Shown here: positions 1 to 64,000 of the stretch, in pieces | How positions within the stretch are numbered: position 1 is the stretch's first letter | Layout of the letters: every line of letters starts with the position of its first letter | Source: Chloroherpetonaceae bacterium | GTDB lineage: Bacteria > Bacteroidota > Chlorobiia > Chlorobiales > Thermochlorobacteraceae | Assembly: GCA_025055975.1 (NCBI GenBank) | Contig: JANWWM010000025.1 | Coordinates: 62,001 to 126,000, forward strand | Direction: 5' to 3' | Length of the DNA: 64,000 nucleotides | The notes under the pieces: model-generated | Databases searched by the model: none | Seen by the model: the letters and a program-made list of their open reading frames with translations, nothing else | What the model was told of the DNA's origin: nothing | Translations under genes and position numbers: made by a program

Positions 1-702
1 GATGCGCGTCAGTTCCAAGAAATCCTTGCCCGAATCAAACGACACGTGCGAATCGGGATTGTTCCATTGATGATGCACGATGCCAAAGCCCGCCGAGCAA
101 TCGCTGAAGGCGGGAATGAAAATCGGAACGCCTTTGCGATAAGCGGAAAGGATGATGGAATTGGCGTTAGGATGATGCGTTTCCAAGTATTTGCCGAATT
201 CCATCATCAATTCGCGCGAGGAATACGGCTTGGGCGGAAGCGAACCAAAGATTTTGGACGTCGTCTCGTCGCAGATTCGAAGCTCGTCTTCGTCAATGTA
301 GGTGTCGTAGATGCGGTCGATGTGAAGTTCGCGCAAAACCGCGTCGTCGACAAAGGGCGTGCCGATGTAGTGCTTGAAGCCGAGCGCTTCGAAGAAATCT
401 TGGTCGACCATGTTCGCGCCCGTCGAGACGATGGCGTCGACCATATTGTTCTCGACCATATCGATGATGACTTGCTTCAAGCCCGCGCTGATGAGCGAGC
501 CTGCGAGCGTGAGAATGATGGCGCAGTCCTTGTCGGCGAGCATCATCTCGTAGATTTTCGCCGCGCGATGAAGATTCCGCGCTTGAAACGCCATTTTTTC
601 CATCGCCAAAACCATCGGCGCGACATCGTATTTCTTGATGTCGATGTGCTCAATGGTTTCTTTCAAGAAATCCGCTTTGCTGTATGTCTTTTGGTCGTTC
701 AT
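1..702 (-). CDS. Deoxyhypusine synthase-like protein (3' end cut by window edge)
   Basis: The minus strand is open from an ATG at 702 to the window edge, 234 codons without a stop. The translation begins MNDQKTYSKADFLKE and contains LTLAGSLISAG, VSTGANMVDQDF, a GxP-type segment and IPAFSDCSAGFG, which I recognise as the bacterial deoxyhypusine synthase-like family: NAD-dependent enzymes of DHS fold acting on spermidine or putrescine. The C-terminal part with the catalytic lysine lies outside the window, so activity cannot be judged. Bacteria lack eIF5A, so in this family the usual inference is homospermidine or a related polyamine product, not hypusine. The gene lies 48 bases downstream of the SRP RNA on the same strand and may follow it by read-through. 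No strong Shine-Dalgarno precedes the ATG; an in-frame GTG lies two codons upstream. Confidence 0.85.
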   Translation of the reverse strand, partial: MNDQKTYSKADFLKETIEHIDIKKYDVAPMVLAMEKMAFQARNLHRAAKIYEMMLADKDCAIILTLAGSLISAGLKQVIIDMVENNMVDAIVSTGANMVDQDFFEALGFKHYIGTPFVDDAVLRELHIDRIYDTYIDEDELRICDETTSKIFGSLPPKPYSSRELMMEFGKYLETHHPNANSIILSAYRKGVPIFIPAFSDCSAGFGIVHHQWNNPDSHVSFDSGKDFLELTRI

Positions 703-750
703 TTTCACGAGCGTCGTTTGGATGTTGAAAAAAAGATTGCGAATAAAAAA

Positions 751-847
751 GGGCAAGCGGACTATATCACGCGCCCAAACTAACTGGATGCTGCTTCCTT
801 CCGGACCTGACATGGTTGAGTTAGCGGACGCTGTATAGGACTTGCCC
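751..847 (-). ncRNA. ffs: Bacterial small signal recognition particle RNA (4.5S RNA)
   Basis: The minus strand carries the invariant SRP domain IV hairpin, GTCAGGTCCGGAAGGAAGCA, with the GGAA-type loop and the asymmetric A-rich internal loop bound by Ffh. The ends form a perfect 7-bp terminal helix (GGGCAAG with CTTGCCC), which bounds a molecule of about 97 nucleotides. The 3' strand of that helix runs straight into TTTTTTATT, so the terminal stem may also serve as the terminator. The size fits the Alu-less 4.5S form of Gram-negative bacteria. The RNA pairs with Ffh to deliver nascent membrane proteins to FtsY. Confidence 0.95.
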
Positions 848-911
848 GAAACTTAACGCATTTTCGGAAAAATCGTCTGCCGCGAAAAAACCGTCAAAAA
901 ACAGGGACGCA

Positions 912-939
912 AAAATAGCGCATCGGAAAACTTTTGCAA
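912..939 (-). promoter_or_regulatory. Candidate promoter for the SRP RNA
   Basis: The minus strand reads TTGCAA, 16 bases, TATTTT, then TG. It matches four other promoters in this window. The predicted start is about 60 bases before the conserved 5' end of the SRP RNA, which would mean a trimmed precursor. Confidence 0.5.
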
Positions 940-1009
940 ACAATCCGAGAATTTTTCCGCGCCCGTCCTTAACTTTCCCGCCAACGATGTTGCATCAACG
1001 GAACGAAAA

Positions 1010-4000
1010 ATGAACCGACTGTTTGCTACGCTACTTTTTCTCGCCTTGTTTCAACGGGCGAGCGCGCAGACGATCGACACCGTCATCGCCTTTCCAAACT
1101 CAAACTCGTGGAATTTCATCTGGGGCGTTACGCGCGTAGGCGACACGCTCTTTTTGGGCGACGACAACTTCGGCGACATCATCAGGGTTACGGTTCGCGG
1201 CGACACGCTCGGCAGAATCGATTTGCCCAATTTCTACAACTTCAATCACGGCTTGGAGTTCAACGGAACGCATTTCCTCGTCGCGCAAGATTATCGGCTC
1301 GCGGGCGCGCGGCTCTACCGCTTCACGCGACAAGGTCAGGTCGTCGACTCGATTCTCTTTCCGCTCGTCATCGGCGACAACAACGGTCCGCCGATGCGCC
1401 CCGGCGGCATCGGCGACATCGCGCTCGACCGCAACGGGCATCTTTGGTTCGCCGTCTATGAACCCGACAACATTCCGTCGAGCGGCGGCGGCAGTTATCC
1501 TTTCGCTTACGCTTACAAGTGGGATTATGTCAACAACGTCGTGCTCGACACCGTCCCGCTCCACAATGGGCAAGTTCAGGGCATTGCGGTCAAGGGCGAT
1601 ACGCTTTTTTATGTCGGCGACAACTTCCACAACAATCAGCCTGAACGCATCTACGCCGTCAATCTGAATTCGCCCACGAAAGACACGCTGTTCAGTTTTC
1701 CAATGCCCGACCCCGACAACGACCAAGACCCGCGAGGCTTATACTGGGACGGCAGGCATTTGTGGTCAATCGCGTTTCGCGTCGGCAACAACATCAACCG
1801 CTTCCGCGTCATGTATCGCTTTCGCATCGATGGCGGCGGCACGCCGAAAATTTCGCTCTCGACGAGCGCGATAAATTTTGGCAACGTCGTGCTCAATCGG
1901 CGCGATTCCATCGCCTTCACGATTCGCAACATCGGCTCCGCGCCGCTTCGCTTGAACGGATTTGCGACCGCGCCCAATCACGACTTCGGGCTGAACGTCG
2001 GCAACGACACGCTCGCGCCCGGCGCAAGCAAAACGTTCTTCGCCTTCTTTCAACCGCAATCGTTTGGCGACCAAGAAGCCACGTTGCTCATCGCGTCCAA
2101 CGACCCGACCGAGCCGCAAAAAAGCCTGACGATGCGCGGCAGAGGCGTGTTTCAAGGCAAACATCTGCATCTGGGCGCGACGCAACACAACTTCGGCGCG
2201 CGCCGACACAACGCGCGGTGCGGCTACTTCCTCGCGCTTGAAAATCGCGGCACGGATTCGCTTCAAATCGCGGGACTGACGACGAAGAGCGAATTTTTCT
2301 ACGTCGATAGCGTTTCGTTGCAGGCGCTTCCGATTCGACTCGCGCCGCAAACCTCGACGCGCATTCGCGTCTGGTTTCGCGTTCCATCGGCGACGGGCGT
2401 GGTGAGCGACACGCTCTACGTCGTCTCGGACGCAAGCAACGGCGCGGTTCAACGGCTCGCGCTTCGCGGCGAAGGCGTGAGCGTCAATCGCGCGCTCGGC
2501 TCGATTTATTGGCAAGGGCGCGTTCCGCCAAATCCTTTCACGACATTTCAAGACTACTCGCCCGTCTCGATGAAGCCGATTCCCGACGTCAATTACGACG
2601 GCGTGGACGACATCGTCTTGGCGACGGAAAACTACTGGACGATGTGCCTCAACGGCAGCAGTTCCGACAGCATGGACATTCTTTGGCTTTTCAACACGGG
2701 CACGAACAACAACAACGCGGGGTCGGTCGATCGCGTCGGCGCGCTTCAAATCGCGCGTGATTTGAACGGCGATGGCGTTGCGGACGTCGTCATCGGTTGC
2801 GGCGGCGGCAACGAAGAAGTCTATGCCATTTCAGGCAAAGACGGGCGATTGATTTGGCAGTGGGCGTTGTTTGACAGCGTCAATTTCGCGCTGGGCGACA
2901 TCAACGGCATCGACGCGAGCCGCGACTTCAACCTCGACGGCACGGTCGATATTCTCGCCACGTCGTCGGCGACGAACTCCGCAGGCACGCAAGGCAGACG
3001 CTCGGTCTATTGCCTCAACGGACGCACGGGGCAAGTCTTGTGGCAACTGCCGCTCAACTCGTTTGTCGATGGCGTTATCGCCACGTGGCTCGGCGGCGTC
3101 GTGGCGACCAACTCGCAAAGCGACGCGAACAACCTCATCTACGGCTTCGATAGCACGGGCGCGCCGCGTTGGAGTTACAACAACAATCGACCCGTTTGGG
3201 AAATGGCGAAATATCGAACCGCTCCCAACAACGAAACCGTCATTCTCGCCGAAGGCACTTCGACGCTCGCCAATGTCTCCATCAAAGCCCTGAACGCGCA
3301 AACGGGACAACTCTTGTGGACGGGCGCGACGGGAAGCGGCTTTTACACCGACGTCAAATTGATTGCCGACCTCACGAACGATGGCATTCCCGAAGTCATC
3401 GCCGCAGGCGGTTACAGCGCTTTCGTGCTGAACGGCGCGACGGGCGCGACGCTCTGGCAAACGCCGCTCGGAAGCATCACGCTTGGAGTCGCCGAAATTC
3501 GCAAAGGCAATCGCGGCATTGATGGCGTGCCCATTCCCGTCGCCTTCGCCACGCTCGACAACCGCGTCTTGATTTACGACGCGCAAACGGGACAACAGCG
3601 CTTCGCCTTCAACACGGGAACGGGCGCAAACGGCACGGCGGCAGAGCAAATCAGCGTGATTGACGACATCAATCCCGATTTCACGGCGGACTTCGTCGTT
3701 ACCTCGCGCGACGGCAGAATTTGGTGCCTATCGGGCGGCGCGGGCTTGAGTTCAACGCCTGAACGCGTCTCGCCACAGCCGCTCGCGTTTTCGCTCGAAC
3801 AAAACTATCCGAACCCGTTTAATCCGACCACCGTCATTCGCTATCAACTGCCAAAGGCGAGCGATGTCGCGCTCGAACTCTTCGACGTGTTAGGCAGAAA
3901 GGTGGCGACGCTCCTCAACGCTCGACAAAGCGCGGGAACGCATCTCTACGCGCTGGACGCGACGCGCTTCGGACTCGCGTCCGGGGTTTATTTTTATCGT

Positions 4001-4051
4001 TTGCAAGCGGGCGAATTTTCTTCAACCAAAAAGATGCTGTTCCTGAAATGA
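1010..4051 (+). CDS. Secreted beta-propeller protein with T9SS type A sorting domain
   Basis: A 1013-residue exported protein. Residues 1-20 are a signal peptide ending ASA-Q. Residues about 21-290 look like a propeller-type repeat region (LFYVGDNF, DPRGLYWDG). About 285-500 hold two choice-of-anchor/ASH-like immunoglobulin domains (INFGNV and HNFGARR starts, GRGV and GEGV ends). About 510-910 are PQQ/FG-GAP-like propeller repeats, with calcium-loop-like DVNYDGVDD and DLNGDGVAD and repeated YAISGKDG and CLNGRTGQ segments. About 925-1013 are the canonical T9SS sorting domain (NYPNPFNPTTVIRYQLP, DVLGRKV, GVYFYRLQ). In this family the C-terminal domain is cleaved after outer-membrane passage and the protein is anchored or released. 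The substrate is unknown. The stop overlaps the start of the next gene by four bases. Confidence 0.9.
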   Translation: MNRLFATLLFLALFQRASAQTIDTVIAFPNSNSWNFIWGVTRVGDTLFLGDDNFGDIIRVTVRGDTLGRIDLPNFYNFNHGLEFNGTHFLVAQDYRLAGARLYRFTRQGQVVDSILFPLVIGDNNGPPMRPGGIGDIALDRNGHLWFAVYEPDNIPSSGGGSYPFAYAYKWDYVNNVVLDTVPLHNGQVQGIAVKGDTLFYVGDNFHNNQPERIYAVNLNSPTKDTLFSFPMPDPDNDQDPRGLYWDGRHLWSIAFRVGNNINRFRVMYRFRIDGGGTPKISLSTSAINFGNVVLNRRDSIAFTIRNIGSAPLRLNGFATAPNHDFGLNVGNDTLAPGASKTFFAFFQPQSFGDQEATLLIASNDPTEPQKSLTMRGRGVFQGKHLHLGATQHNFGARRHNARCGYFLALENRGTDSLQIAGLTTKSEFFYVDSVSLQALPIRLAPQTSTRIRVWFRVPSATGVVSDTLYVVSDASNGAVQRLALRGEGVSVNRALGSIYWQGRVPPNPFTTFQDYSPVSMKPIPDVNYDGVDDIVLATENYWTMCLNGSSSDSMDILWLFNTGTNNNNAGSVDRVGALQIARDLNGDGVADVVIGCGGGNEEVYAISGKDGRLIWQWALFDSVNFALGDINGIDASRDFNLDGTVDILATSSATNSAGTQGRRSVYCLNGRTGQVLWQLPLNSFVDGVIATWLGGVVATNSQSDANNLIYGFDSTGAPRWSYNNNRPVWEMAKYRTAPNNETVILAEGTSTLANVSIKALNAQTGQLLWTGATGSGFYTDVKLIADLTNDGIPEVIAAGGYSAFVLNGATGATLWQTPLGSITLGVAEIRKGNRGIDGVPIPVAFATLDNRVLIYDAQTGQQRFAFNTGTGANGTAAEQISVIDDINPDFTADFVVTSRDGRIWCLSGGAGLSSTPERVSPQPLAFSLEQNYPNPFNPTTVIRYQLPKASDVALELFDVLGRKVATLLNARQSAGTHLYALDATRFGLASGVYFYRLQAGEFSSTKKMLFLK

Positions 4052-4773
4052 GTTTGGCGGAGCAAGTCGAGTGGGCGCAAAAAATTCGCGCCTTCACGGG
4101 CATCGAGCGCGATTTCGTCGCGTTGAAGTTTTGCCAAACCCTTGCCGACGTGCCCTCTTGGGCGACGCGCTATCAAGGCAAGGGCATTTATTGCGGAATG
4201 TGGAAAGAGGTCTCGAACTATCCGCAACCGTTCTACACCGTTCCCGACGACCACATCTGCGCGGGCGGAACGAGTTACACGGGAATGGGTCAGAAAGATT
4301 TGCCGCCGAAGATGATTGAGCACGGTTGGAATATGCTCGTGGGCGAAGGCAAAATTTACTACTCCCGCGAATCCGTAACGAAGTGCCAAGAAAGCGTGCC
4401 GCATAGTTTCAAGAAGGAAAAGCGTTTTGAGGCGACCGTGATGGGCAGATTGGAGCAGGTGGAAAATCCCGACGTCGTCTTGTTCTTCTGCAACGGACGG
4501 CAGTTGGAATGGCTCTGCCACGCATACAGTTTTGAATCGGGCGAGTTGGTGCATGGGTTGGCGGGTTTGTCGCTGTGCGCGCTCGTCGTGCCGCAACCGT
4601 ATTTGGCGCGAAAGCCCATCTTCTCGCCAGGCGATTTGTCGGGCAGAGAACTGGCGCGAATGAACGACGGCGAGATGTGCGTCGCCTTCCCGTTCAGCGA
4701 CATTCCGACGCTGGCGCGGAACTTGTATCGCATCAAAAAGTTCGAAGACTTGCCAAAATCGTTGCTCCGATGA
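4048..4773 (+). CDS. DUF169 domain protein
   Basis: A 241-residue protein without signal peptide or membrane segment. The whole length matches the DUF169 family as I know it: conserved cysteines in YCGMW, DHICAGG and TKCQESVP, a LFFCN segment and the C-terminal FPFSDIPTLARNL block. The family is widespread in anaerobes and archaea and has no established reaction; the conserved cysteines suggest metal or cofactor binding, which is inference. The ATG shares four bases (ATGA) with the stop of the T9SS cargo gene, and its own TGA overlaps the trpC start, so the three genes look translationally coupled. Confidence 0.8.
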   Translation: MSLAEQVEWAQKIRAFTGIERDFVALKFCQTLADVPSWATRYQGKGIYCGMWKEVSNYPQPFYTVPDDHICAGGTSYTGMGQKDLPPKMIEHGWNMLVGEGKIYYSRESVTKCQESVPHSFKKEKRFEATVMGRLEQVENPDVVLFFCNGRQLEWLCHAYSFESGELVHGLAGLSLCALVVPQPYLARKPIFSPGDLSGRELARMNDGEMCVAFPFSDIPTLARNLYRIKKFEDLPKSLLR

Positions 4774-5555
4774 CCTACCTCGACAAAATCCTTGACGAAA
4801 AGCGACGCGAAGTCGCCGCCCTCAAACTGCGCGGCGTCGCGCGAACCTTCGAAGCGGAGCGCAGGCATCTTCCCAAGACGCGCGATTTTGCCGCCGCCAT
4901 CAAGCGCGATTCGGAGCGCGTGCGTCTCATCGCCGAACTCAAAAAAGCCTCGCCGTCGCGCGGCGTCATCGTGGAAAACTTCGACCCCATCGAGCGCGCC
5001 GAAACTTACCTTGAACTTGGCGCGTCGGCGTTTTCCGTGCTCACCGACGAGAGATTCTTTCAAGGCAAAATCGCCTATCTCGAACAAGTCCGCTCGCGCT
5101 ACGAACTGCCCGTTTTGCGAAAGGATTTTATCATCGATGAAACGCAACTCTTGGAGACGCGCTTAATAGGCGCGGACGCGACGTTGCTCATCGTCGCCGC
5201 GTTGGACAACGCCAAACTGCGAGACTTCCTGCAACTCTCGAAGGAAATTGGCTTGCACGCTTTGACGGAAGTCCACGACGAGTGGGAGTTGGAGCGCGCG
5301 ATGAAATGCGACGCGATCATCGTCGGCGTCAACAACCGCGACCTGCGCGATTTCAGCGTCTCGCTCGAAACGTCGCTTCGCGTCAAGAAGGAAATTCCGA
5401 AGGAAGTCATCTCCGTCTCGGAGAGCGGCATTCAAACGAAGGCGGATTTGGCGAAAATTGAAGCGGCGGGCTTCGACGCGGTTTTGATTGGCGAAGGCTT
5501 GACGCGCGAAAGCGATTTGACGAACTACTGGAAACAGGAAAGCGACGTTCAGTAA
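4770..5555 (+). CDS. trpC: Indole-3-glycerol phosphate synthase
   Basis: A 261-residue TIM-barrel enzyme that closes 1-(o-carboxyphenylamino)-1-deoxyribulose 5-phosphate to indole-3-glycerol phosphate in tryptophan synthesis. Family motifs are intact: AELKKASPSRG at 55-65 (Glu56, Lys58), LTDERFF at 91-97, LRKDF at 116-120 with the catalytic-type Lys118, TEVHD with Glu167, GVNNRDL at 186-192 and VSESGI near 215. The start was chosen at 4770 because it overlaps the preceding TGA as ATGA and gives the usual length of about 260 residues; the frame is open further upstream but that extension is arginine-rich shadow. No other trp gene is nearby, so the pathway is dispersed. Confidence 0.97.
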   Translation: MTYLDKILDEKRREVAALKLRGVARTFEAERRHLPKTRDFAAAIKRDSERVRLIAELKKASPSRGVIVENFDPIERAETYLELGASAFSVLTDERFFQGKIAYLEQVRSRYELPVLRKDFIIDETQLLETRLIGADATLLIVAALDNAKLRDFLQLSKEIGLHALTEVHDEWELERAMKCDAIIVGVNNRDLRDFSVSLETSLRVKKEIPKEVISVSESGIQTKADLAKIEAAGFDAVLIGEGLTRESDLTNYWKQESDVQ

Positions 5556-5607
5556 CGGTTCGCTCGCCAAGCCTTGCCGTCAGTTTGGCGCAAGCGAAAA
5601 TCGCGCC

Positions 5608-6123
<516 letters not shown>

Positions 6124-6552
6124 CGTCGAGAAGATTTTGAAGTTTTGAAAGGACAACGCTGAAAACGAATCGAGGCGCGAATTCATTTCAACGAAAACAA
6201 AACGCGCCGCCCCTAGCCTTGGGGGTTTGGAGCGACGCGGACGAGCGCGCGAAACGCTGGTGGCGCAAAGACGAAAAACGCGCTCGAATCAAACTTTCAT
6301 CGCGTTCTTCGGAAAAACTGAACGACGCGACGACGCTTTGATTGTCTTCGTCTGAAAACGTTGCGTCGTTGGTGGCGATGACATTGAGAGCAATTATCGG
6401 AGAAAGGCGAGAGGCAGTTGTCAGAAAGCCGTCAAATGATTGTCAAAAATTCGTCAAATCGTATTTTTGCGGCGGATTCCTTTCCCAAAGTCTTGCCGAA
6501 ACTTTTGGCGCGCGGGTTTCGAAAGCCCGTTCCGAACTCAACTGAACGCGCT
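6124..6552. other. Intergenic region, divergent
   Basis: These 429 bases separate the divergent glutathione peroxidase and DUF6175 genes. They contain one of only two CTAG tetranucleotides I could find in the window (6213-6216), inside a small CCCC/GGGG hairpin, and a good promoter at 6440-6467. I see no credible small gene or RNA. Confidence 0.5.
6440..6467 (+). promoter_or_regulatory. Promoter for the DUF6175/LPP20 genes
   Basis: TTGTCA, 16 bases, TATTTT, followed by TG, which also fits the Bacteroidetes/Chlorobi TAnnTTTG form. The ATG at 6553 leaves a leader of about 75 bases. Confidence 0.6.
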
Positions 6553-7791
6553 ATGCGAATTTTATTGGCGTCCCTTTCAATCGCGTTTTTCGTCTTGTCG
6601 GGGCGTTCGTCCGTCTTGGCGCAATTGCCGCAGTCGCGCGAGGTCGTCTTCGTCGAGACCTTTTCCGCGTCGGAAGTCGCGCTCAAAGCCAAAGGAATCG
6701 GGAAGGAAGTCGACGACGCGGAAAACGACGCGCGCAAAGCCGCGATTTATTATGTGCTTTACGGCGGAACTGACGCGCTCCTGCAAACCGACGAAGAGAA
6801 AGCCAACTTCAAGCGCATCGAGAACGAATTTTTCGATCTTGCCAACGTCAATCGCTACATCACCTTTTTTGGCAACGAAATGCTCTCGCGCGTGCGCCTG
6901 CGCGACGGCGTGAAGATCGAGAAGTTCGTGCGCGTCGACAAGGAAAAACTCGCGCAAGATCTCGCCAAACGCGGCGTCATCGCCGCGCGCGCCGACCTTG
7001 CCGAAGCCGTTGGCAATCCCGTCATTATGGTTTTGCCCGAAGTCCCCAAAGGACAAAGCCCCATCGAAGCCCTGCAAAACGATTCCGAACTGAAAAAAGG
7101 CGCCGAAGTCATCGAATCCTATCTCAGCGCGCGCAAATACAACGTCGAAGTTCCCGAACAGCGTCAAGTTCTCGCCGACCTTGTCGAAGCGCAATCGTCG
7201 CTAAGCAACATCGAGACCGACATCGTCTATCAACTCGCGCTCACGATCGGGGCGGACATTTACATCACCTACACGGTGCAAATCGAAAAGGGAAAATTCG
7301 GCAACAAAGCGAGCGTGGGGTGCCGCGCCTTCGAAACCACGACGGGACGCTTGCTCGGCGCGGAAACGGGTTACAGCCCTGAACGCCCCTCGACCGCCAC
7401 CGCCGCGCTCATCGAGGAAGCGATGAACTCCGCCATCGACAAAACCCTTGCGCGCCTCGACGCATATTGGAAACAAGACCTTGAACGCGGTCAACAATAC
7501 AAACTCATCTTTCGCATCGTCGGCGAATACAAAGACCTCTTCGAAATCGGCGACGCGGTCGAGGAAGTTTTGAAAAAGAATTTCACGAACTCGCGCCAGC
7601 TTGCCGCCACGGAGCGCGCGCTCGACTACGTGATTTGGCAACGCGAGCACGACACGCCCACGAAACTGTATCGCGCGCTCGAGAAAGCCATCAACGCGCA
7701 TCCGACGATTCGCAAAAACTTCGCCAAACTCAAACGCATCAGCGTCAATCGCAAACTGCTCTTGCTGGCGATCGACAACGCGCAAGAATGA
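6553..7791 (+). CDS. DUF6175-like exported protein
   Basis: A 412-residue protein with signal peptide (residues 1 to about 24, ending VLAQ). It starts with a segment resembling LPP20/FlgT N-terminal domains (GIGKEVDDAENDARKAAI, about residues 45-140) and continues with VIMVLPEVPKGQSPIEAL and an alpha/beta region (IVYQLALTIGADIYITYTV) that I associate with DUF6175 of Bacteroidetes/Chlorobi; that assignment is from memory and moderately certain. A periplasmic or outer-membrane-associated place is likely; no enzyme motif is visible. The start at 6553 was chosen for the signal peptide. The stop overlaps a possible upstream start of the LPP20 gene (ATGA at 7788), so the two are probably coupled. 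Confidence 0.7.
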   Translation: MRILLASLSIAFFVLSGRSSVLAQLPQSREVVFVETFSASEVALKAKGIGKEVDDAENDARKAAIYYVLYGGTDALLQTDEEKANFKRIENEFFDLANVNRYITFFGNEMLSRVRLRDGVKIEKFVRVDKEKLAQDLAKRGVIAARADLAEAVGNPVIMVLPEVPKGQSPIEALQNDSELKKGAEVIESYLSARKYNVEVPEQRQVLADLVEAQSSLSNIETDIVYQLALTIGADIYITYTVQIEKGKFGNKASVGCRAFETTTGRLLGAETGYSPERPSTATAALIEEAMNSAIDKTLARLDAYWKQDLERGQQYKLIFRIVGEYKDLFEIGDAVEEVLKKNFTNSRQLAATERALDYVIWQREHDTPTKLYRALEKAINAHPTIRKNFAKLKRISVNRKLLLLAIDNAQE

Positions 7792-7799
7792 TTCCAACG

Positions 7800-9164
7800 A
7801 TGAAACGCATCACGATTCTGCTTCTTTTCGCAACGCTCTCGGCGTGCTCGTCGCAGCGCTTGGCGGCGCAAACGCCCGAATGGGTCGAGCGCAACGCCGA
7901 CAAACGCTTTCCGCCCGACCGCTACTGGATTGGCATATCGAGCGCCGTCGGCAACGATGCCGAAGAAAAAGCCAAAGAATCCGCCATCAAGCAAATCGCC
8001 GCGCAGTTCAAAACCCTCGTCAAAGCCAAAACCACGTTCACGAAACGCGAGGAAATCGAGGGCGGCGCGTCCAAACTCTCCGAGACCTACGAGGAAAAAA
8101 TCAACAACTACATCGAGAACGTGGAACTGACGGGCGCGCGCATCGTCGAGACGCACAAGCAAGGCATTCGCGTCTTCGCGCTCGCGGCGCTTGAAAAAGA
8201 GGCGTTTCTGCGCCCGCTTCGGCGCGAATTGCAAGCCTACCAGAAGTCGCTCTCGGAGCGATTGAAAACGGCGGAGTCGTTTGCGAGTTCAGACCTATCC
8301 AGCGCCATCAACGCTTACCTTGAAGTCCTGAACGCGCTCGAAGAAGCCGAGCCCAAGCGAGAATTCTTCAATCGCGTTTCGGGCGAAGTTTTCGAATTCT
8401 CCAACGACGTTCAGCCTGCGGCGGTGGAAGCGGCGATGCGAAAGGCGTTGAGCGAGGCGCGCTTGACGATGGTTTCAGGCAACAATCAAAAAGGCGAGTT
8501 GGGCAAAGCCTTCGCGCAACCGTTGGTCGTGAAAGCGACGAACAAAAGCGGCGCCGCCTTGCGCGGCTTGCCCATCGTTTTCGTGGCGGGCGAAACGGAG
8601 TTGGGCAAGGCGATCACAAACGACGAGGGCGTTGCCTCGTTTAGCCCCGTCGCCCAAGCCGACGGCGTTCAAGGCGGAAAAGGAAAAATCGTCGCCGCGC
8701 TTGAAATGAAGAACCTCTCGCCGCGCATGCGAGACGAAGTCCGTCAAAACGCATCGGTTACGTTCGAGTTCGCGCTCGATGCCTCGTCGTTCTTATGCGA
8801 ATTGGATTTGAGCGAAATCGAAGATGAACGCGCTCGACGCTCGCTTGAACAAAAGCTTGCGGACGCGCTCGCAAAGAACGGAGCGACGCTCAAACGCGGC
8901 GCGCCCTTGATTGCCAAAGCCGTCGTCGTCGCCCGCGAAGCCGCGTCGGTGCAAGGAATGAGCGGCGAGGTCGTCGTGCAAGACGTCACGCTCACGCTTC
9001 AATTTCAGCGTCGGGGCGGAAGCGCGCTAAGTTCGGTTTCTTTCGCGGCGAAAGGCTTGGGCAAAGACAAAGAGAGCGCCATCGCCAAGGCGCTTAGCGA
9101 CATTCGCATTTCTCCCTCTCGTTTCGCCGAGCCTATCGCAAAAGCGCGGAGCGCGACGGAATGA
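7800..9164 (+). CDS. LPP20-family lipoprotein with Ig-like middle domain
   Basis: A 454-residue lipoprotein: MKRITILLLFATLSAC gives a lipobox (LSAC, lipidated Cys16). Residues about 28-145 resemble the LPP20 domain (PEWVERNADKRFPPDRYW, then AEEKAKESAIKQIAAQF). A helical stretch follows, then near 240-310 a segment like a bacterial Ig domain (ATNKSGAALRGLPIVFV, TNDEGVASF). The C-terminal 120 residues hold an alpha/beta region of FlgT/CsgG-like character. No catalytic motif is seen. The start at 7800 gives the best signal; an in-frame ATG at 7788 overlaps the preceding stop. It is probably an envelope partner of the DUF6175 protein. Confidence 0.75.
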   Translation: MKRITILLLFATLSACSSQRLAAQTPEWVERNADKRFPPDRYWIGISSAVGNDAEEKAKESAIKQIAAQFKTLVKAKTTFTKREEIEGGASKLSETYEEKINNYIENVELTGARIVETHKQGIRVFALAALEKEAFLRPLRRELQAYQKSLSERLKTAESFASSDLSSAINAYLEVLNALEEAEPKREFFNRVSGEVFEFSNDVQPAAVEAAMRKALSEARLTMVSGNNQKGELGKAFAQPLVVKATNKSGAALRGLPIVFVAGETELGKAITNDEGVASFSPVAQADGVQGGKGKIVAALEMKNLSPRMRDEVRQNASVTFEFALDASSFLCELDLSEIEDERARRSLEQKLADALAKNGATLKRGAPLIAKAVVVAREAASVQGMSGEVVVQDVTLTLQFQRRGGSALSSVSFAAKGLGKDKESAIAKALSDIRISPSRFAEPIAKARSATE

Positions 9165-9198
9165 TCGCGCAAAAGGCTGAACGATTCCATCTCGCCAA

Positions 9199-11718
9199 AT
9201 GAAATCCGCCATCTTGAAAATCGCGGTCGGGGTTGCCTTCGCGCTCGTCGCCATCGCCATCGGCGGCGCGGTCGCCGTCAATCATCTCGTCAAGCGTAGC
9301 ATTCCCGACTACGAAGCCACGAAGCGACTGAAAGGATTAAGCGCGCCCGTCGAGATTTTTTACGACGAGTTCCGAGCCGCTCGCATCGTCGCGCAAACGA
9401 AACGCGACCTTTTTTTCGCGCAAGGTTACGCGCACGCCAGAGACCGCCTGTGGCAAATGGAACTGCAACGCCGCGCCGCAACGGGCAGGCTCGCCGAAAT
9501 TTTGGGCGAAGGCGCGATTGGCTTCGACAAACTCTTTCGCGTCATCGGCATCAATCGCCTCGCGCAAGCGCTGTGGGCATGGGACGGGCTTTCGCCCGAA
9601 TCGCGCGAAGCCTATTCCGCATACAGCGACGGCGTGAACGCCTTTCTCGACGAAGTCCGCCGCAACGAATCCAGCCTGCCAATCGAGTTCGACGTGCTTG
9701 GCTACGAGCCTGAACGTTGGAAGCCCGAAGATTGCCTCGCCATCGTGCGCTTGATGGGTTGGGAACTCAACATCGCTTGGCACATCGACATTGCGCTCGC
9801 CGAAATCGAACGAAAGGTCGGCAAAGCGAAAGCGATGGAACTTTATCCCGATTATCCCAAAGGCAAACCCGTCATCGTGCCATCGTTTGCGCAGAGCGAC
9901 GAGGCGGTTCGCGCGCTTGCCCGATTCCGCGAAAGCGACTCGAAGTTTCGAGATTTTTTCGGCGCGCTTGGCTCGCACATTGGCAGCAATGCGTGGGCGG
10001 TTACGCGCTCCAAATCCGAAACGGGCAAAGCCATTCTCGCCAACGACCCGCACCTTGGCTTTTTGACTCCGTCGCGCTGGCACGAGGTTCAACTCATCTG
10101 CGAATCCGAAGGCATCAACGCCGCAGGCTGTTCGCTCCCTGGAACGCCCGCCATCGTTTTGGGCAAAACGCAACGGCTCGCTTGGGGCTTGACCAACGCG
10201 ATGGCGGACGATTGCGACTTCTTTCTCGCAAGCGATAGCGCCTGCGCGGAACTCGTCGAGGAAATCAAGGTCAAAAACGCCGACCCGATTCCGCTCGTCG
10301 TCAGGCTCTACGACCGAAATGGCGTTTCGGGCGTGGTGATTTCGGAAGAGGCGCGACGCGGCTTTCAAGGCTTGAAAACCGAAGCCTTGCCAAATTTCGC
10401 CAAAGAGAAAAAAGTCGTCGTGATGCAGTGGACGGGCTTCGAGAAATCCGACGAACTTGCCGCTATGCTCGGCGTTTTGAAGGCGAAAGATTGGGACGAC
10501 TTCCGCGCCGCGCTCCGACATTTCGCCGTTCCCGGTCAAAACTTTCTCTACGCCGACACGGCGGGCAACATTGGCTATCAGCCTGCGGTCAAAATTCCGA
10601 TTCGCCTCGATAAGCAAGGCTTCGCGCTGCGCGACGCGAGCGACCCGCGCCAAGCGTGGCAAGGCTTCATTCCGTTTGATTCCCTGCCGCGCCTTTTCAA
10701 CCCGCCAAGCGACTTCATCGTCAACGCCAACAACAAAATCATTGGCGACGATTACCCCTACTACGTTTCGGCGCTGTGGGAGCCGCCCTCGCGCGCCGAG
10801 CGCATCACGGAACTCATCGAAGCGAAAGACAAATTGAGCGCGAAGGATTTCGAGCGAATGCAACTCGATGTCGTCTCCCCAATGGCGCGCGACCTGATGC
10901 CGTATTTGATGAACGCCATCGCAAACGACGCGACGGAAAAACATCAACGCGCCATCGCGTATCTCAAAAATTGGCGATGTGATTTTTCCGAAAAAGAAAT
11001 CGCGCCCACGATTTTCGCGCAGTTCTTGAAGCAACTGTTGCGCAACACGTTTTGGGACGAACTGGGCGACGACGCTTACCAAAACTATCTGGCGCTCATC
11101 AACTCGCCGACGCGCACGATTCAACGATTGCTCTCCGACTCGTCGCGCGCGCTCGTTCAACGCGATTCCGTCCTCATCGAAGAAATCGCGTTCAGCGATT
11201 GGTTCGACGACGCGCGCACCCCCAACGTCAAAGAGACGCGAGACGACATCATTCGCAAAAGCTTCGCGGAAGCCATCGAGATTTTGAGCGAAAAGGTCGG
11301 CGAAGACGACGCGCAATGGCAGTGGGGAAAACTGCACTCGCTCACGGTTCGACACCTATTTGGGCAGAAATCCGACGACGCCATCGCCAAGTTTTTCAAC
11401 TTCGAGACCATCGCCACGGGCGGAACGGCGACGACCATCAACAACGGCGAATACTACTTCCGACAACTCGACCCCGACGGCAGAGCGCTCGCAAACTTGG
11501 AGCACAAGGTTGGCGCAAGTTCGCGTCGCGTCATCGATTTGAGCGAGCCGAATTTCTTTCGCTCGATTCTGCCCGGCGGCAACAGCGGCGAGCCTGCCAG
11601 CGCGCATTACAGCGACCAACTTCCGCTGTGGCGCAAGGGCGAACTGCGCGACTTCGTTACGAACCCCGACGAATTTCGAGCGCGCAAATTTTTGAAAACG
11701 ACGCTCTTGCCCGATTAG
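9199..11718 (+). CDS. Penicillin acylase family Ntn-hydrolase
   Basis: An 839-residue precursor of the S45 family, which cleaves amide bonds of penicillins, acyl-homoserine lactones or other N-acyl compounds; the natural substrate here is unknown. Residues 8-28 form one hydrophobic anchor or signal segment. The alpha-chain motifs AQGYAHARDRLWQMEL (74-89) and GRLAEILGE (96-104) are present. Gly262-Ser263 in HIGSNAWAV is the expected autocleavage point, with Ser263 as the nucleophile of the beta chain. ILANDPHL and LPGTPAIVLG follow, and NNKIIGDDYP carries the conserved Asn region. The length is normal. It lies 34 bases after the LPP20 gene on the same strand and ends by overlapping kdsB tail-to-tail by four bases. 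Confidence 0.92.
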   Translation: MKSAILKIAVGVAFALVAIAIGGAVAVNHLVKRSIPDYEATKRLKGLSAPVEIFYDEFRAARIVAQTKRDLFFAQGYAHARDRLWQMELQRRAATGRLAEILGEGAIGFDKLFRVIGINRLAQALWAWDGLSPESREAYSAYSDGVNAFLDEVRRNESSLPIEFDVLGYEPERWKPEDCLAIVRLMGWELNIAWHIDIALAEIERKVGKAKAMELYPDYPKGKPVIVPSFAQSDEAVRALARFRESDSKFRDFFGALGSHIGSNAWAVTRSKSETGKAILANDPHLGFLTPSRWHEVQLICESEGINAAGCSLPGTPAIVLGKTQRLAWGLTNAMADDCDFFLASDSACAELVEEIKVKNADPIPLVVRLYDRNGVSGVVISEEARRGFQGLKTEALPNFAKEKKVVVMQWTGFEKSDELAAMLGVLKAKDWDDFRAALRHFAVPGQNFLYADTAGNIGYQPAVKIPIRLDKQGFALRDASDPRQAWQGFIPFDSLPRLFNPPSDFIVNANNKIIGDDYPYYVSALWEPPSRAERITELIEAKDKLSAKDFERMQLDVVSPMARDLMPYLMNAIANDATEKHQRAIAYLKNWRCDFSEKEIAPTIFAQFLKQLLRNTFWDELGDDAYQNYLALINSPTRTIQRLLSDSSRALVQRDSVLIEEIAFSDWFDDARTPNVKETRDDIIRKSFAEAIEILSEKVGEDDAQWQWGKLHSLTVRHLFGQKSDDAIAKFFNFETIATGGTATTINNGEYYFRQLDPDGRALANLEHKVGASSRRVIDLSEPNFFRSILPGGNSGEPASAHYSDQLPLWRKGELRDFVTNPDEFRARKFLKTTLLPD

Positions 11719-12458
11719 AGCGAGAGCGCGCCGCTTTTGAGAAGCGCTTTGGCTCTCTCCAAATCTTCGGGCGCGTTGATTTCCAAGAGAGGCTTTGAGA
11801 TGACGCCGACGTGAATCGCGTAGCCGTTTTCCAACGCTCGCAACTGTTCGAGCGATTCGGCTTGTTCGAGCGGCGAGGGCGGAAGCATCGCGTAGAAGAA
11901 AAGAAAATCGCGGCGAAACGCATACAGCCCGATGTGCTGATAGACGGGCGCGTTTGGAACGCCATTGCGAAAAAACGGAATCGGCGCGCGCGAAAAATAC
12001 ATCGCTCGTCCCTTCGCGTTGCAAATCACCTTGACCGTGTTCTCGTCGCGGTATCCGCGAAGCATATCGAGCGGACAGGCGACGGTCGTCATTTCGGGCA
12101 ATTCGTCGCGCAAATAAGGCTCAATGAGTTTCTCCAACGCTTCAAGCGTAACGAAAGGCTGATCGCCTTGAACGTTCGCCACCACGTCGTAACCCTTGTG
12201 TCGACTGGCGACTTCGGCGACGCGGTCGGTGCCCGTTTGATGTTCTTTGCGCGTCATTTCAACCTCGCCTCCGAAGCCTTTGACCGTCTCGAAAATGCGC
12301 TCATCGTCCGTCGCCACGATGACCTTCGAAAACGCTTTGCAGCGCGACGTGGCTTCATAGACGCGCTGAATCATCGGTTTGCCTTCAATCAAGGCGAGCG
12401 GTTTCGCGGGAAAACGCGACGACGCATACCGAGCGGGAATGACGGCGAGAATGGACAT
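11715..12458 (-). CDS. kdsB: 3-deoxy-manno-octulosonate cytidylyltransferase (CMP-KDO synthetase)
   Basis: A 247-residue cytoplasmic enzyme activating KDO with CTP for lipopolysaccharide inner-core synthesis, so the cell should make LPS. All hallmarks are visible: IPARYASSRFPAKPL near the N-terminus, VATDDERI, HQTGTDR, NVQGDQPF with the metal-binding Asp, YFSRAPIPF and HIGLYAFRR. The ATG at 12458 gives the usual length; the frame stays open upstream to 12575 through the terminator hairpin, which is not credible coding. A terminator for the upstream minus-strand operon stands just before the gene, so kdsB should have its own promoter or be controlled by read-through. Confidence 0.97.
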   Translation of the reverse strand: MSILAVIPARYASSRFPAKPLALIEGKPMIQRVYEATSRCKAFSKVIVATDDERIFETVKGFGGEVEMTRKEHQTGTDRVAEVASRHKGYDVVANVQGDQPFVTLEALEKLIEPYLRDELPEMTTVACPLDMLRGYRDENTVKVICNAKGRAMYFSRAPIPFFRNGVPNAPVYQHIGLYAFRRDFLFFYAMLPPSPLEQAESLEQLRALENGYAIHVGVISKPLLEINAPEDLERAKALLKSGALSL

Positions 12459-12520
12459 ATTGCGCTGAGATTGAGCGTCTTCACGGGCGATGAGCGTCTC
12501 GAAAATGAGACTTTGACGCG

Positions 12521-12561
12521 AAAAATAAAAAAGCGAAGCGTCCCCGTCTGGAACGCTCCGC
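12521..12561 (-). terminator. Rho-independent terminator
   Basis: On the minus strand, GCGGAGCGTTCC pairs with GGACGCTTCGC (one mismatch, one bulge) around a 6-base loop and is followed by TTTTTTATTTTT. It ends the mreC-mreD-DUF4159-DUF4412 operon and lies upstream of kdsB. Confidence 0.75.
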
Positions 12562-12626
12562 CAAGGCACTCCCAAAGAGCAGATGCTACTTCATAACGAA
12601 CTGCGAATATAGCAACGCAAAAAAGA

Positions 12627-13280
12627 TTACTTTAATTCCGACGAATTGTCTTCGGCGCGATGCGATTTTGGCAGTTCGAACAAAGACGCTTTGAGCGGTT
12701 TGCGCTTCAACTGCTTTGCTTCAACGCGGATGGAAGTCGCCTCTTCGGTTGCGACGATTTTGAGCGGCAAGCCATCGAGGCGTTCTTTGCGCATCGTTTC
12801 CATCGCGTTTGGGCTTAATCCGACAAGCGCGCCCGCGTCGGCGAGCCGAGCGAGCATGACGGAATCCACGAGCGACGTCGCCGTCCAAACCTCAATCTCG
12901 CGCTTTGGGCTTTTGAGCTTAAAACGACGACACGTCGCGCCGAGCAACGTTTCGTCGCCCGCCCTTTCCGCGTTGAACGTCTCCAATTTGCCGAGCGAGG
13001 CGGAAAGGCGCTTTTGTTCCGCCAAATCGAGCTCTTGGTAAGTTTTCGCCTTGTCGTTCAAGCGATAAGCGACGAGGCTATCGCGCGGAACGATGATCGT
13101 GAACGCCGACTGCCCTTTGAACTCCGCCCGAATGCCCTTCGGCGAAAGAAACAGCGTGAGCGTCCCGCTCTGCCGTTCCGATTGAACGTCGTAGACGATT
13201 TCGCCCTCGAAGCCTCGCTGCGCCAGCGCGGACGCGGAAAACAGGAGCAAAGCGACGAGAAGCCTAATGCGTAATCGCAT
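12627..13280 (-). CDS. DUF4412-like exported protein
   Basis: A 217-residue protein with a signal peptide (MRLRIRLLVALLLFSASALA, then Q). The body, GFEGEIVYDVQSERQSGTL, followed by a chymotrypsin-free beta-rich pattern and the ATCRRFKL and TATSLVDSVM segments, matches DUF4412-type periplasmic beta-barrel proteins of Bacteroidetes and Chlorobi, related to LolA/LppX folds. Function is unknown. The start at 13280 was chosen for the signal peptide; it overlaps the end of the DUF4159 gene by 17 bases, which supports coupled translation. It is the last gene of the operon before the terminator. Confidence 0.7.
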   Translation of the reverse strand: MRLRIRLLVALLLFSASALAQRGFEGEIVYDVQSERQSGTLTLFLSPKGIRAEFKGQSAFTIIVPRDSLVAYRLNDKAKTYQELDLAEQKRLSASLGKLETFNAERAGDETLLGATCRRFKLKSPKREIEVWTATSLVDSVMLARLADAGALVGLSPNAMETMRKERLDGLPLKIVATEEATSIRVEAKQLKRKPLKASLFELPKSHRAEDNSSELK

Positions 13281-13932
13281 ACAGGACGATGTTGGTTCCG
13301 AATCGCAAGGCTTCCTCGCGCTTTTCGGGCGGGTCGTTGTGAATTTCGGGATTCGCCCACCCATCGCTTGGATTGCACTCGTAGGTGTAAAGCAAAACGA
13401 GGCGATTGTCATAAAACAGCCCAAAGGTTTGCGGCGGCTGACCATCGTGCTCGTGAATTTTCGGCGCGCCGTTTGGGAAGCGAAAAAAGATGTTGAAAAT
13501 CGGGTGCGAGTGCGGCAGCTCGACCAAATCCGTTCCGCTGAAAAGGCGTTTGACCTCGCGGCGAAAACTCTTGTCCATTCCGTAATCGTCGTCGACGTAA
13601 ATGAATCCGCCCGCTTTGAGATAAGCGCGCAAATTGTCGAGTTCGGCGTCGGTAAAGCGCACGTTGCCGTGTCCCGTCATAAAGACGAATCGATACTGAA
13701 AGATGTTCGGGCTTGAAGCTTCGACGATTTCCTCCTTGTCGGGCGTGGCGACTCCCGTATGTTCTCTGATGAACCGCATCAAGTTTGGAACGGCGGTGGG
13801 GTCGTTATACCAATCGCCGCCGCCTGAGTATTTGAGGCGAGCGCAACGAAACGCGGGCGGAAGTTTTTGCCCAAGAAGCGTCGTTTCGTTCAACGCCGCG
13901 AAAGCGACGAGCAAAGCCAAGCCCTTCCACAT
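13264..13932 (-). CDS. DUF4159 domain protein, exported
   Basis: A 222-residue protein with an N-terminal signal peptide (MWKGLALLVAFAALNE). It carries the DUF4159 pattern: ARLKYSGGGDWYNDPTAVPN, FVFMTGHGNVRF, GGFIYVDDDYGMD, LPHSHPIF and a C-terminal YTYECNPSDGW with NIVLYAITH. The fold resembles class I glutamine amidotransferases without the nucleophile. Elsewhere DUF4159 proteins occur with MoxR ATPase, DUF58 and membrane Ig-like genes; here it follows mreCD, which hints at an envelope role. Function is not established. Confidence 0.85.
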   Translation of the reverse strand: MWKGLALLVAFAALNETTLLGQKLPPAFRCARLKYSGGGDWYNDPTAVPNLMRFIREHTGVATPDKEEIVEASSPNIFQYRFVFMTGHGNVRFTDAELDNLRAYLKAGGFIYVDDDYGMDKSFRREVKRLFSGTDLVELPHSHPIFNIFFRFPNGAPKIHEHDGQPPQTFGLFYDNRLVLLYTYECNPSDGWANPEIHNDPPEKREEALRFGTNIVLYAITH

Positions 13933-13944
13933 CGCCGTTGCGTC

Positions 13945-14409
13945 TTATGCGAATCGTTTGGCGCCCTCGAAGAACGCATACCCGAAAAGCAAGTTGTAGA
14001 GACTGGTAAGAGTTGCCAAGAGCGTCCACTTGAAGAACGGCGTTTGCAGAGCGCTCGAAACCAACTCGTAAGCCGACGTTCCGAAGAACGCCGCGAGCGC
14101 CGTCGCCCAAAGAAAGTTCGAAACCTTGTCAAAATCGTCAGGGTTTGAAAAAAATCCCGCGACGAAGCCCGAAACGGTCTTTGCAAAGGCTTCGAGACCG
14201 AGCGTGCCGCGCATCAAGTCCATCAGCAATCCGATCGAAAAGCCCGCCATAATTCCGACGCTTTGACCCTCGCGTCGCGCAATCCACGTCGTTAAGAGCA
14301 AAAGCAGGTCGGGCTTCGCGCCGTAGATGAGCAAACGGTCAAAGAGAAGTTTTTGCAGCAAGCCGAGCGCAAACGCGCCGACCACATACCAATACCAGCG
14401 CCTGTTCAA
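13945..14409 (-). CDS. mreD: Rod shape-determining protein MreD
   Basis: A 154-residue membrane protein with about five hydrophobic helices (VVGAFALGLLQKLLF, PDLLLLLTTWIA, IMAGFSIGLLMDLM, LWATALAAFFGTSAYEL, LLATLTSLYNLLFGY). The GxxxGLLxDLM segment and its place directly after mreC identify it. It acts in the elongasome that directs lateral wall synthesis. Neither mreB nor mrdA/mrdB follows, so this is a split mre cluster. Confidence 0.9.
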   Translation of the reverse strand: MNRRWYWYVVGAFALGLLQKLLFDRLLIYGAKPDLLLLLTTWIARREGQSVGIMAGFSIGLLMDLMRGTLGLEAFAKTVSGFVAGFFSNPDDFDKVSNFLWATALAAFFGTSAYELVSSALQTPFFKWTLLATLTSLYNLLFGYAFFEGAKRFA

Positions 14410-14426
14410 GCGAAGGGAGAAATCGG

Positions 14427-15269
14427 TTATTGAAATTCCTTGTATCGCGCCCGCAACAGTTCTTGTTCGGCGTTGGGTTTTTCCAAATCGACGAACACGT
14501 GCTCGAGCGCGCCGAAATCCACCGCGAGCCGAATCACGACGCGCTGAAAGAGATCTTGCGCGCTGAACTCGATGGATTCAACCTCGCCGACGACGATGTT
14601 GGCGTTGGCAAACGAGCTGAACTCCGTCGTCAAGATTCGTTCTCCGACATCGAGTTTTCGGCTCGTCGGAACATGCAACAGCCGCGCGCGCTCAATGTCG
14701 CCGCCCGTCCAGTGCGCCACGCCGAGCGAGCGATTTTTTTCCGAGATGACGCTCACTTTGAAATCGGAATTGATGACGGGTTGAACGATGGCGAAGTGCG
14801 GCGAGGTCAGCGCGATTCTGCCCGCCAAGCCTTTGTCGGTCAAGACCGCCATGCCGACCTCGACCCCATCGTCCGAGCCCGCGTCGATCAAAAACAGGTT
14901 GCGTTCCGGGTGAAAGGTTCTATCGACGACGTGAGCGAAAAGCAACTTGCGCGGCGTTTGGGCTTTGCAGTTGAGCATCGCGCGCAATTTTTCGTTTTCC
15001 GCGAGCGCGGCGCGCATTCGACTGGCTTCGGCGGAAAGCGCGACGTTGGCGGCGAGCAACGCGGCGTTTTCTTCGCGCAATCCGAAGTAGCGCGTCCAAG
15101 CTTTGAGCGGCGTTTCGATCGCGCCGAAAAGCTCAATGCTCGCGCCGCGAATGACGCGCAACGCGGGCGTGTCGCGGTTGACAAGCAAAGCGATCGAGAC
15201 CAGACAAAAAATCGCAAGCAGGATGTATTGCCGAAAATCGTAGACGAGAAAGTCAAACAACTGCCGCAT
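14427..15269 (-). CDS. mreC: Rod shape-determining protein MreC
   Basis: A 280-residue protein: a short cytoplasmic N-terminus, one transmembrane helix (YILLAIFCLVSIALLV, about 15-30), a coiled coil (EENAALLAANVALSAEASR, about 65-95) and a periplasmic double beta-barrel with NLFLIDAGSDDGVEVGMAV and GLAGRI. MreC scaffolds MreB, MreD, RodA and PBP2. The gene begins one base before the stop of the upstream ABC permease, so the two probably share an mRNA although their functions are unrelated. Confidence 0.95.
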   Translation of the reverse strand: MRQLFDFLVYDFRQYILLAIFCLVSIALLVNRDTPALRVIRGASIELFGAIETPLKAWTRYFGLREENAALLAANVALSAEASRMRAALAENEKLRAMLNCKAQTPRKLLFAHVVDRTFHPERNLFLIDAGSDDGVEVGMAVLTDKGLAGRIALTSPHFAIVQPVINSDFKVSVISEKNRSLGVAHWTGGDIERARLLHVPTSRKLDVGERILTTEFSSFANANIVVGEVESIEFSAQDLFQRVVIRLAVDFGALEHVFVDLEKPNAEQELLRARYKEFQ

Positions 15270-15270
15270 A

Positions 15271-16941
15271 TCAGAAGCCGAAAGGCTCTTGACCGAAGTT
15301 GGTTCTGAAAAGTCGCTGCGCCGTCGCCGTCAATGCCGTTACGACCAAGAGGAGCAAAACGCCTTGCGCCGCCGCCACGCCAAATTCGCCCAAGCGAAGC
15401 GACGAGAAAATCGCCACCGAAATCGGAACGGCGTCGGGCGAATATAGCAAGACCGAACAAGGAAATTCGCCAAACGCGCTGATGAAGGTAAAGAGAAACC
15501 CCGACGCGATCGCCGAAAGCGCGATGGGAATCGCCACGCGCCACAGCGCGCGAGCGGGCGACGCGCCCAACGTCGCCGCCGCTTCCGAAAGCGATGGGTC
15601 GAAGTTCGACAGCGCGCTCGATACGCTTCGCGTCACATAGGGCAGATGCCGAATGAAATACGCCAGCGGCAAAATCCAAACCGTTCCCACGAGCGTTTGC
15701 CCAAACGCCAAGAACGACGGCTTGTTGAACGTCGCAATCAAATTGACGCCCAAAGCCGTCGCGGGAATCGTCAGCGGCAAAAGAAACGCTATGTTCGCAA
15801 AGGGTCGCAAAGCGATTTGGCGCGAAGCGATTAGCGTCCCCGCAATCACGCCAAAGAGCAAGTTCGCCGCGCTCGCCAAAAGCGATAGCGAAAAGCTATT
15901 CAAGAAAGGCTCGTAGAAATCGGCTTCGCCAAAGAGTTTCGCGTAGTTCGCAACGCCCCATTGCGTCGGCAGAACGCCGCGCGACGAGGCGGGCGATTCG
16001 GAAAACGACATCGTCGCAAGCGCCAAAATCGGAAGCGAAACGAAAAGCGACGCGCCGAGCAGAAACAAAAATCCAAACGGCGACAAAGGCTTTGTCGGCG
16101 CGTCTTTGGGCGTGGCTCGGCGCGAAAGCGAGACGCGCGCGTCGCCAAACGTCTCAAACGCGAAAAGAAGCGACATTGAAGTCAGAACGAGCAGAACCGT
16201 CAAGCCGCTCGCAATCCCAAACTCGCCGCCGATTTTTTGATTGTATATCTCCACCGTCAGAAACGACATTTTGCTCGCAAACAACAGCGGCGCGGTAAAC
16301 GACGCCATGCTCAACGCGAACGTGATGAGGCTCGCCGAAACGAGCGCGGGTCGCAAAAGCGGAAGAAGAATTTTCCGAAACGCCGTCGCCCGACTCGCCC
16401 CAAACGTTCGCGCCGCTTCCACGAGCGCGTAATCGGTTTTGGAAAGCGTCGCGTAAACGAAGAGAAAAAAATGAACGAAAAACGAATAGACGTGAATCAG
16501 CAACACCGCCCAAAGCCCCTCAAACGCAAACGGCGGCTCGGATAAACCAAAGAGCCATTGCGTCGCTCTCGGCAAAAAACCCGACTCGCCGTAAATCAGT
16601 TGAAACGAAAACGCCCCGACGAGCGGCGGCAATCCAATCGGAAGCAAAAACAGTTGCAAAAACGCTCGCTTGAACGCAAACGCATAACGCCAAAACAAGA
16701 AAGCCAAACTCGAACCCAACGCCCCCGCTCCAATCACCGTCAGGAGCGACGTTAGGAGCGAATTGCCCATTGCGGCAAGATAGCGCGACGAGGAAAAAAC
16801 CCGCCTGTAATGTTCAAGCGAAACGTCGCCTTGCCACAAGAGACTCTCTTTGAGCGCGCTGAACGAGGGAAAAATCGCGTAGCCAAGCAGAACCGCAAGA
16901 ACGACGACGTTGAGGACGAGAAGCGTGGCGCGAGAAAACAC
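15271..16941 (-). CDS. Iron(III)-type ABC transporter permease, two fused permease domains (FbpB-like)
   Basis: A 556-residue inner-membrane protein with about twelve hydrophobic helices in two halves, each with a binding-protein-dependent transport segment: EAARTFGASRATAFRKILLP (about 175-195) and EAAATLGASPARALWRVAIP (about 455-475), the EAA loops that touch the ATPase. The duplicated build is typical of FbpB/AfuB/SfuB iron permeases. Neither the ATPase nor the binding protein is in the window. The start is GTG at 16941: no in-frame ATG precedes the first helix. It lies 22 bases downstream of tRNA-Cys on the same strand and may be read from the tRNA promoter. Confidence 0.85.
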   Translation of the reverse strand: MFSRATLLVLNVVVLAVLLGYAIFPSFSALKESLLWQGDVSLEHYRRVFSSSRYLAAMGNSLLTSLLTVIGAGALGSSLAFLFWRYAFAFKRAFLQLFLLPIGLPPLVGAFSFQLIYGESGFLPRATQWLFGLSEPPFAFEGLWAVLLIHVYSFFVHFFLFVYATLSKTDYALVEAARTFGASRATAFRKILLPLLRPALVSASLITFALSMASFTAPLLFASKMSFLTVEIYNQKIGGEFGIASGLTVLLVLTSMSLLFAFETFGDARVSLSRRATPKDAPTKPLSPFGFLFLLGASLFVSLPILALATMSFSESPASSRGVLPTQWGVANYAKLFGEADFYEPFLNSFSLSLLASAANLLFGVIAGTLIASRQIALRPFANIAFLLPLTIPATALGVNLIATFNKPSFLAFGQTLVGTVWILPLAYFIRHLPYVTRSVSSALSNFDPSLSEAAATLGASPARALWRVAIPIALSAIASGFLFTFISAFGEFPCSVLLYSPDAVPISVAIFSSLRLGEFGVAAAQGVLLLLVVTALTATAQRLFRTNFGQEPFGF

Positions 16942-16963
16942 GTGCGACGAAGTTTGCGCGTCG

Positions 16964-17035
16964 AGGCGCGGGTCGGAATCGAACCGACGAATGAGGGTTT
17001 TGCAGACCCTTGCCTTACCACTTGGCTACCGCGCC
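16964..17035 (-). tRNA. tRNA-Cys(GCA)
   Basis: A 72-base cloverleaf on the minus strand: a perfect 7-bp acceptor stem GGCGCGG/CCGCGCC, a D-arm with AAGTGGTAAGGC, an anticodon stem-loop GGGTCTGCAAAACCC with anticodon GCA, a T-arm GTCGGTTCGATTCCGAC, and U at the discriminator position as expected for tRNA-Cys. The CCA end is not encoded. Confidence 0.97.
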
Positions 17036-17055
17036 TTTGCTCGCAAAAGAGAACA

Positions 17056-17084
17056 AAAATAATCAGCCATCGCGCTTTTGCCAA
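17056..17084 (-). promoter_or_regulatory. Promoter for tRNA-Cys and probably the downstream operon
   Basis: The minus strand reads TTGGCA, 17 bases, TATTTT, then TG, placing transcription start about 10-15 bases before the tRNA. It is among the best matches to the window's promoter pattern. Confidence 0.6.
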
Positions 17085-17157
17085 ACTGGCGCTCGCGGAG
17101 CGTTGCGACTCGCGCGGGCGCGAAGAGGGCATGTCGTTTCAACGCGAGTTTTGTCAT

Positions 17158-17218
17158 TCCGAGCGCGAGCGAGGAATCCGCGAATGGCGAGTTTGACGCT
17201 CCCAAGCTCGCGCTCGGA
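17158..17218. repeat. REP-like nested inverted repeat
   Basis: Two perfect 13-base arms, TCCGAGCGCGAGC at 17158-17170 and its complement at 17206-17218, enclose 35 bases. A smaller palindrome (ATTCC at 17156-17160, GGAAT at 17173-17177) is nested at the left arm. The left part resembles the extragenic CATTCCGAGC...GAGGAATC repeats of Bacteroidetes/Chlorobi genomes. It sits in the gap between the TonB receptor stop and the tRNA promoter. Confidence 0.6.
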
Positions 17219-17229
17219 GACGAGAACGA

Positions 17230-19647
17230 CTACAACCCTGCGCGCAAGGCGAGAACGAAATTTCTGCCCATCGCCACAAGCCCCGAACTATACGGGCGAT
17301 AGCGCGCGTCCGCAAGATTTTCCACCCCCGCCGTGATGGTGAAGTTTTCCTCGAAGCGATACAAGGCTTTTAGGTTCAACGTCAGCCACGAGGGAGAAAA
17401 CGGTCGACCTTGCGCGTCTTTGGCGTAAATCTGCGGCTTGCCGCGCTCTTCGAAGTTGAGATTCTCAAACGAGACCTCGCCGCTATACATCGCGTAGAGT
17501 TGCAGATCCAGCTTGCGATTCGAATATGTCAGGCGCGTTACGCCAAACCACGGCGCGGCATGGCGCGAGCGGCTCTTCGAGCCATCGTCCATCTCTTCGT
17601 TGCCAATTTGATAGTTGAAGCGCGACGACGCCCCAAAGCCCGCAGGCAGTTTCAATTCCAAGCCCGCTTGAACGCCGCGCACGTCGGCAAACGAGGCGTT
17701 CTGAATCGCTTGCACGCGACTGAGGCGACCGTCGTAGAGGATGAAATCTTGCCCGTTGAATTGAAAATTTCTTCTGACGAGCGCGTTGTCGAGATAGGCG
17801 TAGTAGCCCGTCAATTCAATGCGCGCCACGTCGCTGAACGTCTTGCCAATCGAGAGTTCGGCGTTGTAAGCGTATTCGGCTTTGAGGTTGGGATTGGGCA
17901 CGACGACGACGTTCTGCGGCTGGTCGAAAATTTTTCCGATGTCGTCGACATTCGGGGCGCGAAAGCCCGTCGAGACATTCGCGCTTGCCGTCCAAGTTTC
18001 ATCAGGCGTGAAGACCATGCCCAAGTTGCCCGTAAACGCGCCGCTTCGAATCTTCGCCGTTCTGAATGGCAGCGGAAATACGTCGAGGTTGCGCGAGAAG
18101 TCGGAATCGATCGCAAAATAGTTGTATCGCGCTCCCGCTTGAACGAGAAGTTGCGGCAAGACGCGATGTTGATAGTTCAAATACGCCGCGTAAGAAGCCC
18201 AGTCCGATTGCGGGTAGCGGTCGGGCACGCGAATCGAGGCGTTGTTGCGAATGTCGGTTCCCGAACCGCGAGACTTGACGTTGTTCAAAACGACCTCCGC
18301 GCCGTAAAAGAGCCGTTGCGAGCCGAAGGCTTTGGTGAAATCGAGGTTCGCCGAATACGCATTGACTTCCTCGATTTGCTTGCGCAAGCGGAAGCGATTG
18401 CCGCCCGAAAACGGTCGATCGATGCGACTTTCTTGGAAGTATTGATACGCGAGGCGAAGCGTGGCGACGTCGTAGAGCGCGCTCTCCGCCTTGTGCGCGA
18501 CGGAAACGTTGTGCATCGTCCATTTTTGCGGTCCGTAGTTCCAGACCGAGTGGCGCGGCAAGCCATCGGCGGCGGTTTCAATCAAGCGGTCGTAGCGCGC
18601 GTATTCCGACGTTTCCGAGAAGTGAAAGCCGTATTGCAGTTCCCATTGCGACGCGGGCGCATAGCGAACTTTCTGCGTCAGGTTGATTTGGTTATAGGCG
18701 TTGGGCGTTTGAACGAGAGGATTGTCGTTGGCAACGACGCGATCGATGTTGTCGATGCGTTGAACGAAGAACGGACGCAGATACTCTTGCCGACCGATGC
18801 GCCCCATTCGCGGATCGCCAAAGTCGCTATACGTGAGGCTTGAAAGAAACGCGAGATTCTTCCAACCGACGTTCAGGTGGAAGTGTCCCGTTTGTTCGCC
18901 ATTGCCCGACGAGAAGCGCGCGACGCCTTTGCCCGTAACGAAAGGCTCGTCGTAGAGCGAAAATTGCGGCGAAAGAGTTTGGAAGTTCATCACGCCGCCA
19001 ATCGCGTCGCTGCCATACATCACCGAGCCAGGTCCGAAAAGAATCTCCGCGTTCTCGATGGCAAGCGCGTCGAGCGAGATGACTTGCTGGATGTTGCCGC
19101 CGCGGAAAATCGCGTTGTTCATTCTCACGCCGTCGACGGAGTAGAGCAGGCGATAAGTGGCAAAGCCGCGAATCATCGGACTGCCGCCGCCTTGTTGGCT
19201 TTTCTGGATGAAGACCTCGCCCGTCGTTCCGAGCATATCCGCCGCCGTTTGCGGATTGAGCAGCGCGACGTCTTTGGGCGTTATCGTCGTGATTTTGTGC
19301 GGCGCTTCGCGCTTGGGCTGTTCCCAACGATTCGCGCTCACGACGATTTCGTCGCTCGAAACGGGCGATGGCGAGAGATAAACGACGCTGTTTTCGCCCG
19401 CAAGTTCGTCGTAACGCTTGACGGCGAGCCGATACCCCACGAGACGAATCTCGATTCTCTCCGAACCCTTGAAGGCGGAGAGGTCGGCTTGTCCGTTCTT
19501 GTTCGTCGTCGCAAAGGCTTTTGGCTTTTGGCTGACAAGACGCGCAAGCTCCAAGGCTTGTCCCGTCTCGCGATCTTTCACCGTGATGATTTGCGCCGAA
19601 ATGGATAGAGGCGCGAGCAGAAAGAGAAAAATCAAAATCCGTTTCAT
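17230..19647 (-). CDS. TonB-dependent outer-membrane receptor, haem/iron-type
   Basis: An 805-residue receptor. Residues 1-19 are a signal peptide; about 20-90 a carboxypeptidase-regulatory-like domain (ITVKDRETGQALELARLV); about 100-230 the plug (DEIVVSANRWEQ as TonB-box-like region, then GSPMIRGF, YSVDGVRMNNAIFRGGN and GPGSVMYGSDAIGGVMNF); the rest is a 22-strand-type barrel ending NFVLALRAGL, with a terminal aromatic-poor strand. The plug sequence is closest to the haemoglobin/transferrin/lactoferrin-receptor family, so haem or iron uptake is likely, though copper or cobalamin cannot be excluded. It ends an operon-like minus-strand run; an iron-type ABC permease lies across the tRNA. Confidence 0.88.
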   Translation of the reverse strand: MKRILIFLFLLAPLSISAQIITVKDRETGQALELARLVSQKPKAFATTNKNGQADLSAFKGSERIEIRLVGYRLAVKRYDELAGENSVVYLSPSPVSSDEIVVSANRWEQPKREAPHKITTITPKDVALLNPQTAADMLGTTGEVFIQKSQQGGGSPMIRGFATYRLLYSVDGVRMNNAIFRGGNIQQVISLDALAIENAEILFGPGSVMYGSDAIGGVMNFQTLSPQFSLYDEPFVTGKGVARFSSGNGEQTGHFHLNVGWKNLAFLSSLTYSDFGDPRMGRIGRQEYLRPFFVQRIDNIDRVVANDNPLVQTPNAYNQINLTQKVRYAPASQWELQYGFHFSETSEYARYDRLIETAADGLPRHSVWNYGPQKWTMHNVSVAHKAESALYDVATLRLAYQYFQESRIDRPFSGGNRFRLRKQIEEVNAYSANLDFTKAFGSQRLFYGAEVVLNNVKSRGSGTDIRNNASIRVPDRYPQSDWASYAAYLNYQHRVLPQLLVQAGARYNYFAIDSDFSRNLDVFPLPFRTAKIRSGAFTGNLGMVFTPDETWTASANVSTGFRAPNVDDIGKIFDQPQNVVVVPNPNLKAEYAYNAELSIGKTFSDVARIELTGYYAYLDNALVRRNFQFNGQDFILYDGRLSRVQAIQNASFADVRGVQAGLELKLPAGFGASSRFNYQIGNEEMDDGSKSRSRHAAPWFGVTRLTYSNRKLDLQLYAMYSGEVSFENLNFEERGKPQIYAKDAQGRPFSPSWLTLNLKALYRFEENFTITAGVENLADARYRPYSSGLVAMGRNFVLALRAGL

Positions 19648-19773
19648 GGGTTGAAATGAATTTGGAGCGTTTGAAAAAATGGTTATGAGATTTCAAGAAA
19701 ACTTGTCCCAAATCGCTCGGAAAAGAGCGAGCGAGGCAATCGAGTCGAGGCGCGACGAGCGTCGCAAAACGCG

Positions 19774-20409
19774 CTATGCGCTCGCGAAGATTCGCGCCGT
19801 TTCGGTTTCAAAGGCAATCTTCTCGGAAGAGCGGCGCTTGGGAGGCGGCGATTCGGGAGAGAGATAAACCCAACGGCATTTGAAATCAAGAGAGGCGAAT
19901 GTCAGAGGTCGAACCTGCTTGCAAGGAAAGCGTTGGAAATCGGGATTGAGCGCGAGCGATTTAAGCCACTGATACAGCCGTTTTTCGCGCTCTTTATGTT
20001 CGGGCGAACCGCTCGCGGCTTCGGCGACGAGCCGTCGCAAGCGTCGATTGAGTTCGGTTTCGTCGTCGTCGCGCCAGCAAAGGCATCGAATCGAGTCGCC
20101 AATTTCTTCCGCTTCGAGCACGTCATACATTTCGCCCTTGTATTCAAACTCGCGTTCTTCTTCCCAATCGAGTTCGGTTTCAGCTTGCGCCTTCGAGAAG
20201 ACGAGACGAATCAGCTCGGCTTTGTCGACAGAGGCGAGAAGTCGCGCCTTGACTTCTTCTTTGAGCAAAGCCTTTTGGACATGAAGCCAAACGCCCATCG
20301 CGCCAAACGGAAGCAGAAACGACGCGACAATCGCAAGCGAGACGACGCGGTCGATCGAACAAAGCCGCCCAAGCGCAATGGGGAATCTTCTCGCTCGATC
20401 TCTCGTCAT
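19774..20409 (-). CDS. Unknown membrane-anchored protein preceding the TonB receptor
   Basis: A 211-residue protein with one N-terminal hydrophobic segment (VVSLAIVASFLLPFGAMGVWL, about 23-42) after a basic stretch; most of the rest would be extracytoplasmic. The core ELDWEEEREFEYKGEMYDV, EIGDSIRCLCWRDDDET and LNRRLRRL resembles a small unnamed family I recall beside metal or haem TonB receptors in Bacteroidetes (FEYxGxMYDI, WWDxxET). The resemblance is from memory. An acidic, cysteine-containing motif next to a receptor suggests metal handling, which is inference. It is followed after 126 bases by the receptor on the same strand. Confidence 0.6.
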   Translation of the reverse strand: MTRDRARRFPIALGRLCSIDRVVSLAIVASFLLPFGAMGVWLHVQKALLKEEVKARLLASVDKAELIRLVFSKAQAETELDWEEEREFEYKGEMYDVLEAEEIGDSIRCLCWRDDDETELNRRLRRLVAEAASGSPEHKEREKRLYQWLKSLALNPDFQRFPCKQVRPLTFASLDFKCRWVYLSPESPPPKRRSSEKIAFETETARIFASA

Positions 20410-20412
20410 TGC

Positions 20413-21066
20413 TTAAAGCTTAAAAACGATTCCGATGCAGAGCGCGAAAGATACGAAAGAAAGCGTTGGCGCGTCCTCGTCAAGAATCTGCGATTTCGTC
20501 TTCGCTTTGCCGGTCAAGCCCGCGCGAAGCGAAGCGTTGAGAGTGGCGACGAAAAATTCGTTCAGGGGCAATCCAAACGCGAGCTCCGAGAGCGCCGCAA
20601 AGCCCGTGGCAGAATAGAGAACGTCGCGGTTCAGACGCGCGGTCTCGCGGATCGAGCCAAAAAGCGCTCCCGCTCCAAAAGCGAACTTGACGAGCGCGCC
20701 ATCTTTGGAAGGCTGAATCGGAACGAAGGCAAAAACGATGGAAGGAATCGCCCAACGCGCCGAAAGTTCCGCGGGCAAGCCAAACCCCAGACGCGAGGGC
20801 AATTGCTCCGAAGAGCGTTTGTAGAGCACGTCGCCGCCCCAAAAAAACTTTTCGCCGACGCGGTAAAGCGCGCTTGCCGAAACGTCCAGCGTTTGCAAAA
20901 TGTCGGGACTGCGTTGATTGCGCAAGACTTCGCTCCAATCCAAGTAGGCTGGCGCGATCGCGCCGCCCGCGCCCGCTTTCGCATCGATGAGAATCGTTTG
21001 CGCCGAAAGCGATGAAAGCGAGCAAAACGCCAAAAGGGCGAAGGCGATTTTGCGCCATTCACGCAT
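20413..21066 (-). CDS. Exported protein of unknown function, probable small outer-membrane barrel
   Basis: A 217-residue protein with a signal peptide (MREWRKIAFALLAFCSLSSLSA, then Q). The mature part has alternating hydrophobic beta-strand-like stretches (SASALYRVGEKFFWGGDVLY, LGFGLPAELSARWAI, VKFAFGAGALFG, VATLNASLRAGL) and ends with FVSFALCIGIVFKL, a pattern of outer-membrane beta-barrel proteins. I do not recognise a named family. It overlaps the nadK stop by eight bases and is followed after two bases by the next gene, so it belongs to the same operon. Confidence 0.6.
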   Translation of the reverse strand: MREWRKIAFALLAFCSLSSLSAQTILIDAKAGAGGAIAPAYLDWSEVLRNQRSPDILQTLDVSASALYRVGEKFFWGGDVLYKRSSEQLPSRLGFGLPAELSARWAIPSIVFAFVPIQPSKDGALVKFAFGAGALFGSIRETARLNRDVLYSATGFAALSELAFGLPLNEFFVATLNASLRAGLTGKAKTKSQILDEDAPTLSFVSFALCIGIVFKL

Positions 21067-21910
21067 CGTGGTCTCTGCCCCAAAGAAATTTTTGACGAAG
21101 CACGTCGTAGTAGTTGCGCTTTTCGTTGGCGATTAAAATCGCTGGCTTGTCGGACTTGCGCACGCGCACGCGCGTTTTGGGAGAAAGGGCGAGCTGAATC
21201 GCGCCGTCGCAATTGAGCACGAAGTTCTTGCTCGGCGTCTCGACCGCGATTTCAAGCTCCTTGTCGTCGGAGATGATGATGGGTCGCACCGTGAGCATGT
21301 GCGGACAAATCGGCGTGATGGCAAAAACGCGCGACTTTGGCACGATGATTGGACCTCCCGCCGACATATTGTATGCCGTCGACCCCGTGGAGGTCGAGAT
21401 GATAAGCCCATCGGCTTTGTAATCGGTGAGCAAGCTCCCGTCGATGCGAAGCGAAATGATGGGCAAGCGCGGATAGCCGCCTTTTTCAATGATGACGTCG
21501 TTGAGCGCGATGAAGCGTTTTTCTTTCTTGCCCGTTTTGACGGAGGCTTCGAGTTGCGTGCGGTGTTCGGTTTTGAAGTCGCCTTTGAGCGCGCGCTCGA
21601 TCGCCGAATGCATTTCATCGACGCTGAACTCGGCAAGAAAACCCAAGCGACCAAGATTGACGCCCAAAATCGGCTTGCCGCGCGCGTAGCGAGAGGCTTC
21701 GAGAATCGTGCCGTCGCCGCCGAGCGTGATGATGATGTCGCTCTTTTCGGCGAGTTCTTCTTTTTTGACCTTGCCTTTTTCGTTCAAAAGTTTCGCCGCT
21801 TGTTTCTCGACGAGAAAATCGATGCCGCGCGCCTTGAACCACTGAATCAGGGCTTCGGCAACTTTCAGCGCTTTCGGGCGCGAGACATTGACGACAAGGC
21901 TGAATCGCAT
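21059..21910 (-). CDS. nadK: NAD kinase
   Basis: A 283-residue cytoplasmic kinase making NADP from NAD and ATP. Motifs: ITLGGDGTIL with GGDGT at 64-68, GVNLGRLGFLAEF, ALNDVIIEKGG with the NE/D pair, and STSTGSTAYNMSAGGPI, the nucleotide-binding loop. The length is usual. The start is the ATG at 21910, whose last base is the first base of the stop of the restriction endonuclease gene (TGATG); a TTG one codon upstream is less likely. Confidence 0.96.
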   Translation of the reverse strand: MRFSLVVNVSRPKALKVAEALIQWFKARGIDFLVEKQAAKLLNEKGKVKKEELAEKSDIIITLGGDGTILEASRYARGKPILGVNLGRLGFLAEFSVDEMHSAIERALKGDFKTEHRTQLEASVKTGKKEKRFIALNDVIIEKGGYPRLPIISLRIDGSLLTDYKADGLIISTSTGSTAYNMSAGGPIIVPKSRVFAITPICPHMLTVRPIIISDDKELEIAVETPSKNFVLNCDGAIQLALSPKTRVRVRKSDKPAILIANEKRNYYDVLRQKFLWGRDHDA

Positions 21911-22494
21911 CAAAAGTCTTCAAAGTAAATGGTGAGTCCGCTTTTGGATTTTTCGTAGAAAATCATCTTGGCGGCGAGTTCTTCGGGAAGTCTGCGCATG
22001 GCGCGGTATGTGTCGGGTTTGATGCTCACGGGCGTTTCGCCGATGAACCCATCAATCCCTTTCGCTTCTTCTTCGGGCGTGGCGAAGCGATAAGTCGCGC
22101 CTTTGATTTCCGCCAACTTGCGCAAAATCGCGCCTTGAAATTTCAAACCGATAAACGTTTTCACGATGACCAAATCTCTCACCCACTTTTCTACCATCGT
22201 TTCATCAACTTGCGAGAGCGCGGACTTGAACCGTTCAACCATCTGAAAAACTTTTGCGCTGGCTTCCGCGATGGCGCGAGGATGCCGAGCCACATACCAT
22301 TGTTCCCACTCCGCGAGCGTTTTGCCTTCGAAGGCTTGCGTTAGCTCGCTCATTTGCCCCACGACGCTTGGGCGCGTGCCTTGCGCGTTTTGATTGGCGA
22401 GATTCAAAAGTTGCGCGACATACTTCGGAAAGTCGGGCGACTCTGCGCCGAGCAGCGAGGCTATCTCGCGGTTTTTTAGTTTCAACTTTTTCAT
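21910..22494 (-). CDS. MjaI-family type II restriction endonuclease (predicted CTAG-specific)
   Basis: A 194-residue protein that I match to the RE_MjaI family by LLNLANQNAQGTRPSVVGQMSEL (residues about 30-52) and AEWEQWYVARHP. The likely nuclease core is GIDGFIGETPVSIKP, with Asp148 and the S-x-K pair Ser157-Lys159, as in PD-(D/E)xK enzymes; MjaI cuts CTAG. The length is normal for the family and no frameshift is seen, so it looks intact. It overlaps the methylase stop (ATGA) and the nadK start (TGATG). The specificity is a family inference. Confidence 0.8.
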   Translation of the reverse strand: MKKLKLKNREIASLLGAESPDFPKYVAQLLNLANQNAQGTRPSVVGQMSELTQAFEGKTLAEWEQWYVARHPRAIAEASAKVFQMVERFKSALSQVDETMVEKWVRDLVIVKTFIGLKFQGAILRKLAEIKGATYRFATPEEEAKGIDGFIGETPVSIKPDTYRAMRRLPEELAAKMIFYEKSKSGLTIYFEDF

Positions 22495-23783
22495 CGTTCA
22501 GAGGGAGCGGCGGCTTTGAGTTTCTCACGATACTTTGTCGCAAATCTCTCGCTGAACTTCACGAGTCCCGTGCGCAAGTAGTGCAAATTCACGAAGGTTT
22601 TGTTTTTCAAGTAGAGATAGGCGAGCAGCGCGCCGTTTTCGTCGTATTTCACCGCGTCAAACTTCAAAAACAAACTTTCGCCGCGCAGTTTTTCTTCCAA
22701 AAATCGCATCGCTTCCGTCGCTTTCTCTTCAATGGCTTCAATGCCAATGAGACGCGCAACCACGCCGTTTGTCAGTTCGATCATCGTTGGCGACAACACG
22801 GTTTTGAGACGCGCATACTCAATCGGACGGGCTGGATCATCGCTATGCACTTTTGAGCCGAAAGAGAGCGCTCTGGGGTCAATTTTCTTGTCGAACCTCA
22901 CGGGGTCTTTGAAGACGTAGGGAAGCGCGTTGATATGCTCGGAAAAATCCAAATCCTCGCGGCGCGGTTTGAGCGCTTCAAACGAGACTTGCTCAAAGAC
23001 ATCGGTTTGACCAATGCCGAGTTTTTCTGCGATGATGGGGAGAAACTGCTCATTCGCTTCGTAGCCAATGGAGTGTCGTCCCAAGCGGCGCGCGGCGAGC
23101 GAGGTCGTGCCGCTTCCGAGAAACGGGTCTAAAACCGTCTCGCCCACGAAACTAAACATCTTGATAAGGCGGCGTGGCAATTCTTCGGGAAACATTGCCA
23201 GATGCTTGTCTTGCCTTTCGCCCGCGAAAGTCCAATGTCCCGAAAAGTATTCGTTCCATTCTTCGGGCGTGAGTTTGGAACGCTCTTTTGTTTCACGACT
23301 TACTTTTGGGGGCGCGCCGCCTTTTTTGAAGAGCAAGATGTATTCGTAGTCGATTTTCACGACGCCGTTGCGAGGATAGGGAAAAGACCCCATCACCGCG
23401 CCGCCGCCCGTCGTGTTGCACGTCGTAACCTTTTGCCAGATGATTTTGCCCATATAGTCAAAGCCAATCGCTTCGCAGAACTTGATGATTTCGGCGTGAA
23501 TGGGCATTACTTTGTAACGCCCGTAATAGACGGCGCGCGCGAATTGGTCGCCAATGTTGACGCACAAACGACAACCGTTATGCAAAACGCGATAGCACTC
23601 TTTCCAAACGAGATTGAGATGGTTGATGTAATCTTCGTAGCTATCGTTGAAGCCAATTTGATTGGGCGAGCCGTAGTCTTTGAGTTGCCAATAGGGCGGC
23701 GACGTGACGACGAGATGCACGGATTCGTTGGGAACTTCCAACATTCGCCGCGAATCCGCGAAAATGATCTTGTGTTGAGTCAT
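22491..23783 (-). CDS. DNA methyltransferase of the CTAG system, N4-cytosine type, with SNase-like C-terminal domain
   Basis: A 430-residue beta-class methyltransferase: catalytic motif IV TSPPYW at 27-32 precedes the AdoMet motif DPFLGSGTT at 219-227. TSPPY is typical of N4-cytosine enzymes. After about residue 330 comes an extra domain, VVARLIGIEAIEEKA, LFLKFDAVKYDENGALLAYLY and TFVNLHYLRTGL, laid out like staphylococcal nuclease. Arg344 and Glu352 fall where SNase has Arg35 and Glu43, but Ala385 stands at the position of Arg87, so nuclease activity is doubtful. It should protect host CTAG sites. A TATATTCG -10-like element lies at 23815-23820 without a clear -35. Confidence 0.85.
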   Translation of the reverse strand: MTQHKIIFADSRRMLEVPNESVHLVVTSPPYWQLKDYGSPNQIGFNDSYEDYINHLNLVWKECYRVLHNGCRLCVNIGDQFARAVYYGRYKVMPIHAEIIKFCEAIGFDYMGKIIWQKVTTCNTTGGGAVMGSFPYPRNGVVKIDYEYILLFKKGGAPPKVSRETKERSKLTPEEWNEYFSGHWTFAGERQDKHLAMFPEELPRRLIKMFSFVGETVLDPFLGSGTTSLAARRLGRHSIGYEANEQFLPIIAEKLGIGQTDVFEQVSFEALKPRREDLDFSEHINALPYVFKDPVRFDKKIDPRALSFGSKVHSDDPARPIEYARLKTVLSPTMIELTNGVVARLIGIEAIEEKATEAMRFLEEKLRGESLFLKFDAVKYDENGALLAYLYLKNKTFVNLHYLRTGLVKFSERFATKYREKLKAAAPSER

Positions 23784-23825
23784 TTGAAAAAACGCATTGC
23801 TGTCGTTGCGCCCGAATATACGCCG

Positions 23826-26285
23826 TTACATGATCGTTTGCGCGTCAATGTCGATATCGACTTTGACCGCGCTTGACGAGACGCGCTGACGAAACTGACG
23901 CTGAACGGCGCGAACCGTCTGCTTCAAGAGCCTTGCGCCGCCTTTTTGCTTGACGAGCAATTGATAGCGAAACCGATGCTTGATTTTGGCGATGACGGCG
24001 GGCGCAGGTCCGAGCAATTCAAACTTTTCCTTGTCTAGCGCGCCTTCCAAAAGGTCGCGGAACGTTCGCGCCGCTTGGCTCACCTCCAATTCCGCCTTGC
24101 CTGAAAACTCGAACTTCGCAAGCCGAACAAACGGCGGATAGCCCGCCATTTGACGCTCTTTGGCTTCATACTCGAAGAAATGCGCGTAATCGTTGCGCAG
24201 GACGTAGCGAAACACGTCGCTTTGCAAGTTGATGACTTGCAAATACACCTCGCCTTTTTTTTGCGAGCGACCTGCCCTGCCTGCGACTTGCGACAAGAGC
24301 GAATAAAGCCGCTCGCCCGCGCGAAAGTCGGGAAGAGACAAGCCAATGTCGGCAAGAATCGCCCCGACGAGCGTGACGTTTGGGAAGTCCAGTCCCTTCG
24401 CCACCATTTGCGTGCCGAGCAAAATTCGCGCTTTGCCTTCTTGAAACTCTCGCAGAAGTTTCGCGTGCGCGCCCTTCGAGCCTGTGGTGTCCAAGTCCAT
24501 TCGCAGAATTTTCTCGTTGGGAAAAAGGCGTTGAAGTTCTTGCTCGACTTTTTCCGTGCCGCCCGATTTGTAGAGCAATTCCGACGAGCCACAGGTTTTG
24601 CATCGCTTGGGCGCGTCTTCCGTTCTGCCGCAATAGTGGCAACGAAGGTGATTTTCTTTGAGATGAAAGACCATCGTCACGTGGCAAGCGGGGCAAACGT
24701 AAATCGCGCCGCAACCACCGCATTGAACGCTTCCCGCGTAACCGCGTCGATTTTGGAACAGAATCACCTGCTCGTTTCTGTCGAGCCGTTTTTGAATTTC
24801 AAAGAAGAGCGTCTCGGAAATCGAGGGCGAGATTTTGTTTTCCTTCGGCAGCCAGATGAGCTTGATGTCGGGCGGCGTCGCGCCGTCGGCGCGTTTGGAG
24901 AGCGTGAGCAGTTCGTATTTGCCCGTCGTCGCGTTGTGGTAGGATTCAAGCGAGGGCGTGGCTGAACCCAAAAGGCAAACGGCGCCTTCAAACTTGGCGC
25001 GCATCACCGCCACGTCGCGGGCGTGATAACGCGGCGCGACATCGAACTGCTTGTAGGTCGATTCGTGCTCTTCATCGACGACGATCAAGCCCACGTTTTC
25101 GAGCGGCGCGAAGACCGCCGAGCGCGGACCGAGCGCGATTTGCGCCGCGCCGCGCTTCAAACTTTGCCACGCCTCGAGTTTTTCCGCGTCGCTCATCGCG
25201 CTATGCAGAACCCGAACCTTGTCGCCAAAATGCGCCCGAAAGCGCGACGCGGTCTGCGGCGTGAGCGAAATTTCGGGCACGAGCGCGATGGCGGTTTTCC
25301 CCATTTCAAGCGTCTTGCGCATCGCCTCGATGTAAATCCAAGTCTTGCCGCTTCCCGTAACGCCGTGCAAAAGAAAGGTTTGGAACGCTTGCGCTTCGAG
25401 CGCGCGGTGAATTTTGGCGATGGCAACCTTTTGCTCCTCTGCGTAATCGATGCGCTTGGGCGGATCGATGAAGCCGTCGGAAAATATCGTCTTCACCTCC
25501 GCTTTTTCGCTCGTCAGAACGCCTTTCTCCACGAGGGGTTTGAGACTTGCGGCGGCAACGCCCAACTCTTCGGGGAAAAATTTGGAGCGATCGAGCGCGA
25601 AGATTTTTTCCAAAATCGCCCGCTGTTTCGGCGAGCGTTTGAGCGAAGCGAGAAGTTCGATTTTCTCCTGCTCTGAAAATTCTCGTTGGAGAACAAACGC
25701 CGTTTTGAGTTTGGCTTTGGCTTTTTGGACGTAGGTCTTTTTGACTTCAATCAAGCCGATGCGTCGCAATTCCGACAGCGCGAGCCTCAAATGCTTCGAG
25801 CCGACGCGCCGCTCCAACTGTTTCACCGTAAGGCTCTTCTCGCGCGAAAGAACCTGAACGATGTTTCGGCGCAGTTCGGTCTTGACGATTTTTTCGTCGG
25901 GCGATTGCAACGCGAACTCGCAAAGCGTTACCGTTTCTTTGGGACGAATGCGCATGGCGGCGGGAAGCGCGGCGTAGATGGCTTCAATTGGATAGGCGAC
26001 GTAGTAATCGGCAATCCACTCGGCAAGGCGCATCAAGACGGGCGAGAGCGCAGGCTCGCCGTCATCGAAAACGTCGTGAATCTCGCCAATGACGGCTTCG
26101 TCGTCGCGCTCCGAAATCGAGCTCACGAAGCCCAAACGTTCTTTTTTGTTCGCGCCGCGTCCAAACGCCACGAGAACGCGCGAACCGACGCGAATCATCT
26201 CCGCGAATTCTTCGGGAACGCGATACGGATAGGAACTATCGCTGAACGATTGCTCCACGAAAACGCATGCGACTTTGACATTCAT
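23826..26285 (-). CDS. priA: Primosomal protein N', replication restart helicase
   Basis: An 819-residue DEAH-type helicase that loads the replisome at stalled forks. The N-terminal DNA-binding region (about 1-200) leads into a helicase core with LLHGVTGSGKTWIY (Walker A), VPEISLTPQ, IVVDEEHESTYKQ (DEEH box), LLGSATPSLES and QVAGRAGRSQKKGEV (motif VI). Zinc-binding cysteines CGGCGAIYVCPACH and CHYCG...CKTCGS sit between the two helicase lobes, as in PriA. Length and order are normal. The start is at 26285. The restriction-modification genes follow on the same strand after 42 bases. Confidence 0.97.
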   Translation of the reverse strand: MNVKVACVFVEQSFSDSSYPYRVPEEFAEMIRVGSRVLVAFGRGANKKERLGFVSSISERDDEAVIGEIHDVFDDGEPALSPVLMRLAEWIADYYVAYPIEAIYAALPAAMRIRPKETVTLCEFALQSPDEKIVKTELRRNIVQVLSREKSLTVKQLERRVGSKHLRLALSELRRIGLIEVKKTYVQKAKAKLKTAFVLQREFSEQEKIELLASLKRSPKQRAILEKIFALDRSKFFPEELGVAAASLKPLVEKGVLTSEKAEVKTIFSDGFIDPPKRIDYAEEQKVAIAKIHRALEAQAFQTFLLHGVTGSGKTWIYIEAMRKTLEMGKTAIALVPEISLTPQTASRFRAHFGDKVRVLHSAMSDAEKLEAWQSLKRGAAQIALGPRSAVFAPLENVGLIVVDEEHESTYKQFDVAPRYHARDVAVMRAKFEGAVCLLGSATPSLESYHNATTGKYELLTLSKRADGATPPDIKLIWLPKENKISPSISETLFFEIQKRLDRNEQVILFQNRRGYAGSVQCGGCGAIYVCPACHVTMVFHLKENHLRCHYCGRTEDAPKRCKTCGSSELLYKSGGTEKVEQELQRLFPNEKILRMDLDTTGSKGAHAKLLREFQEGKARILLGTQMVAKGLDFPNVTLVGAILADIGLSLPDFRAGERLYSLLSQVAGRAGRSQKKGEVYLQVINLQSDVFRYVLRNDYAHFFEYEAKERQMAGYPPFVRLAKFEFSGKAELEVSQAARTFRDLLEGALDKEKFELLGPAPAVIAKIKHRFRYQLLVKQKGGARLLKQTVRAVQRQFRQRVSSSAVKVDIDIDAQTIM

Positions 26286-26459
26286 AACGACTCTGCGACT
26301 GAAAGCGGAACAAACGCGCTTCGCAAAATTTGAAGTTTTGAATTTGGCAAACGCGACGCGCCATCGACGATGTCGGGCGGCGCGGATATTGGCGCCAGCC
26401 GCCTTCGCCGTTCTGGCTTCAAGGGCGAGAGATGAACGGGGGACGGTGAAGCGCGACGT

Positions 26460-27302
26460 TCAATTCAACTTGAACTCCACATAGATGACCGCCGCGCTGG
26501 CGACGGGCTTGCCGTTGAGCGTCGCAGGCTTGAACTTGACGTCTTCGCTTAGAACGCGAAACACTTCCTCGCTGAACATCGAGTCGGTGGCTTTGAGAAT
26601 GAGGACTTTGGTGGGATTGCCGTTCTGGTCGACGCTCACCTTGGCGATTACGCCGCCTTGCAACCCTTTGGCGCGCGCGGCTTCGGGGTAAATGATTTTG
26701 CGATTGATGGTTTCCATTCCGCCCAGAACTTCGGGCTTCGTATCCACTTTCGCCGCGTCGCTGGCTTCAACCGCTTTCGCCGCCTCGACGGACTTGGAAA
26801 GACCCTCGTCTTTGGCGATGTCTTCGTCGGAAACGGTTTGAGTTTGCGCCTCCTCCGTTTCCTCTTCCTCCGCGGTTTGCGTCTGCGTTTGGGATTCGGC
26901 GGATTTGGTTTGTTCGGGTTTCTTGGCGGCGGTCGCGGGCTTTGGCTTCGGAGTCGCTCTCGTTTCCGCTTTGGCTTGCTTGGCGGCGAGCGCGGGTTCG
27001 CTTTCTTTGAGTTTGATGTCTAATCGAAGCGTGGCGGAAGCGATGTCAACGTGCCTTTCCCACAGGGGCAATCCGCGCCGAAACGCCTTGACGGTGTATT
27101 TGCCCGTGGGCACGCTCAAAAACGTGAAGTAGCCCATCGAGTTGCTGATCGAGGCTTGGGCGTGACTTCCGTTGACCACGTAAATCGTTACGGCAGGAAT
27201 GGGGTTGTTGTCCGCGTCCAACACGCGCCCCAACATTCGTCCCGTCTGCGCCGAAACGCTCGAACAGGCAAGCAAGAAAAGACCAATCAGAACGTAACGC
27301 AT
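26460..27302 (-). CDS. TonB C-terminal domain protein with carboxypeptidase-regulatory-like domain
   Basis: A 280-residue exported protein: a signal peptide (MRYVLIGLFLLACSSVSA), a CarboxypepD_reg-like domain at about 20-95 (MLGRVLDADNNPIPAVTIYV, MGYFTFLSVPTGKYTVKAF), a low-complexity linker rich in K/P/A and then Q/T/E (about 105-185), and a TonB C-terminal domain (KIIYPEAARAKGLQGGVIAKV ... EEVFRVLSEDVKFKPA). Unlike TonB proper it has a cleavable signal and no N-terminal anchor with ExbBD partners nearby, so it may be a periplasmic energy-transducing-like protein. ATG 27302 was chosen for the signal peptide; ATG 27320 is an alternative. Confidence 0.8.
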   Translation of the reverse strand: MRYVLIGLFLLACSSVSAQTGRMLGRVLDADNNPIPAVTIYVVNGSHAQASISNSMGYFTFLSVPTGKYTVKAFRRGLPLWERHVDIASATLRLDIKLKESEPALAAKQAKAETRATPKPKPATAAKKPEQTKSAESQTQTQTAEEEETEEAQTQTVSDEDIAKDEGLSKSVEAAKAVEASDAAKVDTKPEVLGGMETINRKIIYPEAARAKGLQGGVIAKVSVDQNGNPTKVLILKATDSMFSEEVFRVLSEDVKFKPATLNGKPVASAAVIYVEFKLN

Positions 27303-27331
27303 TGCGGATTCGGGTTGCATTAAAGACGAAA

Positions 27332-27862
27332 TTACGAATTTTTCGCCGCTTCGCAACGCGCAAGCGCGCCGACGGCGTTCTGCAAAAACTGCGTCGCAAT
27401 GGATTGCATCTTGCTTTTCATCTGCGCCGACATAAACGCCTCGCCCATCAACGCGCCAAGCGGGTGCAACTCCGCGCCCGACTGGCGATGAAGTTCGATC
27501 GTCAAATCCATCGTTACGAACGTTTGTTCGGGGGCGATGGCTTCGAAAGCGAGCGAACAATCCATCATGTTTGGCTGTCCGTTGCGCAACGCGCTGTGAT
27601 AAAACGTGTCGCCCTCTTTGCGATACTGGGTGAGAATGCGCAGTTTGATTGGCGCGGCGAGCGGCATTGGAATTTCATACTCCCACTCGTAAAGCGGTCG
27701 CCCGTCTTGGCTCTCGCCGTGCGGTCGCACGGCGTTGACGTGCGGCATGTATCGCTCGAAGGTCTTTGGGTTTGCGAGAAATTCCATCAGGCGAGATTTT
27801 TCGACGGGCACGTCGTAGACGGCGCGAATCCGACCGCCTACGCAGAACGCAGCGGCTTGCAT
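27332..27862 (-). CDS. SRPBCC (START-like) family protein
   Basis: A 176-residue protein with the helix-grip pattern of polyketide-cyclase/START-like proteins: VPVEKSRLMEFLANPKTFERYMPHVNAVRP near the N-terminus (quoted in two parts: residues 19-33 and 34-48), a central beta sheet (LYEWEYEIPMPL, KLRILTQYRKEGDTF) and a long C-terminal helix (AQMKSKMQSIATQFLQNAVG). The fold binds lipids or small hydrophobic ligands; the ligand is unknown. The gene heads the minus-strand run toward priA and is divergent from the rRNA methyltransferase with 70 bases between. Confidence 0.65.
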   Translation of the reverse strand: MQAAAFCVGGRIRAVYDVPVEKSRLMEFLANPKTFERYMPHVNAVRPHGESQDGRPLYEWEYEIPMPLAAPIKLRILTQYRKEGDTFYHSALRNGQPNMMDCSLAFEAIAPEQTFVTMDLTIELHRQSGAELHPLGALMGEAFMSAQMKSKMQSIATQFLQNAVGALARCEAAKNS

Positions 27863-27932
27863 AGTCCGAAGCGAATTGGATTGGTTGGCGAATCCTTCGA
27901 ACTTCGCGTCGCGACTAAATTACGAAAAACTT

Positions 27933-29108
27933 ATGCGCAAACTCACGCTTCGCAAAAACGAAGAACGGCGCTTGCTGGCGGGGCATCAGTGGATTTTCAG
28001 CAACGAACTCGCAGAGATTCCCAAAGACATTCCCGCAGGCGAAGTCGTCTCGCTCTATTCGCACTCGAAGAAGTTTCTGGGCGTGGGTTTCTTCAATCCG
28101 CGCTCGCTCATCGCGTTCCGATTGCTGTCGCGCTCCGAAGAAGACGTCTCGCGGGAGTTTTTTGAAGCGCGTTTCCGAGCCGCGCTCGAACTGCGCAAGA
28201 AAATTTACCCCGACAAGAAAACCAACGCTTTTCGCCTCGTTCACGCCGAAAGCGATCATCTGTCGGGTTTAATCGTCGACAAGTTCGATTCCGTGTTGTC
28301 GGTTCAAACGTTCTCGGCGGGAATGGAACGACTCTTGCCCGAAATTTGCGAAGCGTTGCAGACGATCTTTTCGCCGTCGGCGATCGTCATTCGCAACGAA
28401 TCGGAACTGCGCGCGCTTGAAGGATTGGAGCGATACAAACGCTTGGAACGCGGCGCGCTCGAAGGCAAGGTCGAGATTTGCGACGACGATTTGTTCTATC
28501 TCGTCGATGCGATGAACGGGCACAAAACGGGCTTTTTTTTGGACCAACGCGAAAACCGCAAGAAGATTCGCGCGTTGGCTCAAAACGCCGACGCGCTCGA
28601 TGTCTTCGCCAGCGATGGCGGCTTTGCGCTCAACGCCTGCAAGGCGGGCGCAAGAAGCGTTTTGGCGATCGATTCTTCCGAAGACGCGCTCGCTCGCGCC
28701 GTCGCCAACGCCGAGCGCAACGGCTTCAGACAACTCGAAACGCTCAAAGCCGACGCCTTCGAAGCGTTGGAAGCGCTCGCAAAAGAAGGTCGACGCTTCG
28801 ATCTCGTAACGCTCGACCCGCCAAGCCTGACGAAATCAAAGAAAAACGTGCCGACCGCGCTTCAAGCGTATCGCAAACTCAACCGTTTGGCGCTCTCGCT
28901 CGTCAAGCCCGGAGGCTTTTTGGCGACGTCGTCATGTTCGCATCACGTCGACGAGGCGGAGTTTTTCAACGTCGTGCAGAGAGCGAGCCTCGACGCGAAG
29001 CGCGAGATCGCGTTGCTGGAAAAATCGTCGCAAGCGCCCGACCATCCGATTTTGCTCTCGATGCCCGAAACGAAGTATTTGAAGTTCGGATTGTTTGCGG
29101 TGCGTTGA
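27933..29108 (+). CDS. Class I SAM-dependent rRNA methyltransferase, RlmI-like
   Basis: A 391-residue enzyme with the RlmI arrangement: an N-terminal PUA-type RNA-binding domain (LTLRKNEERRLLAGHQWIFS, residues 4-23), a linker EEHUD-like domain with HAESDHLSGLIVDKFD, and a Rossmann methyltransferase domain containing TGFFLDQRENRK, DVFASDGGFAL, DPPSLTKSKK and ATSSCSHHV, whose cysteine fits the catalytic Cys of 5-methylcytosine methyltransferases. E. coli RlmI methylates C1962 of 23S rRNA; the target here is inferred. The start at 27933 was chosen because the PUA domain begins there. Confidence 0.88.
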   Translation: MRKLTLRKNEERRLLAGHQWIFSNELAEIPKDIPAGEVVSLYSHSKKFLGVGFFNPRSLIAFRLLSRSEEDVSREFFEARFRAALELRKKIYPDKKTNAFRLVHAESDHLSGLIVDKFDSVLSVQTFSAGMERLLPEICEALQTIFSPSAIVIRNESELRALEGLERYKRLERGALEGKVEICDDDLFYLVDAMNGHKTGFFLDQRENRKKIRALAQNADALDVFASDGGFALNACKAGARSVLAIDSSEDALARAVANAERNGFRQLETLKADAFEALEALAKEGRRFDLVTLDPPSLTKSKKNVPTALQAYRKLNRLALSLVKPGGFLATSSCSHHVDEAEFFNVVQRASLDAKREIALLEKSSQAPDHPILLSMPETKYLKFGLFAVR

Positions 29109-29188
29109 GCGCGCCGCGAAAACGATTTCGACGTATCTTGCCGCGGCAGCGCCGATGGGCGCGACCCAGCGGGAAAAGTCGCCAAAAA

Positions 29189-29986
29189 ATGATCGCCAAG
29201 ACCGAAATTTTCGATCTGCCGCTCGAAGTGATTTCAAACGAGCGTCTCTCGCGCAGCGTCAATGTGATTGCGCTCCGCGCGCCCGAACTCGCGCCGCGTT
29301 TCAAGGCGGGGCAGTTCTTGGAAATCAAAACGAGCGATTCGCTCTTTCCGCTTTTGCGCCGCCCGTTCAGCGCGCATCGCGTTTCGGACGGAACGATCGA
29401 GATTATGAACAAAGTGGTGGGCGTTGGCACGAGAGCGCTCTACGACGTCGAGGCGGGCGAGAAGTTGCAAACGCTCGCGCCGCTCGGCAATGCGTTTGGC
29501 TACGACAAAACGGATTTCGATTTGGCGATTTTGATTTCGGGCGGAATTGGCGTGGCGCCAATGGCGATGCTCGAAGACGCTCTGCGCGCGCGCGGAAAAG
29601 AGGTCTTGAACATCGTCGGCGCAAGAACGGCGGAAGAGCTCGTCGCGCGACATCTTTCCAACGTGCGTCTCGCCACCGACGACGGCACGGCGGGCTTCAA
29701 GGGCAATGTCGTCGAGCTGTTTGAAAAACTTTTGCCCTCGCTCGAAAGCAAACGCTTGCGCGCGTTCGCTTGCGGACCGAACCCAATGCTCAACGCGCTG
29801 TCGAAGTTCTGCAACGCGCGAGCGATTCCGTGCGAAGTCTCGATCGAATCGACGATGGGGTGCGGCGTCGGCATTTGCTACGGATGCCCGATTCGCGTTA
29901 GGGATTCGAGCGGGAAAATGCGCTACGAACTCTTGTGCCAATACGGAAGCGTCGTCGATGCGCGAGAAATCGTCTTCGACGAGTAG
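29189..29986 (+). CDS. pyrK: Dihydroorotate dehydrogenase electron transfer subunit
   Basis: A 265-residue iron-sulfur flavoprotein that passes electrons from PyrD (class 1B) to NAD during pyrimidine synthesis. Visible are the FAD motif RRPFS at 57-61, NAD-side GGIGVAPM at 118-125, CGPNPM at 195-200 and the [2Fe-2S] cysteines 225, 230, 233 and 250 in MGCGVGICYGCP and LLCQYG. The length is normal. pyrD is not adjacent. The start at 29189 follows an A-rich stretch. Related sulfide or ferredoxin-NADP reductase subunits share the fold, but the cysteine spacing favours PyrK. Confidence 0.88.
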   Translation: MIAKTEIFDLPLEVISNERLSRSVNVIALRAPELAPRFKAGQFLEIKTSDSLFPLLRRPFSAHRVSDGTIEIMNKVVGVGTRALYDVEAGEKLQTLAPLGNAFGYDKTDFDLAILISGGIGVAPMAMLEDALRARGKEVLNIVGARTAEELVARHLSNVRLATDDGTAGFKGNVVELFEKLLPSLESKRLRAFACGPNPMLNALSKFCNARAIPCEVSIESTMGCGVGICYGCPIRVRDSSGKMRYELLCQYGSVVDAREIVFDE

Positions 29987-30053
29987 CGTTTGAGGTCGCT
30001 CTCGCTCTCTGCCTTGCCGAAAACGATACGCGAGCGGGCGTTATATTCGCGCT

Positions 30054-32291
30054 ATGAAAGAAGGCGTCCGCTTCCGATATGCGTTGTTCCTCGCGCTTCT
30101 CGTCAGCGAGATTCTGCATCTTTCCCTCGACATTGGGCTGTTCTACGCGGGCGACGCGAAGCCGTATTTGATTTCGCTCGGAATTTTGTTCGTCAAGGAC
30201 GCGCTCGCATGCGTGGCGGCGGGCGCGATGTATCTGTTGATTCGCCGACAACTTCAAGCCAGCGCGCAACCTGACGCGCCTTTTTGGGTCGCGCCCGAAG
30301 ACGCCTTCAAGCGCGGCGCGTCGCTCATCGCGCTCAACGTCGCGCTCATTGCCATTTACGGCAGGCTCTTCGAGCCGAGCGATTTCAACCCCGAAGACGA
30401 GATTCTCGCCGTCGCGCCCCAAAGCGTCTATACGGCGTTCAAGACGCATCTGTCGTTTCTGACGTTTGGCGCGTATCTCTTGGCGATGTTCGTCGTCATT
30501 GAGCGGCTGATTCTCTTTCGCCGAGCGAGGAACACGAAGGTCAACTTCATTCTGATGGCGACGTCGCTCGCGCTGGGCGCGGTGGCGACGTTTGGCGCAA
30601 GAAAAGGCGACGCGCTCAATTTGGTGGCAATCGCGTTTTTGAGCGTCGCGGGCTTGATGATGATCGTCAATCTCTTCCGCCTGTCGTGGATTTTGCCGAT
30701 TCGGCGCGACGAGAAAATCCGCGCGTTGTTTCTCGCCCCCGTCATCATCGGCGGCGTCGCGATCGCGATGAACGCGCTGCGCATCGACGAGCATTTCGCG
30801 GCGCATAGTTTCGCCGTCTCCATTTTCCTCAAAGGCGTGGCGATTTTTTGCTCGCTCTATCTCGTGGTAACGCTGTTCAGCTTGCTCTTCTATCTGCCCG
30901 CTTCCGAAGCCTACGAGCGCAAGTCGATCGAGGTCAGGAACCTTTACGCGATGAGCAAGTTCATCACCGACGTCTTGGAGGAGGAAAAAATCTACGACTC
31001 TCTCGTCGGTTACGCGCGCGACGCTTTTGGCGCGTCGAGCTTGGCGTGGTTCGATTTGCATTGCCCCTACGACGAAACGACGCGCGCGGGCGAAAGCGCG
31101 GCGATGGCGAAACTTCCGAACTTGCGATGGAAAAATCAAAACGGGTGTTTCAAGACGGTCGCGCAGCAGAACGTTTCCCTCGATGAAATTCATCGCTTTT
31201 CAAGCAAAGCGGAGTTCGTTTGGAGAGAAATCGCCGAGAGGGCAAGCGTCGTGCGCATCGACGACGTCAAGAACGACGAGCGACTTGGCGCGTCGCCCTC
31301 GGCGGTGAAGAACTTTTTGCGCCGCTTCAAGCGCGACTCGAACTCGTCGGAACGCATCGTCTCGTTCATCGCCGTGCCGCTCGTCGCGCGAAACAAACTG
31401 ATGGGCGCGCTGTGCGTCGCAAAGGATTACGAGCACGGCTTCGTCAAGGAAGACATCGAACTCATTGCGACGTTTGCCGACCAAGCCGCCCTCGCCATCG
31501 ATAACGCGCGGCTCATTCGCGCGCTCATCGACAAGGAGCGTCTGCAACAAGAATTGCTCGTGGCGCAAAAAATTCAACTGCGACTCTTGCCGCAGACGCA
31601 ACCGAAGGCGAGCGGTTTCGAAGTGGACGGCGTGTCGTATCCCGCTTACGAGGTCGGCGGCGATTATTACGACTACGTGCCCATCGGAGACGACGAAAGG
31701 CGCATCGGAGTCATCGTTGCCGACGTGTCGGGCAAGGGGACTTCGGCGGCGTTTTACATGGCAGAACTCAAAGGCGTCGTGCAATCGCTGGCGCGCATTT
31801 ATCCCGATTCCCCAAAGGAATTTCTGTGCCGCGCCAACGAAACGATTTCGCGCGGCTTGGAAAAAGGCTCGTTCATCAGCGCCATCTACGGCATCGTCGA
31901 TACGGAACGCAAGTCGCTGCATCTTTCAAACGCGGGGCATTGTCCCGCCATCGTCGTTCAAGGCGACGAGGCGCGATTCATCGAAATCAAAGGGCTTGCG
32001 CTTGGTCTGGACAAAGGCGCGATTTTCTCGAAGAACATCCGCGAAACCCGCATCGATTTGAACGAGGGCGACGTCGTCGTCTTCTACACCGACGGCGTCG
32101 TCGAAGCCATCGACAAAAACAACGAGCTGTTCGGATACTGGCGCTTGGCGGAAGTGGCGCGACATTCGCGGCGAAAAAGCGCGAGCGAAATCAAAAATGA
32201 TATATTTAACGCCGTCAACGCCTTTACGAACGACGGCGGCGCCGTGCGAGACGACTTGACCATCGTCGTGCTCAAACGCCTTGCCGCTTGA
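30054..32291 (+). CDS. Membrane-bound GAF-PP2C phosphatase, RsbU-like
   Basis: A 745-residue protein. The first 290 residues or so contain about eight hydrophobic helices; about 300-490 form a GAF domain (YAMSKFITDVLEEEKIYDSL, FIAVPLVARNKLMGALCVA, FADQAALAIDNARL); a short coiled coil (RLQQELLVAQKIQLRLLP) leads to a SpoIIE/RsbU-type PP2C domain (YEVGGDYYDYV, GVIVADVSGKGTSAAFYM, NAGHCPAIV, FYTDGVVEA, DDLTIVVL) with the metal-binding aspartates. Such proteins dephosphorylate the STAS antagonist in a partner switch. The antagonist and kinase genes follow. A TATATT at 30042-30047 is so close to the ATG that transcription from it would be leaderless. Confidence 0.9.
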   Translation: MKEGVRFRYALFLALLVSEILHLSLDIGLFYAGDAKPYLISLGILFVKDALACVAAGAMYLLIRRQLQASAQPDAPFWVAPEDAFKRGASLIALNVALIAIYGRLFEPSDFNPEDEILAVAPQSVYTAFKTHLSFLTFGAYLLAMFVVIERLILFRRARNTKVNFILMATSLALGAVATFGARKGDALNLVAIAFLSVAGLMMIVNLFRLSWILPIRRDEKIRALFLAPVIIGGVAIAMNALRIDEHFAAHSFAVSIFLKGVAIFCSLYLVVTLFSLLFYLPASEAYERKSIEVRNLYAMSKFITDVLEEEKIYDSLVGYARDAFGASSLAWFDLHCPYDETTRAGESAAMAKLPNLRWKNQNGCFKTVAQQNVSLDEIHRFSSKAEFVWREIAERASVVRIDDVKNDERLGASPSAVKNFLRRFKRDSNSSERIVSFIAVPLVARNKLMGALCVAKDYEHGFVKEDIELIATFADQAALAIDNARLIRALIDKERLQQELLVAQKIQLRLLPQTQPKASGFEVDGVSYPAYEVGGDYYDYVPIGDDERRIGVIVADVSGKGTSAAFYMAELKGVVQSLARIYPDSPKEFLCRANETISRGLEKGSFISAIYGIVDTERKSLHLSNAGHCPAIVVQGDEARFIEIKGLALGLDKGAIFSKNIRETRIDLNEGDVVVFYTDGVVEAIDKNNELFGYWRLAEVARHSRRKSASEIKNDIFNAVNAFTNDGGAVRDDLTIVVLKRLAA

Positions 32292-32328
32292 CAAACTCGA
32301 CTCGAAATCTCAAACGCCAACGCGCGAT

Positions 32329-32685
32329 ATGGCAACCTTCAACGCTTCCGTCCGCGAATCGGGCAAAACCAGCGTCATCGACGTCAGCGGCGACCTTGAT
32401 GCGCACACCGCCGTTCAGTTGGAGCGCGTCTTTGAAAAACTCATCTCGGAACAGCGCGCCAACATCGTCGTCAATTTCTCGAACCTCAACTACATTTCAA
32501 GCGCGGGCTTGGGGGTCTTTATGGCGTTCATCGACGAGGTTCGCTCGAAAGGCGGCGACATCAAATTCGCCAACATGCCCGAAAAAATCTACCAAATCTT
32601 CGATCTGCTCGGCTTCCCGTCGCTCTACGAGATCTACGACGACGAGAAAAAAGCCATCGAGAAATTTCAAACAAACGCCTCGTAG
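32329..32685 (+). CDS. STAS-domain anti-sigma factor antagonist, RsbV-like
   Basis: A 118-residue single STAS domain. The phosphorylation loop NYISSAGLGVF is intact, with Ser58 as the expected site for the RsbW-type kinase and the PP2C enzyme encoded upstream. In its unphosphorylated form such a protein binds the kinase and frees the sigma factor or other target. The start at 32329 was chosen by fit to the domain; the frame stays open upstream to a TTG at 32281 with no family resemblance. It lies 37 bases after the phosphatase gene. Confidence 0.9.
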   Translation: MATFNASVRESGKTSVIDVSGDLDAHTAVQLERVFEKLISEQRANIVVNFSNLNYISSAGLGVFMAFIDEVRSKGGDIKFANMPEKIYQIFDLLGFPSLYEIYDDEKKAIEKFQTNAS

Positions 32686-32714
32686 CGCGCGACAACTCGA
32701 AAACGACTCGGCGA

Positions 32715-33146
32715 ATGGCAGAAGCATTCAAGGCGGAACTGACGGTGAGGAGCGACGTCGAGGAGCTCGAAAAAGTCCGCGACTTCGTGTCGCAAGCGGC
32801 AAAACGCTTCGGCTTCGAAGAGCGCGACGGCTACAACATCGTCCTCGCCGTCGACGAAGCGTGCTCCAACATCATTCGGCACGGCTACGACCAAAACGCC
32901 AACGCCAAACTGCGCATCGCCATCGAGACCATCGGCGACTCCTTCGTGGTTACTCTCAACGACAGCGGCAAAACCTACGACCTTCGCTTGCATCAATTGC
33001 CCGACATGCCCGCCCATCTCGCCGCCCGAAAGCGAGGCGGGTTGGGCATTATGCTCATTCGCTCCCTCGTCGACGACGTCGAGTATGAACGAATCGACGG
33101 CGAAAACAAACTCGTGCTCATCAAGCGCCGTCCCGCCTCTCGCTAA
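32715..33146 (+). CDS. Anti-sigma regulatory serine kinase, RsbW-like
   Basis: A 143-residue GHKL ATPase: N-box AVDEACSNIIRHGY (45-58), G1-type DSG (83-85) and G2-type RGGLGIMLI (107-115). RsbW/SpoIIAB-type kinases phosphorylate the STAS antagonist and hold a sigma factor or another partner. No sigma factor gene is in the window. It follows the antagonist after 29 bases and overlaps the converging pabB-pabC gene by four bases. Confidence 0.9.
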   Translation: MAEAFKAELTVRSDVEELEKVRDFVSQAAKRFGFEERDGYNIVLAVDEACSNIIRHGYDQNANAKLRIAIETIGDSFVVTLNDSGKTYDLRLHQLPDMPAHLAARKRGGLGIMLIRSLVDDVEYERIDGENKLVLIKRRPASR

Positions 33147-34918
33147 ACCATTGCGAGTTCCGCTTCTCGCATTCCCCGAACCGCGTTGCAAATCCAGATG
33201 CGATCCGCGCTTAACAAATCGTCCAACGTCAAAACGCGCTCGCTCGCGTTCGAATGCGTTTCCAAAACGAAGGCGCGATAAACGCCCGCCAAAATTCCCG
33301 CCGAAACGGGCGGCGTGAAAAGCCTGCCGTTCCGCTCGATGAAGACGTTGCTGATCGCGCCTTCGGCAAGCTCGCCGCGCTCGTTGAGAAACAGGAAATC
33401 CGCAAGCCCCAACTCGCGCGCCAACGCGCTCGCCTCGTCGTAGAGCGGTCGATGCGTCGTTTTGTGATAAAAAAACTTGTCGGCGGAATTCGCGCGCTTT
33501 TCCGCAACGGCGACTCTCAAACGCTCGCCGCGATCGAGCGGCTCAACGAGCGAATGAGAAATTTCGATTCGCCCCGATCGTTCAAGAAGAACGCGCACCT
33601 TGTAGAGCCGCGCCGAGTCGAGCGATCGAGCGTAGTCGAAGAGCCGCGAGCGAATCTCGGATTCGTCGCAACGAAAATCGAAGTATCGAGCGGAGTCTTT
33701 CAGGCGCGCAAGGTGCTTTTCGAGCAGGCAAAACCCTCCGCAGAACTTGATGGATTCGATGAGCGCGAACTCCTCGACGGGTTTGGAGAGAAAGTTCGCT
33801 TTGAGCAAGCATTCGTCGTATTCGATATCCTGCGCGGAATCGATCGTAACGCCGCTTCCGATTCCCATTTCTCCGACGGATTGGCTGACGAGCAAGGTGC
33901 GAATCGCCACGCTGAAACAGGCTTCTTTTTGAGGCGACACGTAGCCAATCGCGCCCGTGTATACGCCGCGCGGTTCGGCTTCAAGCTCGGAGATGATGTC
34001 CATCGCGCGAATTTTCGGCGCGCCCGTAATCGAGCCGCACGGAAAAAGGGCGCGAAATATCTCTTTGAGCGAAACGCCTTCTTTCAACTTGCCGCGCGCC
34101 GTCGAGGTCATTTGAAACAGGGTCGGAAAACGCTCGATGTCGAAAAGGCTCGGAACGCAAACGGAGCCAAGCTCGCAGATTCGCCCAATGTCGTTGCGAA
34201 TCAGGTCGAGAATCATCAAGTTTTCGGCGCGATTTTTTTCGTCGCTTTTGAGCCACGTGGCGATGGCGTCGTCTTCGGCGTTGGCGCGTCCGCGCGCGGC
34301 GGTGCCTTTCATCGGCTTGGACTCAATCGAGCCGTTTTGAAGGCGAAAGAAAAGTTCGGGCGAAAACGAAAGAACGGCGCGCTCGCCCAAGTTGATGAAC
34401 GCGGCGTAGGGAACGGGCTGTTTTCGGCGCAAAACGTCGTAGAGCGAAAGCCAATCGCCCTCGAACTCAAACGAAAGCTTGCCCGTGAAGTTGATCTGAT
34501 AGACGTCGCCCGATTGAATGTAGTCGATGATGCGCCGAATCGCGGCGGCGTAGTCGCGTCTCGAAACGCGGAACTGAACGTTTTTGATCGTCGCGCGCGC
34601 GTTGGCGTTTTCTCCGAACTCAAACGGCTCGGGCGCGTCGTATTCGCCAAACCAAACGAGAGGAAGCGAACTCGGCTTGAAGAGACGACGAAGCTTTTTC
34701 TCGAAGGCAAAGCCCGCTTCGTAAGCGACAAAGCCCGCAAGCCACTTTCCGCGACGAAGCGCGTCCTCCATCGCGTCAAACGCAGGCTCGACCTCTTCGA
34801 GCGAATTGGCTCGCGCGATGGAACGTGGCTGGCGAAACAGAAAAGACCGTTGATTCCGCTCGTCTCGCTTGACGCTCTCCAAAAGAACGCTGAACGGTTC
34901 GCAAAGCGGATGAGTCAT
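33143..34918 (-). CDS. pabB: Fused aminodeoxychorismate synthase component I and aminodeoxychorismate lyase
   Basis: A 591-residue bifunctional protein for p-aminobenzoate in folate synthesis. Residues about 1-345 are the chorismate-binding PabB part (DVYQINFTGKL, KPMKGTAARGR, LIRNDIGRICELG, GSITGAPKIRAMDII, GVYTGAIGYVSP). About 355-591 are a PabC-type PLP lyase, with the expected PLP lysine in FFYHKTTHRPLYDEA and the NERGELAEGAISNVF loop. The glutaminase PabA is absent here. The ATG at 34918 starts just before the PabB-like sequence; the open frame continues upstream to 35176 without similarity. The pabB-pabC fusion is known in Bacteroidetes/Chlorobi and proteobacteria. Confidence 0.92.
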   Translation of the reverse strand: MTHPLCEPFSVLLESVKRDERNQRSFLFRQPRSIARANSLEEVEPAFDAMEDALRRGKWLAGFVAYEAGFAFEKKLRRLFKPSSLPLVWFGEYDAPEPFEFGENANARATIKNVQFRVSRRDYAAAIRRIIDYIQSGDVYQINFTGKLSFEFEGDWLSLYDVLRRKQPVPYAAFINLGERAVLSFSPELFFRLQNGSIESKPMKGTAARGRANAEDDAIATWLKSDEKNRAENLMILDLIRNDIGRICELGSVCVPSLFDIERFPTLFQMTSTARGKLKEGVSLKEIFRALFPCGSITGAPKIRAMDIISELEAEPRGVYTGAIGYVSPQKEACFSVAIRTLLVSQSVGEMGIGSGVTIDSAQDIEYDECLLKANFLSKPVEEFALIESIKFCGGFCLLEKHLARLKDSARYFDFRCDESEIRSRLFDYARSLDSARLYKVRVLLERSGRIEISHSLVEPLDRGERLRVAVAEKRANSADKFFYHKTTHRPLYDEASALARELGLADFLFLNERGELAEGAISNVFIERNGRLFTPPVSAGILAGVYRAFVLETHSNASERVLTLDDLLSADRIWICNAVRGMREAELAMV

Positions 34919-35194
34919 CGCGCTAACGATGGTTTGAGACGCATTGACGTCGACAAATTTAGGTTGCGTTGACAAAAGCGCATGAGCCGGGATTGAACCG
35001 CTCAACTCTCGTTTCTCGCCCCGGCGTTCCTCTGAAATGGAATTCTTCGCTTCGTTCAGAATGAGCGTGGCTTCTCGCCTCGTTCGAGCGTGGCGGGGGC
35101 GAATCATCAACGCGAAGGCAACCGCTTTTGCGCGGAAAATCGCCGATTTTTGCCTATTATTGCGGGCTTTGGGCAACCAACAAAGCGCATTTCT
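34919..35194. other. Intergenic region between pabBC and cmk
   Basis: These 276 bases hold a GCCGGG/CCCGGC inverted repeat near 34987-35025 and a tRNA T-arm-like string that does not fold as a tRNA (see rejected items). A -10-like TATTATTG lies at 35155-35162, upstream of cmk. I see no convincing gene. Confidence 0.4.
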
Positions 35195-35896
35195 TTGACA
35201 TTGAAGAAGATCGTTATCGCCATAGACGGACCCGCCGCGTCAGGCAAAAGCACGACGGCGAAATTGCTCGCCCAAAAACTCGGCTATGTCTACATCGACA
35301 CGGGCGCGATGTATCGCGCCTTCGCCTTGAAAGCCCTGACGCAAGACGTTTTGGAGCGATTGCAAACCGACGAGGCGTTTCTTCGTCAGTTCGTCGATTC
35401 CACCGACGTGCGCCTGTCGGAATCGTCGGTTTGGCTCGATGGCAAAGACGTCACGACGGAAATACGAACCAATGACGTCTCGAAGTCCGTCAGCAAGGTG
35501 AGCGCGCTCAAAGCCGTGCGCGAGAAACTTTCGGCGATTCAAAAAAAGTTGGGAGAAGCCAAAGGCGTCGTGATGGACGGGCGCGACATCGGCACGGCGA
35601 TTTTTCCAAACGCCGAACTTAAAATCTATATGCTCGCCTCCGTCCAAGAACGCGCCAAACGCCGATACGCCGAACTCAAAGCCAAGAACGCCGAACTTGG
35701 CGTAACGATCGAAGAACTCGAAGCGGAAATCCGTCGGCGCGACGAGGAGGATATGAACCGCGCCGTGTCGCCGCTTCGCAAAGCCGACGACGCGATCGAG
35801 CTGGATACTTCCGCGCTCACGATCGAAGAGCAAGTCGAGCGCATCTACAAATTAGCGTTGGAAAAAATAAACGATTGCAAAGGAGCCGTTCAATGA
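35195..35896 (+). CDS. cmk: Cytidylate kinase
   Basis: A roughly 230-residue kinase phosphorylating CMP and dCMP. Motifs: IAIDGPAASGKSTTAK P-loop at the N-terminus, YIDTGAMYRAFA, VVMDGRDIGTAIFPNA and RRRDEEDMNRAVSPL. The start is uncertain: no ATG or GTG lies between 35090 and the P-loop, and the family starts within ten residues of the P-loop, so a TTG at 35195 (or 35201) is the best choice; a GTG at 35090 would add 35 residues unlike any Cmk. The TGA overlaps the ispH start (ATGA). Cmk next to ispH and rpsA is a common bacterial order. Confidence 0.9.
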   Translation: MTLKKIVIAIDGPAASGKSTTAKLLAQKLGYVYIDTGAMYRAFALKALTQDVLERLQTDEAFLRQFVDSTDVRLSESSVWLDGKDVTTEIRTNDVSKSVSKVSALKAVREKLSAIQKKLGEAKGVVMDGRDIGTAIFPNAELKIYMLASVQERAKRRYAELKAKNAELGVTIEELEAEIRRRDEEDMNRAVSPLRKADDAIELDTSALTIEEQVERIYKLALEKINDCKGAVQ

Positions 35897-36855
35897 AAGT
35901 CACCGTGGATTCGCAATCGGGATTTTGCTTTGGCGTGCAGTTCGCCATCGAGATGGCGGAAGCCGAACTTGCCGAAAACGGTTCGTTGTATTCGCTCGGC
36001 GACGTCGTGCATAACGCCGTCGAAGTCGAGCGACTCAACAAAATGGGGCTGAAAACCATCACGAAGGACGAGTTCAAAACGCTCTCAAACGCAAAGGTGT
36101 TGATTCGCGCGCACGGCGAACCGCCCGAAACCTACAAGTTCGCAATGGAGAACAACATCGAGCTCATCGATGCTTCCTGCCCCGTCGTGCTCAAATTGCA
36201 ACGCCGCGTGAAAGATTTTTACGACGAAGGCTATCAAATTTTGATTTACGGCAAAAAAGAACACGCCGAGGTCGTGGGCGTGAACGGTCAATGCAACAAC
36301 GAAGCCATCGTGATTCGCAACGCGGATTTGAGCGATCCGAGCGAAATCGCGCCGATTGATTTCAAGCGCAAGACCGTGCTGTTCACGCAAACGACGCAGG
36401 ATACCAAAGGCTTCTACCAACTGCGCGACAATCTCAAACGGCTCTTCGCCGAAAAGAACGCGAGCGAAAACTTCGACGAAGCCGCCACCAACGCCGAAGC
36501 CGTCGAGTTCCTCGCCAAAGACACGATTTGCCGACAAGTGTCGGGACGCGACGAAAAACTGACGAAGTTCGCCGCGCAGAACGAGGTCATCGTCTTCGTC
36601 GCAGGCAGGAAAAGCTCCAACGGAAAAGCGCTGTTCGGCGTTTGCAAAGCCGCCAATCCGCGCGCCTACTTCATTGAGCGCGAAGACGAATTGCGAGCGG
36701 AGTGGTTTGTTCGAAGCGATGGCTCGCCCGTCGAGAGCGTCGGCGTGTGCGGCGCGACCTCGACGCCAATGTGGCAAATGGAACTCGTCGCCGACGCGAT
36801 TCGCAAACGCTTCGCGCCCAAAGAAGCGGCGATGGCGCAAGTTTTGTCTCGTTAA
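35893..36855 (+). CDS. ispH: 4-hydroxy-3-methylbut-2-enyl diphosphate reductase
   Basis: A 320-residue [4Fe-4S] enzyme for the last step of the MEP isoprenoid pathway, giving IPP and DMAPP. The three cluster cysteines are Cys12 (GFCFGV), Cys96 (DASCPVV) and Cys213 (DTICRQVSG); His40, His74 (RAHGEPP) and His124 (KKEHAEV) complete the active site. GKNSSN-like [11 protein letters not shown] and GATSTPMWQ are present. AGGAG eight bases before the ATG at 35893 supports the start. It overlaps cmk by four bases. Confidence 0.96.
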
Positions 36856-36932
36856 TTTCGTCAACCCAAACCCGCCCGATTTCGCTCTCTGAATCGGAAG
36901 CGGCAAAATCACAGGAGAGAGAAAGGCAACCA

Positions 36933-38744
36933 ATGAGCGCTACAACGCAAGAAGCGACGCCGACGCTCAATTCGGCAAACGGCAACGGCGCGCCCGTCGC
37001 CAAAAAGCGAAAGCCCGTCAAGTTCTTCGCCGATTACAACGACGAAGAGCTCAAGCGGTTAGAGGCTCTCTATTCAGGCACGTTCAACGAGCTTACGGAA
37101 GGCGAGATCGTGAAGGGTCGCATCGTGTCCATCAACGAGAAAGACGTGACGATCGACGTTGGCTTGAAATCCGAGGGCATCGTGCCGCTGATGGAATTCA
37201 AAGACCCCGCCTCGCTCAAAGTCGGCGACGAAGTCGAGGTCTATCTCGAAAGCATTGAGGACAAGATGGGGCAACTCATTCTCTCCAAGCGCAAAGCCGA
37301 CACGATGCGCATCTGGGAGAAGATTTACGAGTCGCTCGACAAGGGCACGATCATCACGGGCAAAATCACCAATCGCGTCAAGGGGGGAATGACCGTCTCG
37401 CTCAGCGGCGTGGAAGCCTTCTTGCCCGGCTCGCAAATCGACGTCAAGCCCGTGCGCGACTTCGACGCGCTCGTCGGTCAAACGATGGATTTCCGCGTCG
37501 TCAAAATCAACCCCATCACGCAAAACATCGTCGTCAGCCACAAGGTCATCATCGAGCAAGAATACGAGGCGCGTCGCAAGGAAATGCTCGCCAACATCAA
37601 AGTTGGAATGGTGCTCGAAGGCACGGTCAAAAACATCACCGACTTCGGCATCTTCGTCGACTTGGGCGGACTCGACGGCTTGGTGCACATCACCGACATC
37701 ACTTGGGGACGCATCGCGCATCCGTCGGAAGCCGTCAAGCTCGACGACCCGATTAAAGTCGTCGTCATCGGCTACGACGAAACCAAACAGCGCGTCTCGC
37801 TCAGCATCAAGCACCTTACGCCAAAGCCGTGGCTGAACATCGAGGAAAAATACAAGCCCGGAATGCGCGTCAAAGGCAAGGTCGTTTCCATCACCGATTA
37901 CGGCGTGTTCGTTGAAATCGAAAAAGGCATCGAGGGCTTGGTGCACATCTCCGAAATGTCTTGGACGCAACACATCAAGCACCCCAGCCAATTCGTAACG
38001 ATGGGACAAGAAGTCGAGTGCGTCATTCTCAACATCATCAAGGAAGACGAGAAACTCTCGCTCTCGATGAAACAAGTCGAGGAAGATCCTTGGATCAAAA
38101 TCGCCGAGAAATACGCGCCCGACACGGTTCACAAGGGCGTCATCCGCAACCTGACCGACTTTGGCGCATTCGTGGAATTGGAGCCGGGCATCGACGGTTT
38201 GGTGCACATCAGCGACCTTTCTTGGACGAAGAAGATCCGACACCCTGGCGAACTCGTCAAGAAGGGCGACGAAATCGAGGTCAAAGTGCTGAAAGTCGAT
38301 GTCAAATCGCGTCGCATCGCGCTCGGACACAAGCAACTCACCGACGACCCGTGGAGCACGTTTGAAACCGTCTATGCCGTCGGCACGGAGCAAAGGGCGA
38401 AGATTACGCAAATCATCGAAAAAGGCGTGATTGTCGAGTTGCCTTTGGGCGTGGATGGCTTCGTGCCCGCCTCTCACCTGTTGCAAGGCGGCGTGCGCGA
38501 TATGAACGCTTCGTTCAAGGTTGGCGACGAGCTGCCGCTCAAAGTCATCGAGTTCGACAAGGAAAATCGTCGCATCATTCTCTCCGCGCTCGAATACTTC
38601 AAGGGCAAGAGCAAAGAGGAAATCGAAGCCTATATGCAACAGCACCCCAACGAAAAGCAAAAGATCAAGGAAGCGACGGCGTCGCTCGACGTGCCGCCGC
38701 CCGCGCCCGAATCCTCCGTCGACGCGGACGCGCCGAAGGCGTAA
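36933..38744 (+). CDS. rpsA: 30S ribosomal protein S1
   Basis: A 603-residue protein with six S1 (OB-fold) repeats, recognisable by [80 protein letters not shown] and repeated GLVHIS/T. S1 binds mRNA on the small subunit and helps initiation of structured or weakly Shine-Dalgarno leaders, relevant here because many genes lack a clear Shine-Dalgarno. The start at 36933 follows AGGAGAGAG. The N-terminal 30 residues are a basic, low-complexity extension. A terminator follows directly. Confidence 0.97.
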
Positions 38745-38762
38745 GGTTTCGCCAAAACGCGC

Positions 38763-38792
38763 AAGGGCGGAAACATCCGCCCTTTTTGTTTT
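38763..38792 (+). terminator. Rho-independent terminator after rpsA
   Basis: AAGGGCGGA and TCCGCCCTT form a perfect 9-bp stem with a 4-base loop, followed by TTTGTTTT. Confidence 0.9.
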
Positions 38793-38838
38793 GGAGTTCG
38801 TTCTCGAAAGCGTCAAAAAACGAAGCGTTCTTCTCGCC

Positions 38839-39255
38839 ATGCGAAAACACGAAACGCGGCTCAAAGTGCGCAGTTACGAACTCGATTTCTTTCAGCACGT
38901 CAACAACGCCGTCTATCTCAACTACATCGAACAGGCGCGCGTGGAACTGTTGCAGAGCGCGGGCTTTTCGCTCGAAGAATTTTTCGCGCAGAAAATTTTG
39001 CCCGTCGTCGTCAATGTCAACATCAACTATCGCCGTCCGTCGCGCCTGAACGACGAACTCGTGATTTTCACGCATGTCTCGCGCATCGGCACGTCGTCGT
39101 TTGCGATGCGGCACGAGGCTTACAACCTCACGAGCGGCAACGCGCCCTCGTTTGACGCGGACGTCACGCACGCCGTCATCGACATCGAGACGGGCAAATC
39201 CACGCCGATTCCCGACAGGCTTCGCCAACAACTTGCGTCGCTTCATCTCAAATGA
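38839..39255 (+). CDS. Acyl-CoA thioesterase, YbgC/4HBT hotdog family
   Basis: A 138-residue hotdog-fold protein. The signature YELDFFQHVNNAVYLNYIEQ (residues 13-32) contains the catalytic-type Asp16 and the HVNN turn. Later segments VNVNINYRRPSRLNDEL and the C-terminal strands fit the family. Members hydrolyse acyl-CoA or acyl-ACP; the acyl group cannot be told from the sequence. The ATG at 38839 was chosen since the family starts within ten residues of the signature. Its stop overlaps the aroQ start by four bases. Confidence 0.88.
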   Translation: MRKHETRLKVRSYELDFFQHVNNAVYLNYIEQARVELLQSAGFSLEEFFAQKILPVVVNVNINYRRPSRLNDELVIFTHVSRIGTSSFAMRHEAYNLTSGNAPSFDADVTHAVIDIETGKSTPIPDRLRQQLASLHLK

Positions 39256-39698
39256 CGATTCTCGTTCTGAACGGTCCGAATCTTTCGCGCTTGGGCAAAC
39301 GCGAACCGCATCTTTATGGCGCGCGCGCTCTTGCGGACATCAACCGCTCGCTTGCGGAAAGTTTCCCCGAAATTCAGTTTGAGTTTTTTCAAAGCGAGAT
39401 TGAGGGCGAGTTGATTCGCAAGCTCTTTGAAGCGGAAGACGAGGGAAAGGTTCAAGGCGTTGCGCTAAACCCTGGCGCGTTGGCGCACACCTCGATCGCG
39501 CTACGCGACGCGATCGCGTCGATTCGCTTGCCCGTCGTGGAAGTTCACCTAACGAACGTGTTTGCGCGAGAGACGTTTCGACGACATTCCTTCGTTTCGG
39601 AGGTCTGCGTCGGCGTGATTTCGGGCTTCGGCGAGATGAGTTATCGCTTGGGCGTTCAAGCGTTGTTGTGGCGACTGCGCTCAGAGGTCGGCAAGTAG
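39252..39698 (+). CDS. aroQ: Type II 3-dehydroquinate dehydratase
   Basis: A 148-residue dodecameric-type shikimate enzyme that removes water from 3-dehydroquinate. NGPNLSRLGKREPHLYG carries catalytic Tyr22, LNPGALAHTSIALRDAI holds the substrate Asn, and VEVHLTNVFARE holds catalytic His99. The length is usual. It is coupled by ATGA to the thioesterase and overlaps the opposing TPR gene by 18 bases at the 3' end. Confidence 0.97.
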   Translation: MTILVLNGPNLSRLGKREPHLYGARALADINRSLAESFPEIQFEFFQSEIEGELIRKLFEAEDEGKVQGVALNPGALAHTSIALRDAIASIRLPVVEVHLTNVFARETFRRHSFVSEVCVGVISGFGEMSYRLGVQALLWRLRSEVGK

Positions 39699-40424
39699 CG
39701 CGCGCGATTCGCGCTTGTTCTGCCTGTCGCCCGCCACGAGCATTGGCAGTTTCAAGGCGATTTCCAAATGCCGCTTGGCTTCCTCGATGCGTCCGAGCTT
39801 GAGCAAGGCTTTCGCGTAGGCGTTGCGATAGAAAATGACGTTGGGACTTTCGGCGACGGCTTTGGCAAGATGCTCCGCCGCTTGTTCGTAACTGCCTTCG
39901 GGAACGTCGCCGAAAAGCAACTTCGCAAAGGTTCGCTCAATGAAGCCAAGCCCCGCAAGTTCATAGTGCCAGATGCCCAAGACGGCATGCGCCATCGCGT
40001 TTTTGGAATCAAGCGCGAGGGCTTTGTCGGCGTAGCCCTTGATCTCCAAGCCAAGTTTGACTTTTTCCTTGTTGCCGCGAAAGAGCGCGAGTTGTCCCGT
40101 AACCTGCCCAAGACGCGCGTAGATGTCGGGATTTTCAGGCTCGCGCTTCAACGCCGCTTCGAGCGAGGCTTTGGCTTTGAGATACATCTCTTCTTGTTTG
40201 GCTTTCGGCAGTTCGTAACCGCCGTAGAAATAAGCGTCGGCAAGCTTGATGAAGACTTCCGCCGTCGCGCAGTCGTCTTTGACGGATTCGTAGAGCGCGA
40301 TGGCGAGGGGATAATTGAAGGCGCGGTAAGCGGAATCGGCTTGCGCGAGCGCGTCGCGGGCGAAAAGCATTGGCGCGGAAAAAACGAAAAAAATCAGCAG
40401 AGGCGATATGAACGAAAGGCGCAT
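39681..40424 (-). CDS. Exported TPR-repeat protein
   Basis: A 247-residue protein with a signal peptide (MRLSFISPLLIFFVFSAPMLFA). The mature part is helical TPR repeats (SAYRAFNYPLAIALYESV, AEVFIKLADAYFYGGYEL, NPDIYARLGQVTGQLALF, AEHLAKAVAESPNVIFYRN, AKALLKLGRIEEAKRHLEIAL). The AHAVLGIWHYELAG motif resembles bacterial relatives of the RMDN-type TPR proteins; that is a loose match. It is likely a periplasmic scaffold. The partner is unknown. Confidence 0.75.
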   Translation of the reverse strand: MRLSFISPLLIFFVFSAPMLFARDALAQADSAYRAFNYPLAIALYESVKDDCATAEVFIKLADAYFYGGYELPKAKQEEMYLKAKASLEAALKREPENPDIYARLGQVTGQLALFRGNKEKVKLGLEIKGYADKALALDSKNAMAHAVLGIWHYELAGLGFIERTFAKLLFGDVPEGSYEQAAEHLAKAVAESPNVIFYRNAYAKALLKLGRIEEAKRHLEIALKLPMLVAGDRQNKRESRALLADL

Positions 40425-40552
40425 TCGAACGCGCGTGAATGGTTTTGACGATGAAAAATCTTGGCGAATTGAATCGAGCGTGGCGCGAAGACCTTGCGCC
40501 TCTTAAACAAGGCGAATTTTCGTTTCCGTTCCTTGACGAAACGTCGCGCGGT

Positions 40553-43423
<2,871 letters not shown>

Positions 43424-43456
43424 TGACGAATGGGCGGAAAAAAATTGGAAAAGGCG

Positions 43457-43484
43457 AATATAGCGATTGCCCTTTTTCCCGCAA
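43457..43484 (-). promoter_or_regulatory. Promoter for uvrA
   Basis: The minus strand reads TTGCGG, 16 bases, TATATT, then CG, between the oxyR stop and the uvrA start. No SOS box is apparent next to it. Confidence 0.55.
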
Positions 43485-43497
43485 CGCGACGCGCCGT

Positions 43498-46898
<3,401 letters not shown>

Positions 46899-46914
46899 CG
46901 CTCGCTCCCCAAGG

Positions 46915-47682
46915 TCAAAAACGATTCGGCGGCGCAGGCGAAAGGCTTGCGCCGTTTTGTTTCGATGGCGCGCGCTTCCACTTCCAAAATTCTTTGTAAG
47001 GATTGATGGGCTTGGGCAAACCGTCTTTGCCGATTTGCAACACCATCAAATGCAGATGCGTGGGCGAGCGACGCTTGGCGGCATGAAAGCCCGTGCGCCC
47101 CACTTCGCCGATGGGCGAACCGCTCACGACGCACTCGCCCAACTCGACGAAAACGCTTCGCAAATGCGCGTAGTAGAAAATCCGCTTCGAGCTGGGGTCG
47201 TAAATCCAAACATACTTTCCGCCAAGCGAGCGACTCGTGTCGCGCCACTCGGTTCTGACTTCCACGACCACGCCGCTTGAAACGCTGACCACGCGAGCGG
47301 GAGCGCCCGTCTCGTCATCGAGTTCGTCTTGATTGTCGTCCAAGATGAAAATGTCGTGCGCGGGATGCGGATTGTGCTTGGTCTTGGCGAAGAAGTCAAA
47401 GCCGTAGGCGCGATAACCCTTGCCGTTGCCGCCGACCGCATGCGGCGAGTAGCCCTCGATGGGAAAGCGCCACTCGTTTCGGCTTGAAACGCCGCGATTC
47501 ACTCGCGCGAAGTATTCGTCTAATTTCGGAATGATGGCTTTGAAAGCGGCGATCGCCGAATCCCTCGCGATCGCCTCGGCGCGAATGTTTTGCTGAAGCC
47601 TAACGAACTCCTCGCAAGGCGAGCGCTCGGAAACGAGAGACGAATCCAAAAAAACGAACAGAACGGCGGCGAGCATTTTCAT
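46915..47682 (-). CDS. M23-family metallopeptidase, exported
   Basis: A 255-residue LytM-type protein: a signal peptide (MKMLAAVLFVFLDSSLVS), then a peptidase domain with zinc ligands in HPAHDIFILD (His106, Asp110) and THLHLMV (His209-Leu-His211), plus YYAHLRS (His173) and GSPIGEVGRTG. All ligands are present, so it may cleave peptidoglycan peptide bridges. The C-terminal tail after about residue 235 is basic and low-complexity, and its coding DNA contains the katG terminator. It converges on katG with 16 bases between stops. Confidence 0.85.
   Translation of the reverse strand: MKMLAAVLFVFLDSSLVSERSPCEEFVRLQQNIRAEAIARDSAIAAFKAIIPKLDEYFARVNRGVSSRNEWRFPIEGYSPHAVGGNGKGYRAYGFDFFAKTKHNPHPAHDIFILDDNQDELDDETGAPARVVSVSSGVVVEVRTEWRDTSRSLGGKYVWIYDPSSKRIFYYAHLRSVFVELGECVVSGSPIGEVGRTGFHAAKRRSPTHLHLMVLQIGKDGLPKPINPYKEFWKWKRAPSKQNGASLSPAPPNRF
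46930..46962 (+). terminator. Rho-independent terminator for katG, inside the end of the M23 gene
   Basis: CGGCGCAGGC and GCTTGCGCCG form a 10-bp stem (one G-U pair) with GAAAG as loop, followed by TTTTGTTT on the plus strand. Confidence 0.8.
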
Positions 47683-47826
47683 CGACCAAATTTGGCGGCA
47701 AATTTAACTTGGCGACGGCAAGACGTTCGCCGCAACGCGCCGATGGCAAAGCCTTTCCGCGAGTTTCAACCCCGATTCTCCCGCGAGAATTGCCTATATT
47801 CCCGCAACCTATCCGACGCATCAAAA

Positions 47827-50628
47827 ATGAACGACGCGCAGTTTGCCAGCCCAACGCTCGAGCGCTCGTTTGACGAAGCCCTGCAACGCGACGTGCGCTT
47901 GTTGGGAAACTTGTTGGGAAAAATTCTCATCGAGCAAGAGGGCGAAGCGTTCTTGGAACTCGAAGAAAAGATCCGCTTGCTCTGCAAAGAGATTCGTCAA
48001 AGCGGAAGCGATGAACGCCGAAAGGAGCTTGTCAAGCTCATCGATGACGTGTCCTTCCACGAAGCCGACAATTTGGTGCGCGCCTTTGGCACGTATTTTC
48101 ATCTCGTCAACGTCGCCGAGCAATTTCACCAAGTTCGCTCGATGCGAAACGCCGAGAGCGCGCAAGGCGCGTTGGAAAACTCGATCGAGCAAACCATCGA
48201 AACTCTCGCTCAAAGCGGCGTGTCCGCCGAAGCCGTCCAAGAATTGCTCGACGGGCTTTCCATAGAGCCGACTCTGACCGCGCATCCGACCGAAGCCTTG
48301 CGCCACACGATTTTGCGCAAGCGTCGTCAAGTCGCGTTGTTTTTGGAACGACTTGAAAATCCGTCTCACACGCCGAAGGAGCGCGAGGAAATTATGGAGC
48401 AACTATCCGCGCTCATCGCGTCGCTGTGGCAAACCGACGAAGTGCGTTCCTCGAAGCTCACCGTTCAAGACGAGGTCGCGGGGCATCTTTACTACTTCGA
48501 TCGCGTCTTTTTCGACGCGCTGCCAAGAGTGTATCGCTCGCTCGAGCTCGCGCTCAAAAAACATTATCCAAACGCGCGGTTTCGCGTGCCGCCGTTTCTG
48601 ACGCTTCACTCTTGGACGGGAGGCGATCGCGACGGTCACCCCTTCGTGACGCACGCGGTTACGAAGGAAACGCTCGAAACGATGAAAGCCACCATTTTGC
48701 AAAAGTATTTGGCGGCGGTCGAGAACGCGATTCTGCATCTTTCCATCTCGACGGCGCGCGCGTCCATCTCGCCCGAACTCGCCGAATCCATCAGGCTCGA
48801 CGAAGCGCGCTTCGGACGGGAAAGCATCGCAAACGAATGGGCGGGGCGCAATTACAACGAAGCCTATCGAATCAAACTGCGCTTCGTTTCCTATCGCCTC
48901 AAAAAAATGTTGGACGATCTAAGAAACGAAACCCATTCGGGCGTTGGCTACGAAAGCGAGCAAGAACTGCTCGACGATTTGCGCGTCGTTCACGAAAGCC
49001 TGATTCGCAACAAGGGCGAGCGCTTGGCGGAACTCATCACCGCGCCGCTCATTCGACAAGCGGAAATTTTCGGCTTCTCGTTCATCACGCTCGACATTCG
49101 CCAGCATGCGCGCAAGCAAGAAGCCGCGCTCGACGAAATCACCGAAGCGCTGCGATTGCTCCCGAAGCCCTATCGAGAGATGACCGAATCGGAGCGCGTG
49201 CAGTGGCTCGTCTCCGAACTCCGCTCGCGTCGCCCGATGATTCCCTACAAACTGACGTTCTCGGAAGAGACCAACGAACTCATCTTGACCTTTCGCCAAA
49301 TCCGACGCTCGCTCGAAACCATCAGCAAGCGCGCCATCGATACCTACATCATCAGCGGCGCGGAAAGCGCCAGCGACGTGCTCGAAGGATTGCTCCTCGC
49401 CAAAGAGGCGGGTTTGTTCCGACATTTGCCCAACGACGACATCGAGTGCGACCTTCACGTCGTTCCGCTCTTCGAGACGATTTACGACCTTCGCCGAGCG
49501 GGCAGTTTGCTCGAAGAACTGTTCTCGCTGCCGATTTATCGCAAAGCCATCGCCGCGCGCGGCAACTTGCAAGAAGTGATGATTGGCTATTCGGATTCGA
49601 GCAAAGACGGCGGATTGATGGCGTCGAGTTGGGAGCTCTACAAGGCGCAAATCGCGCTCAAAGCGGTCGCCGACATTTTCGGCGTGAGCCTGAAACTCTT
49701 TCACGGACGGGGCGGAACGGTCGGACGTGGCGGCGGCTTGCCCGTGCATCAAGCCATCTTGGCGCAACCGCCGGGCACGGTCGGCGGAAAAATCAAAATC
49801 ACCGAGCAGGGCGAAATCATCTCCGCCAAGTATATGCTTCCGCAAATCGCCGAGCGCAACCTCGAACTCGTCGTCTCCGCCGTGATGATGGCGAGCGTTT
49901 CGCCCAAAAAAACCGCGACGAAATTGGAATGGCGACACGCGCTCGAAACGATGTCGGTCGCTTCGATGAAAGCCTATCGACAGTTGGTTTATGAAAACGA
50001 AGACTTCCCGCTCTTTTTCCGCGAAGCGACTCCCATCGATGTGATTGAGCAGATGGAAATCGGCTCGCGCCCCTCGCGTCGCGCCGCGCGAGCGCGCATT
50101 GAAGACCTGCGCGCGATTCCGTGGGTCTTTTCGTGGATGCAAAATCGCGCCACGATGCCAAGTTGGTATGGCGTGGGGTCGGGCTTGCAAGCCGCTTTGG
50201 ACAAGGGCATTCCGCTCGAACTCCTGCAAGAAATGCATGACGAGTGGGCGTTTTTCCGCTCGCTCATCGACAACGTGCAAATGATTTTGGCGAAGACCGA
50301 CCTGCGCGTCGCCAAAGAATACGCCGCGCTCGTTTCCGACGCGGCAATGCGCGAAAAGTTCTTCTCTCAAATCGAGCGCGAGTTCGAGCTCACCAAAGCC
50401 AACGTGCTCGCCGTTACCAAGCAAAGCGAACTCTTGGAAAACAATCCCGCCTTGCTCAAATCGCTGCGACTCCGAGATCCCTACATCGACCCCATCAGTT
50501 ACATTCAAGTCGCCGCGCTCAAACGCTACAGAAGCCAAACCAAAACCGACGAGGAAAAGCAAAAATATCTGACCCTGCTGCGCACGAGCGTCAATGGCGT
50601 AGCGGCGGGCATTCGCAACACGGGTTGA
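47827..50628 (+). CDS. ppc: Phosphoenolpyruvate carboxylase
   Basis: A 933-residue anaplerotic enzyme forming oxaloacetate from PEP and bicarbonate. Catalytic His153 sits in PTLTAHPTEALRH; SWTGGDRDGHPFVT, ILTFRQIRRSLE, GYSDSSKDGGLMAS, FHGRGGTVGRGGG and the terminal GVAAGIRNTG are all family signatures. The length is usual. The start at 47827 was chosen by the family N-terminus; a TATATT at 47795-47800 lies about 30 bases upstream without a clear -35. The frame is open upstream to 47590 without similarity. Confidence 0.97.
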   Translation: MNDAQFASPTLERSFDEALQRDVRLLGNLLGKILIEQEGEAFLELEEKIRLLCKEIRQSGSDERRKELVKLIDDVSFHEADNLVRAFGTYFHLVNVAEQFHQVRSMRNAESAQGALENSIEQTIETLAQSGVSAEAVQELLDGLSIEPTLTAHPTEALRHTILRKRRQVALFLERLENPSHTPKEREEIMEQLSALIASLWQTDEVRSSKLTVQDEVAGHLYYFDRVFFDALPRVYRSLELALKKHYPNARFRVPPFLTLHSWTGGDRDGHPFVTHAVTKETLETMKATILQKYLAAVENAILHLSISTARASISPELAESIRLDEARFGRESIANEWAGRNYNEAYRIKLRFVSYRLKKMLDDLRNETHSGVGYESEQELLDDLRVVHESLIRNKGERLAELITAPLIRQAEIFGFSFITLDIRQHARKQEAALDEITEALRLLPKPYREMTESERVQWLVSELRSRRPMIPYKLTFSEETNELILTFRQIRRSLETISKRAIDTYIISGAESASDVLEGLLLAKEAGLFRHLPNDDIECDLHVVPLFETIYDLRRAGSLLEELFSLPIYRKAIAARGNLQEVMIGYSDSSKDGGLMASSWELYKAQIALKAVADIFGVSLKLFHGRGGTVGRGGGLPVHQAILAQPPGTVGGKIKITEQGEIISAKYMLPQIAERNLELVVSAVMMASVSPKKTATKLEWRHALETMSVASMKAYRQLVYENEDFPLFFREATPIDVIEQMEIGSRPSRRAARARIEDLRAIPWVFSWMQNRATMPSWYGVGSGLQAALDKGIPLELLQEMHDEWAFFRSLIDNVQMILAKTDLRVAKEYAALVSDAAMREKFFSQIEREFELTKANVLAVTKQSELLENNPALLKSLRLRDPYIDPISYIQVAALKRYRSQTKTDEEKQKYLTLLRTSVNGVAAGIRNTG

Positions 50629-50633
50629 CGAAA

Positions 50634-51455
50634 ATGAACGCGAAAACCAAGCCCACCATCGACGACATTCTCGCCTCAATCCAAAAAGGCGAGCGGCTCG
50701 GCATTGAAGAAGCCTTGATTTTTCTCGCCTCGACGAAGAAAGCGATCGACCGAAGCGGAATGGAGCGATTCTTCGATGCCGCTCGCGCCGAAGCGCGCAA
50801 GCGACCCGCATGGCGACGTTTGGACGTGGAAACGATCGATCTCTCCAAAACCCCCGTCGAAGCGCTTGAAGAGCGCCTTCAAGCAAGCGACGCGGAACGA
50901 GCCTTTCTGCGCTTCCCCGCGTCGTTTTCAGCCGAAGAAATTTTTGACGCGATCGAGCGCGTCGCCAAACATTTGCCCGTCGGCGCGTTTTCGCCCAAAG
51001 AGATTCTCGACCGCTCGGCGAAGTTCAAAATGAAAGTGGCGGAATTTTGCAGAACGCTGGCGCTCGCGGGCTTGTCGTTTGCGTCGGGAAGATTCGATGC
51101 CAAAGGCGACGACCTTGCGACGATCGACGAAACGTTCAGCGCGCTGACGCAACTGGCGAAAGCGAAAATCAAAACGAGCGCTTGTTTGCCAATCTCGTTC
51201 AGCGAAGAAGAACAAGCCGCTCACCTCGCCAAACTGCGCGAGTTTCACGACCGAACCCAAGCCATTGATTTCGTCTTGCTCTACCTCGACGGAAAGTTCA
51301 GCGACAGAGGCTTGCTCCGCTCAATCGCCTTGATGCGCCTAATGCTCGACAATCTCGACGCGATTTCGCTTTCGGACTACGACCTTTCGCAAGAGAAGAA
51401 AATCGATGCCGAGCTTTTCCGACAATGCGTCGAGTTGGGGCTGAATCAATCTTGA
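50634..51455 (+). CDS. Protein related to menaquinone radical-SAM enzymes MqnC/MqnE but without the cluster cysteines
   Basis: A 273-residue protein, five bases after ppc. The N-terminal DDILASIQKGERLGIEEALI resembles the start of MqnC/MqnE-type enzymes; the C-terminal half, LALAGLSFASGRF, HLAKLREFHDRTQAIDF and IALMRLMLDNLDAISLS, follows their AGLxSxxGxxAE, hLxxLRxlQdxT and AxxRlxLDNixNIQ blocks. The CxxxCxxC motif that binds the radical-SAM [4Fe-4S] cluster is missing: the protein has only three cysteines, none in that spacing. It cannot be a normal radical-SAM enzyme. No frameshift is visible, so it seems a maintained, repurposed paralog. The family link is by eye. Confidence 0.55.
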   Translation: MNAKTKPTIDDILASIQKGERLGIEEALIFLASTKKAIDRSGMERFFDAARAEARKRPAWRRLDVETIDLSKTPVEALEERLQASDAERAFLRFPASFSAEEIFDAIERVAKHLPVGAFSPKEILDRSAKFKMKVAEFCRTLALAGLSFASGRFDAKGDDLATIDETFSALTQLAKAKIKTSACLPISFSEEEQAAHLAKLREFHDRTQAIDFVLLYLDGKFSDRGLLRSIALMRLMLDNLDAISLSDYDLSQEKKIDAELFRQCVELGLNQS

Positions 51456-51456
51456 T

Positions 51457-52410
51457 TCACAAAATCGTTGCGACGGAAAGTTGATGTTGAACGCCAATCG
51501 CGCCAAGCGACGAGAAGGCGTAATCGAACTTGAACTTTTGCAACGCCACGCCAAGTCCCGCCGAAACGCCCGACAATCCAAGCGAGCCGCCAACGCTCAA
51601 ATCTTGACGCGCTTTGTTGTTGTATCCGACGCGCAATCGCACGTGTTCGCTCAATAAAAACTCGCCGCCAATGACGAAGAATTTGAGCTTGTCGGCGACG
51701 GAGTTGGTCTTGTCGACAAGATTGACGAAGCCGACGCTCAAAACGAGCGGCAAGCCTTCCAGTTGCGTCGTCGCGCCTACGCGAACATCGAGCGGCAACG
51801 GCTCGGAAAGCCCGTCGTAAGAGGAAATTTGTTTGCCCACGTTGAGCGCGGAAACGCCGATTTGCAATTTTTCTTCGGGAATGTCGAGAAGCAATCCCGC
51901 GTCGAAGGCAAAGCCTGACGAAGAAAATTCCGCGATGACGGAGGAAATGAATTTGAGCGCGACGCCGCCGCGAAGCGAGCCGAAGGCAAATTTGCCAAGT
52001 TCGCGCCCGTAGCCGATTTGCAGGCACAAGTCGCCCGCCGTGAATTCGCCGATTTTGTTGCCTTGCGCGTCGGCTCTGGCAAAAGAGCCATAGTTGATGT
52101 AGGAAAGCCCAACGCCGAAATCCCCATAGCCATTGATGCTGCGCCCGTAAGCGATGAAGCCCGCGTTGATGTCCATCAAGTTTTTCTGAAAGCTAAACGA
52201 AGCGGATTTGTCGGTCTCGCTCGAAAGCGCCGCGGGGTTTTGAAACAAGGCGACGACGTCGCCTTTGAGCGAAACGCCATTGCCGCCCAACGCGGCGACG
52301 CGCGCGCTGCGGTCGAGACGCAAAAAATCATAAACGGCGGTTTGCGCCAAAAGCGAAAGCGAAACCGATGAAAGCGACAACATCAAACAAACGCGCAGAC
52401 AAGACGTCAT
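51457..52410 (-). CDS. PorV/PorQ-like outer-membrane protein of the type IX secretion system
   Basis: A 317-residue exported protein (signal MTSCLRVCLMLSLSSVSLSLLA, then Q). The mature start VYDFLRLDRSARVAALGGNG is the PorQ/PorV-type opening, and the rest is a beta-barrel pattern (DINAGFIAYGRSINGYGDFG, GVGLSYINYGSF, LQIGYGRELGKFAFGSL, VGYNNKARQDLSVGGSLG). PorQ members lie in the outer membrane and help attach T9SS cargo; this agrees with the cargo protein at 1010. The start at 52410 was chosen for the signal. Confidence 0.8.
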   Translation of the reverse strand: MTSCLRVCLMLSLSSVSLSLLAQTAVYDFLRLDRSARVAALGGNGVSLKGDVVALFQNPAALSSETDKSASFSFQKNLMDINAGFIAYGRSINGYGDFGVGLSYINYGSFARADAQGNKIGEFTAGDLCLQIGYGRELGKFAFGSLRGGVALKFISSVIAEFSSSGFAFDAGLLLDIPEEKLQIGVSALNVGKQISSYDGLSEPLPLDVRVGATTQLEGLPLVLSVGFVNLVDKTNSVADKLKFFVIGGEFLLSEHVRLRVGYNNKARQDLSVGGSLGLSGVSAGLGVALQKFKFDYAFSSLGAIGVQHQLSVATIL

Positions 52411-52586
52411 TTTGAAGCGATTGATTTTTGGCGTTAAACGCGCGAGCAATTTAGAGAACCCCGACGGTCGCATCAAGGGAAGAATCAATCGCGTGGCGGC
52501 TCTCGCGTTGGCGTTCCGATTTCGAGCCTCGCGCGCGCGGAAAGAGTTTGTTATCTTTCGACAATCTTCAATGAGGAGCAAGAACT

Positions 52587-53420
52587 ATGAGCGCGATTGA
52601 ACCTAACTTTGCGGCGATCGAAGACGAGCCGCTTTCGGCTTATCAGAAAGCCGCCCAGCAAGGCATCGACCCGCGTTGCGTTCCGCAACGGTTGAGCGCG
52701 CCCCCGCCAATGTGCGCCGACATCGTCTATCCAAACTACTCCGAAGAAGAGCATCAAATCTGGCAAACGCTCTATCGTCGGCAAGCCGAGCTGCTTCCGA
52801 ACCGCGCGTGCGACGAGTTCCTGCAAGGCTTGGAGATGCTCAACCTTAGTCCCGACCGCATTCCGTCGCTCGCCGAACTCTCCAACGTGTTGGAAGCGCA
52901 AACCAACTGGCGCGTGGCGCGCATCCCGGGCTTGTTGCACGAACAGGACTTCTTCAAACTGCTCGCCGACCGCGTCTTTCCCTCAACGGACTACATTCGT
53001 CGCAAAGACGAACTCGGCTACACGCCCGCGCCCGACATCTTTCACGACGTTTTCGGGCACATGCCAATGCTCACCAACGCCGATTTCGCCGATTTCTCGC
53101 AACTCTTCGGCAAAGCCGCGCTCAACGCCAAAGGCGACGACCGCGTCGCGTTGGAGCGATTCTATTGGTTCACGGTCGAGTTCGGCTTGATTGAAACGCC
53201 CAAGGGGCGACGCATCTACGGCGCGGGCACGCTTTCAAGCGGCACGGAAGTGTTGCATAGCCTTTCCGACGACGTCGTCGTGTATCCCTTCTCGCCCGAA
53301 AAAATCGTTCGTCAAGAATACGACGTGTGGCATCTGCAACCGATTCTTTTCGCGGTGGAATCGTTTGAAGAATTGAAGCAAGGATTCAAAGACTGGACGC
53401 GCTCGCGCGGCTTGCTTTGA
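52587..53420 (+). CDS. phhA: Phenylalanine 4-monooxygenase
   Basis: A 277-residue tetrahydropterin-dependent hydroxylase making tyrosine from phenylalanine. The iron ligands are His153 and His158 in PDIFHDVFGHMP and Glu198 in FYWFTVEFG. The conserved GTLSSGTE and YDVWHLQPILF segments are present. It is the short bacterial form without the ACT regulatory domain. GAGGAGCAAGAACT before the ATG is a good ribosome-binding site; a -10-like TATCTTTCG lies at 52552-52560. A terminator follows. Confidence 0.96.
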   Translation: MSAIEPNFAAIEDEPLSAYQKAAQQGIDPRCVPQRLSAPPPMCADIVYPNYSEEEHQIWQTLYRRQAELLPNRACDEFLQGLEMLNLSPDRIPSLAELSNVLEAQTNWRVARIPGLLHEQDFFKLLADRVFPSTDYIRRKDELGYTPAPDIFHDVFGHMPMLTNADFADFSQLFGKAALNAKGDDRVALERFYWFTVEFGLIETPKGRRIYGAGTLSSGTEVLHSLSDDVVVYPFSPEKIVRQEYDVWHLQPILFAVESFEELKQGFKDWTRSRGLL

Positions 53421-53439
53421 AGCGAGAGGACAAAGCCGC

Positions 53440-53464
53440 AAGCCCACGCGCAAAGTGGGCTTTT
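53440..53464 (+). terminator. Hairpin terminator after phhA
   Basis: AAGCCCAC and GTGGGCTT form an 8-bp stem with a 7-base loop, followed by TT; the U-tract is short. It lies between convergent genes and may act on both strands. Confidence 0.65.
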
Positions 53465-53488
53465 GAGAGAAAAGACGACGCGCCGATT

Positions 53489-54163
53489 TTACGCGCTAAC
53501 GGCAAGATGCTTGAGCGTGTAGAAGCATTGCTTGCCTTCCGTGTGCAAGTGAATCACGCCTGCGCGAACCAAAGAGACCAAAATGCGCGAAGCGCGTCGG
53601 TCGGAAATGTTGACCAATCGGCTGAACTCCCGAAGCGTGATGCGGTGATAGGCGTTCAAGTAATTCATCAACATTCTCTCGTTTTCGCCAAACGAAATGC
53701 GCACGGGGCGATGTTCGGCTTTCATCAACGCGACGGCTTCGGGCGCGGCGACGATGTTTTTGTCGCCCTGTCTGACGTAGGCTTTGCGCTCCGTGATTTT
53801 CTTGAACGTCTTGGGGTCGCGCGTTTGCGAAAGATGATAGTGCGGTTTTCTGTCGCTTTCTTGCACGAGAACCGCTAACACGTCGCGTCCGCGAAACTCC
53901 GCCACTTCGGTCTCGATGGGCGCGGCGGGCTGAACGAACTGCGTCGCCGCCTCCCAGACGATTTCCGCCGTTTCTTTTTCGCTCTCAATGCCGACGATGC
54001 GCTTGTCGTCGTCAACGCCGATGAGAATCGTGCCGCCCGCCGAATTGGCGAAAGCCGAGATGGACTTGGCGATTTTTTCGGGAGAATGGACGAGGCGCTT
54101 GAACTCGACGTGTTGATTTTCCCCTGCCTCCACGAGCCGCAAGAGTTCTAATTCGGTGAGCAT
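53489..54163 (-). CDS. AlbA_2-type DNA-binding protein with winged-helix C-terminus
   Basis: A 224-residue protein. Residues about 8-115 match the AlbA_2 (formerly AAA_4) domain: GENQHVEFKRLVHSPEKIAKSI (residues 13-34), FANSAGGTILIGVDDDKRIVGI and DVLAVLVQESDRKPHY. The C-terminal 70 residues (MLMNYLNAYHRITLREFSRL, SDRRASRILVSLVRAGVIHL) look like a winged helix. Such proteins are transcription regulators with unknown ligands. The start at 54163 is where homology begins. Confidence 0.8.
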   Translation of the reverse strand: MLTELELLRLVEAGENQHVEFKRLVHSPEKIAKSISAFANSAGGTILIGVDDDKRIVGIESEKETAEIVWEAATQFVQPAAPIETEVAEFRGRDVLAVLVQESDRKPHYHLSQTRDPKTFKKITERKAYVRQGDKNIVAAPEAVALMKAEHRPVRISFGENERMLMNYLNAYHRITLREFSRLVNISDRRASRILVSLVRAGVIHLHTEGKQCFYTLKHLAVSA

Positions 54164-54287
54164 CGTTTTAGCGCGTTTAAGTTTCAAACGAGGTTTTGCA
54201 AGGCGGGCTTGCCAAAAAATGTCCTCGCTTGCGAAAACAAACAGGGCAAAGAACAAAAACGATTTCGGCTCTGGCTCCTCCTTTCGT

Positions 54288-55079
54288 CTATTTTTTGGAT
54301 TTCGTTTTCCCCTTCGCTTTCGATTTTTTCTTCTTGGATTTGTCCTCGTCTTCTTTTGCCGTTTGGGGCGGCGCGCCAATGTTCCCGACGGGGAGAGGAA
54401 TTTTGATGGTCGGGTATTTGAGGTAGGCAAACGTGGCGAGAATGTAGTTGATGGCTTGCGCTTCGCCTTCGGTCAAAGAGCCGAGAGGGTGATAGATGAT
54501 GACGTTGTATTGCAAACTATCTTGCTCGAAGAAGCCCATGTTGTATTGGCGGTCGTTGAAGTTGTAGCGTCCGAAGTAGGATTGCCGCCAACCGCGTTGC
54601 GCTTCGAAGAGGGAATCGAGTCGCCAGTCGCCGCGCGGCAGTTGATTTTTCCCGAAGGAAAGCGCCTCTTGCACCTGCGCCCAAATGCCCGTTGAATCAA
54701 ACGTGCGATACGCGACGGAGATGGTAACGCTGATTTTCTCGTTGCCGAAAAAGTTGATGAGGTTTTCATACTGGCGGCGCGTGCCCGCCCAGTTTCTCGG
54801 AATGGAAAACCTGCAACCCAAAACGCTGTCGCTCACGACATCCATCGCATAGCCGCCATCGGAGAGCATATTGTAGCGCAGGGTCATCACGGGGTTGATG
54901 CGCGTGTCGGTGTTGACTTCCACGTAGTCCAAATCATCGACAAGGGGCGACGTGGTGTCGGGAGGCGGTGGCGGCGCTTCGGAGCGAATGACGCGCGTGA
55001 TGGGCTTGGAGCCGCCGCAGCCAAAAATCGCGCCGATTGTCGGGAGAACAAGTAGCCAGATGAGTAGCGAGCGTCGCAT
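54288..55079 (-). CDS. Lipoprotein of unknown function with lysine-rich tail
   Basis: A 263-residue lipoprotein: MRRSLLIWLLVLPTIGAIFGC gives a lipobox (IFGC, Cys21). A proline-rich linker (APPPPPDTT) leads to an alpha/beta domain (SVLGCRFSIPRNWAGTRRQY, NFFGNEKISVTISVAYRTF, GFFEQDSLQYNVIIYHPLG) of the kind seen in small FCB lipoproteins, and the last 25 residues are mostly K/S/D/E. I do not recognise a named family; GldD-like or PsbP-like folds were considered. It is divergent from asd. Confidence 0.6.
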   Translation of the reverse strand: MRRSLLIWLLVLPTIGAIFGCGGSKPITRVIRSEAPPPPPDTTSPLVDDLDYVEVNTDTRINPVMTLRYNMLSDGGYAMDVVSDSVLGCRFSIPRNWAGTRRQYENLINFFGNEKISVTISVAYRTFDSTGIWAQVQEALSFGKNQLPRGDWRLDSLFEAQRGWRQSYFGRYNFNDRQYNMGFFEQDSLQYNVIIYHPLGSLTEGEAQAINYILATFAYLKYPTIKIPLPVGNIGAPPQTAKEDEDKSKKKKSKAKGKTKSKK

Positions 55080-55210
55080 TGCTTGTCGTAGACGACAGGG
55101 TTTAGTTGGTCAAACGCCAAAGCGTTTTGGAAAGATAAAACAAACTCGCAAAAATTCCGCGCTACGAAAACGGAAGCGCGGCTAAGCGGAAATTTGCTTT
55201 TTTGAAATTC

Positions 55211-55247
55211 AGAGCGCAGTTTTGAGTTTCTTTCGCTCTCAAAACTG
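55211..55247 (+). promoter_or_regulatory. Leader with two mutually exclusive hairpins before asd
   Basis: CAGTTTTGAG (55217-55226) pairs perfectly with CTCAAAACTG (55238-55247); alternatively AGAGCG (55211-55216) pairs with CGCTCT (55234-55239), which shares bases with the first stem. The hairpin ends seven bases before the asd ATG, where it would affect ribosome access. Confidence 0.45.
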
Positions 55248-55254
55248 AAAGCAG

Positions 55255-56295
55255 ATGCATCGAGTTGCGATTTTGGGCGCGACGGGTCTCGTCGGGCGAA
55301 CGATGATTCAAGTTCTCGAAGAACGCGACTTCCCCGCGAGCGAACTCGTGGCGCTGGCTTCCGAAAAATCGGTCGGCGCGGAACTTCGGTTCAAAGGCAA
55401 ACCCGTCATCGTTCAAGCGCCAAGCAGAGAGATTTTCGAGAGGGTCGACATCGCGCTGTTTTCCGCGGGCGCGAGCGCAAGCAAAGTTTGGGCAAGGGTC
55501 GCCGCGGACGCGGGCGCGATCGTGATTGACAACTCCTCCGCGTTCCGAATGGAAAAAGACGTCCCTCTCGTCGTGCCCGAAGTCAACGGCGAAAAAATTT
55601 TCTTGCCCGACGGACGCCCCGCTCCCATCATCGCCAATCCGAATTGCTCGACGATTCAGATGGTCGTGGTCTTGAAGCCCCTTCACGACGCTTATCGCGT
55701 CAGGCGCGTCGTGGTCTCGACCTATCAATCCGTTACGGGCAAGGGCAAGAAAGGAATGCAAGCGCTCGAAGATGAACTTTCGGGCAAAACGATCGACGCT
55801 TACGCGCATTTTCACCCGATCGCCTTCAACGTGGTGCCGCAAGTCGACGAGTTCGCGGAAAACGGCTACACCAAAGAAGAGATGAAAATGATAAACGAGA
55901 CGAAAAAAATCATGGGCGACGACGCGATAGCCGTTTCGCCGACGACGGTTCGCGTGCCCGTCTATGGCGGACACAGCGAAGCCGTCAACATCGAGTTCGA
56001 AAAGCCCTACGACCTTGCCGACGTGTTCAGCCTTTTGGAGAACGCGGAGGGCGTGAGAGTCATCGACAACCCCGCCGAGCGAAAATATCCGATGCCAATC
56101 GACGCGCGCGGCAAAGACGAAGTGTTCGTGGGCAGAATCCGACGCGATTTTTCCCGCGAAAACGCCTTGAATTTGTGGATCGTGGCGGATAACTTGCGCA
56201 AAGGCGCGGCGACCAACGCCGTTCAAATCGCCGAGAAACTCATCGGAAAACTCGACGCGAAAGCGAAGACGAAGTCCCTTTACGTCGCGCGCTGA
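55255..56295 (+). CDS. asd: Aspartate-semialdehyde dehydrogenase
   Basis: A 346-residue NADPH-dependent enzyme of the aspartate family pathway (lysine, diaminopimelate, threonine, methionine). VAILGATGLVGRTM is the nucleotide-binding start; Cys131 in NPNCSTIQM is the nucleophile, His240 in RVPVYGGHSEAVN the general base; STYQSVTGKGKKGM fits the family. The length is usual. The ATG at 55255 is preceded by a hairpin leader. Confidence 0.97.
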   Translation: MHRVAILGATGLVGRTMIQVLEERDFPASELVALASEKSVGAELRFKGKPVIVQAPSREIFERVDIALFSAGASASKVWARVAADAGAIVIDNSSAFRMEKDVPLVVPEVNGEKIFLPDGRPAPIIANPNCSTIQMVVVLKPLHDAYRVRRVVVSTYQSVTGKGKKGMQALEDELSGKTIDAYAHFHPIAFNVVPQVDEFAENGYTKEEMKMINETKKIMGDDAIAVSPTTVRVPVYGGHSEAVNIEFEKPYDLADVFSLLENAEGVRVIDNPAERKYPMPIDARGKDEVFVGRIRRDFSRENALNLWIVADNLRKGAATNAVQIAEKLIGKLDAKAKTKSLYVAR

Positions 56296-56309
56296 CGTCG
56301 GGCAAGCCA

Positions 56310-57680
56310 TTGAAGCGAGCGACGCTCGTCGCGCGATTTTGGGAACAATCAAACGCATCGCCCAACGTGCTTCACGCGAGATTCAAAGAGAAGACGAAAG
56401 AACTGCTCCAAAACGTTCAGGGCGATTTAGCCTCGCGCCGCTACGAAGTGCGCTTGGTGAAGCTCAATTCGCCCGTGATGCGCCTCAAACTCATCGAGCA
56501 ATTCTCGCAATTGGCGGCGGAGCAAAAAATCGTCGCGCGCGAATTGTATCTCAGCCCCCGCATTGCGATTATGCCGCAATTGGAGCGCGAAATCCAACGC
56601 GCCAAAGGCAAGGTCGATGTCATTTGCGTCAACGGCTTCGATGCCGTCGGGCAAGAAGCGCCAACCGCCGACCACATCGTCGTGCTTTTCGACCAATTCG
56701 CCAAAGACGTCGTGCGCTTGCCCCTGCCCGTCATTTTTTGGCTTCCGAATTTCATCGTCGATCTCGTCTATGCCAAAGTAACGACGTTTTGGAAACTGGT
56801 CGCTTCGAACGTCTTCGAGTTTCATCTCGAAAGACATCTTTTCGAAATCGAGCCCGATCGCGTCGCTTCGGGCGCGCCCGAAACGCCCGACGCGCGCAAA
56901 AAGCGCATCGAGCGTTTGGAAGAGCAAGTCGAGGAAATTCGAGAACTCGCGGGACGGACGTCGCCCGAACACTCTCCGCTTTTGCTCGTTTTGGCGCATA
57001 GCTACTTCGACGACAAGCAATACGAAAAAGCCTACGAAGTCTACGCCGAGGTGCTCGCCCATCTCGAAAACTCGACGAACGTCGGCAGTCGAGCGACGGT
57101 GTTGCACAGCATCGGCAACATCTATCGCATCTGGGGCGTGTATGACAAAGCGCTCAATCACTACCGCGAAAGCCTCGCCGCGCGACGCAAGTTGGGCGAC
57201 GACGAAGGCGTCGCGCAAACCACGCATCAGCTCGGAATGTTGTATCAGGACTTGGGAGAATTCGACAAGGCGATCGATTTTTTCAATCAAAGCATCGAAC
57301 GCTTCAAAGCGTTGGACAACGCGAGCGGAATCGCCGACAATCTGCTCCGCCTCGGAATGATTCACGAAGAAGTGGGCTTGCACGCCAAAGCGGTCGAACG
57401 TTACCGCGAAGCGTTTGAGCTTTATCGCAAGAAGAATCAATCGCGCAACATGGCGATCGCGCTGTTCTACACGGGGCGCGTCTATTACGAGCGCGATTTG
57501 CCCAAAGAAGCCGTCAAGTTTTTCGTTACCTCGAAAGCCATCTTCGAGTCGATTCGCTCGCCTTACCAAGAAATCGTCGCGCAGTATCTCGACAACGTCA
57601 GACAAGCGCTCGGAGAAGCCGAGTATGAACGGCTTTGCGAAGAAGCCCGCCGCCCCGCGACGAAAAAACAGGCGCACTGA
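56310..57680 (+). CDS. TPR protein with effector-associated-like N-terminal region
   Basis: A protein of up to 456 residues. The first 170 contain a block (KVDVICVNGFDAVGQE, HIVVLFDQFAKDVVRLPLPV, IFWLPNFIVDLVYAKVTTFW, KLVASNVFEFHLE) resembling the nucleotide-free regions before NB-ARC or TPR arms in Chlorobi and cyanobacteria. A coiled coil (KKRIERLEEQVEEIRELAGR) follows, then about six TPRs (SIGNIYRIWGVYDKALNHY, QLGMLYQDLGEFDKAIDFF, RLGMIHEEVGLHAKAVERY). No P-loop is present. The start is uncertain: 56310 is a TTG; a GTG at 56367 is an alternative. It lies 14 bases after asd and may be co-transcribed. Confidence 0.65.
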   Translation: MKRATLVARFWEQSNASPNVLHARFKEKTKELLQNVQGDLASRRYEVRLVKLNSPVMRLKLIEQFSQLAAEQKIVARELYLSPRIAIMPQLEREIQRAKGKVDVICVNGFDAVGQEAPTADHIVVLFDQFAKDVVRLPLPVIFWLPNFIVDLVYAKVTTFWKLVASNVFEFHLERHLFEIEPDRVASGAPETPDARKKRIERLEEQVEEIRELAGRTSPEHSPLLLVLAHSYFDDKQYEKAYEVYAEVLAHLENSTNVGSRATVLHSIGNIYRIWGVYDKALNHYRESLAARRKLGDDEGVAQTTHQLGMLYQDLGEFDKAIDFFNQSIERFKALDNASGIADNLLRLGMIHEEVGLHAKAVERYREAFELYRKKNQSRNMAIALFYTGRVYYERDLPKEAVKFFVTSKAIFESIRSPYQEIVAQYLDNVRQALGEAEYERLCEEARRPATKKQAH

Positions 57681-57801
57681 CGCGACTCGCTCCAACTCCG
57701 CAGGCTCGCCGTCGCCGCGAAAATTCGGTTGATGGGAACGAGGCGAGGACGATAAGCGTATCTCTTCCCAAAACGTCGTCAAAAATTTTTCGGAGAACGC
57801 G

Positions 57802-58350
57802 ATGAAAAAAATTTCAATCGTGATTGCCGCGCTTGCGATTCATCTCGTTGGACTGCGCGCCCAACCCAAAGACATATTTCTCGCGGCGCGATTGGGCGAT
57901 GTCGAAACGATCGAAGCCTATCTGCGAGAAGGCGGCGCGATCGATTCGCTCAATCCCAAAGGTTACACGATGCTCTTTCTCGCCGTCTACAACAAGAAAG
58001 CCGAGTTGGCGAAGCTCTTGATGGAGCGCGGCGCGAACGTGAACGTCAGAGACTTTATGGGCAACACGCCGCTAATGGGCGCGGCGTTCAAAGGCGAGAC
58101 CGAGCTCGTCAAGGCGCTCGTCGAGAAGGGCGCGGACGTGAACGCTCGCAACGCCGTCGGCGTAACGGCGCTCATGTTCGCCGCAATGGCGGGGCGAAAA
58201 GAAACCGTCGGCGCGCTCATCGAACGCGGAGCGGATGTGAACGCCGTCGACCAACGCGGGTTCACGGCTCTGGCGCTGGCGTTGCATCAAGGCGCGCGCG
58301 AGGTCGCCGAGTTGCTCTCAAGCTTGATGGCGGGCGCGAGCGAAAAGTGA
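57802..58350 (+). CDS. Exported ankyrin-repeat protein
   Basis: A 182-residue protein with a signal peptide (MKKISIVIAALAIHLVGLRA, then Q) and four to five ankyrin repeats (DIFLAARLGDVETIEAYL, GYTMLFLAVYNKKAELAKLL, GNTPLMGAAFKGETELVKAL, GVTALMFAAMAGRKETVGAL, GFTALALALHQGAREVAELL) with GADVNA hairpins. Periplasmic ankyrin proteins often accompany catalases; here katG is 11 kb away, so no link is claimed. GGAG six bases before the ATG supports the start. Confidence 0.85.
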   Translation: MKKISIVIAALAIHLVGLRAQPKDIFLAARLGDVETIEAYLREGGAIDSLNPKGYTMLFLAVYNKKAELAKLLMERGANVNVRDFMGNTPLMGAAFKGETELVKALVEKGADVNARNAVGVTALMFAAMAGRKETVGALIERGADVNAVDQRGFTALALALHQGAREVAELLSSLMAGASEK

Positions 58351-58439
58351 CGTCGCTCGCTTTGGCGCGAAACGAGAGGCTTTCCAAAGCCCCTCTCCCG
58401 AAAAGGCTTGATTTTACGAGGGATTTCAGGCGAGAAGGC

Positions 58440-58467
58440 TTGCAGAGTTCGTTTTTTTGCGTATCTT
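58440..58467 (+). promoter_or_regulatory. Promoter for the HU gene
   Basis: TTGCAG, 16 bases, TATCTT, then CG, about 60 bases before the HU start. Confidence 0.6.
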
Positions 58468-58525
58468 CGCCCAGTCTTGCGAAGAAAACGCAAGCTTTTT
58501 TCCAACAACAAAATCACGCACGATT

Positions 58526-58801
58526 ATGTCAAAAGCCGACTTGGTGGAAAAAATCGCAAAGGACGCGGGCATCTCGAAAGCCGCCGCGGAAAAATCCGTC
58601 AACTCGTTCATCAGCGCGGTAACGGGAGCGCTCAAAAAGGGAGACGCCGTTACGCTGATTGGCTTCGGCACGTTCAGCGTCGGCAAGCGCGCCGCTCGCA
58701 CGGGACGCAATCCGAAAACGGGCGAAATCTTGAAAATCAAAGCCAAAAAAGTGCCGCGCTTCAAGCCCGGAGCCGCCCTGAAAAACGCCGTCAACAAGTA
58801 A
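58526..58801 (+). CDS. HU-family nucleoid DNA-binding protein
   Basis: A 91-residue protein with the full HU pattern: [56 protein letters not shown] and [21 protein letters not shown], including the DNA-intercalating RNPxTG arm. It bends DNA and packs the nucleoid. The ATG at 58526 is the family start. It is a single-gene unit: its own promoter upstream and a strong terminator downstream. Confidence 0.97.
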
Positions 58802-58836
58802 GACCATCGCCGCTTTGCGCCATAAGCGCGAAAGCC

Positions 58837-58871
58837 AAGAAGTCCATCGGAAAACGATGGACTTCTTTTTT
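58837..58871 (+). terminator. Rho-independent terminator after HU
   Basis: AAGAAGTCCATCG and CGATGGACTTCTT form a perfect 13-bp stem with a GAAAA loop, followed by TTTT. Confidence 0.95.
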
Positions 58872-58933
58872 GCGAGGAAAATGTCGAATGCTGGCGCGAA
58901 ACGAGACCGCGCCAACCCTAAACGAAACGCCAA

Positions 58934-60994
58934 ATGCGCTTCTCCCATTCGTTGCTCGCGTTATGTTGCCTCGCCGTTTTGTCGGGAACGAGCGCGGCGC
59001 AAGAAACGGACGACCTGCCGACGCAAACCCTCGATCGACTTTTGGACTTCTCCGAAGAACAAAGCGCCAACAGCGAACTCTTGGAGCAGTTCAATCTTCT
59101 GCGTCGTCAGAAAGTCAATCTCAACGTGGCGGATTTTTCGCGTTTGCTCTCGATTCCCTTTTTGTCGGCGGCGGACGCGAAACGCATCTTGGCGCATCGC
59201 AAGAGGGTCAATCTCTTCGCAAGCGTCGAAGAGTTGCGCGAGATTTTGGACGAAGACGCCTATCGCCTCGTCAAGAACTTCGTAACCGTCGGCGACGCGA
59301 GGCTCTATCGCAATCCGTTTGAACCCGCGTTCATCAGCGACTACAAGAACGGAATGCTCCGCGACCAACTCCGCATCGATTACGTCGCGCGCGGCGGCTT
59401 CGAATCGCCCGCCCGACAAGGCGTTTTGAACGGTCGCTACAAAGGCTCCGCGCCGAAATTCTACAACCGATTTCAAGCCTTTCTCTCCGAGAACTTCGCG
59501 TTTTCGGCGCTTACGGAGAAAGACGTCGGCGAACCAAACGTCGCGGATTTCTACTCGGCGAGTTTTCAAATCCGCGACATCTACAACCTCAAAACGCTCG
59601 TCGTGGGCGACTACAACCTTTCGTTTGGACAGGGATTAGCCATCAACGTGGGGCGAGCCTTTTTCAAAAGCGCGGAAGCCGTTGCGACGGCTCGCGTCTC
59701 GCGCAACCCCATACGGCTTTACGCCTCGAGCATCGAGCAGAACTTCTTTCGCGGCGCGGCGAGCGAACTCAAATTCGGCGACCTAACGACCATCTTTTTT
59801 TACTCCAACAATCGCCTTTCGGCGACGCGAAACGACAGCGCTTTTACGAGCATCGACTTTTCGGGCTTGCATCGCACCGAGACCGAACTCAATCGCAAAA
59901 ACAGCGTCGCGCAAACGACCTACGGCGGACATCTCGCCTACGCTTTCGGCACGGCGCAAACGTTTTTCAGATTCGGGGCGACGCTCTACGAATCTCGATT
60001 TTCCTTGCCCTATCAACCCTCGCCAACCCTTGCTAATGCGTTTCGGTTCAATGGCTCGCGCATCGCGGTCGTGGCGGCGAATTGGGACATGGCACTCTAC
60101 GATTTCACGCTCTTTGGCGAAGCGGCGCGCTCCATTCAACAAAACGCGACGTCGCTGGTTCTGGGCATTGAGGGCGCGTTTGAAAAGCGCGTCAAGACCG
60201 TCGCGCTGGCGCGCAAGTATGCGCAAGCGTTTTATTCGCCCTACGCCAATGCGTTTGCGGAACGCGGCTCGCAAGGGCGCAACGAAGAAGGCATTTACTT
60301 CGGCGTTCAGATGCGATTGAGCGAGGAAGTTTCGGCGCGCGGTTACTACGACATCTTTCGCATTCCGTTCATCAACGCGAGCACGGTTCTTTCGTGGTCG
60401 GGCGACGATTTGCTTTTTCAAGTTTCTTGGAAGCCTTCGCGCCAATTCCTCATCGAGCCGCTCGTTCAGCGCAAATACGTCGAGGACGCGCTCACGCAAA
60501 TCGATGCGTTTGGACGCGAGTATCGAATCGCCGCGCCCGCGAGGCTATCGAGAATTCGAACCGATTTCGTTTATCAAGTCTCGCCCCAATTGCGATTGCG
60601 GACGCGCATCGAGTTCAAAGAGGTCGAGAAAACTTTCGTGAGCGGAGTCGATCGGCTCAACGGTTGGCTCGTGTTTCAAGAAGCGAACATCGACGCGCTT
60701 CAAAGGCGACTGTCGCTCGACGCGCGAATCGCGTTCTTTCAAGCCGATTCGTTTGACGCGGCGCTCTACGCCTACGAATACGATTTGCCGCTGCTCGCCA
60801 CGACCTACGCGCACTTCGGCAGCGGACGGCGATTGCTTCTGAACGTGCGATATCAAGCGTTTGAAGCGATTGAACTGGCGGCGCGTTTTGCGAACCTTTA
60901 TCGAGACGGCGTGGAGAGCGTTGGTTCGGGAAACGATCAATTCAACACGAACTCTCCAAGCGTTTTCGGATTTGGGATTCGCGCGAGATTTTGA
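58934..60994 (+). CDS. Exported helix-hairpin-helix protein with outer-membrane barrel
   Basis: A 686-residue protein with a signal peptide (to about residue 22). Residues about 55-115 contain a ComEA-like helix-hairpin-helix repeat (VNLNVADFSRLLSIPFLSAA, DAKRILAHRKRVNLFASVEE, LREI). From about 130 on it is a long beta-barrel-like stretch (YNRFQAFLSENFAFSALTEK, VVGDYNLSFGQGLAINVGRA, ISAR-type strands) ending SVFGFGIRARF with an aromatic last residue, as in outer-membrane barrels. The combination is found in FCB bacteria without an assigned function. No enzyme motif is seen. Confidence 0.75.
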   Translation: MRFSHSLLALCCLAVLSGTSAAQETDDLPTQTLDRLLDFSEEQSANSELLEQFNLLRRQKVNLNVADFSRLLSIPFLSAADAKRILAHRKRVNLFASVEELREILDEDAYRLVKNFVTVGDARLYRNPFEPAFISDYKNGMLRDQLRIDYVARGGFESPARQGVLNGRYKGSAPKFYNRFQAFLSENFAFSALTEKDVGEPNVADFYSASFQIRDIYNLKTLVVGDYNLSFGQGLAINVGRAFFKSAEAVATARVSRNPIRLYASSIEQNFFRGAASELKFGDLTTIFFYSNNRLSATRNDSAFTSIDFSGLHRTETELNRKNSVAQTTYGGHLAYAFGTAQTFFRFGATLYESRFSLPYQPSPTLANAFRFNGSRIAVVAANWDMALYDFTLFGEAARSIQQNATSLVLGIEGAFEKRVKTVALARKYAQAFYSPYANAFAERGSQGRNEEGIYFGVQMRLSEEVSARGYYDIFRIPFINASTVLSWSGDDLLFQVSWKPSRQFLIEPLVQRKYVEDALTQIDAFGREYRIAAPARLSRIRTDFVYQVSPQLRLRTRIEFKEVEKTFVSGVDRLNGWLVFQEANIDALQRRLSLDARIAFFQADSFDAALYAYEYDLPLLATTYAHFGSGRRLLLNVRYQAFEAIELAARFANLYRDGVESVGSGNDQFNTNSPSVFGFGIRARF

Positions 60995-61004
60995 GGCGAT
61001 GCGC

Positions 61005-62234
61005 TCACTCGAATCGCAACGCTTCGATGGGGTCGAGCGAGGCGGCTTTGTAGGCGGGGTAGAACCCGAAAATCGCGCCAATCGCCGAGCATGTGAGCAA
61101 GCCAATCGCCGCCCAATCGAACGGGAAAACGAAGGGCGCGTTCATCGCAGCCGCGACGGCGTTGCCGCCCAACGCGCCGCCCGCGACGCCCAACGCGCCG
61201 CCCGACAGCGAAAGAACGAGGGCTTCAAGCAAAAACTGCGCGAGAATGTCGGACTTTTTCGCGCCGACGGATTTGCGAATGCCAATCTCCTTCGTGCGCT
61301 CCGTAACGCTCACGAGCATAATGTTCATAATCCCAACCCCCGCCGCCACGAGCGCGATGAAACTGATGATGAACGCCCCAATGCGAATCACGCCCGCAAA
61401 CTCCTGAAACTGCTTGACGAGGGAATCATTGGCGTAGATTTCAAAATCGTTCAAATCTTCCGCTTTGAGTTTGCGAGCGAGGCGCATCGCCCCGATGGCT
61501 TTGTCCATCGTGCTTTGATAGAGCGCTTGCGACGGCGCTTGAATCGTGATGTTGAGACTGCGCCCCATGCGACCATAGTTCGTCAAAAATCGCGTGATGG
61601 GAATGAGAGCGAAGTTGTCTTGCCCTTGCCCAAACGCGCTTCCTTTCAACTCCAACACGCCGACGACGACGTAATTGCGCCCATCGAACTTGATTTCTTT
61701 GCCAATCGGGTTCTCGGTCTCGAAGAGCATTTTTTGAACGCCGTCCCCGATGACGATGACGTTTCGCGCGTAGAGCAAATCTTCGTCGCTTAGGTTTCTG
61801 CCGTAGGCGAGGTCGTAGCCGTTGTTGGCGATGCAGTTGGGGTCGCCGCCGATGAGCGAGAGGTTCGGATTGGTCTTTCTGCCTTGATAAACGGCTTGCT
61901 TGGCGCCGATGGCAATCTCGATGCCAATTTTCGCGTCGTCGCCCATAATGCGTTTGAAGGCGAGCGCGTCGTCGTAGTCAATGTCGCGGCGGTTGTTGTA
62001 TTTGTTCCAATTGACGCCGCCGACGAGCGTCGCGGGGTATTTTTGAATTTGAAACGTGTTCGCGCCAAGCTCGGAAAGTCCCGTTTCGATCGTGTTTTGA
62101 AGCGCGCCGAGAATGGTCATCACGCCGATGATGGAAAACACGCCGACCGTAATGCCAAGCATCGTCAGCCCTGAACGCAACTTGTGGGCGCGAAGCGAAT
62201 CAAACGCCATCTTGACGATTTCCGCGTAGTCCAT
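61005..62234 (-). CDS. MacB-type ABC transporter permease (second of pair)
   Basis: A 409-residue inner-membrane protein: an N-terminal transmembrane helix (LTMLGITVGVFSIIGVMTIL, about 23-42), a periplasmic MacB_PCD domain (about 45-270, with VIGDGVQKMLFE and PIGKEIKFDGRNYVVVGVLE) and a C-terminal FtsX domain with three helices (FIISFIALVAAGVGIMNIML, TERTKEIGIRKSVGAKKSDI, IGLLTCSAIGAIFGFYPAYK). Such permeases work with a LolD/MacB ATPase in lipoprotein release, macrolide or peptide export. It is separated by 12 bases from a paralog upstream; no ATPase is seen. Confidence 0.88.
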   Translation of the reverse strand: MDYAEIVKMAFDSLRAHKLRSGLTMLGITVGVFSIIGVMTILGALQNTIETGLSELGANTFQIQKYPATLVGGVNWNKYNNRRDIDYDDALAFKRIMGDDAKIGIEIAIGAKQAVYQGRKTNPNLSLIGGDPNCIANNGYDLAYGRNLSDEDLLYARNVIVIGDGVQKMLFETENPIGKEIKFDGRNYVVVGVLELKGSAFGQGQDNFALIPITRFLTNYGRMGRSLNITIQAPSQALYQSTMDKAIGAMRLARKLKAEDLNDFEIYANDSLVKQFQEFAGVIRIGAFIISFIALVAAGVGIMNIMLVSVTERTKEIGIRKSVGAKKSDILAQFLLEALVLSLSGGALGVAGGALGGNAVAAAMNAPFVFPFDWAAIGLLTCSAIGAIFGFYPAYKAASLDPIEALRFE

Positions 62235-62246
62235 AGCCGAAGGATG

Positions 62247-63494
62247 TTATTCGTAGCGCAACGCCTCGACGGGATCCAACTTCGAAGCCGAATACGCGGG
62301 CGCAAAGCCCGAAACGATTCCCGTGGCGACGGAAGCCAGCATCGCGCCCAAGACGAGCGAGAGCGAAAACCGCGCGGGGAAATCCGCCGCTTGCATCGCA
62401 AGGCTCAACAAGTAAGCAAGCAAAAGTCCGATGACGCCGCCAACGAGACAGATGGCGACGGCTTCGACGAGGAATTGCGTCAAGATGGTTCTTCGTCGCG
62501 CGCCGAGCGCTTTGCGCGTGCCGATTTCTCGCGTGCGTTCCTTGACGCTCACGAAGGTGATGTTCATAATGCCAATCGCGCCGACGAAAAGCGCCAGCCC
62601 CGTAACGAAAAGCCCCGCGAGCGCGATGCCGTTCTTGATGGGGTCAATCACGCTCTTGAAGGCTTGTTGTTCGTTGATGGCGAAGTCGTCGCTTTGTTCG
62701 GGCTTCAACGCTCGGACGCGACGCATAATGCCCACGAGTTCGTCTTTGGCTTCGGCAAGGCGCGCTTTGTCTTTGATTTTGACGACGACGCGATCGTCGC
62801 GCGACGAGCCAAAGTATTTTTTCAAAACGCCAAGCGGCATAATCACTTGCGAATCGAAACTGAACAGTCCCAAAAACTTGCCCTGCTTCTCGATCACGCC
62901 AATGACGACGCACTGAAAGTTGGCGATTTGAATCGTTTTGCCGATTGGGCTTTCGTTGGGGAAAAGACCGTCGGCGATGTCGTAGCCGATGACGCAGACT
63001 TGTCGCGCGCCGCGTTCTTCAACGCCGTTGAAGAAGCGTCCTTCTTTGAGGTCGACGGTCGAGACGAAGGGATACTCTTCGGTCGTGCCCATCAAGAAGA
63101 CCGTGTTGATTTGCCTGTCGCCACGCTTGACGGAGGCGAACTTTACGCCCTGCGGCACGGCGGTAACGAGTTCGGTGCGCGGCGCGTCGTGGATGAGGCG
63201 ATTGATTTGCTCGGCGTATTCGGTCTTGATGGGTCGGCGATTGCGGTAAATCCACCACGTCGAGCTGTGATCCGCCCAAGGCCACTTCTGCACGTAGAGC
63301 ACGTCGTAGCCAATCATGGAAAGGCTGTTCTCGAAGCCTCGGTCGATGCCGTTGATGGCGGAACCCATTAGCGTTACGGCGAGAATGCCGATGATGACGC
63401 CCAGCGCGGTCAGAAAAGAGCGCGCCTTGTTCGCCATGATTTGCGCGTAGGCGATGCGGCAACTTTCGCCAAATTCGTAGAGCCATCGGCGCAT
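62247..63494 (-). CDS. MacB-type ABC transporter permease (first of pair)
   Basis: A 415-residue paralog of the following gene with the same arrangement: KARSFLTALGVIIGILAVTL (first helix), MacB_PCD domain (SMIGYDVLYVQKWPWADHSS, PIGKTIQIANFQCVVIGVIE) and FtsX domain (IMNITFVSVKERTREIGTRK, ALGARRRTILTQFLVEAVAI, SGFAPAYSASKLDPVEALRY). The two probably form a heterodimer, which is inference from tandem order and similarity. It starts six bases after the stop of the DUF2887-like gene. Confidence 0.88.
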   Translation of the reverse strand: MRRWLYEFGESCRIAYAQIMANKARSFLTALGVIIGILAVTLMGSAINGIDRGFENSLSMIGYDVLYVQKWPWADHSSTWWIYRNRRPIKTEYAEQINRLIHDAPRTELVTAVPQGVKFASVKRGDRQINTVFLMGTTEEYPFVSTVDLKEGRFFNGVEERGARQVCVIGYDIADGLFPNESPIGKTIQIANFQCVVIGVIEKQGKFLGLFSFDSQVIMPLGVLKKYFGSSRDDRVVVKIKDKARLAEAKDELVGIMRRVRALKPEQSDDFAINEQQAFKSVIDPIKNGIALAGLFVTGLALFVGAIGIMNITFVSVKERTREIGTRKALGARRRTILTQFLVEAVAICLVGGVIGLLLAYLLSLAMQAADFPARFSLSLVLGAMLASVATGIVSGFAPAYSASKLDPVEALRYE

Positions 63495-63500
63495 ATACGC

Positions 63501-64000
63501 TTACGCTTTTTTCACCTCTTCGAGCGGCAAGTGCAATCGAGCGGCGATGACGTCGTCGTTCAAGCCTAACTCGCGGAGCAGCGGGACGGTCGCAAGTTTG
63601 CCTTTGACGACGCCTTCCGCTCTGCCTTCCTCTCTGCCTTCTTCCAAAATCTCTTGATAGGCGCGAGTTTTCTTCAATTCTTGCTCGAATTCTTCTCGGA
63701 CGTTCAACATCTTCAATATCTCCTTTCGCGTTAGGTTCTTGAATTTGTAAAACAAGACGCGCTCAATGAAATCCAAGCGTTCAGGCGCGCGCTCAATCAA
63801 CGCTTTCGCCGAAGCGATGACCGTCGGCTCTGGCTCAATGACAAGCTTGAAAACGCCGACCGCGCCATCAAGACGCTCCAAACTTGGCAACTCGTCCAAA
63901 TATACGCGCCGAACCAAGCGCGTTTCAAGCAGTTCTTCGTAACCGCGACGGTTCGTTTGCTCAACGCTTCTCGTCGGATAAATCACGACGGCTTGCCACG
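63501..64000 (-). CDS. DUF2887/Rpn-family PD-(D/E)xK nuclease-like protein (5' end cut by window edge)
   Basis: The minus-strand frame is open to the window end; about 165 codons are seen. The N-terminal visible part, WQAVVIYPTRSVEQTNRRGY, with YLDELPSLERLDGAVGVFKL and FIERVLFYKFKNLTRKEILK, matches the middle and C-terminal region of DUF2887 proteins, relatives of Rpn/transposase_31 recombination-promoting nucleases. The charged repeats EGREEGRAEG near the end are typical. The nuclease core with D/ExK residues lies outside the window. These genes multiply in cyanobacterial and Chlorobi genomes. Confidence 0.8.
   Translation of the reverse strand, partial: WQAVVIYPTRSVEQTNRRGYEELLETRLVRRVYLDELPSLERLDGAVGVFKLVIEPEPTVIASAKALIERAPERLDFIERVLFYKFKNLTRKEILKMLNVREEFEQELKKTRAYQEILEEGREEGRAEGVVKGKLATVPLLRELGLNDDVIAARLHLPLEEVKKA

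Follow-up and report, generated by a model that had tools for sequence, protein, structure and literature searches.

The window (the whole 64,000-nt stretch of DNA analyzed here) encodes, at positions 50634..51455 of the + strand, a protein that resembles the radical-SAM enzymes MqnC and MqnE and lacks their CxxxCxxC motif. Sequence profiles, the predicted fold and the pattern of motif loss support its classification as a cluster-less radical-SAM relative, as the initial annotation had proposed, and we regard this class assignment as well supported. The cluster and nearly all active-site residues have been lost, yet the gene is conserved in one clade, and the protein therefore probably has a non-radical job, perhaps protein binding. 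The explanation that we favor is a pseudoenzyme turned to non-catalytic use, probably as a protein-binding module that acts through barrel helices 4–6, a proposal to which we attach about even confidence.

The three-cysteine motif is the usual mark of radical-SAM proteins, and motif-based annotation will miss a clade in which selection maintains the barrel but the motif is gone. Such a clade would also be a natural experiment in how the radical-SAM barrel can be reused. A literature search over titles and the opening lines of abstracts, with few subscription journals covered, found no paper on a cluster-less MqnC/MqnE relative or on a radical-SAM pseudoenzyme of this kind, and none that pairs Chloroherpeton with futalosine. 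For Chloroherpeton paired with menaquinone biosynthesis, the same search returned one genome paper on a phototrophic consortium.

Read from the window, the frame runs from an ATG at 50634 to a stop codon at 51453–51455 and encodes 273 aa; its orthologues and dN/dS values (below) support it as a gene. The previously proposed coordinates and direct ppc neighbor are thus confirmed: the frame starts 5 nt past the stop codon of the ppc open frame (47590..50628, + strand), included here for context only, and the short gap suggests co-transcription. The genome that contains the window spans 2.68 Mb in 92 contigs and is 85% complete.

Kinship by sequence profile, predicted fold and tree

Taken alone, the window protein finds its best NCBIfam match in the MqnC model TIGR03699 (E 1.1e-6, 27.8 bits, residues 101–247), with weaker matches to the CofH models TIGR03551 (19.3 bits) and NF005609 (21.8 bits); a Pfam scan and a phmmer search against PDB sequences gave no match. 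These scores lie far below the cut-offs for membership in MqnC (428.1 bits) and in CofH (374.1 bits for TIGR03551 and 426 bits for NF005609). Nor does the protein belong to MqnE (TIGR03700, defined by a cut-off of 434.55 bits together with the cluster motif), since the motif is absent.

The family as a whole is more informative. Among the ten intact copies, which comprise the window protein and nine orthologues, all match TIGR03699 (best E 5.5e-12), eight match the CofH models TIGR00423 and TIGR03551, seven match NF005609, seven match MqnE TIGR03700 and five match the CofH_C domain (best E 0.0017). In a profile–profile comparison, the alignment of these copies matches a profile of nine true MqnC proteins over 259 columns (probability 99.2, E 2e-19, 23% identity). 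The match runs from end to end, which upholds the claim of resemblance to MqnC/MqnE over most of the length. Searched against PDB sequences, the family profile retrieves MqnE (E 0.00095) and HydG (E 0.0024). Placement in an unrelated family, one of two outcomes named beforehand as fatal to the proposed kinship, is therefore not what the profile searches give: they put the protein with MqnC, CofH and MqnE.

The other such outcome was a predicted structure without a TIM barrel. AlphaFold run on the single sequence reached a pLDDT of only 42.5 and the model is useless. When the window protein was aligned with five relatives as input, the five models have mean pLDDT values of 80.8, 78.1, 60.4, 48.2 and 47.3, so that the result leans on two models and two are poor; the best has a pTM of 0.77. 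It is predicted to consist of three N-terminal helices (residues 9–56; 50658..50801, + strand), which carry the GERLG.xEA motif common to the parent family, followed by seven strand–helix units that form a TIM barrel, with the first barrel strand placed by the model and the alignment at residues 65–69 (50826..50840, + strand). Foldseek ranks four MqnE chains first (E 4.9e-10 to 2.9e-9). The best solved match in VIA-align is also MqnE (Z 20.6, rmsd 3.8, 257 residues, 17% identity), followed by BioB, HydG, HydE, ThiH, PylB and the tryptophan lyase NosL, down to Z 12.6. Radical-SAM chains fill the first 22 rows (Z 20.6–12.6), and barrels from outside the superfamily score at most 11.1.

In a tree of 29 proteins, all 10 members form one branch (support 100/100) whose stem measures 2.1 changes per column, and this branch groups with MqnC/MqnE against BioB/ThiH (99/96). 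By descent and by predicted fold, the protein thus falls within the radical-SAM superfamily. The closer parent is not separated by diagnostic residues, which are split one against one between MqnC and MqnE; in the tree the family joins MqnC and MqnE as a whole, on a stem long enough to call for a long-branch warning.

Lost active site and conserved helices

None of the three cluster cysteines is present at the motif columns in any of the 10 members, in agreement with the missing motif noted earlier: two of the columns are deleted and one is replaced. In the alignment the CxxxCxxC loop is lost between residues 65 and 66, after position 50828. The start of the protein is not truncated, since it has the GERL.xEa segment found at the N-terminus of the parent family; the deletion is internal and falls between the first strand and the first helix. 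The losses extend to the GG after strand 2 (10 of 10 members), the GGGAE after strand 4 and the GHxE after strand 5. Everything beyond the FGADD point of the parent enzymes is also absent, the window protein ending in LGLNQS at the position aligned with FGADDF (51435..51455, + strand). With parent columns defined as identical in at least 14 of 15 reference sequences (nine MqnC and six MqnE), and counted as kept when present in at least eight of ten cluster-less members, only nine of 55 are kept: G146, G152, H197, R202, A232, R235, N240, I244 and G269.

We take the roles of the lost motifs (cluster, SAM and substrate binding) to be those that they have in radical-SAM enzymes. A radical-SAM protein without cluster ligands cannot cleave SAM reductively. 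Both the cluster ligands and the SAM glycines are lost in 10 of 10 members, and the family is, judging from its sequences, probably incapable of radical-SAM chemistry. At the sequence level it has the attributes of a pseudoenzyme, that is, an enzyme homolog without catalytic residues that is kept by selection.

What selection has kept was examined by structural class in the 10 members, with the catalytic face set on the predicted model by strand and helix class and normalized entropy compared with random draws. Among the classes of the cluster-less family, conservation is lowest on the catalytic face (entropy 0.48, n = 87, P 0.98) and highest in the helix middles (0.37, n = 47, P 0.017). In nine MqnC proteins, conservation is instead strongest on the catalytic face (0.24, P 0.065), and the helix middles give 0.29 (P 0.76). 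Six MqnE proteins give 0.26 and 0.39 for these two classes, and their strand starts are even lower, at 0.19. Conservation thus appears inverted, from the catalytic face to the helices, which favors a surface-binding, non-catalytic role. The helix-face signal is modest, coming from few sequences and a predicted model, with the MqnC control itself at P 0.065.

The proposed interaction face comprises barrel helices 4, 5 and 6 (residues 161–237; 51114..51344, + strand), as delimited by the alignment and the model. A large share of the residues invariant in the family fall in this segment, namely D165, E166, F168, S169, H197, R202, E203, F204, D206, R207, A232, R235, M237 and L238, of which H197, R202, A232 and R235 are inherited from the parent enzymes. 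On the catalytic face, the polar residues D160, S188, K221, S223, Y249 and Q253 are kept in nine or ten of ten members.

Distribution, gene neighborhood and quinone pathways

The class was searched in 98 genomes, distributed over four tool-numbered families (f1–f4) that we infer to be Thermochlorobacter-like (f1), Chloroherpeton-like (f2) and Chlorobiaceae (f4), f3 carrying no name here. A proposed family Chloroherpetonaceae is reported to take in C. thalassium and Ca. Thermochlorobacter (PMC9318685). The cluster-less gene is found in 11 of the 98 genomes: 8/9 in f1, 2/2 in f2, 1/1 in f3 and 0/86 in f4. Outside f4 the sole miss among 12 genomes is an f1 genome (G002) that is 81% complete. Across the phylum, 394 evenly drawn genomes yielded 24 further matching genomes, with much poorer scores than the family members, at E 2.5e-14 or weaker. 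Nineteen of these loci were fetched (L070–L088) and 18 were read, the shorter L074 being left out; CxxxCxxC is present in all 18, which look like true MqnC or MqnE. Against the collected genome contigs, the window protein alone gave no match. The family alignment gave five loci in a search that is not exhaustive, as none falls on contigs of the gene-carrying genomes G005, G006, G007, G009 and G012. Named relatives of the locus are metagenome-assembled genomes of Candidatus Thermochlorobacteriaceae, Candidatus Thermochlorobacter aerophilum and other Chlorobiales.

Among the phylum loci, seven from several Bacteroidota families (L077, L078, L080, L082, L083, L084 and L088) have frames of 621–653 aa. 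These are apparently MqnE–MqnA fusions, with an N-terminal part that aligns as MqnE and a C-terminal part that looks MqnA-like by eye.

Four of six dN/dS comparisons were computable, two being saturated. The window gene gives 0.116 and 0.121 against two congeners, which give 0.082 between themselves, and the pair G007–G008 gives 0.077. These values (0.08–0.12), the orthologue in 11 of the 12 non-f4 genomes and the ten intact copies sustain the earlier argument that the gene is no fresh pseudogene. The protein is identical at 69–70% of positions within the genus, versus 88–89% for a GNAT-type protein described below, and at 36–46% outside it, where the matching values of the GNAT-type protein are 61–73% (copies of G010, G007 and G009 are left out for the latter). 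The identity of ppc is 0.84 over 932 columns. In the one-contig f2 genome G009, the orthologue is split over two frames near the end of the first helices. The break apparently lies at a T run (L022, about 8500–8700; G009:C1:2453017-2453083) and could be a mutation or a sequencing error.

Direct adjacency to ppc, noted in the initial annotation, is seen in the window and is not a general trait of the family: ppc lies upstream only in the window, G001 and G003, that is, in the window's genus, and we reject it as a general partner. Directly upstream of the cluster-less gene in six other genomes (G004, G005, G007, G008, G009 and G012) is the gene for a 377-aa GNAT-type acetyltransferase, identified by PF00583 in the two copies scanned. 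In G010 the two genes each lie at contig ends, where adjacency is possible, and in G006 the cluster-less gene is elsewhere. The two genes are therefore apart in four of 11 carriers (the window's genome, G001, G003 and G006). The GNAT-type gene is present in 15 of 16 genomes searched, among them all four f4 genomes, where it occurs without the cluster-less family, and its standing as an obligate partner is doubtful.

A DAHP synthase gene (PF00793 in the G009 copy) precedes the GNAT-type gene in G009 and G012. The same order is found without the cluster-less gene in the four f4 genomes, with the DAHP synthase recognized by eye, and the cluster-less gene was thus either inserted into, or lost from, the surroundings of an older gene pair. 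On the other side, a DUF2887 gene (PF11103, scanned in L015) lies directly 3′ of the cluster-less gene in G001 and G003 (L015:8470-9312 and L016:4920-5726); the window's own member, at 63501–63998, is 12 kb away.

A check for mqn and men genes had been proposed, and searches of the window's genome and 15 relatives found none of the mqn genes sought. MqnA/MqnD (PF02621) is absent from all 16 genomes and positive in four of 14 controls. MqnE exceeds its cut-off in none of the 16, with no match at E ≤ 0.001 in the window's genome. MqnC, searched in that genome only (85% complete), has no match besides the cluster-less gene. MenD and MenB exceed their cut-offs in G009, G012 and four f4 genomes and do so in none of the f1 and f3 genomes searched. 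The cluster-less family thus occurs both with the classical menaquinone pathway (G009 and G012) and without it (G000, G001, G003–G008 and G010), and always without the futalosine pathway where tested. The accessory role suggested earlier fails in one specific form, as an accessory of the futalosine pathway, which we reject given the absence of pathway genes from the genomes searched; a general scaffold or accessory role would be the most likely reading.

The same genomes show a complementary pattern of their own. 4-Hydroxyphenylpyruvate dioxygenase (TIGR01263, over cut-off) is found in 10/10 genomes without MenD/MenB (G000–G008 and G010) and in 0/6 with them (G009, G011, G012, G022, G025 and G030), a perfectly complementary distribution, and all 16 genomes have NuoH and MenA-type prenyltransferases. 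In the Thermochlorobacter-like lineage, menaquinone may have given way to a quinone of the plastoquinone type made from homogentisate; the pattern could instead reflect tyrosine breakdown or the uptake of a quinone precursor. Three tandem UbiA/MenA-type prenyltransferase genes, in genomes that lack the early menaquinone genes, are candidates for homogentisate prenylation (L147:5206-8515 in G001 and L148:5416-8366 in G008). By their coordinates, two or three prenyltransferase matches also lie close together in G002, G003, G004, G005 and G007. In the window, two genes beyond the cluster-less gene, a phenylalanine 4-hydroxylase (Biopterin_H, PF00351, E 4.8e-60; 52587–53420, + strand) could supply tyrosine to a homogentisate route.

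Explanations and comparison with known systems

A plausible course of events would begin with one ancestral event, or a series, in which an MqnC/MqnE/CofH-type barrel lost its [4Fe-4S] loop, SAM-binding glycines and substrate motifs along with part of its C-terminus. The conserved helical face would then bind protein, perhaps the product of the GNAT-type gene, and this role would have outlasted the gene's transfer to a site downstream of ppc in the window's genus. The GNAT partnership is the weak part of this proposal, because f4 genomes have the GNAT-type gene alone and the genes are apart in four of 11 carriers. We would advance only tentatively the stronger claim that the whole family has left radical-SAM chemistry to become a dedicated non-catalytic partner of the GNAT-type enzyme or of another protein, its barrel having lost the cluster in a single ancestor and its conserved surface having shifted from the catalytic mouth to the outer helices.

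Two alternatives would give the protein another function. An enzyme or ligand-binding protein might have built a new, non-radical active site in the barrel mouth; TIM barrels have often taken up new chemistry. The retained polar residues of the catalytic face and the invariant D165, E166 and S169 of helix 4 could serve such a site, but it is on that face, taken as a whole, that the barrel is least conserved, and all parent motifs on it are gone, and we judge this explanation unlikely, if worth serious consideration. Descent from MqnC/MqnE-type enzymes, and the DAHP synthase gene two genes upstream in G009 and G012, could instead point to a residual quinone or aromatic link, for example a sensor or carrier that binds naphthoate or a futalosine-like ligand. 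The substrate motifs are lost, however, the gene is present in genomes with and without MenD/MenB, and the DAHP synthase gene adjoins the GNAT-type gene in f4 too, where the cluster-less family is missing; the chance of such a link seems small.

Slightly smaller still is the chance that the protein is a functionless leftover of a vanished futalosine pathway and is decaying. Several observations fit decay: no mqn genes are left in the 16 genomes searched, the protein evolves fast relative to the GNAT-type protein, the G009 frame is broken and no f4 genome has the gene. Decay is at odds with the low dN/dS, with ten intact copies across three families and with a gene that was relocated in the window's genus and is still intact in three genomes. 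An unrelated TIM barrel with a chance likeness to MqnC is scarcely credible: the 27.8-bit match of the window protein alone and its lack of a Pfam match would allow it, but the family gives a full-length profile match and the 22 top-ranked structural matches are all radical-SAM chains.

The non-catalytic, probably protein-binding module that we favor is best seen against its relatives. With MqnC (TIGR03699), the family shares the N-terminal helices, the barrel and the ReLQD.T and RLmLDN segments; it differs in lacking CxxxCxxC, the SAM glycines, GGGAE and the C-terminal region, and futalosine pathway genes were not found in the genomes searched. MqnE (TIGR03700; PDB 6XI9 and 6XIG) is the nearest solved structure to the predicted model, and relative to it the family has the same losses as relative to MqnC. 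CofH has weaker profile matches and the CofH_C hint in common with the family, which again is without the cluster motif. The barrels of BioB, HydE, HydG and ThiH are the same barrel at Z of about 15 to 17, in enzymes that are all known to carry the cluster.
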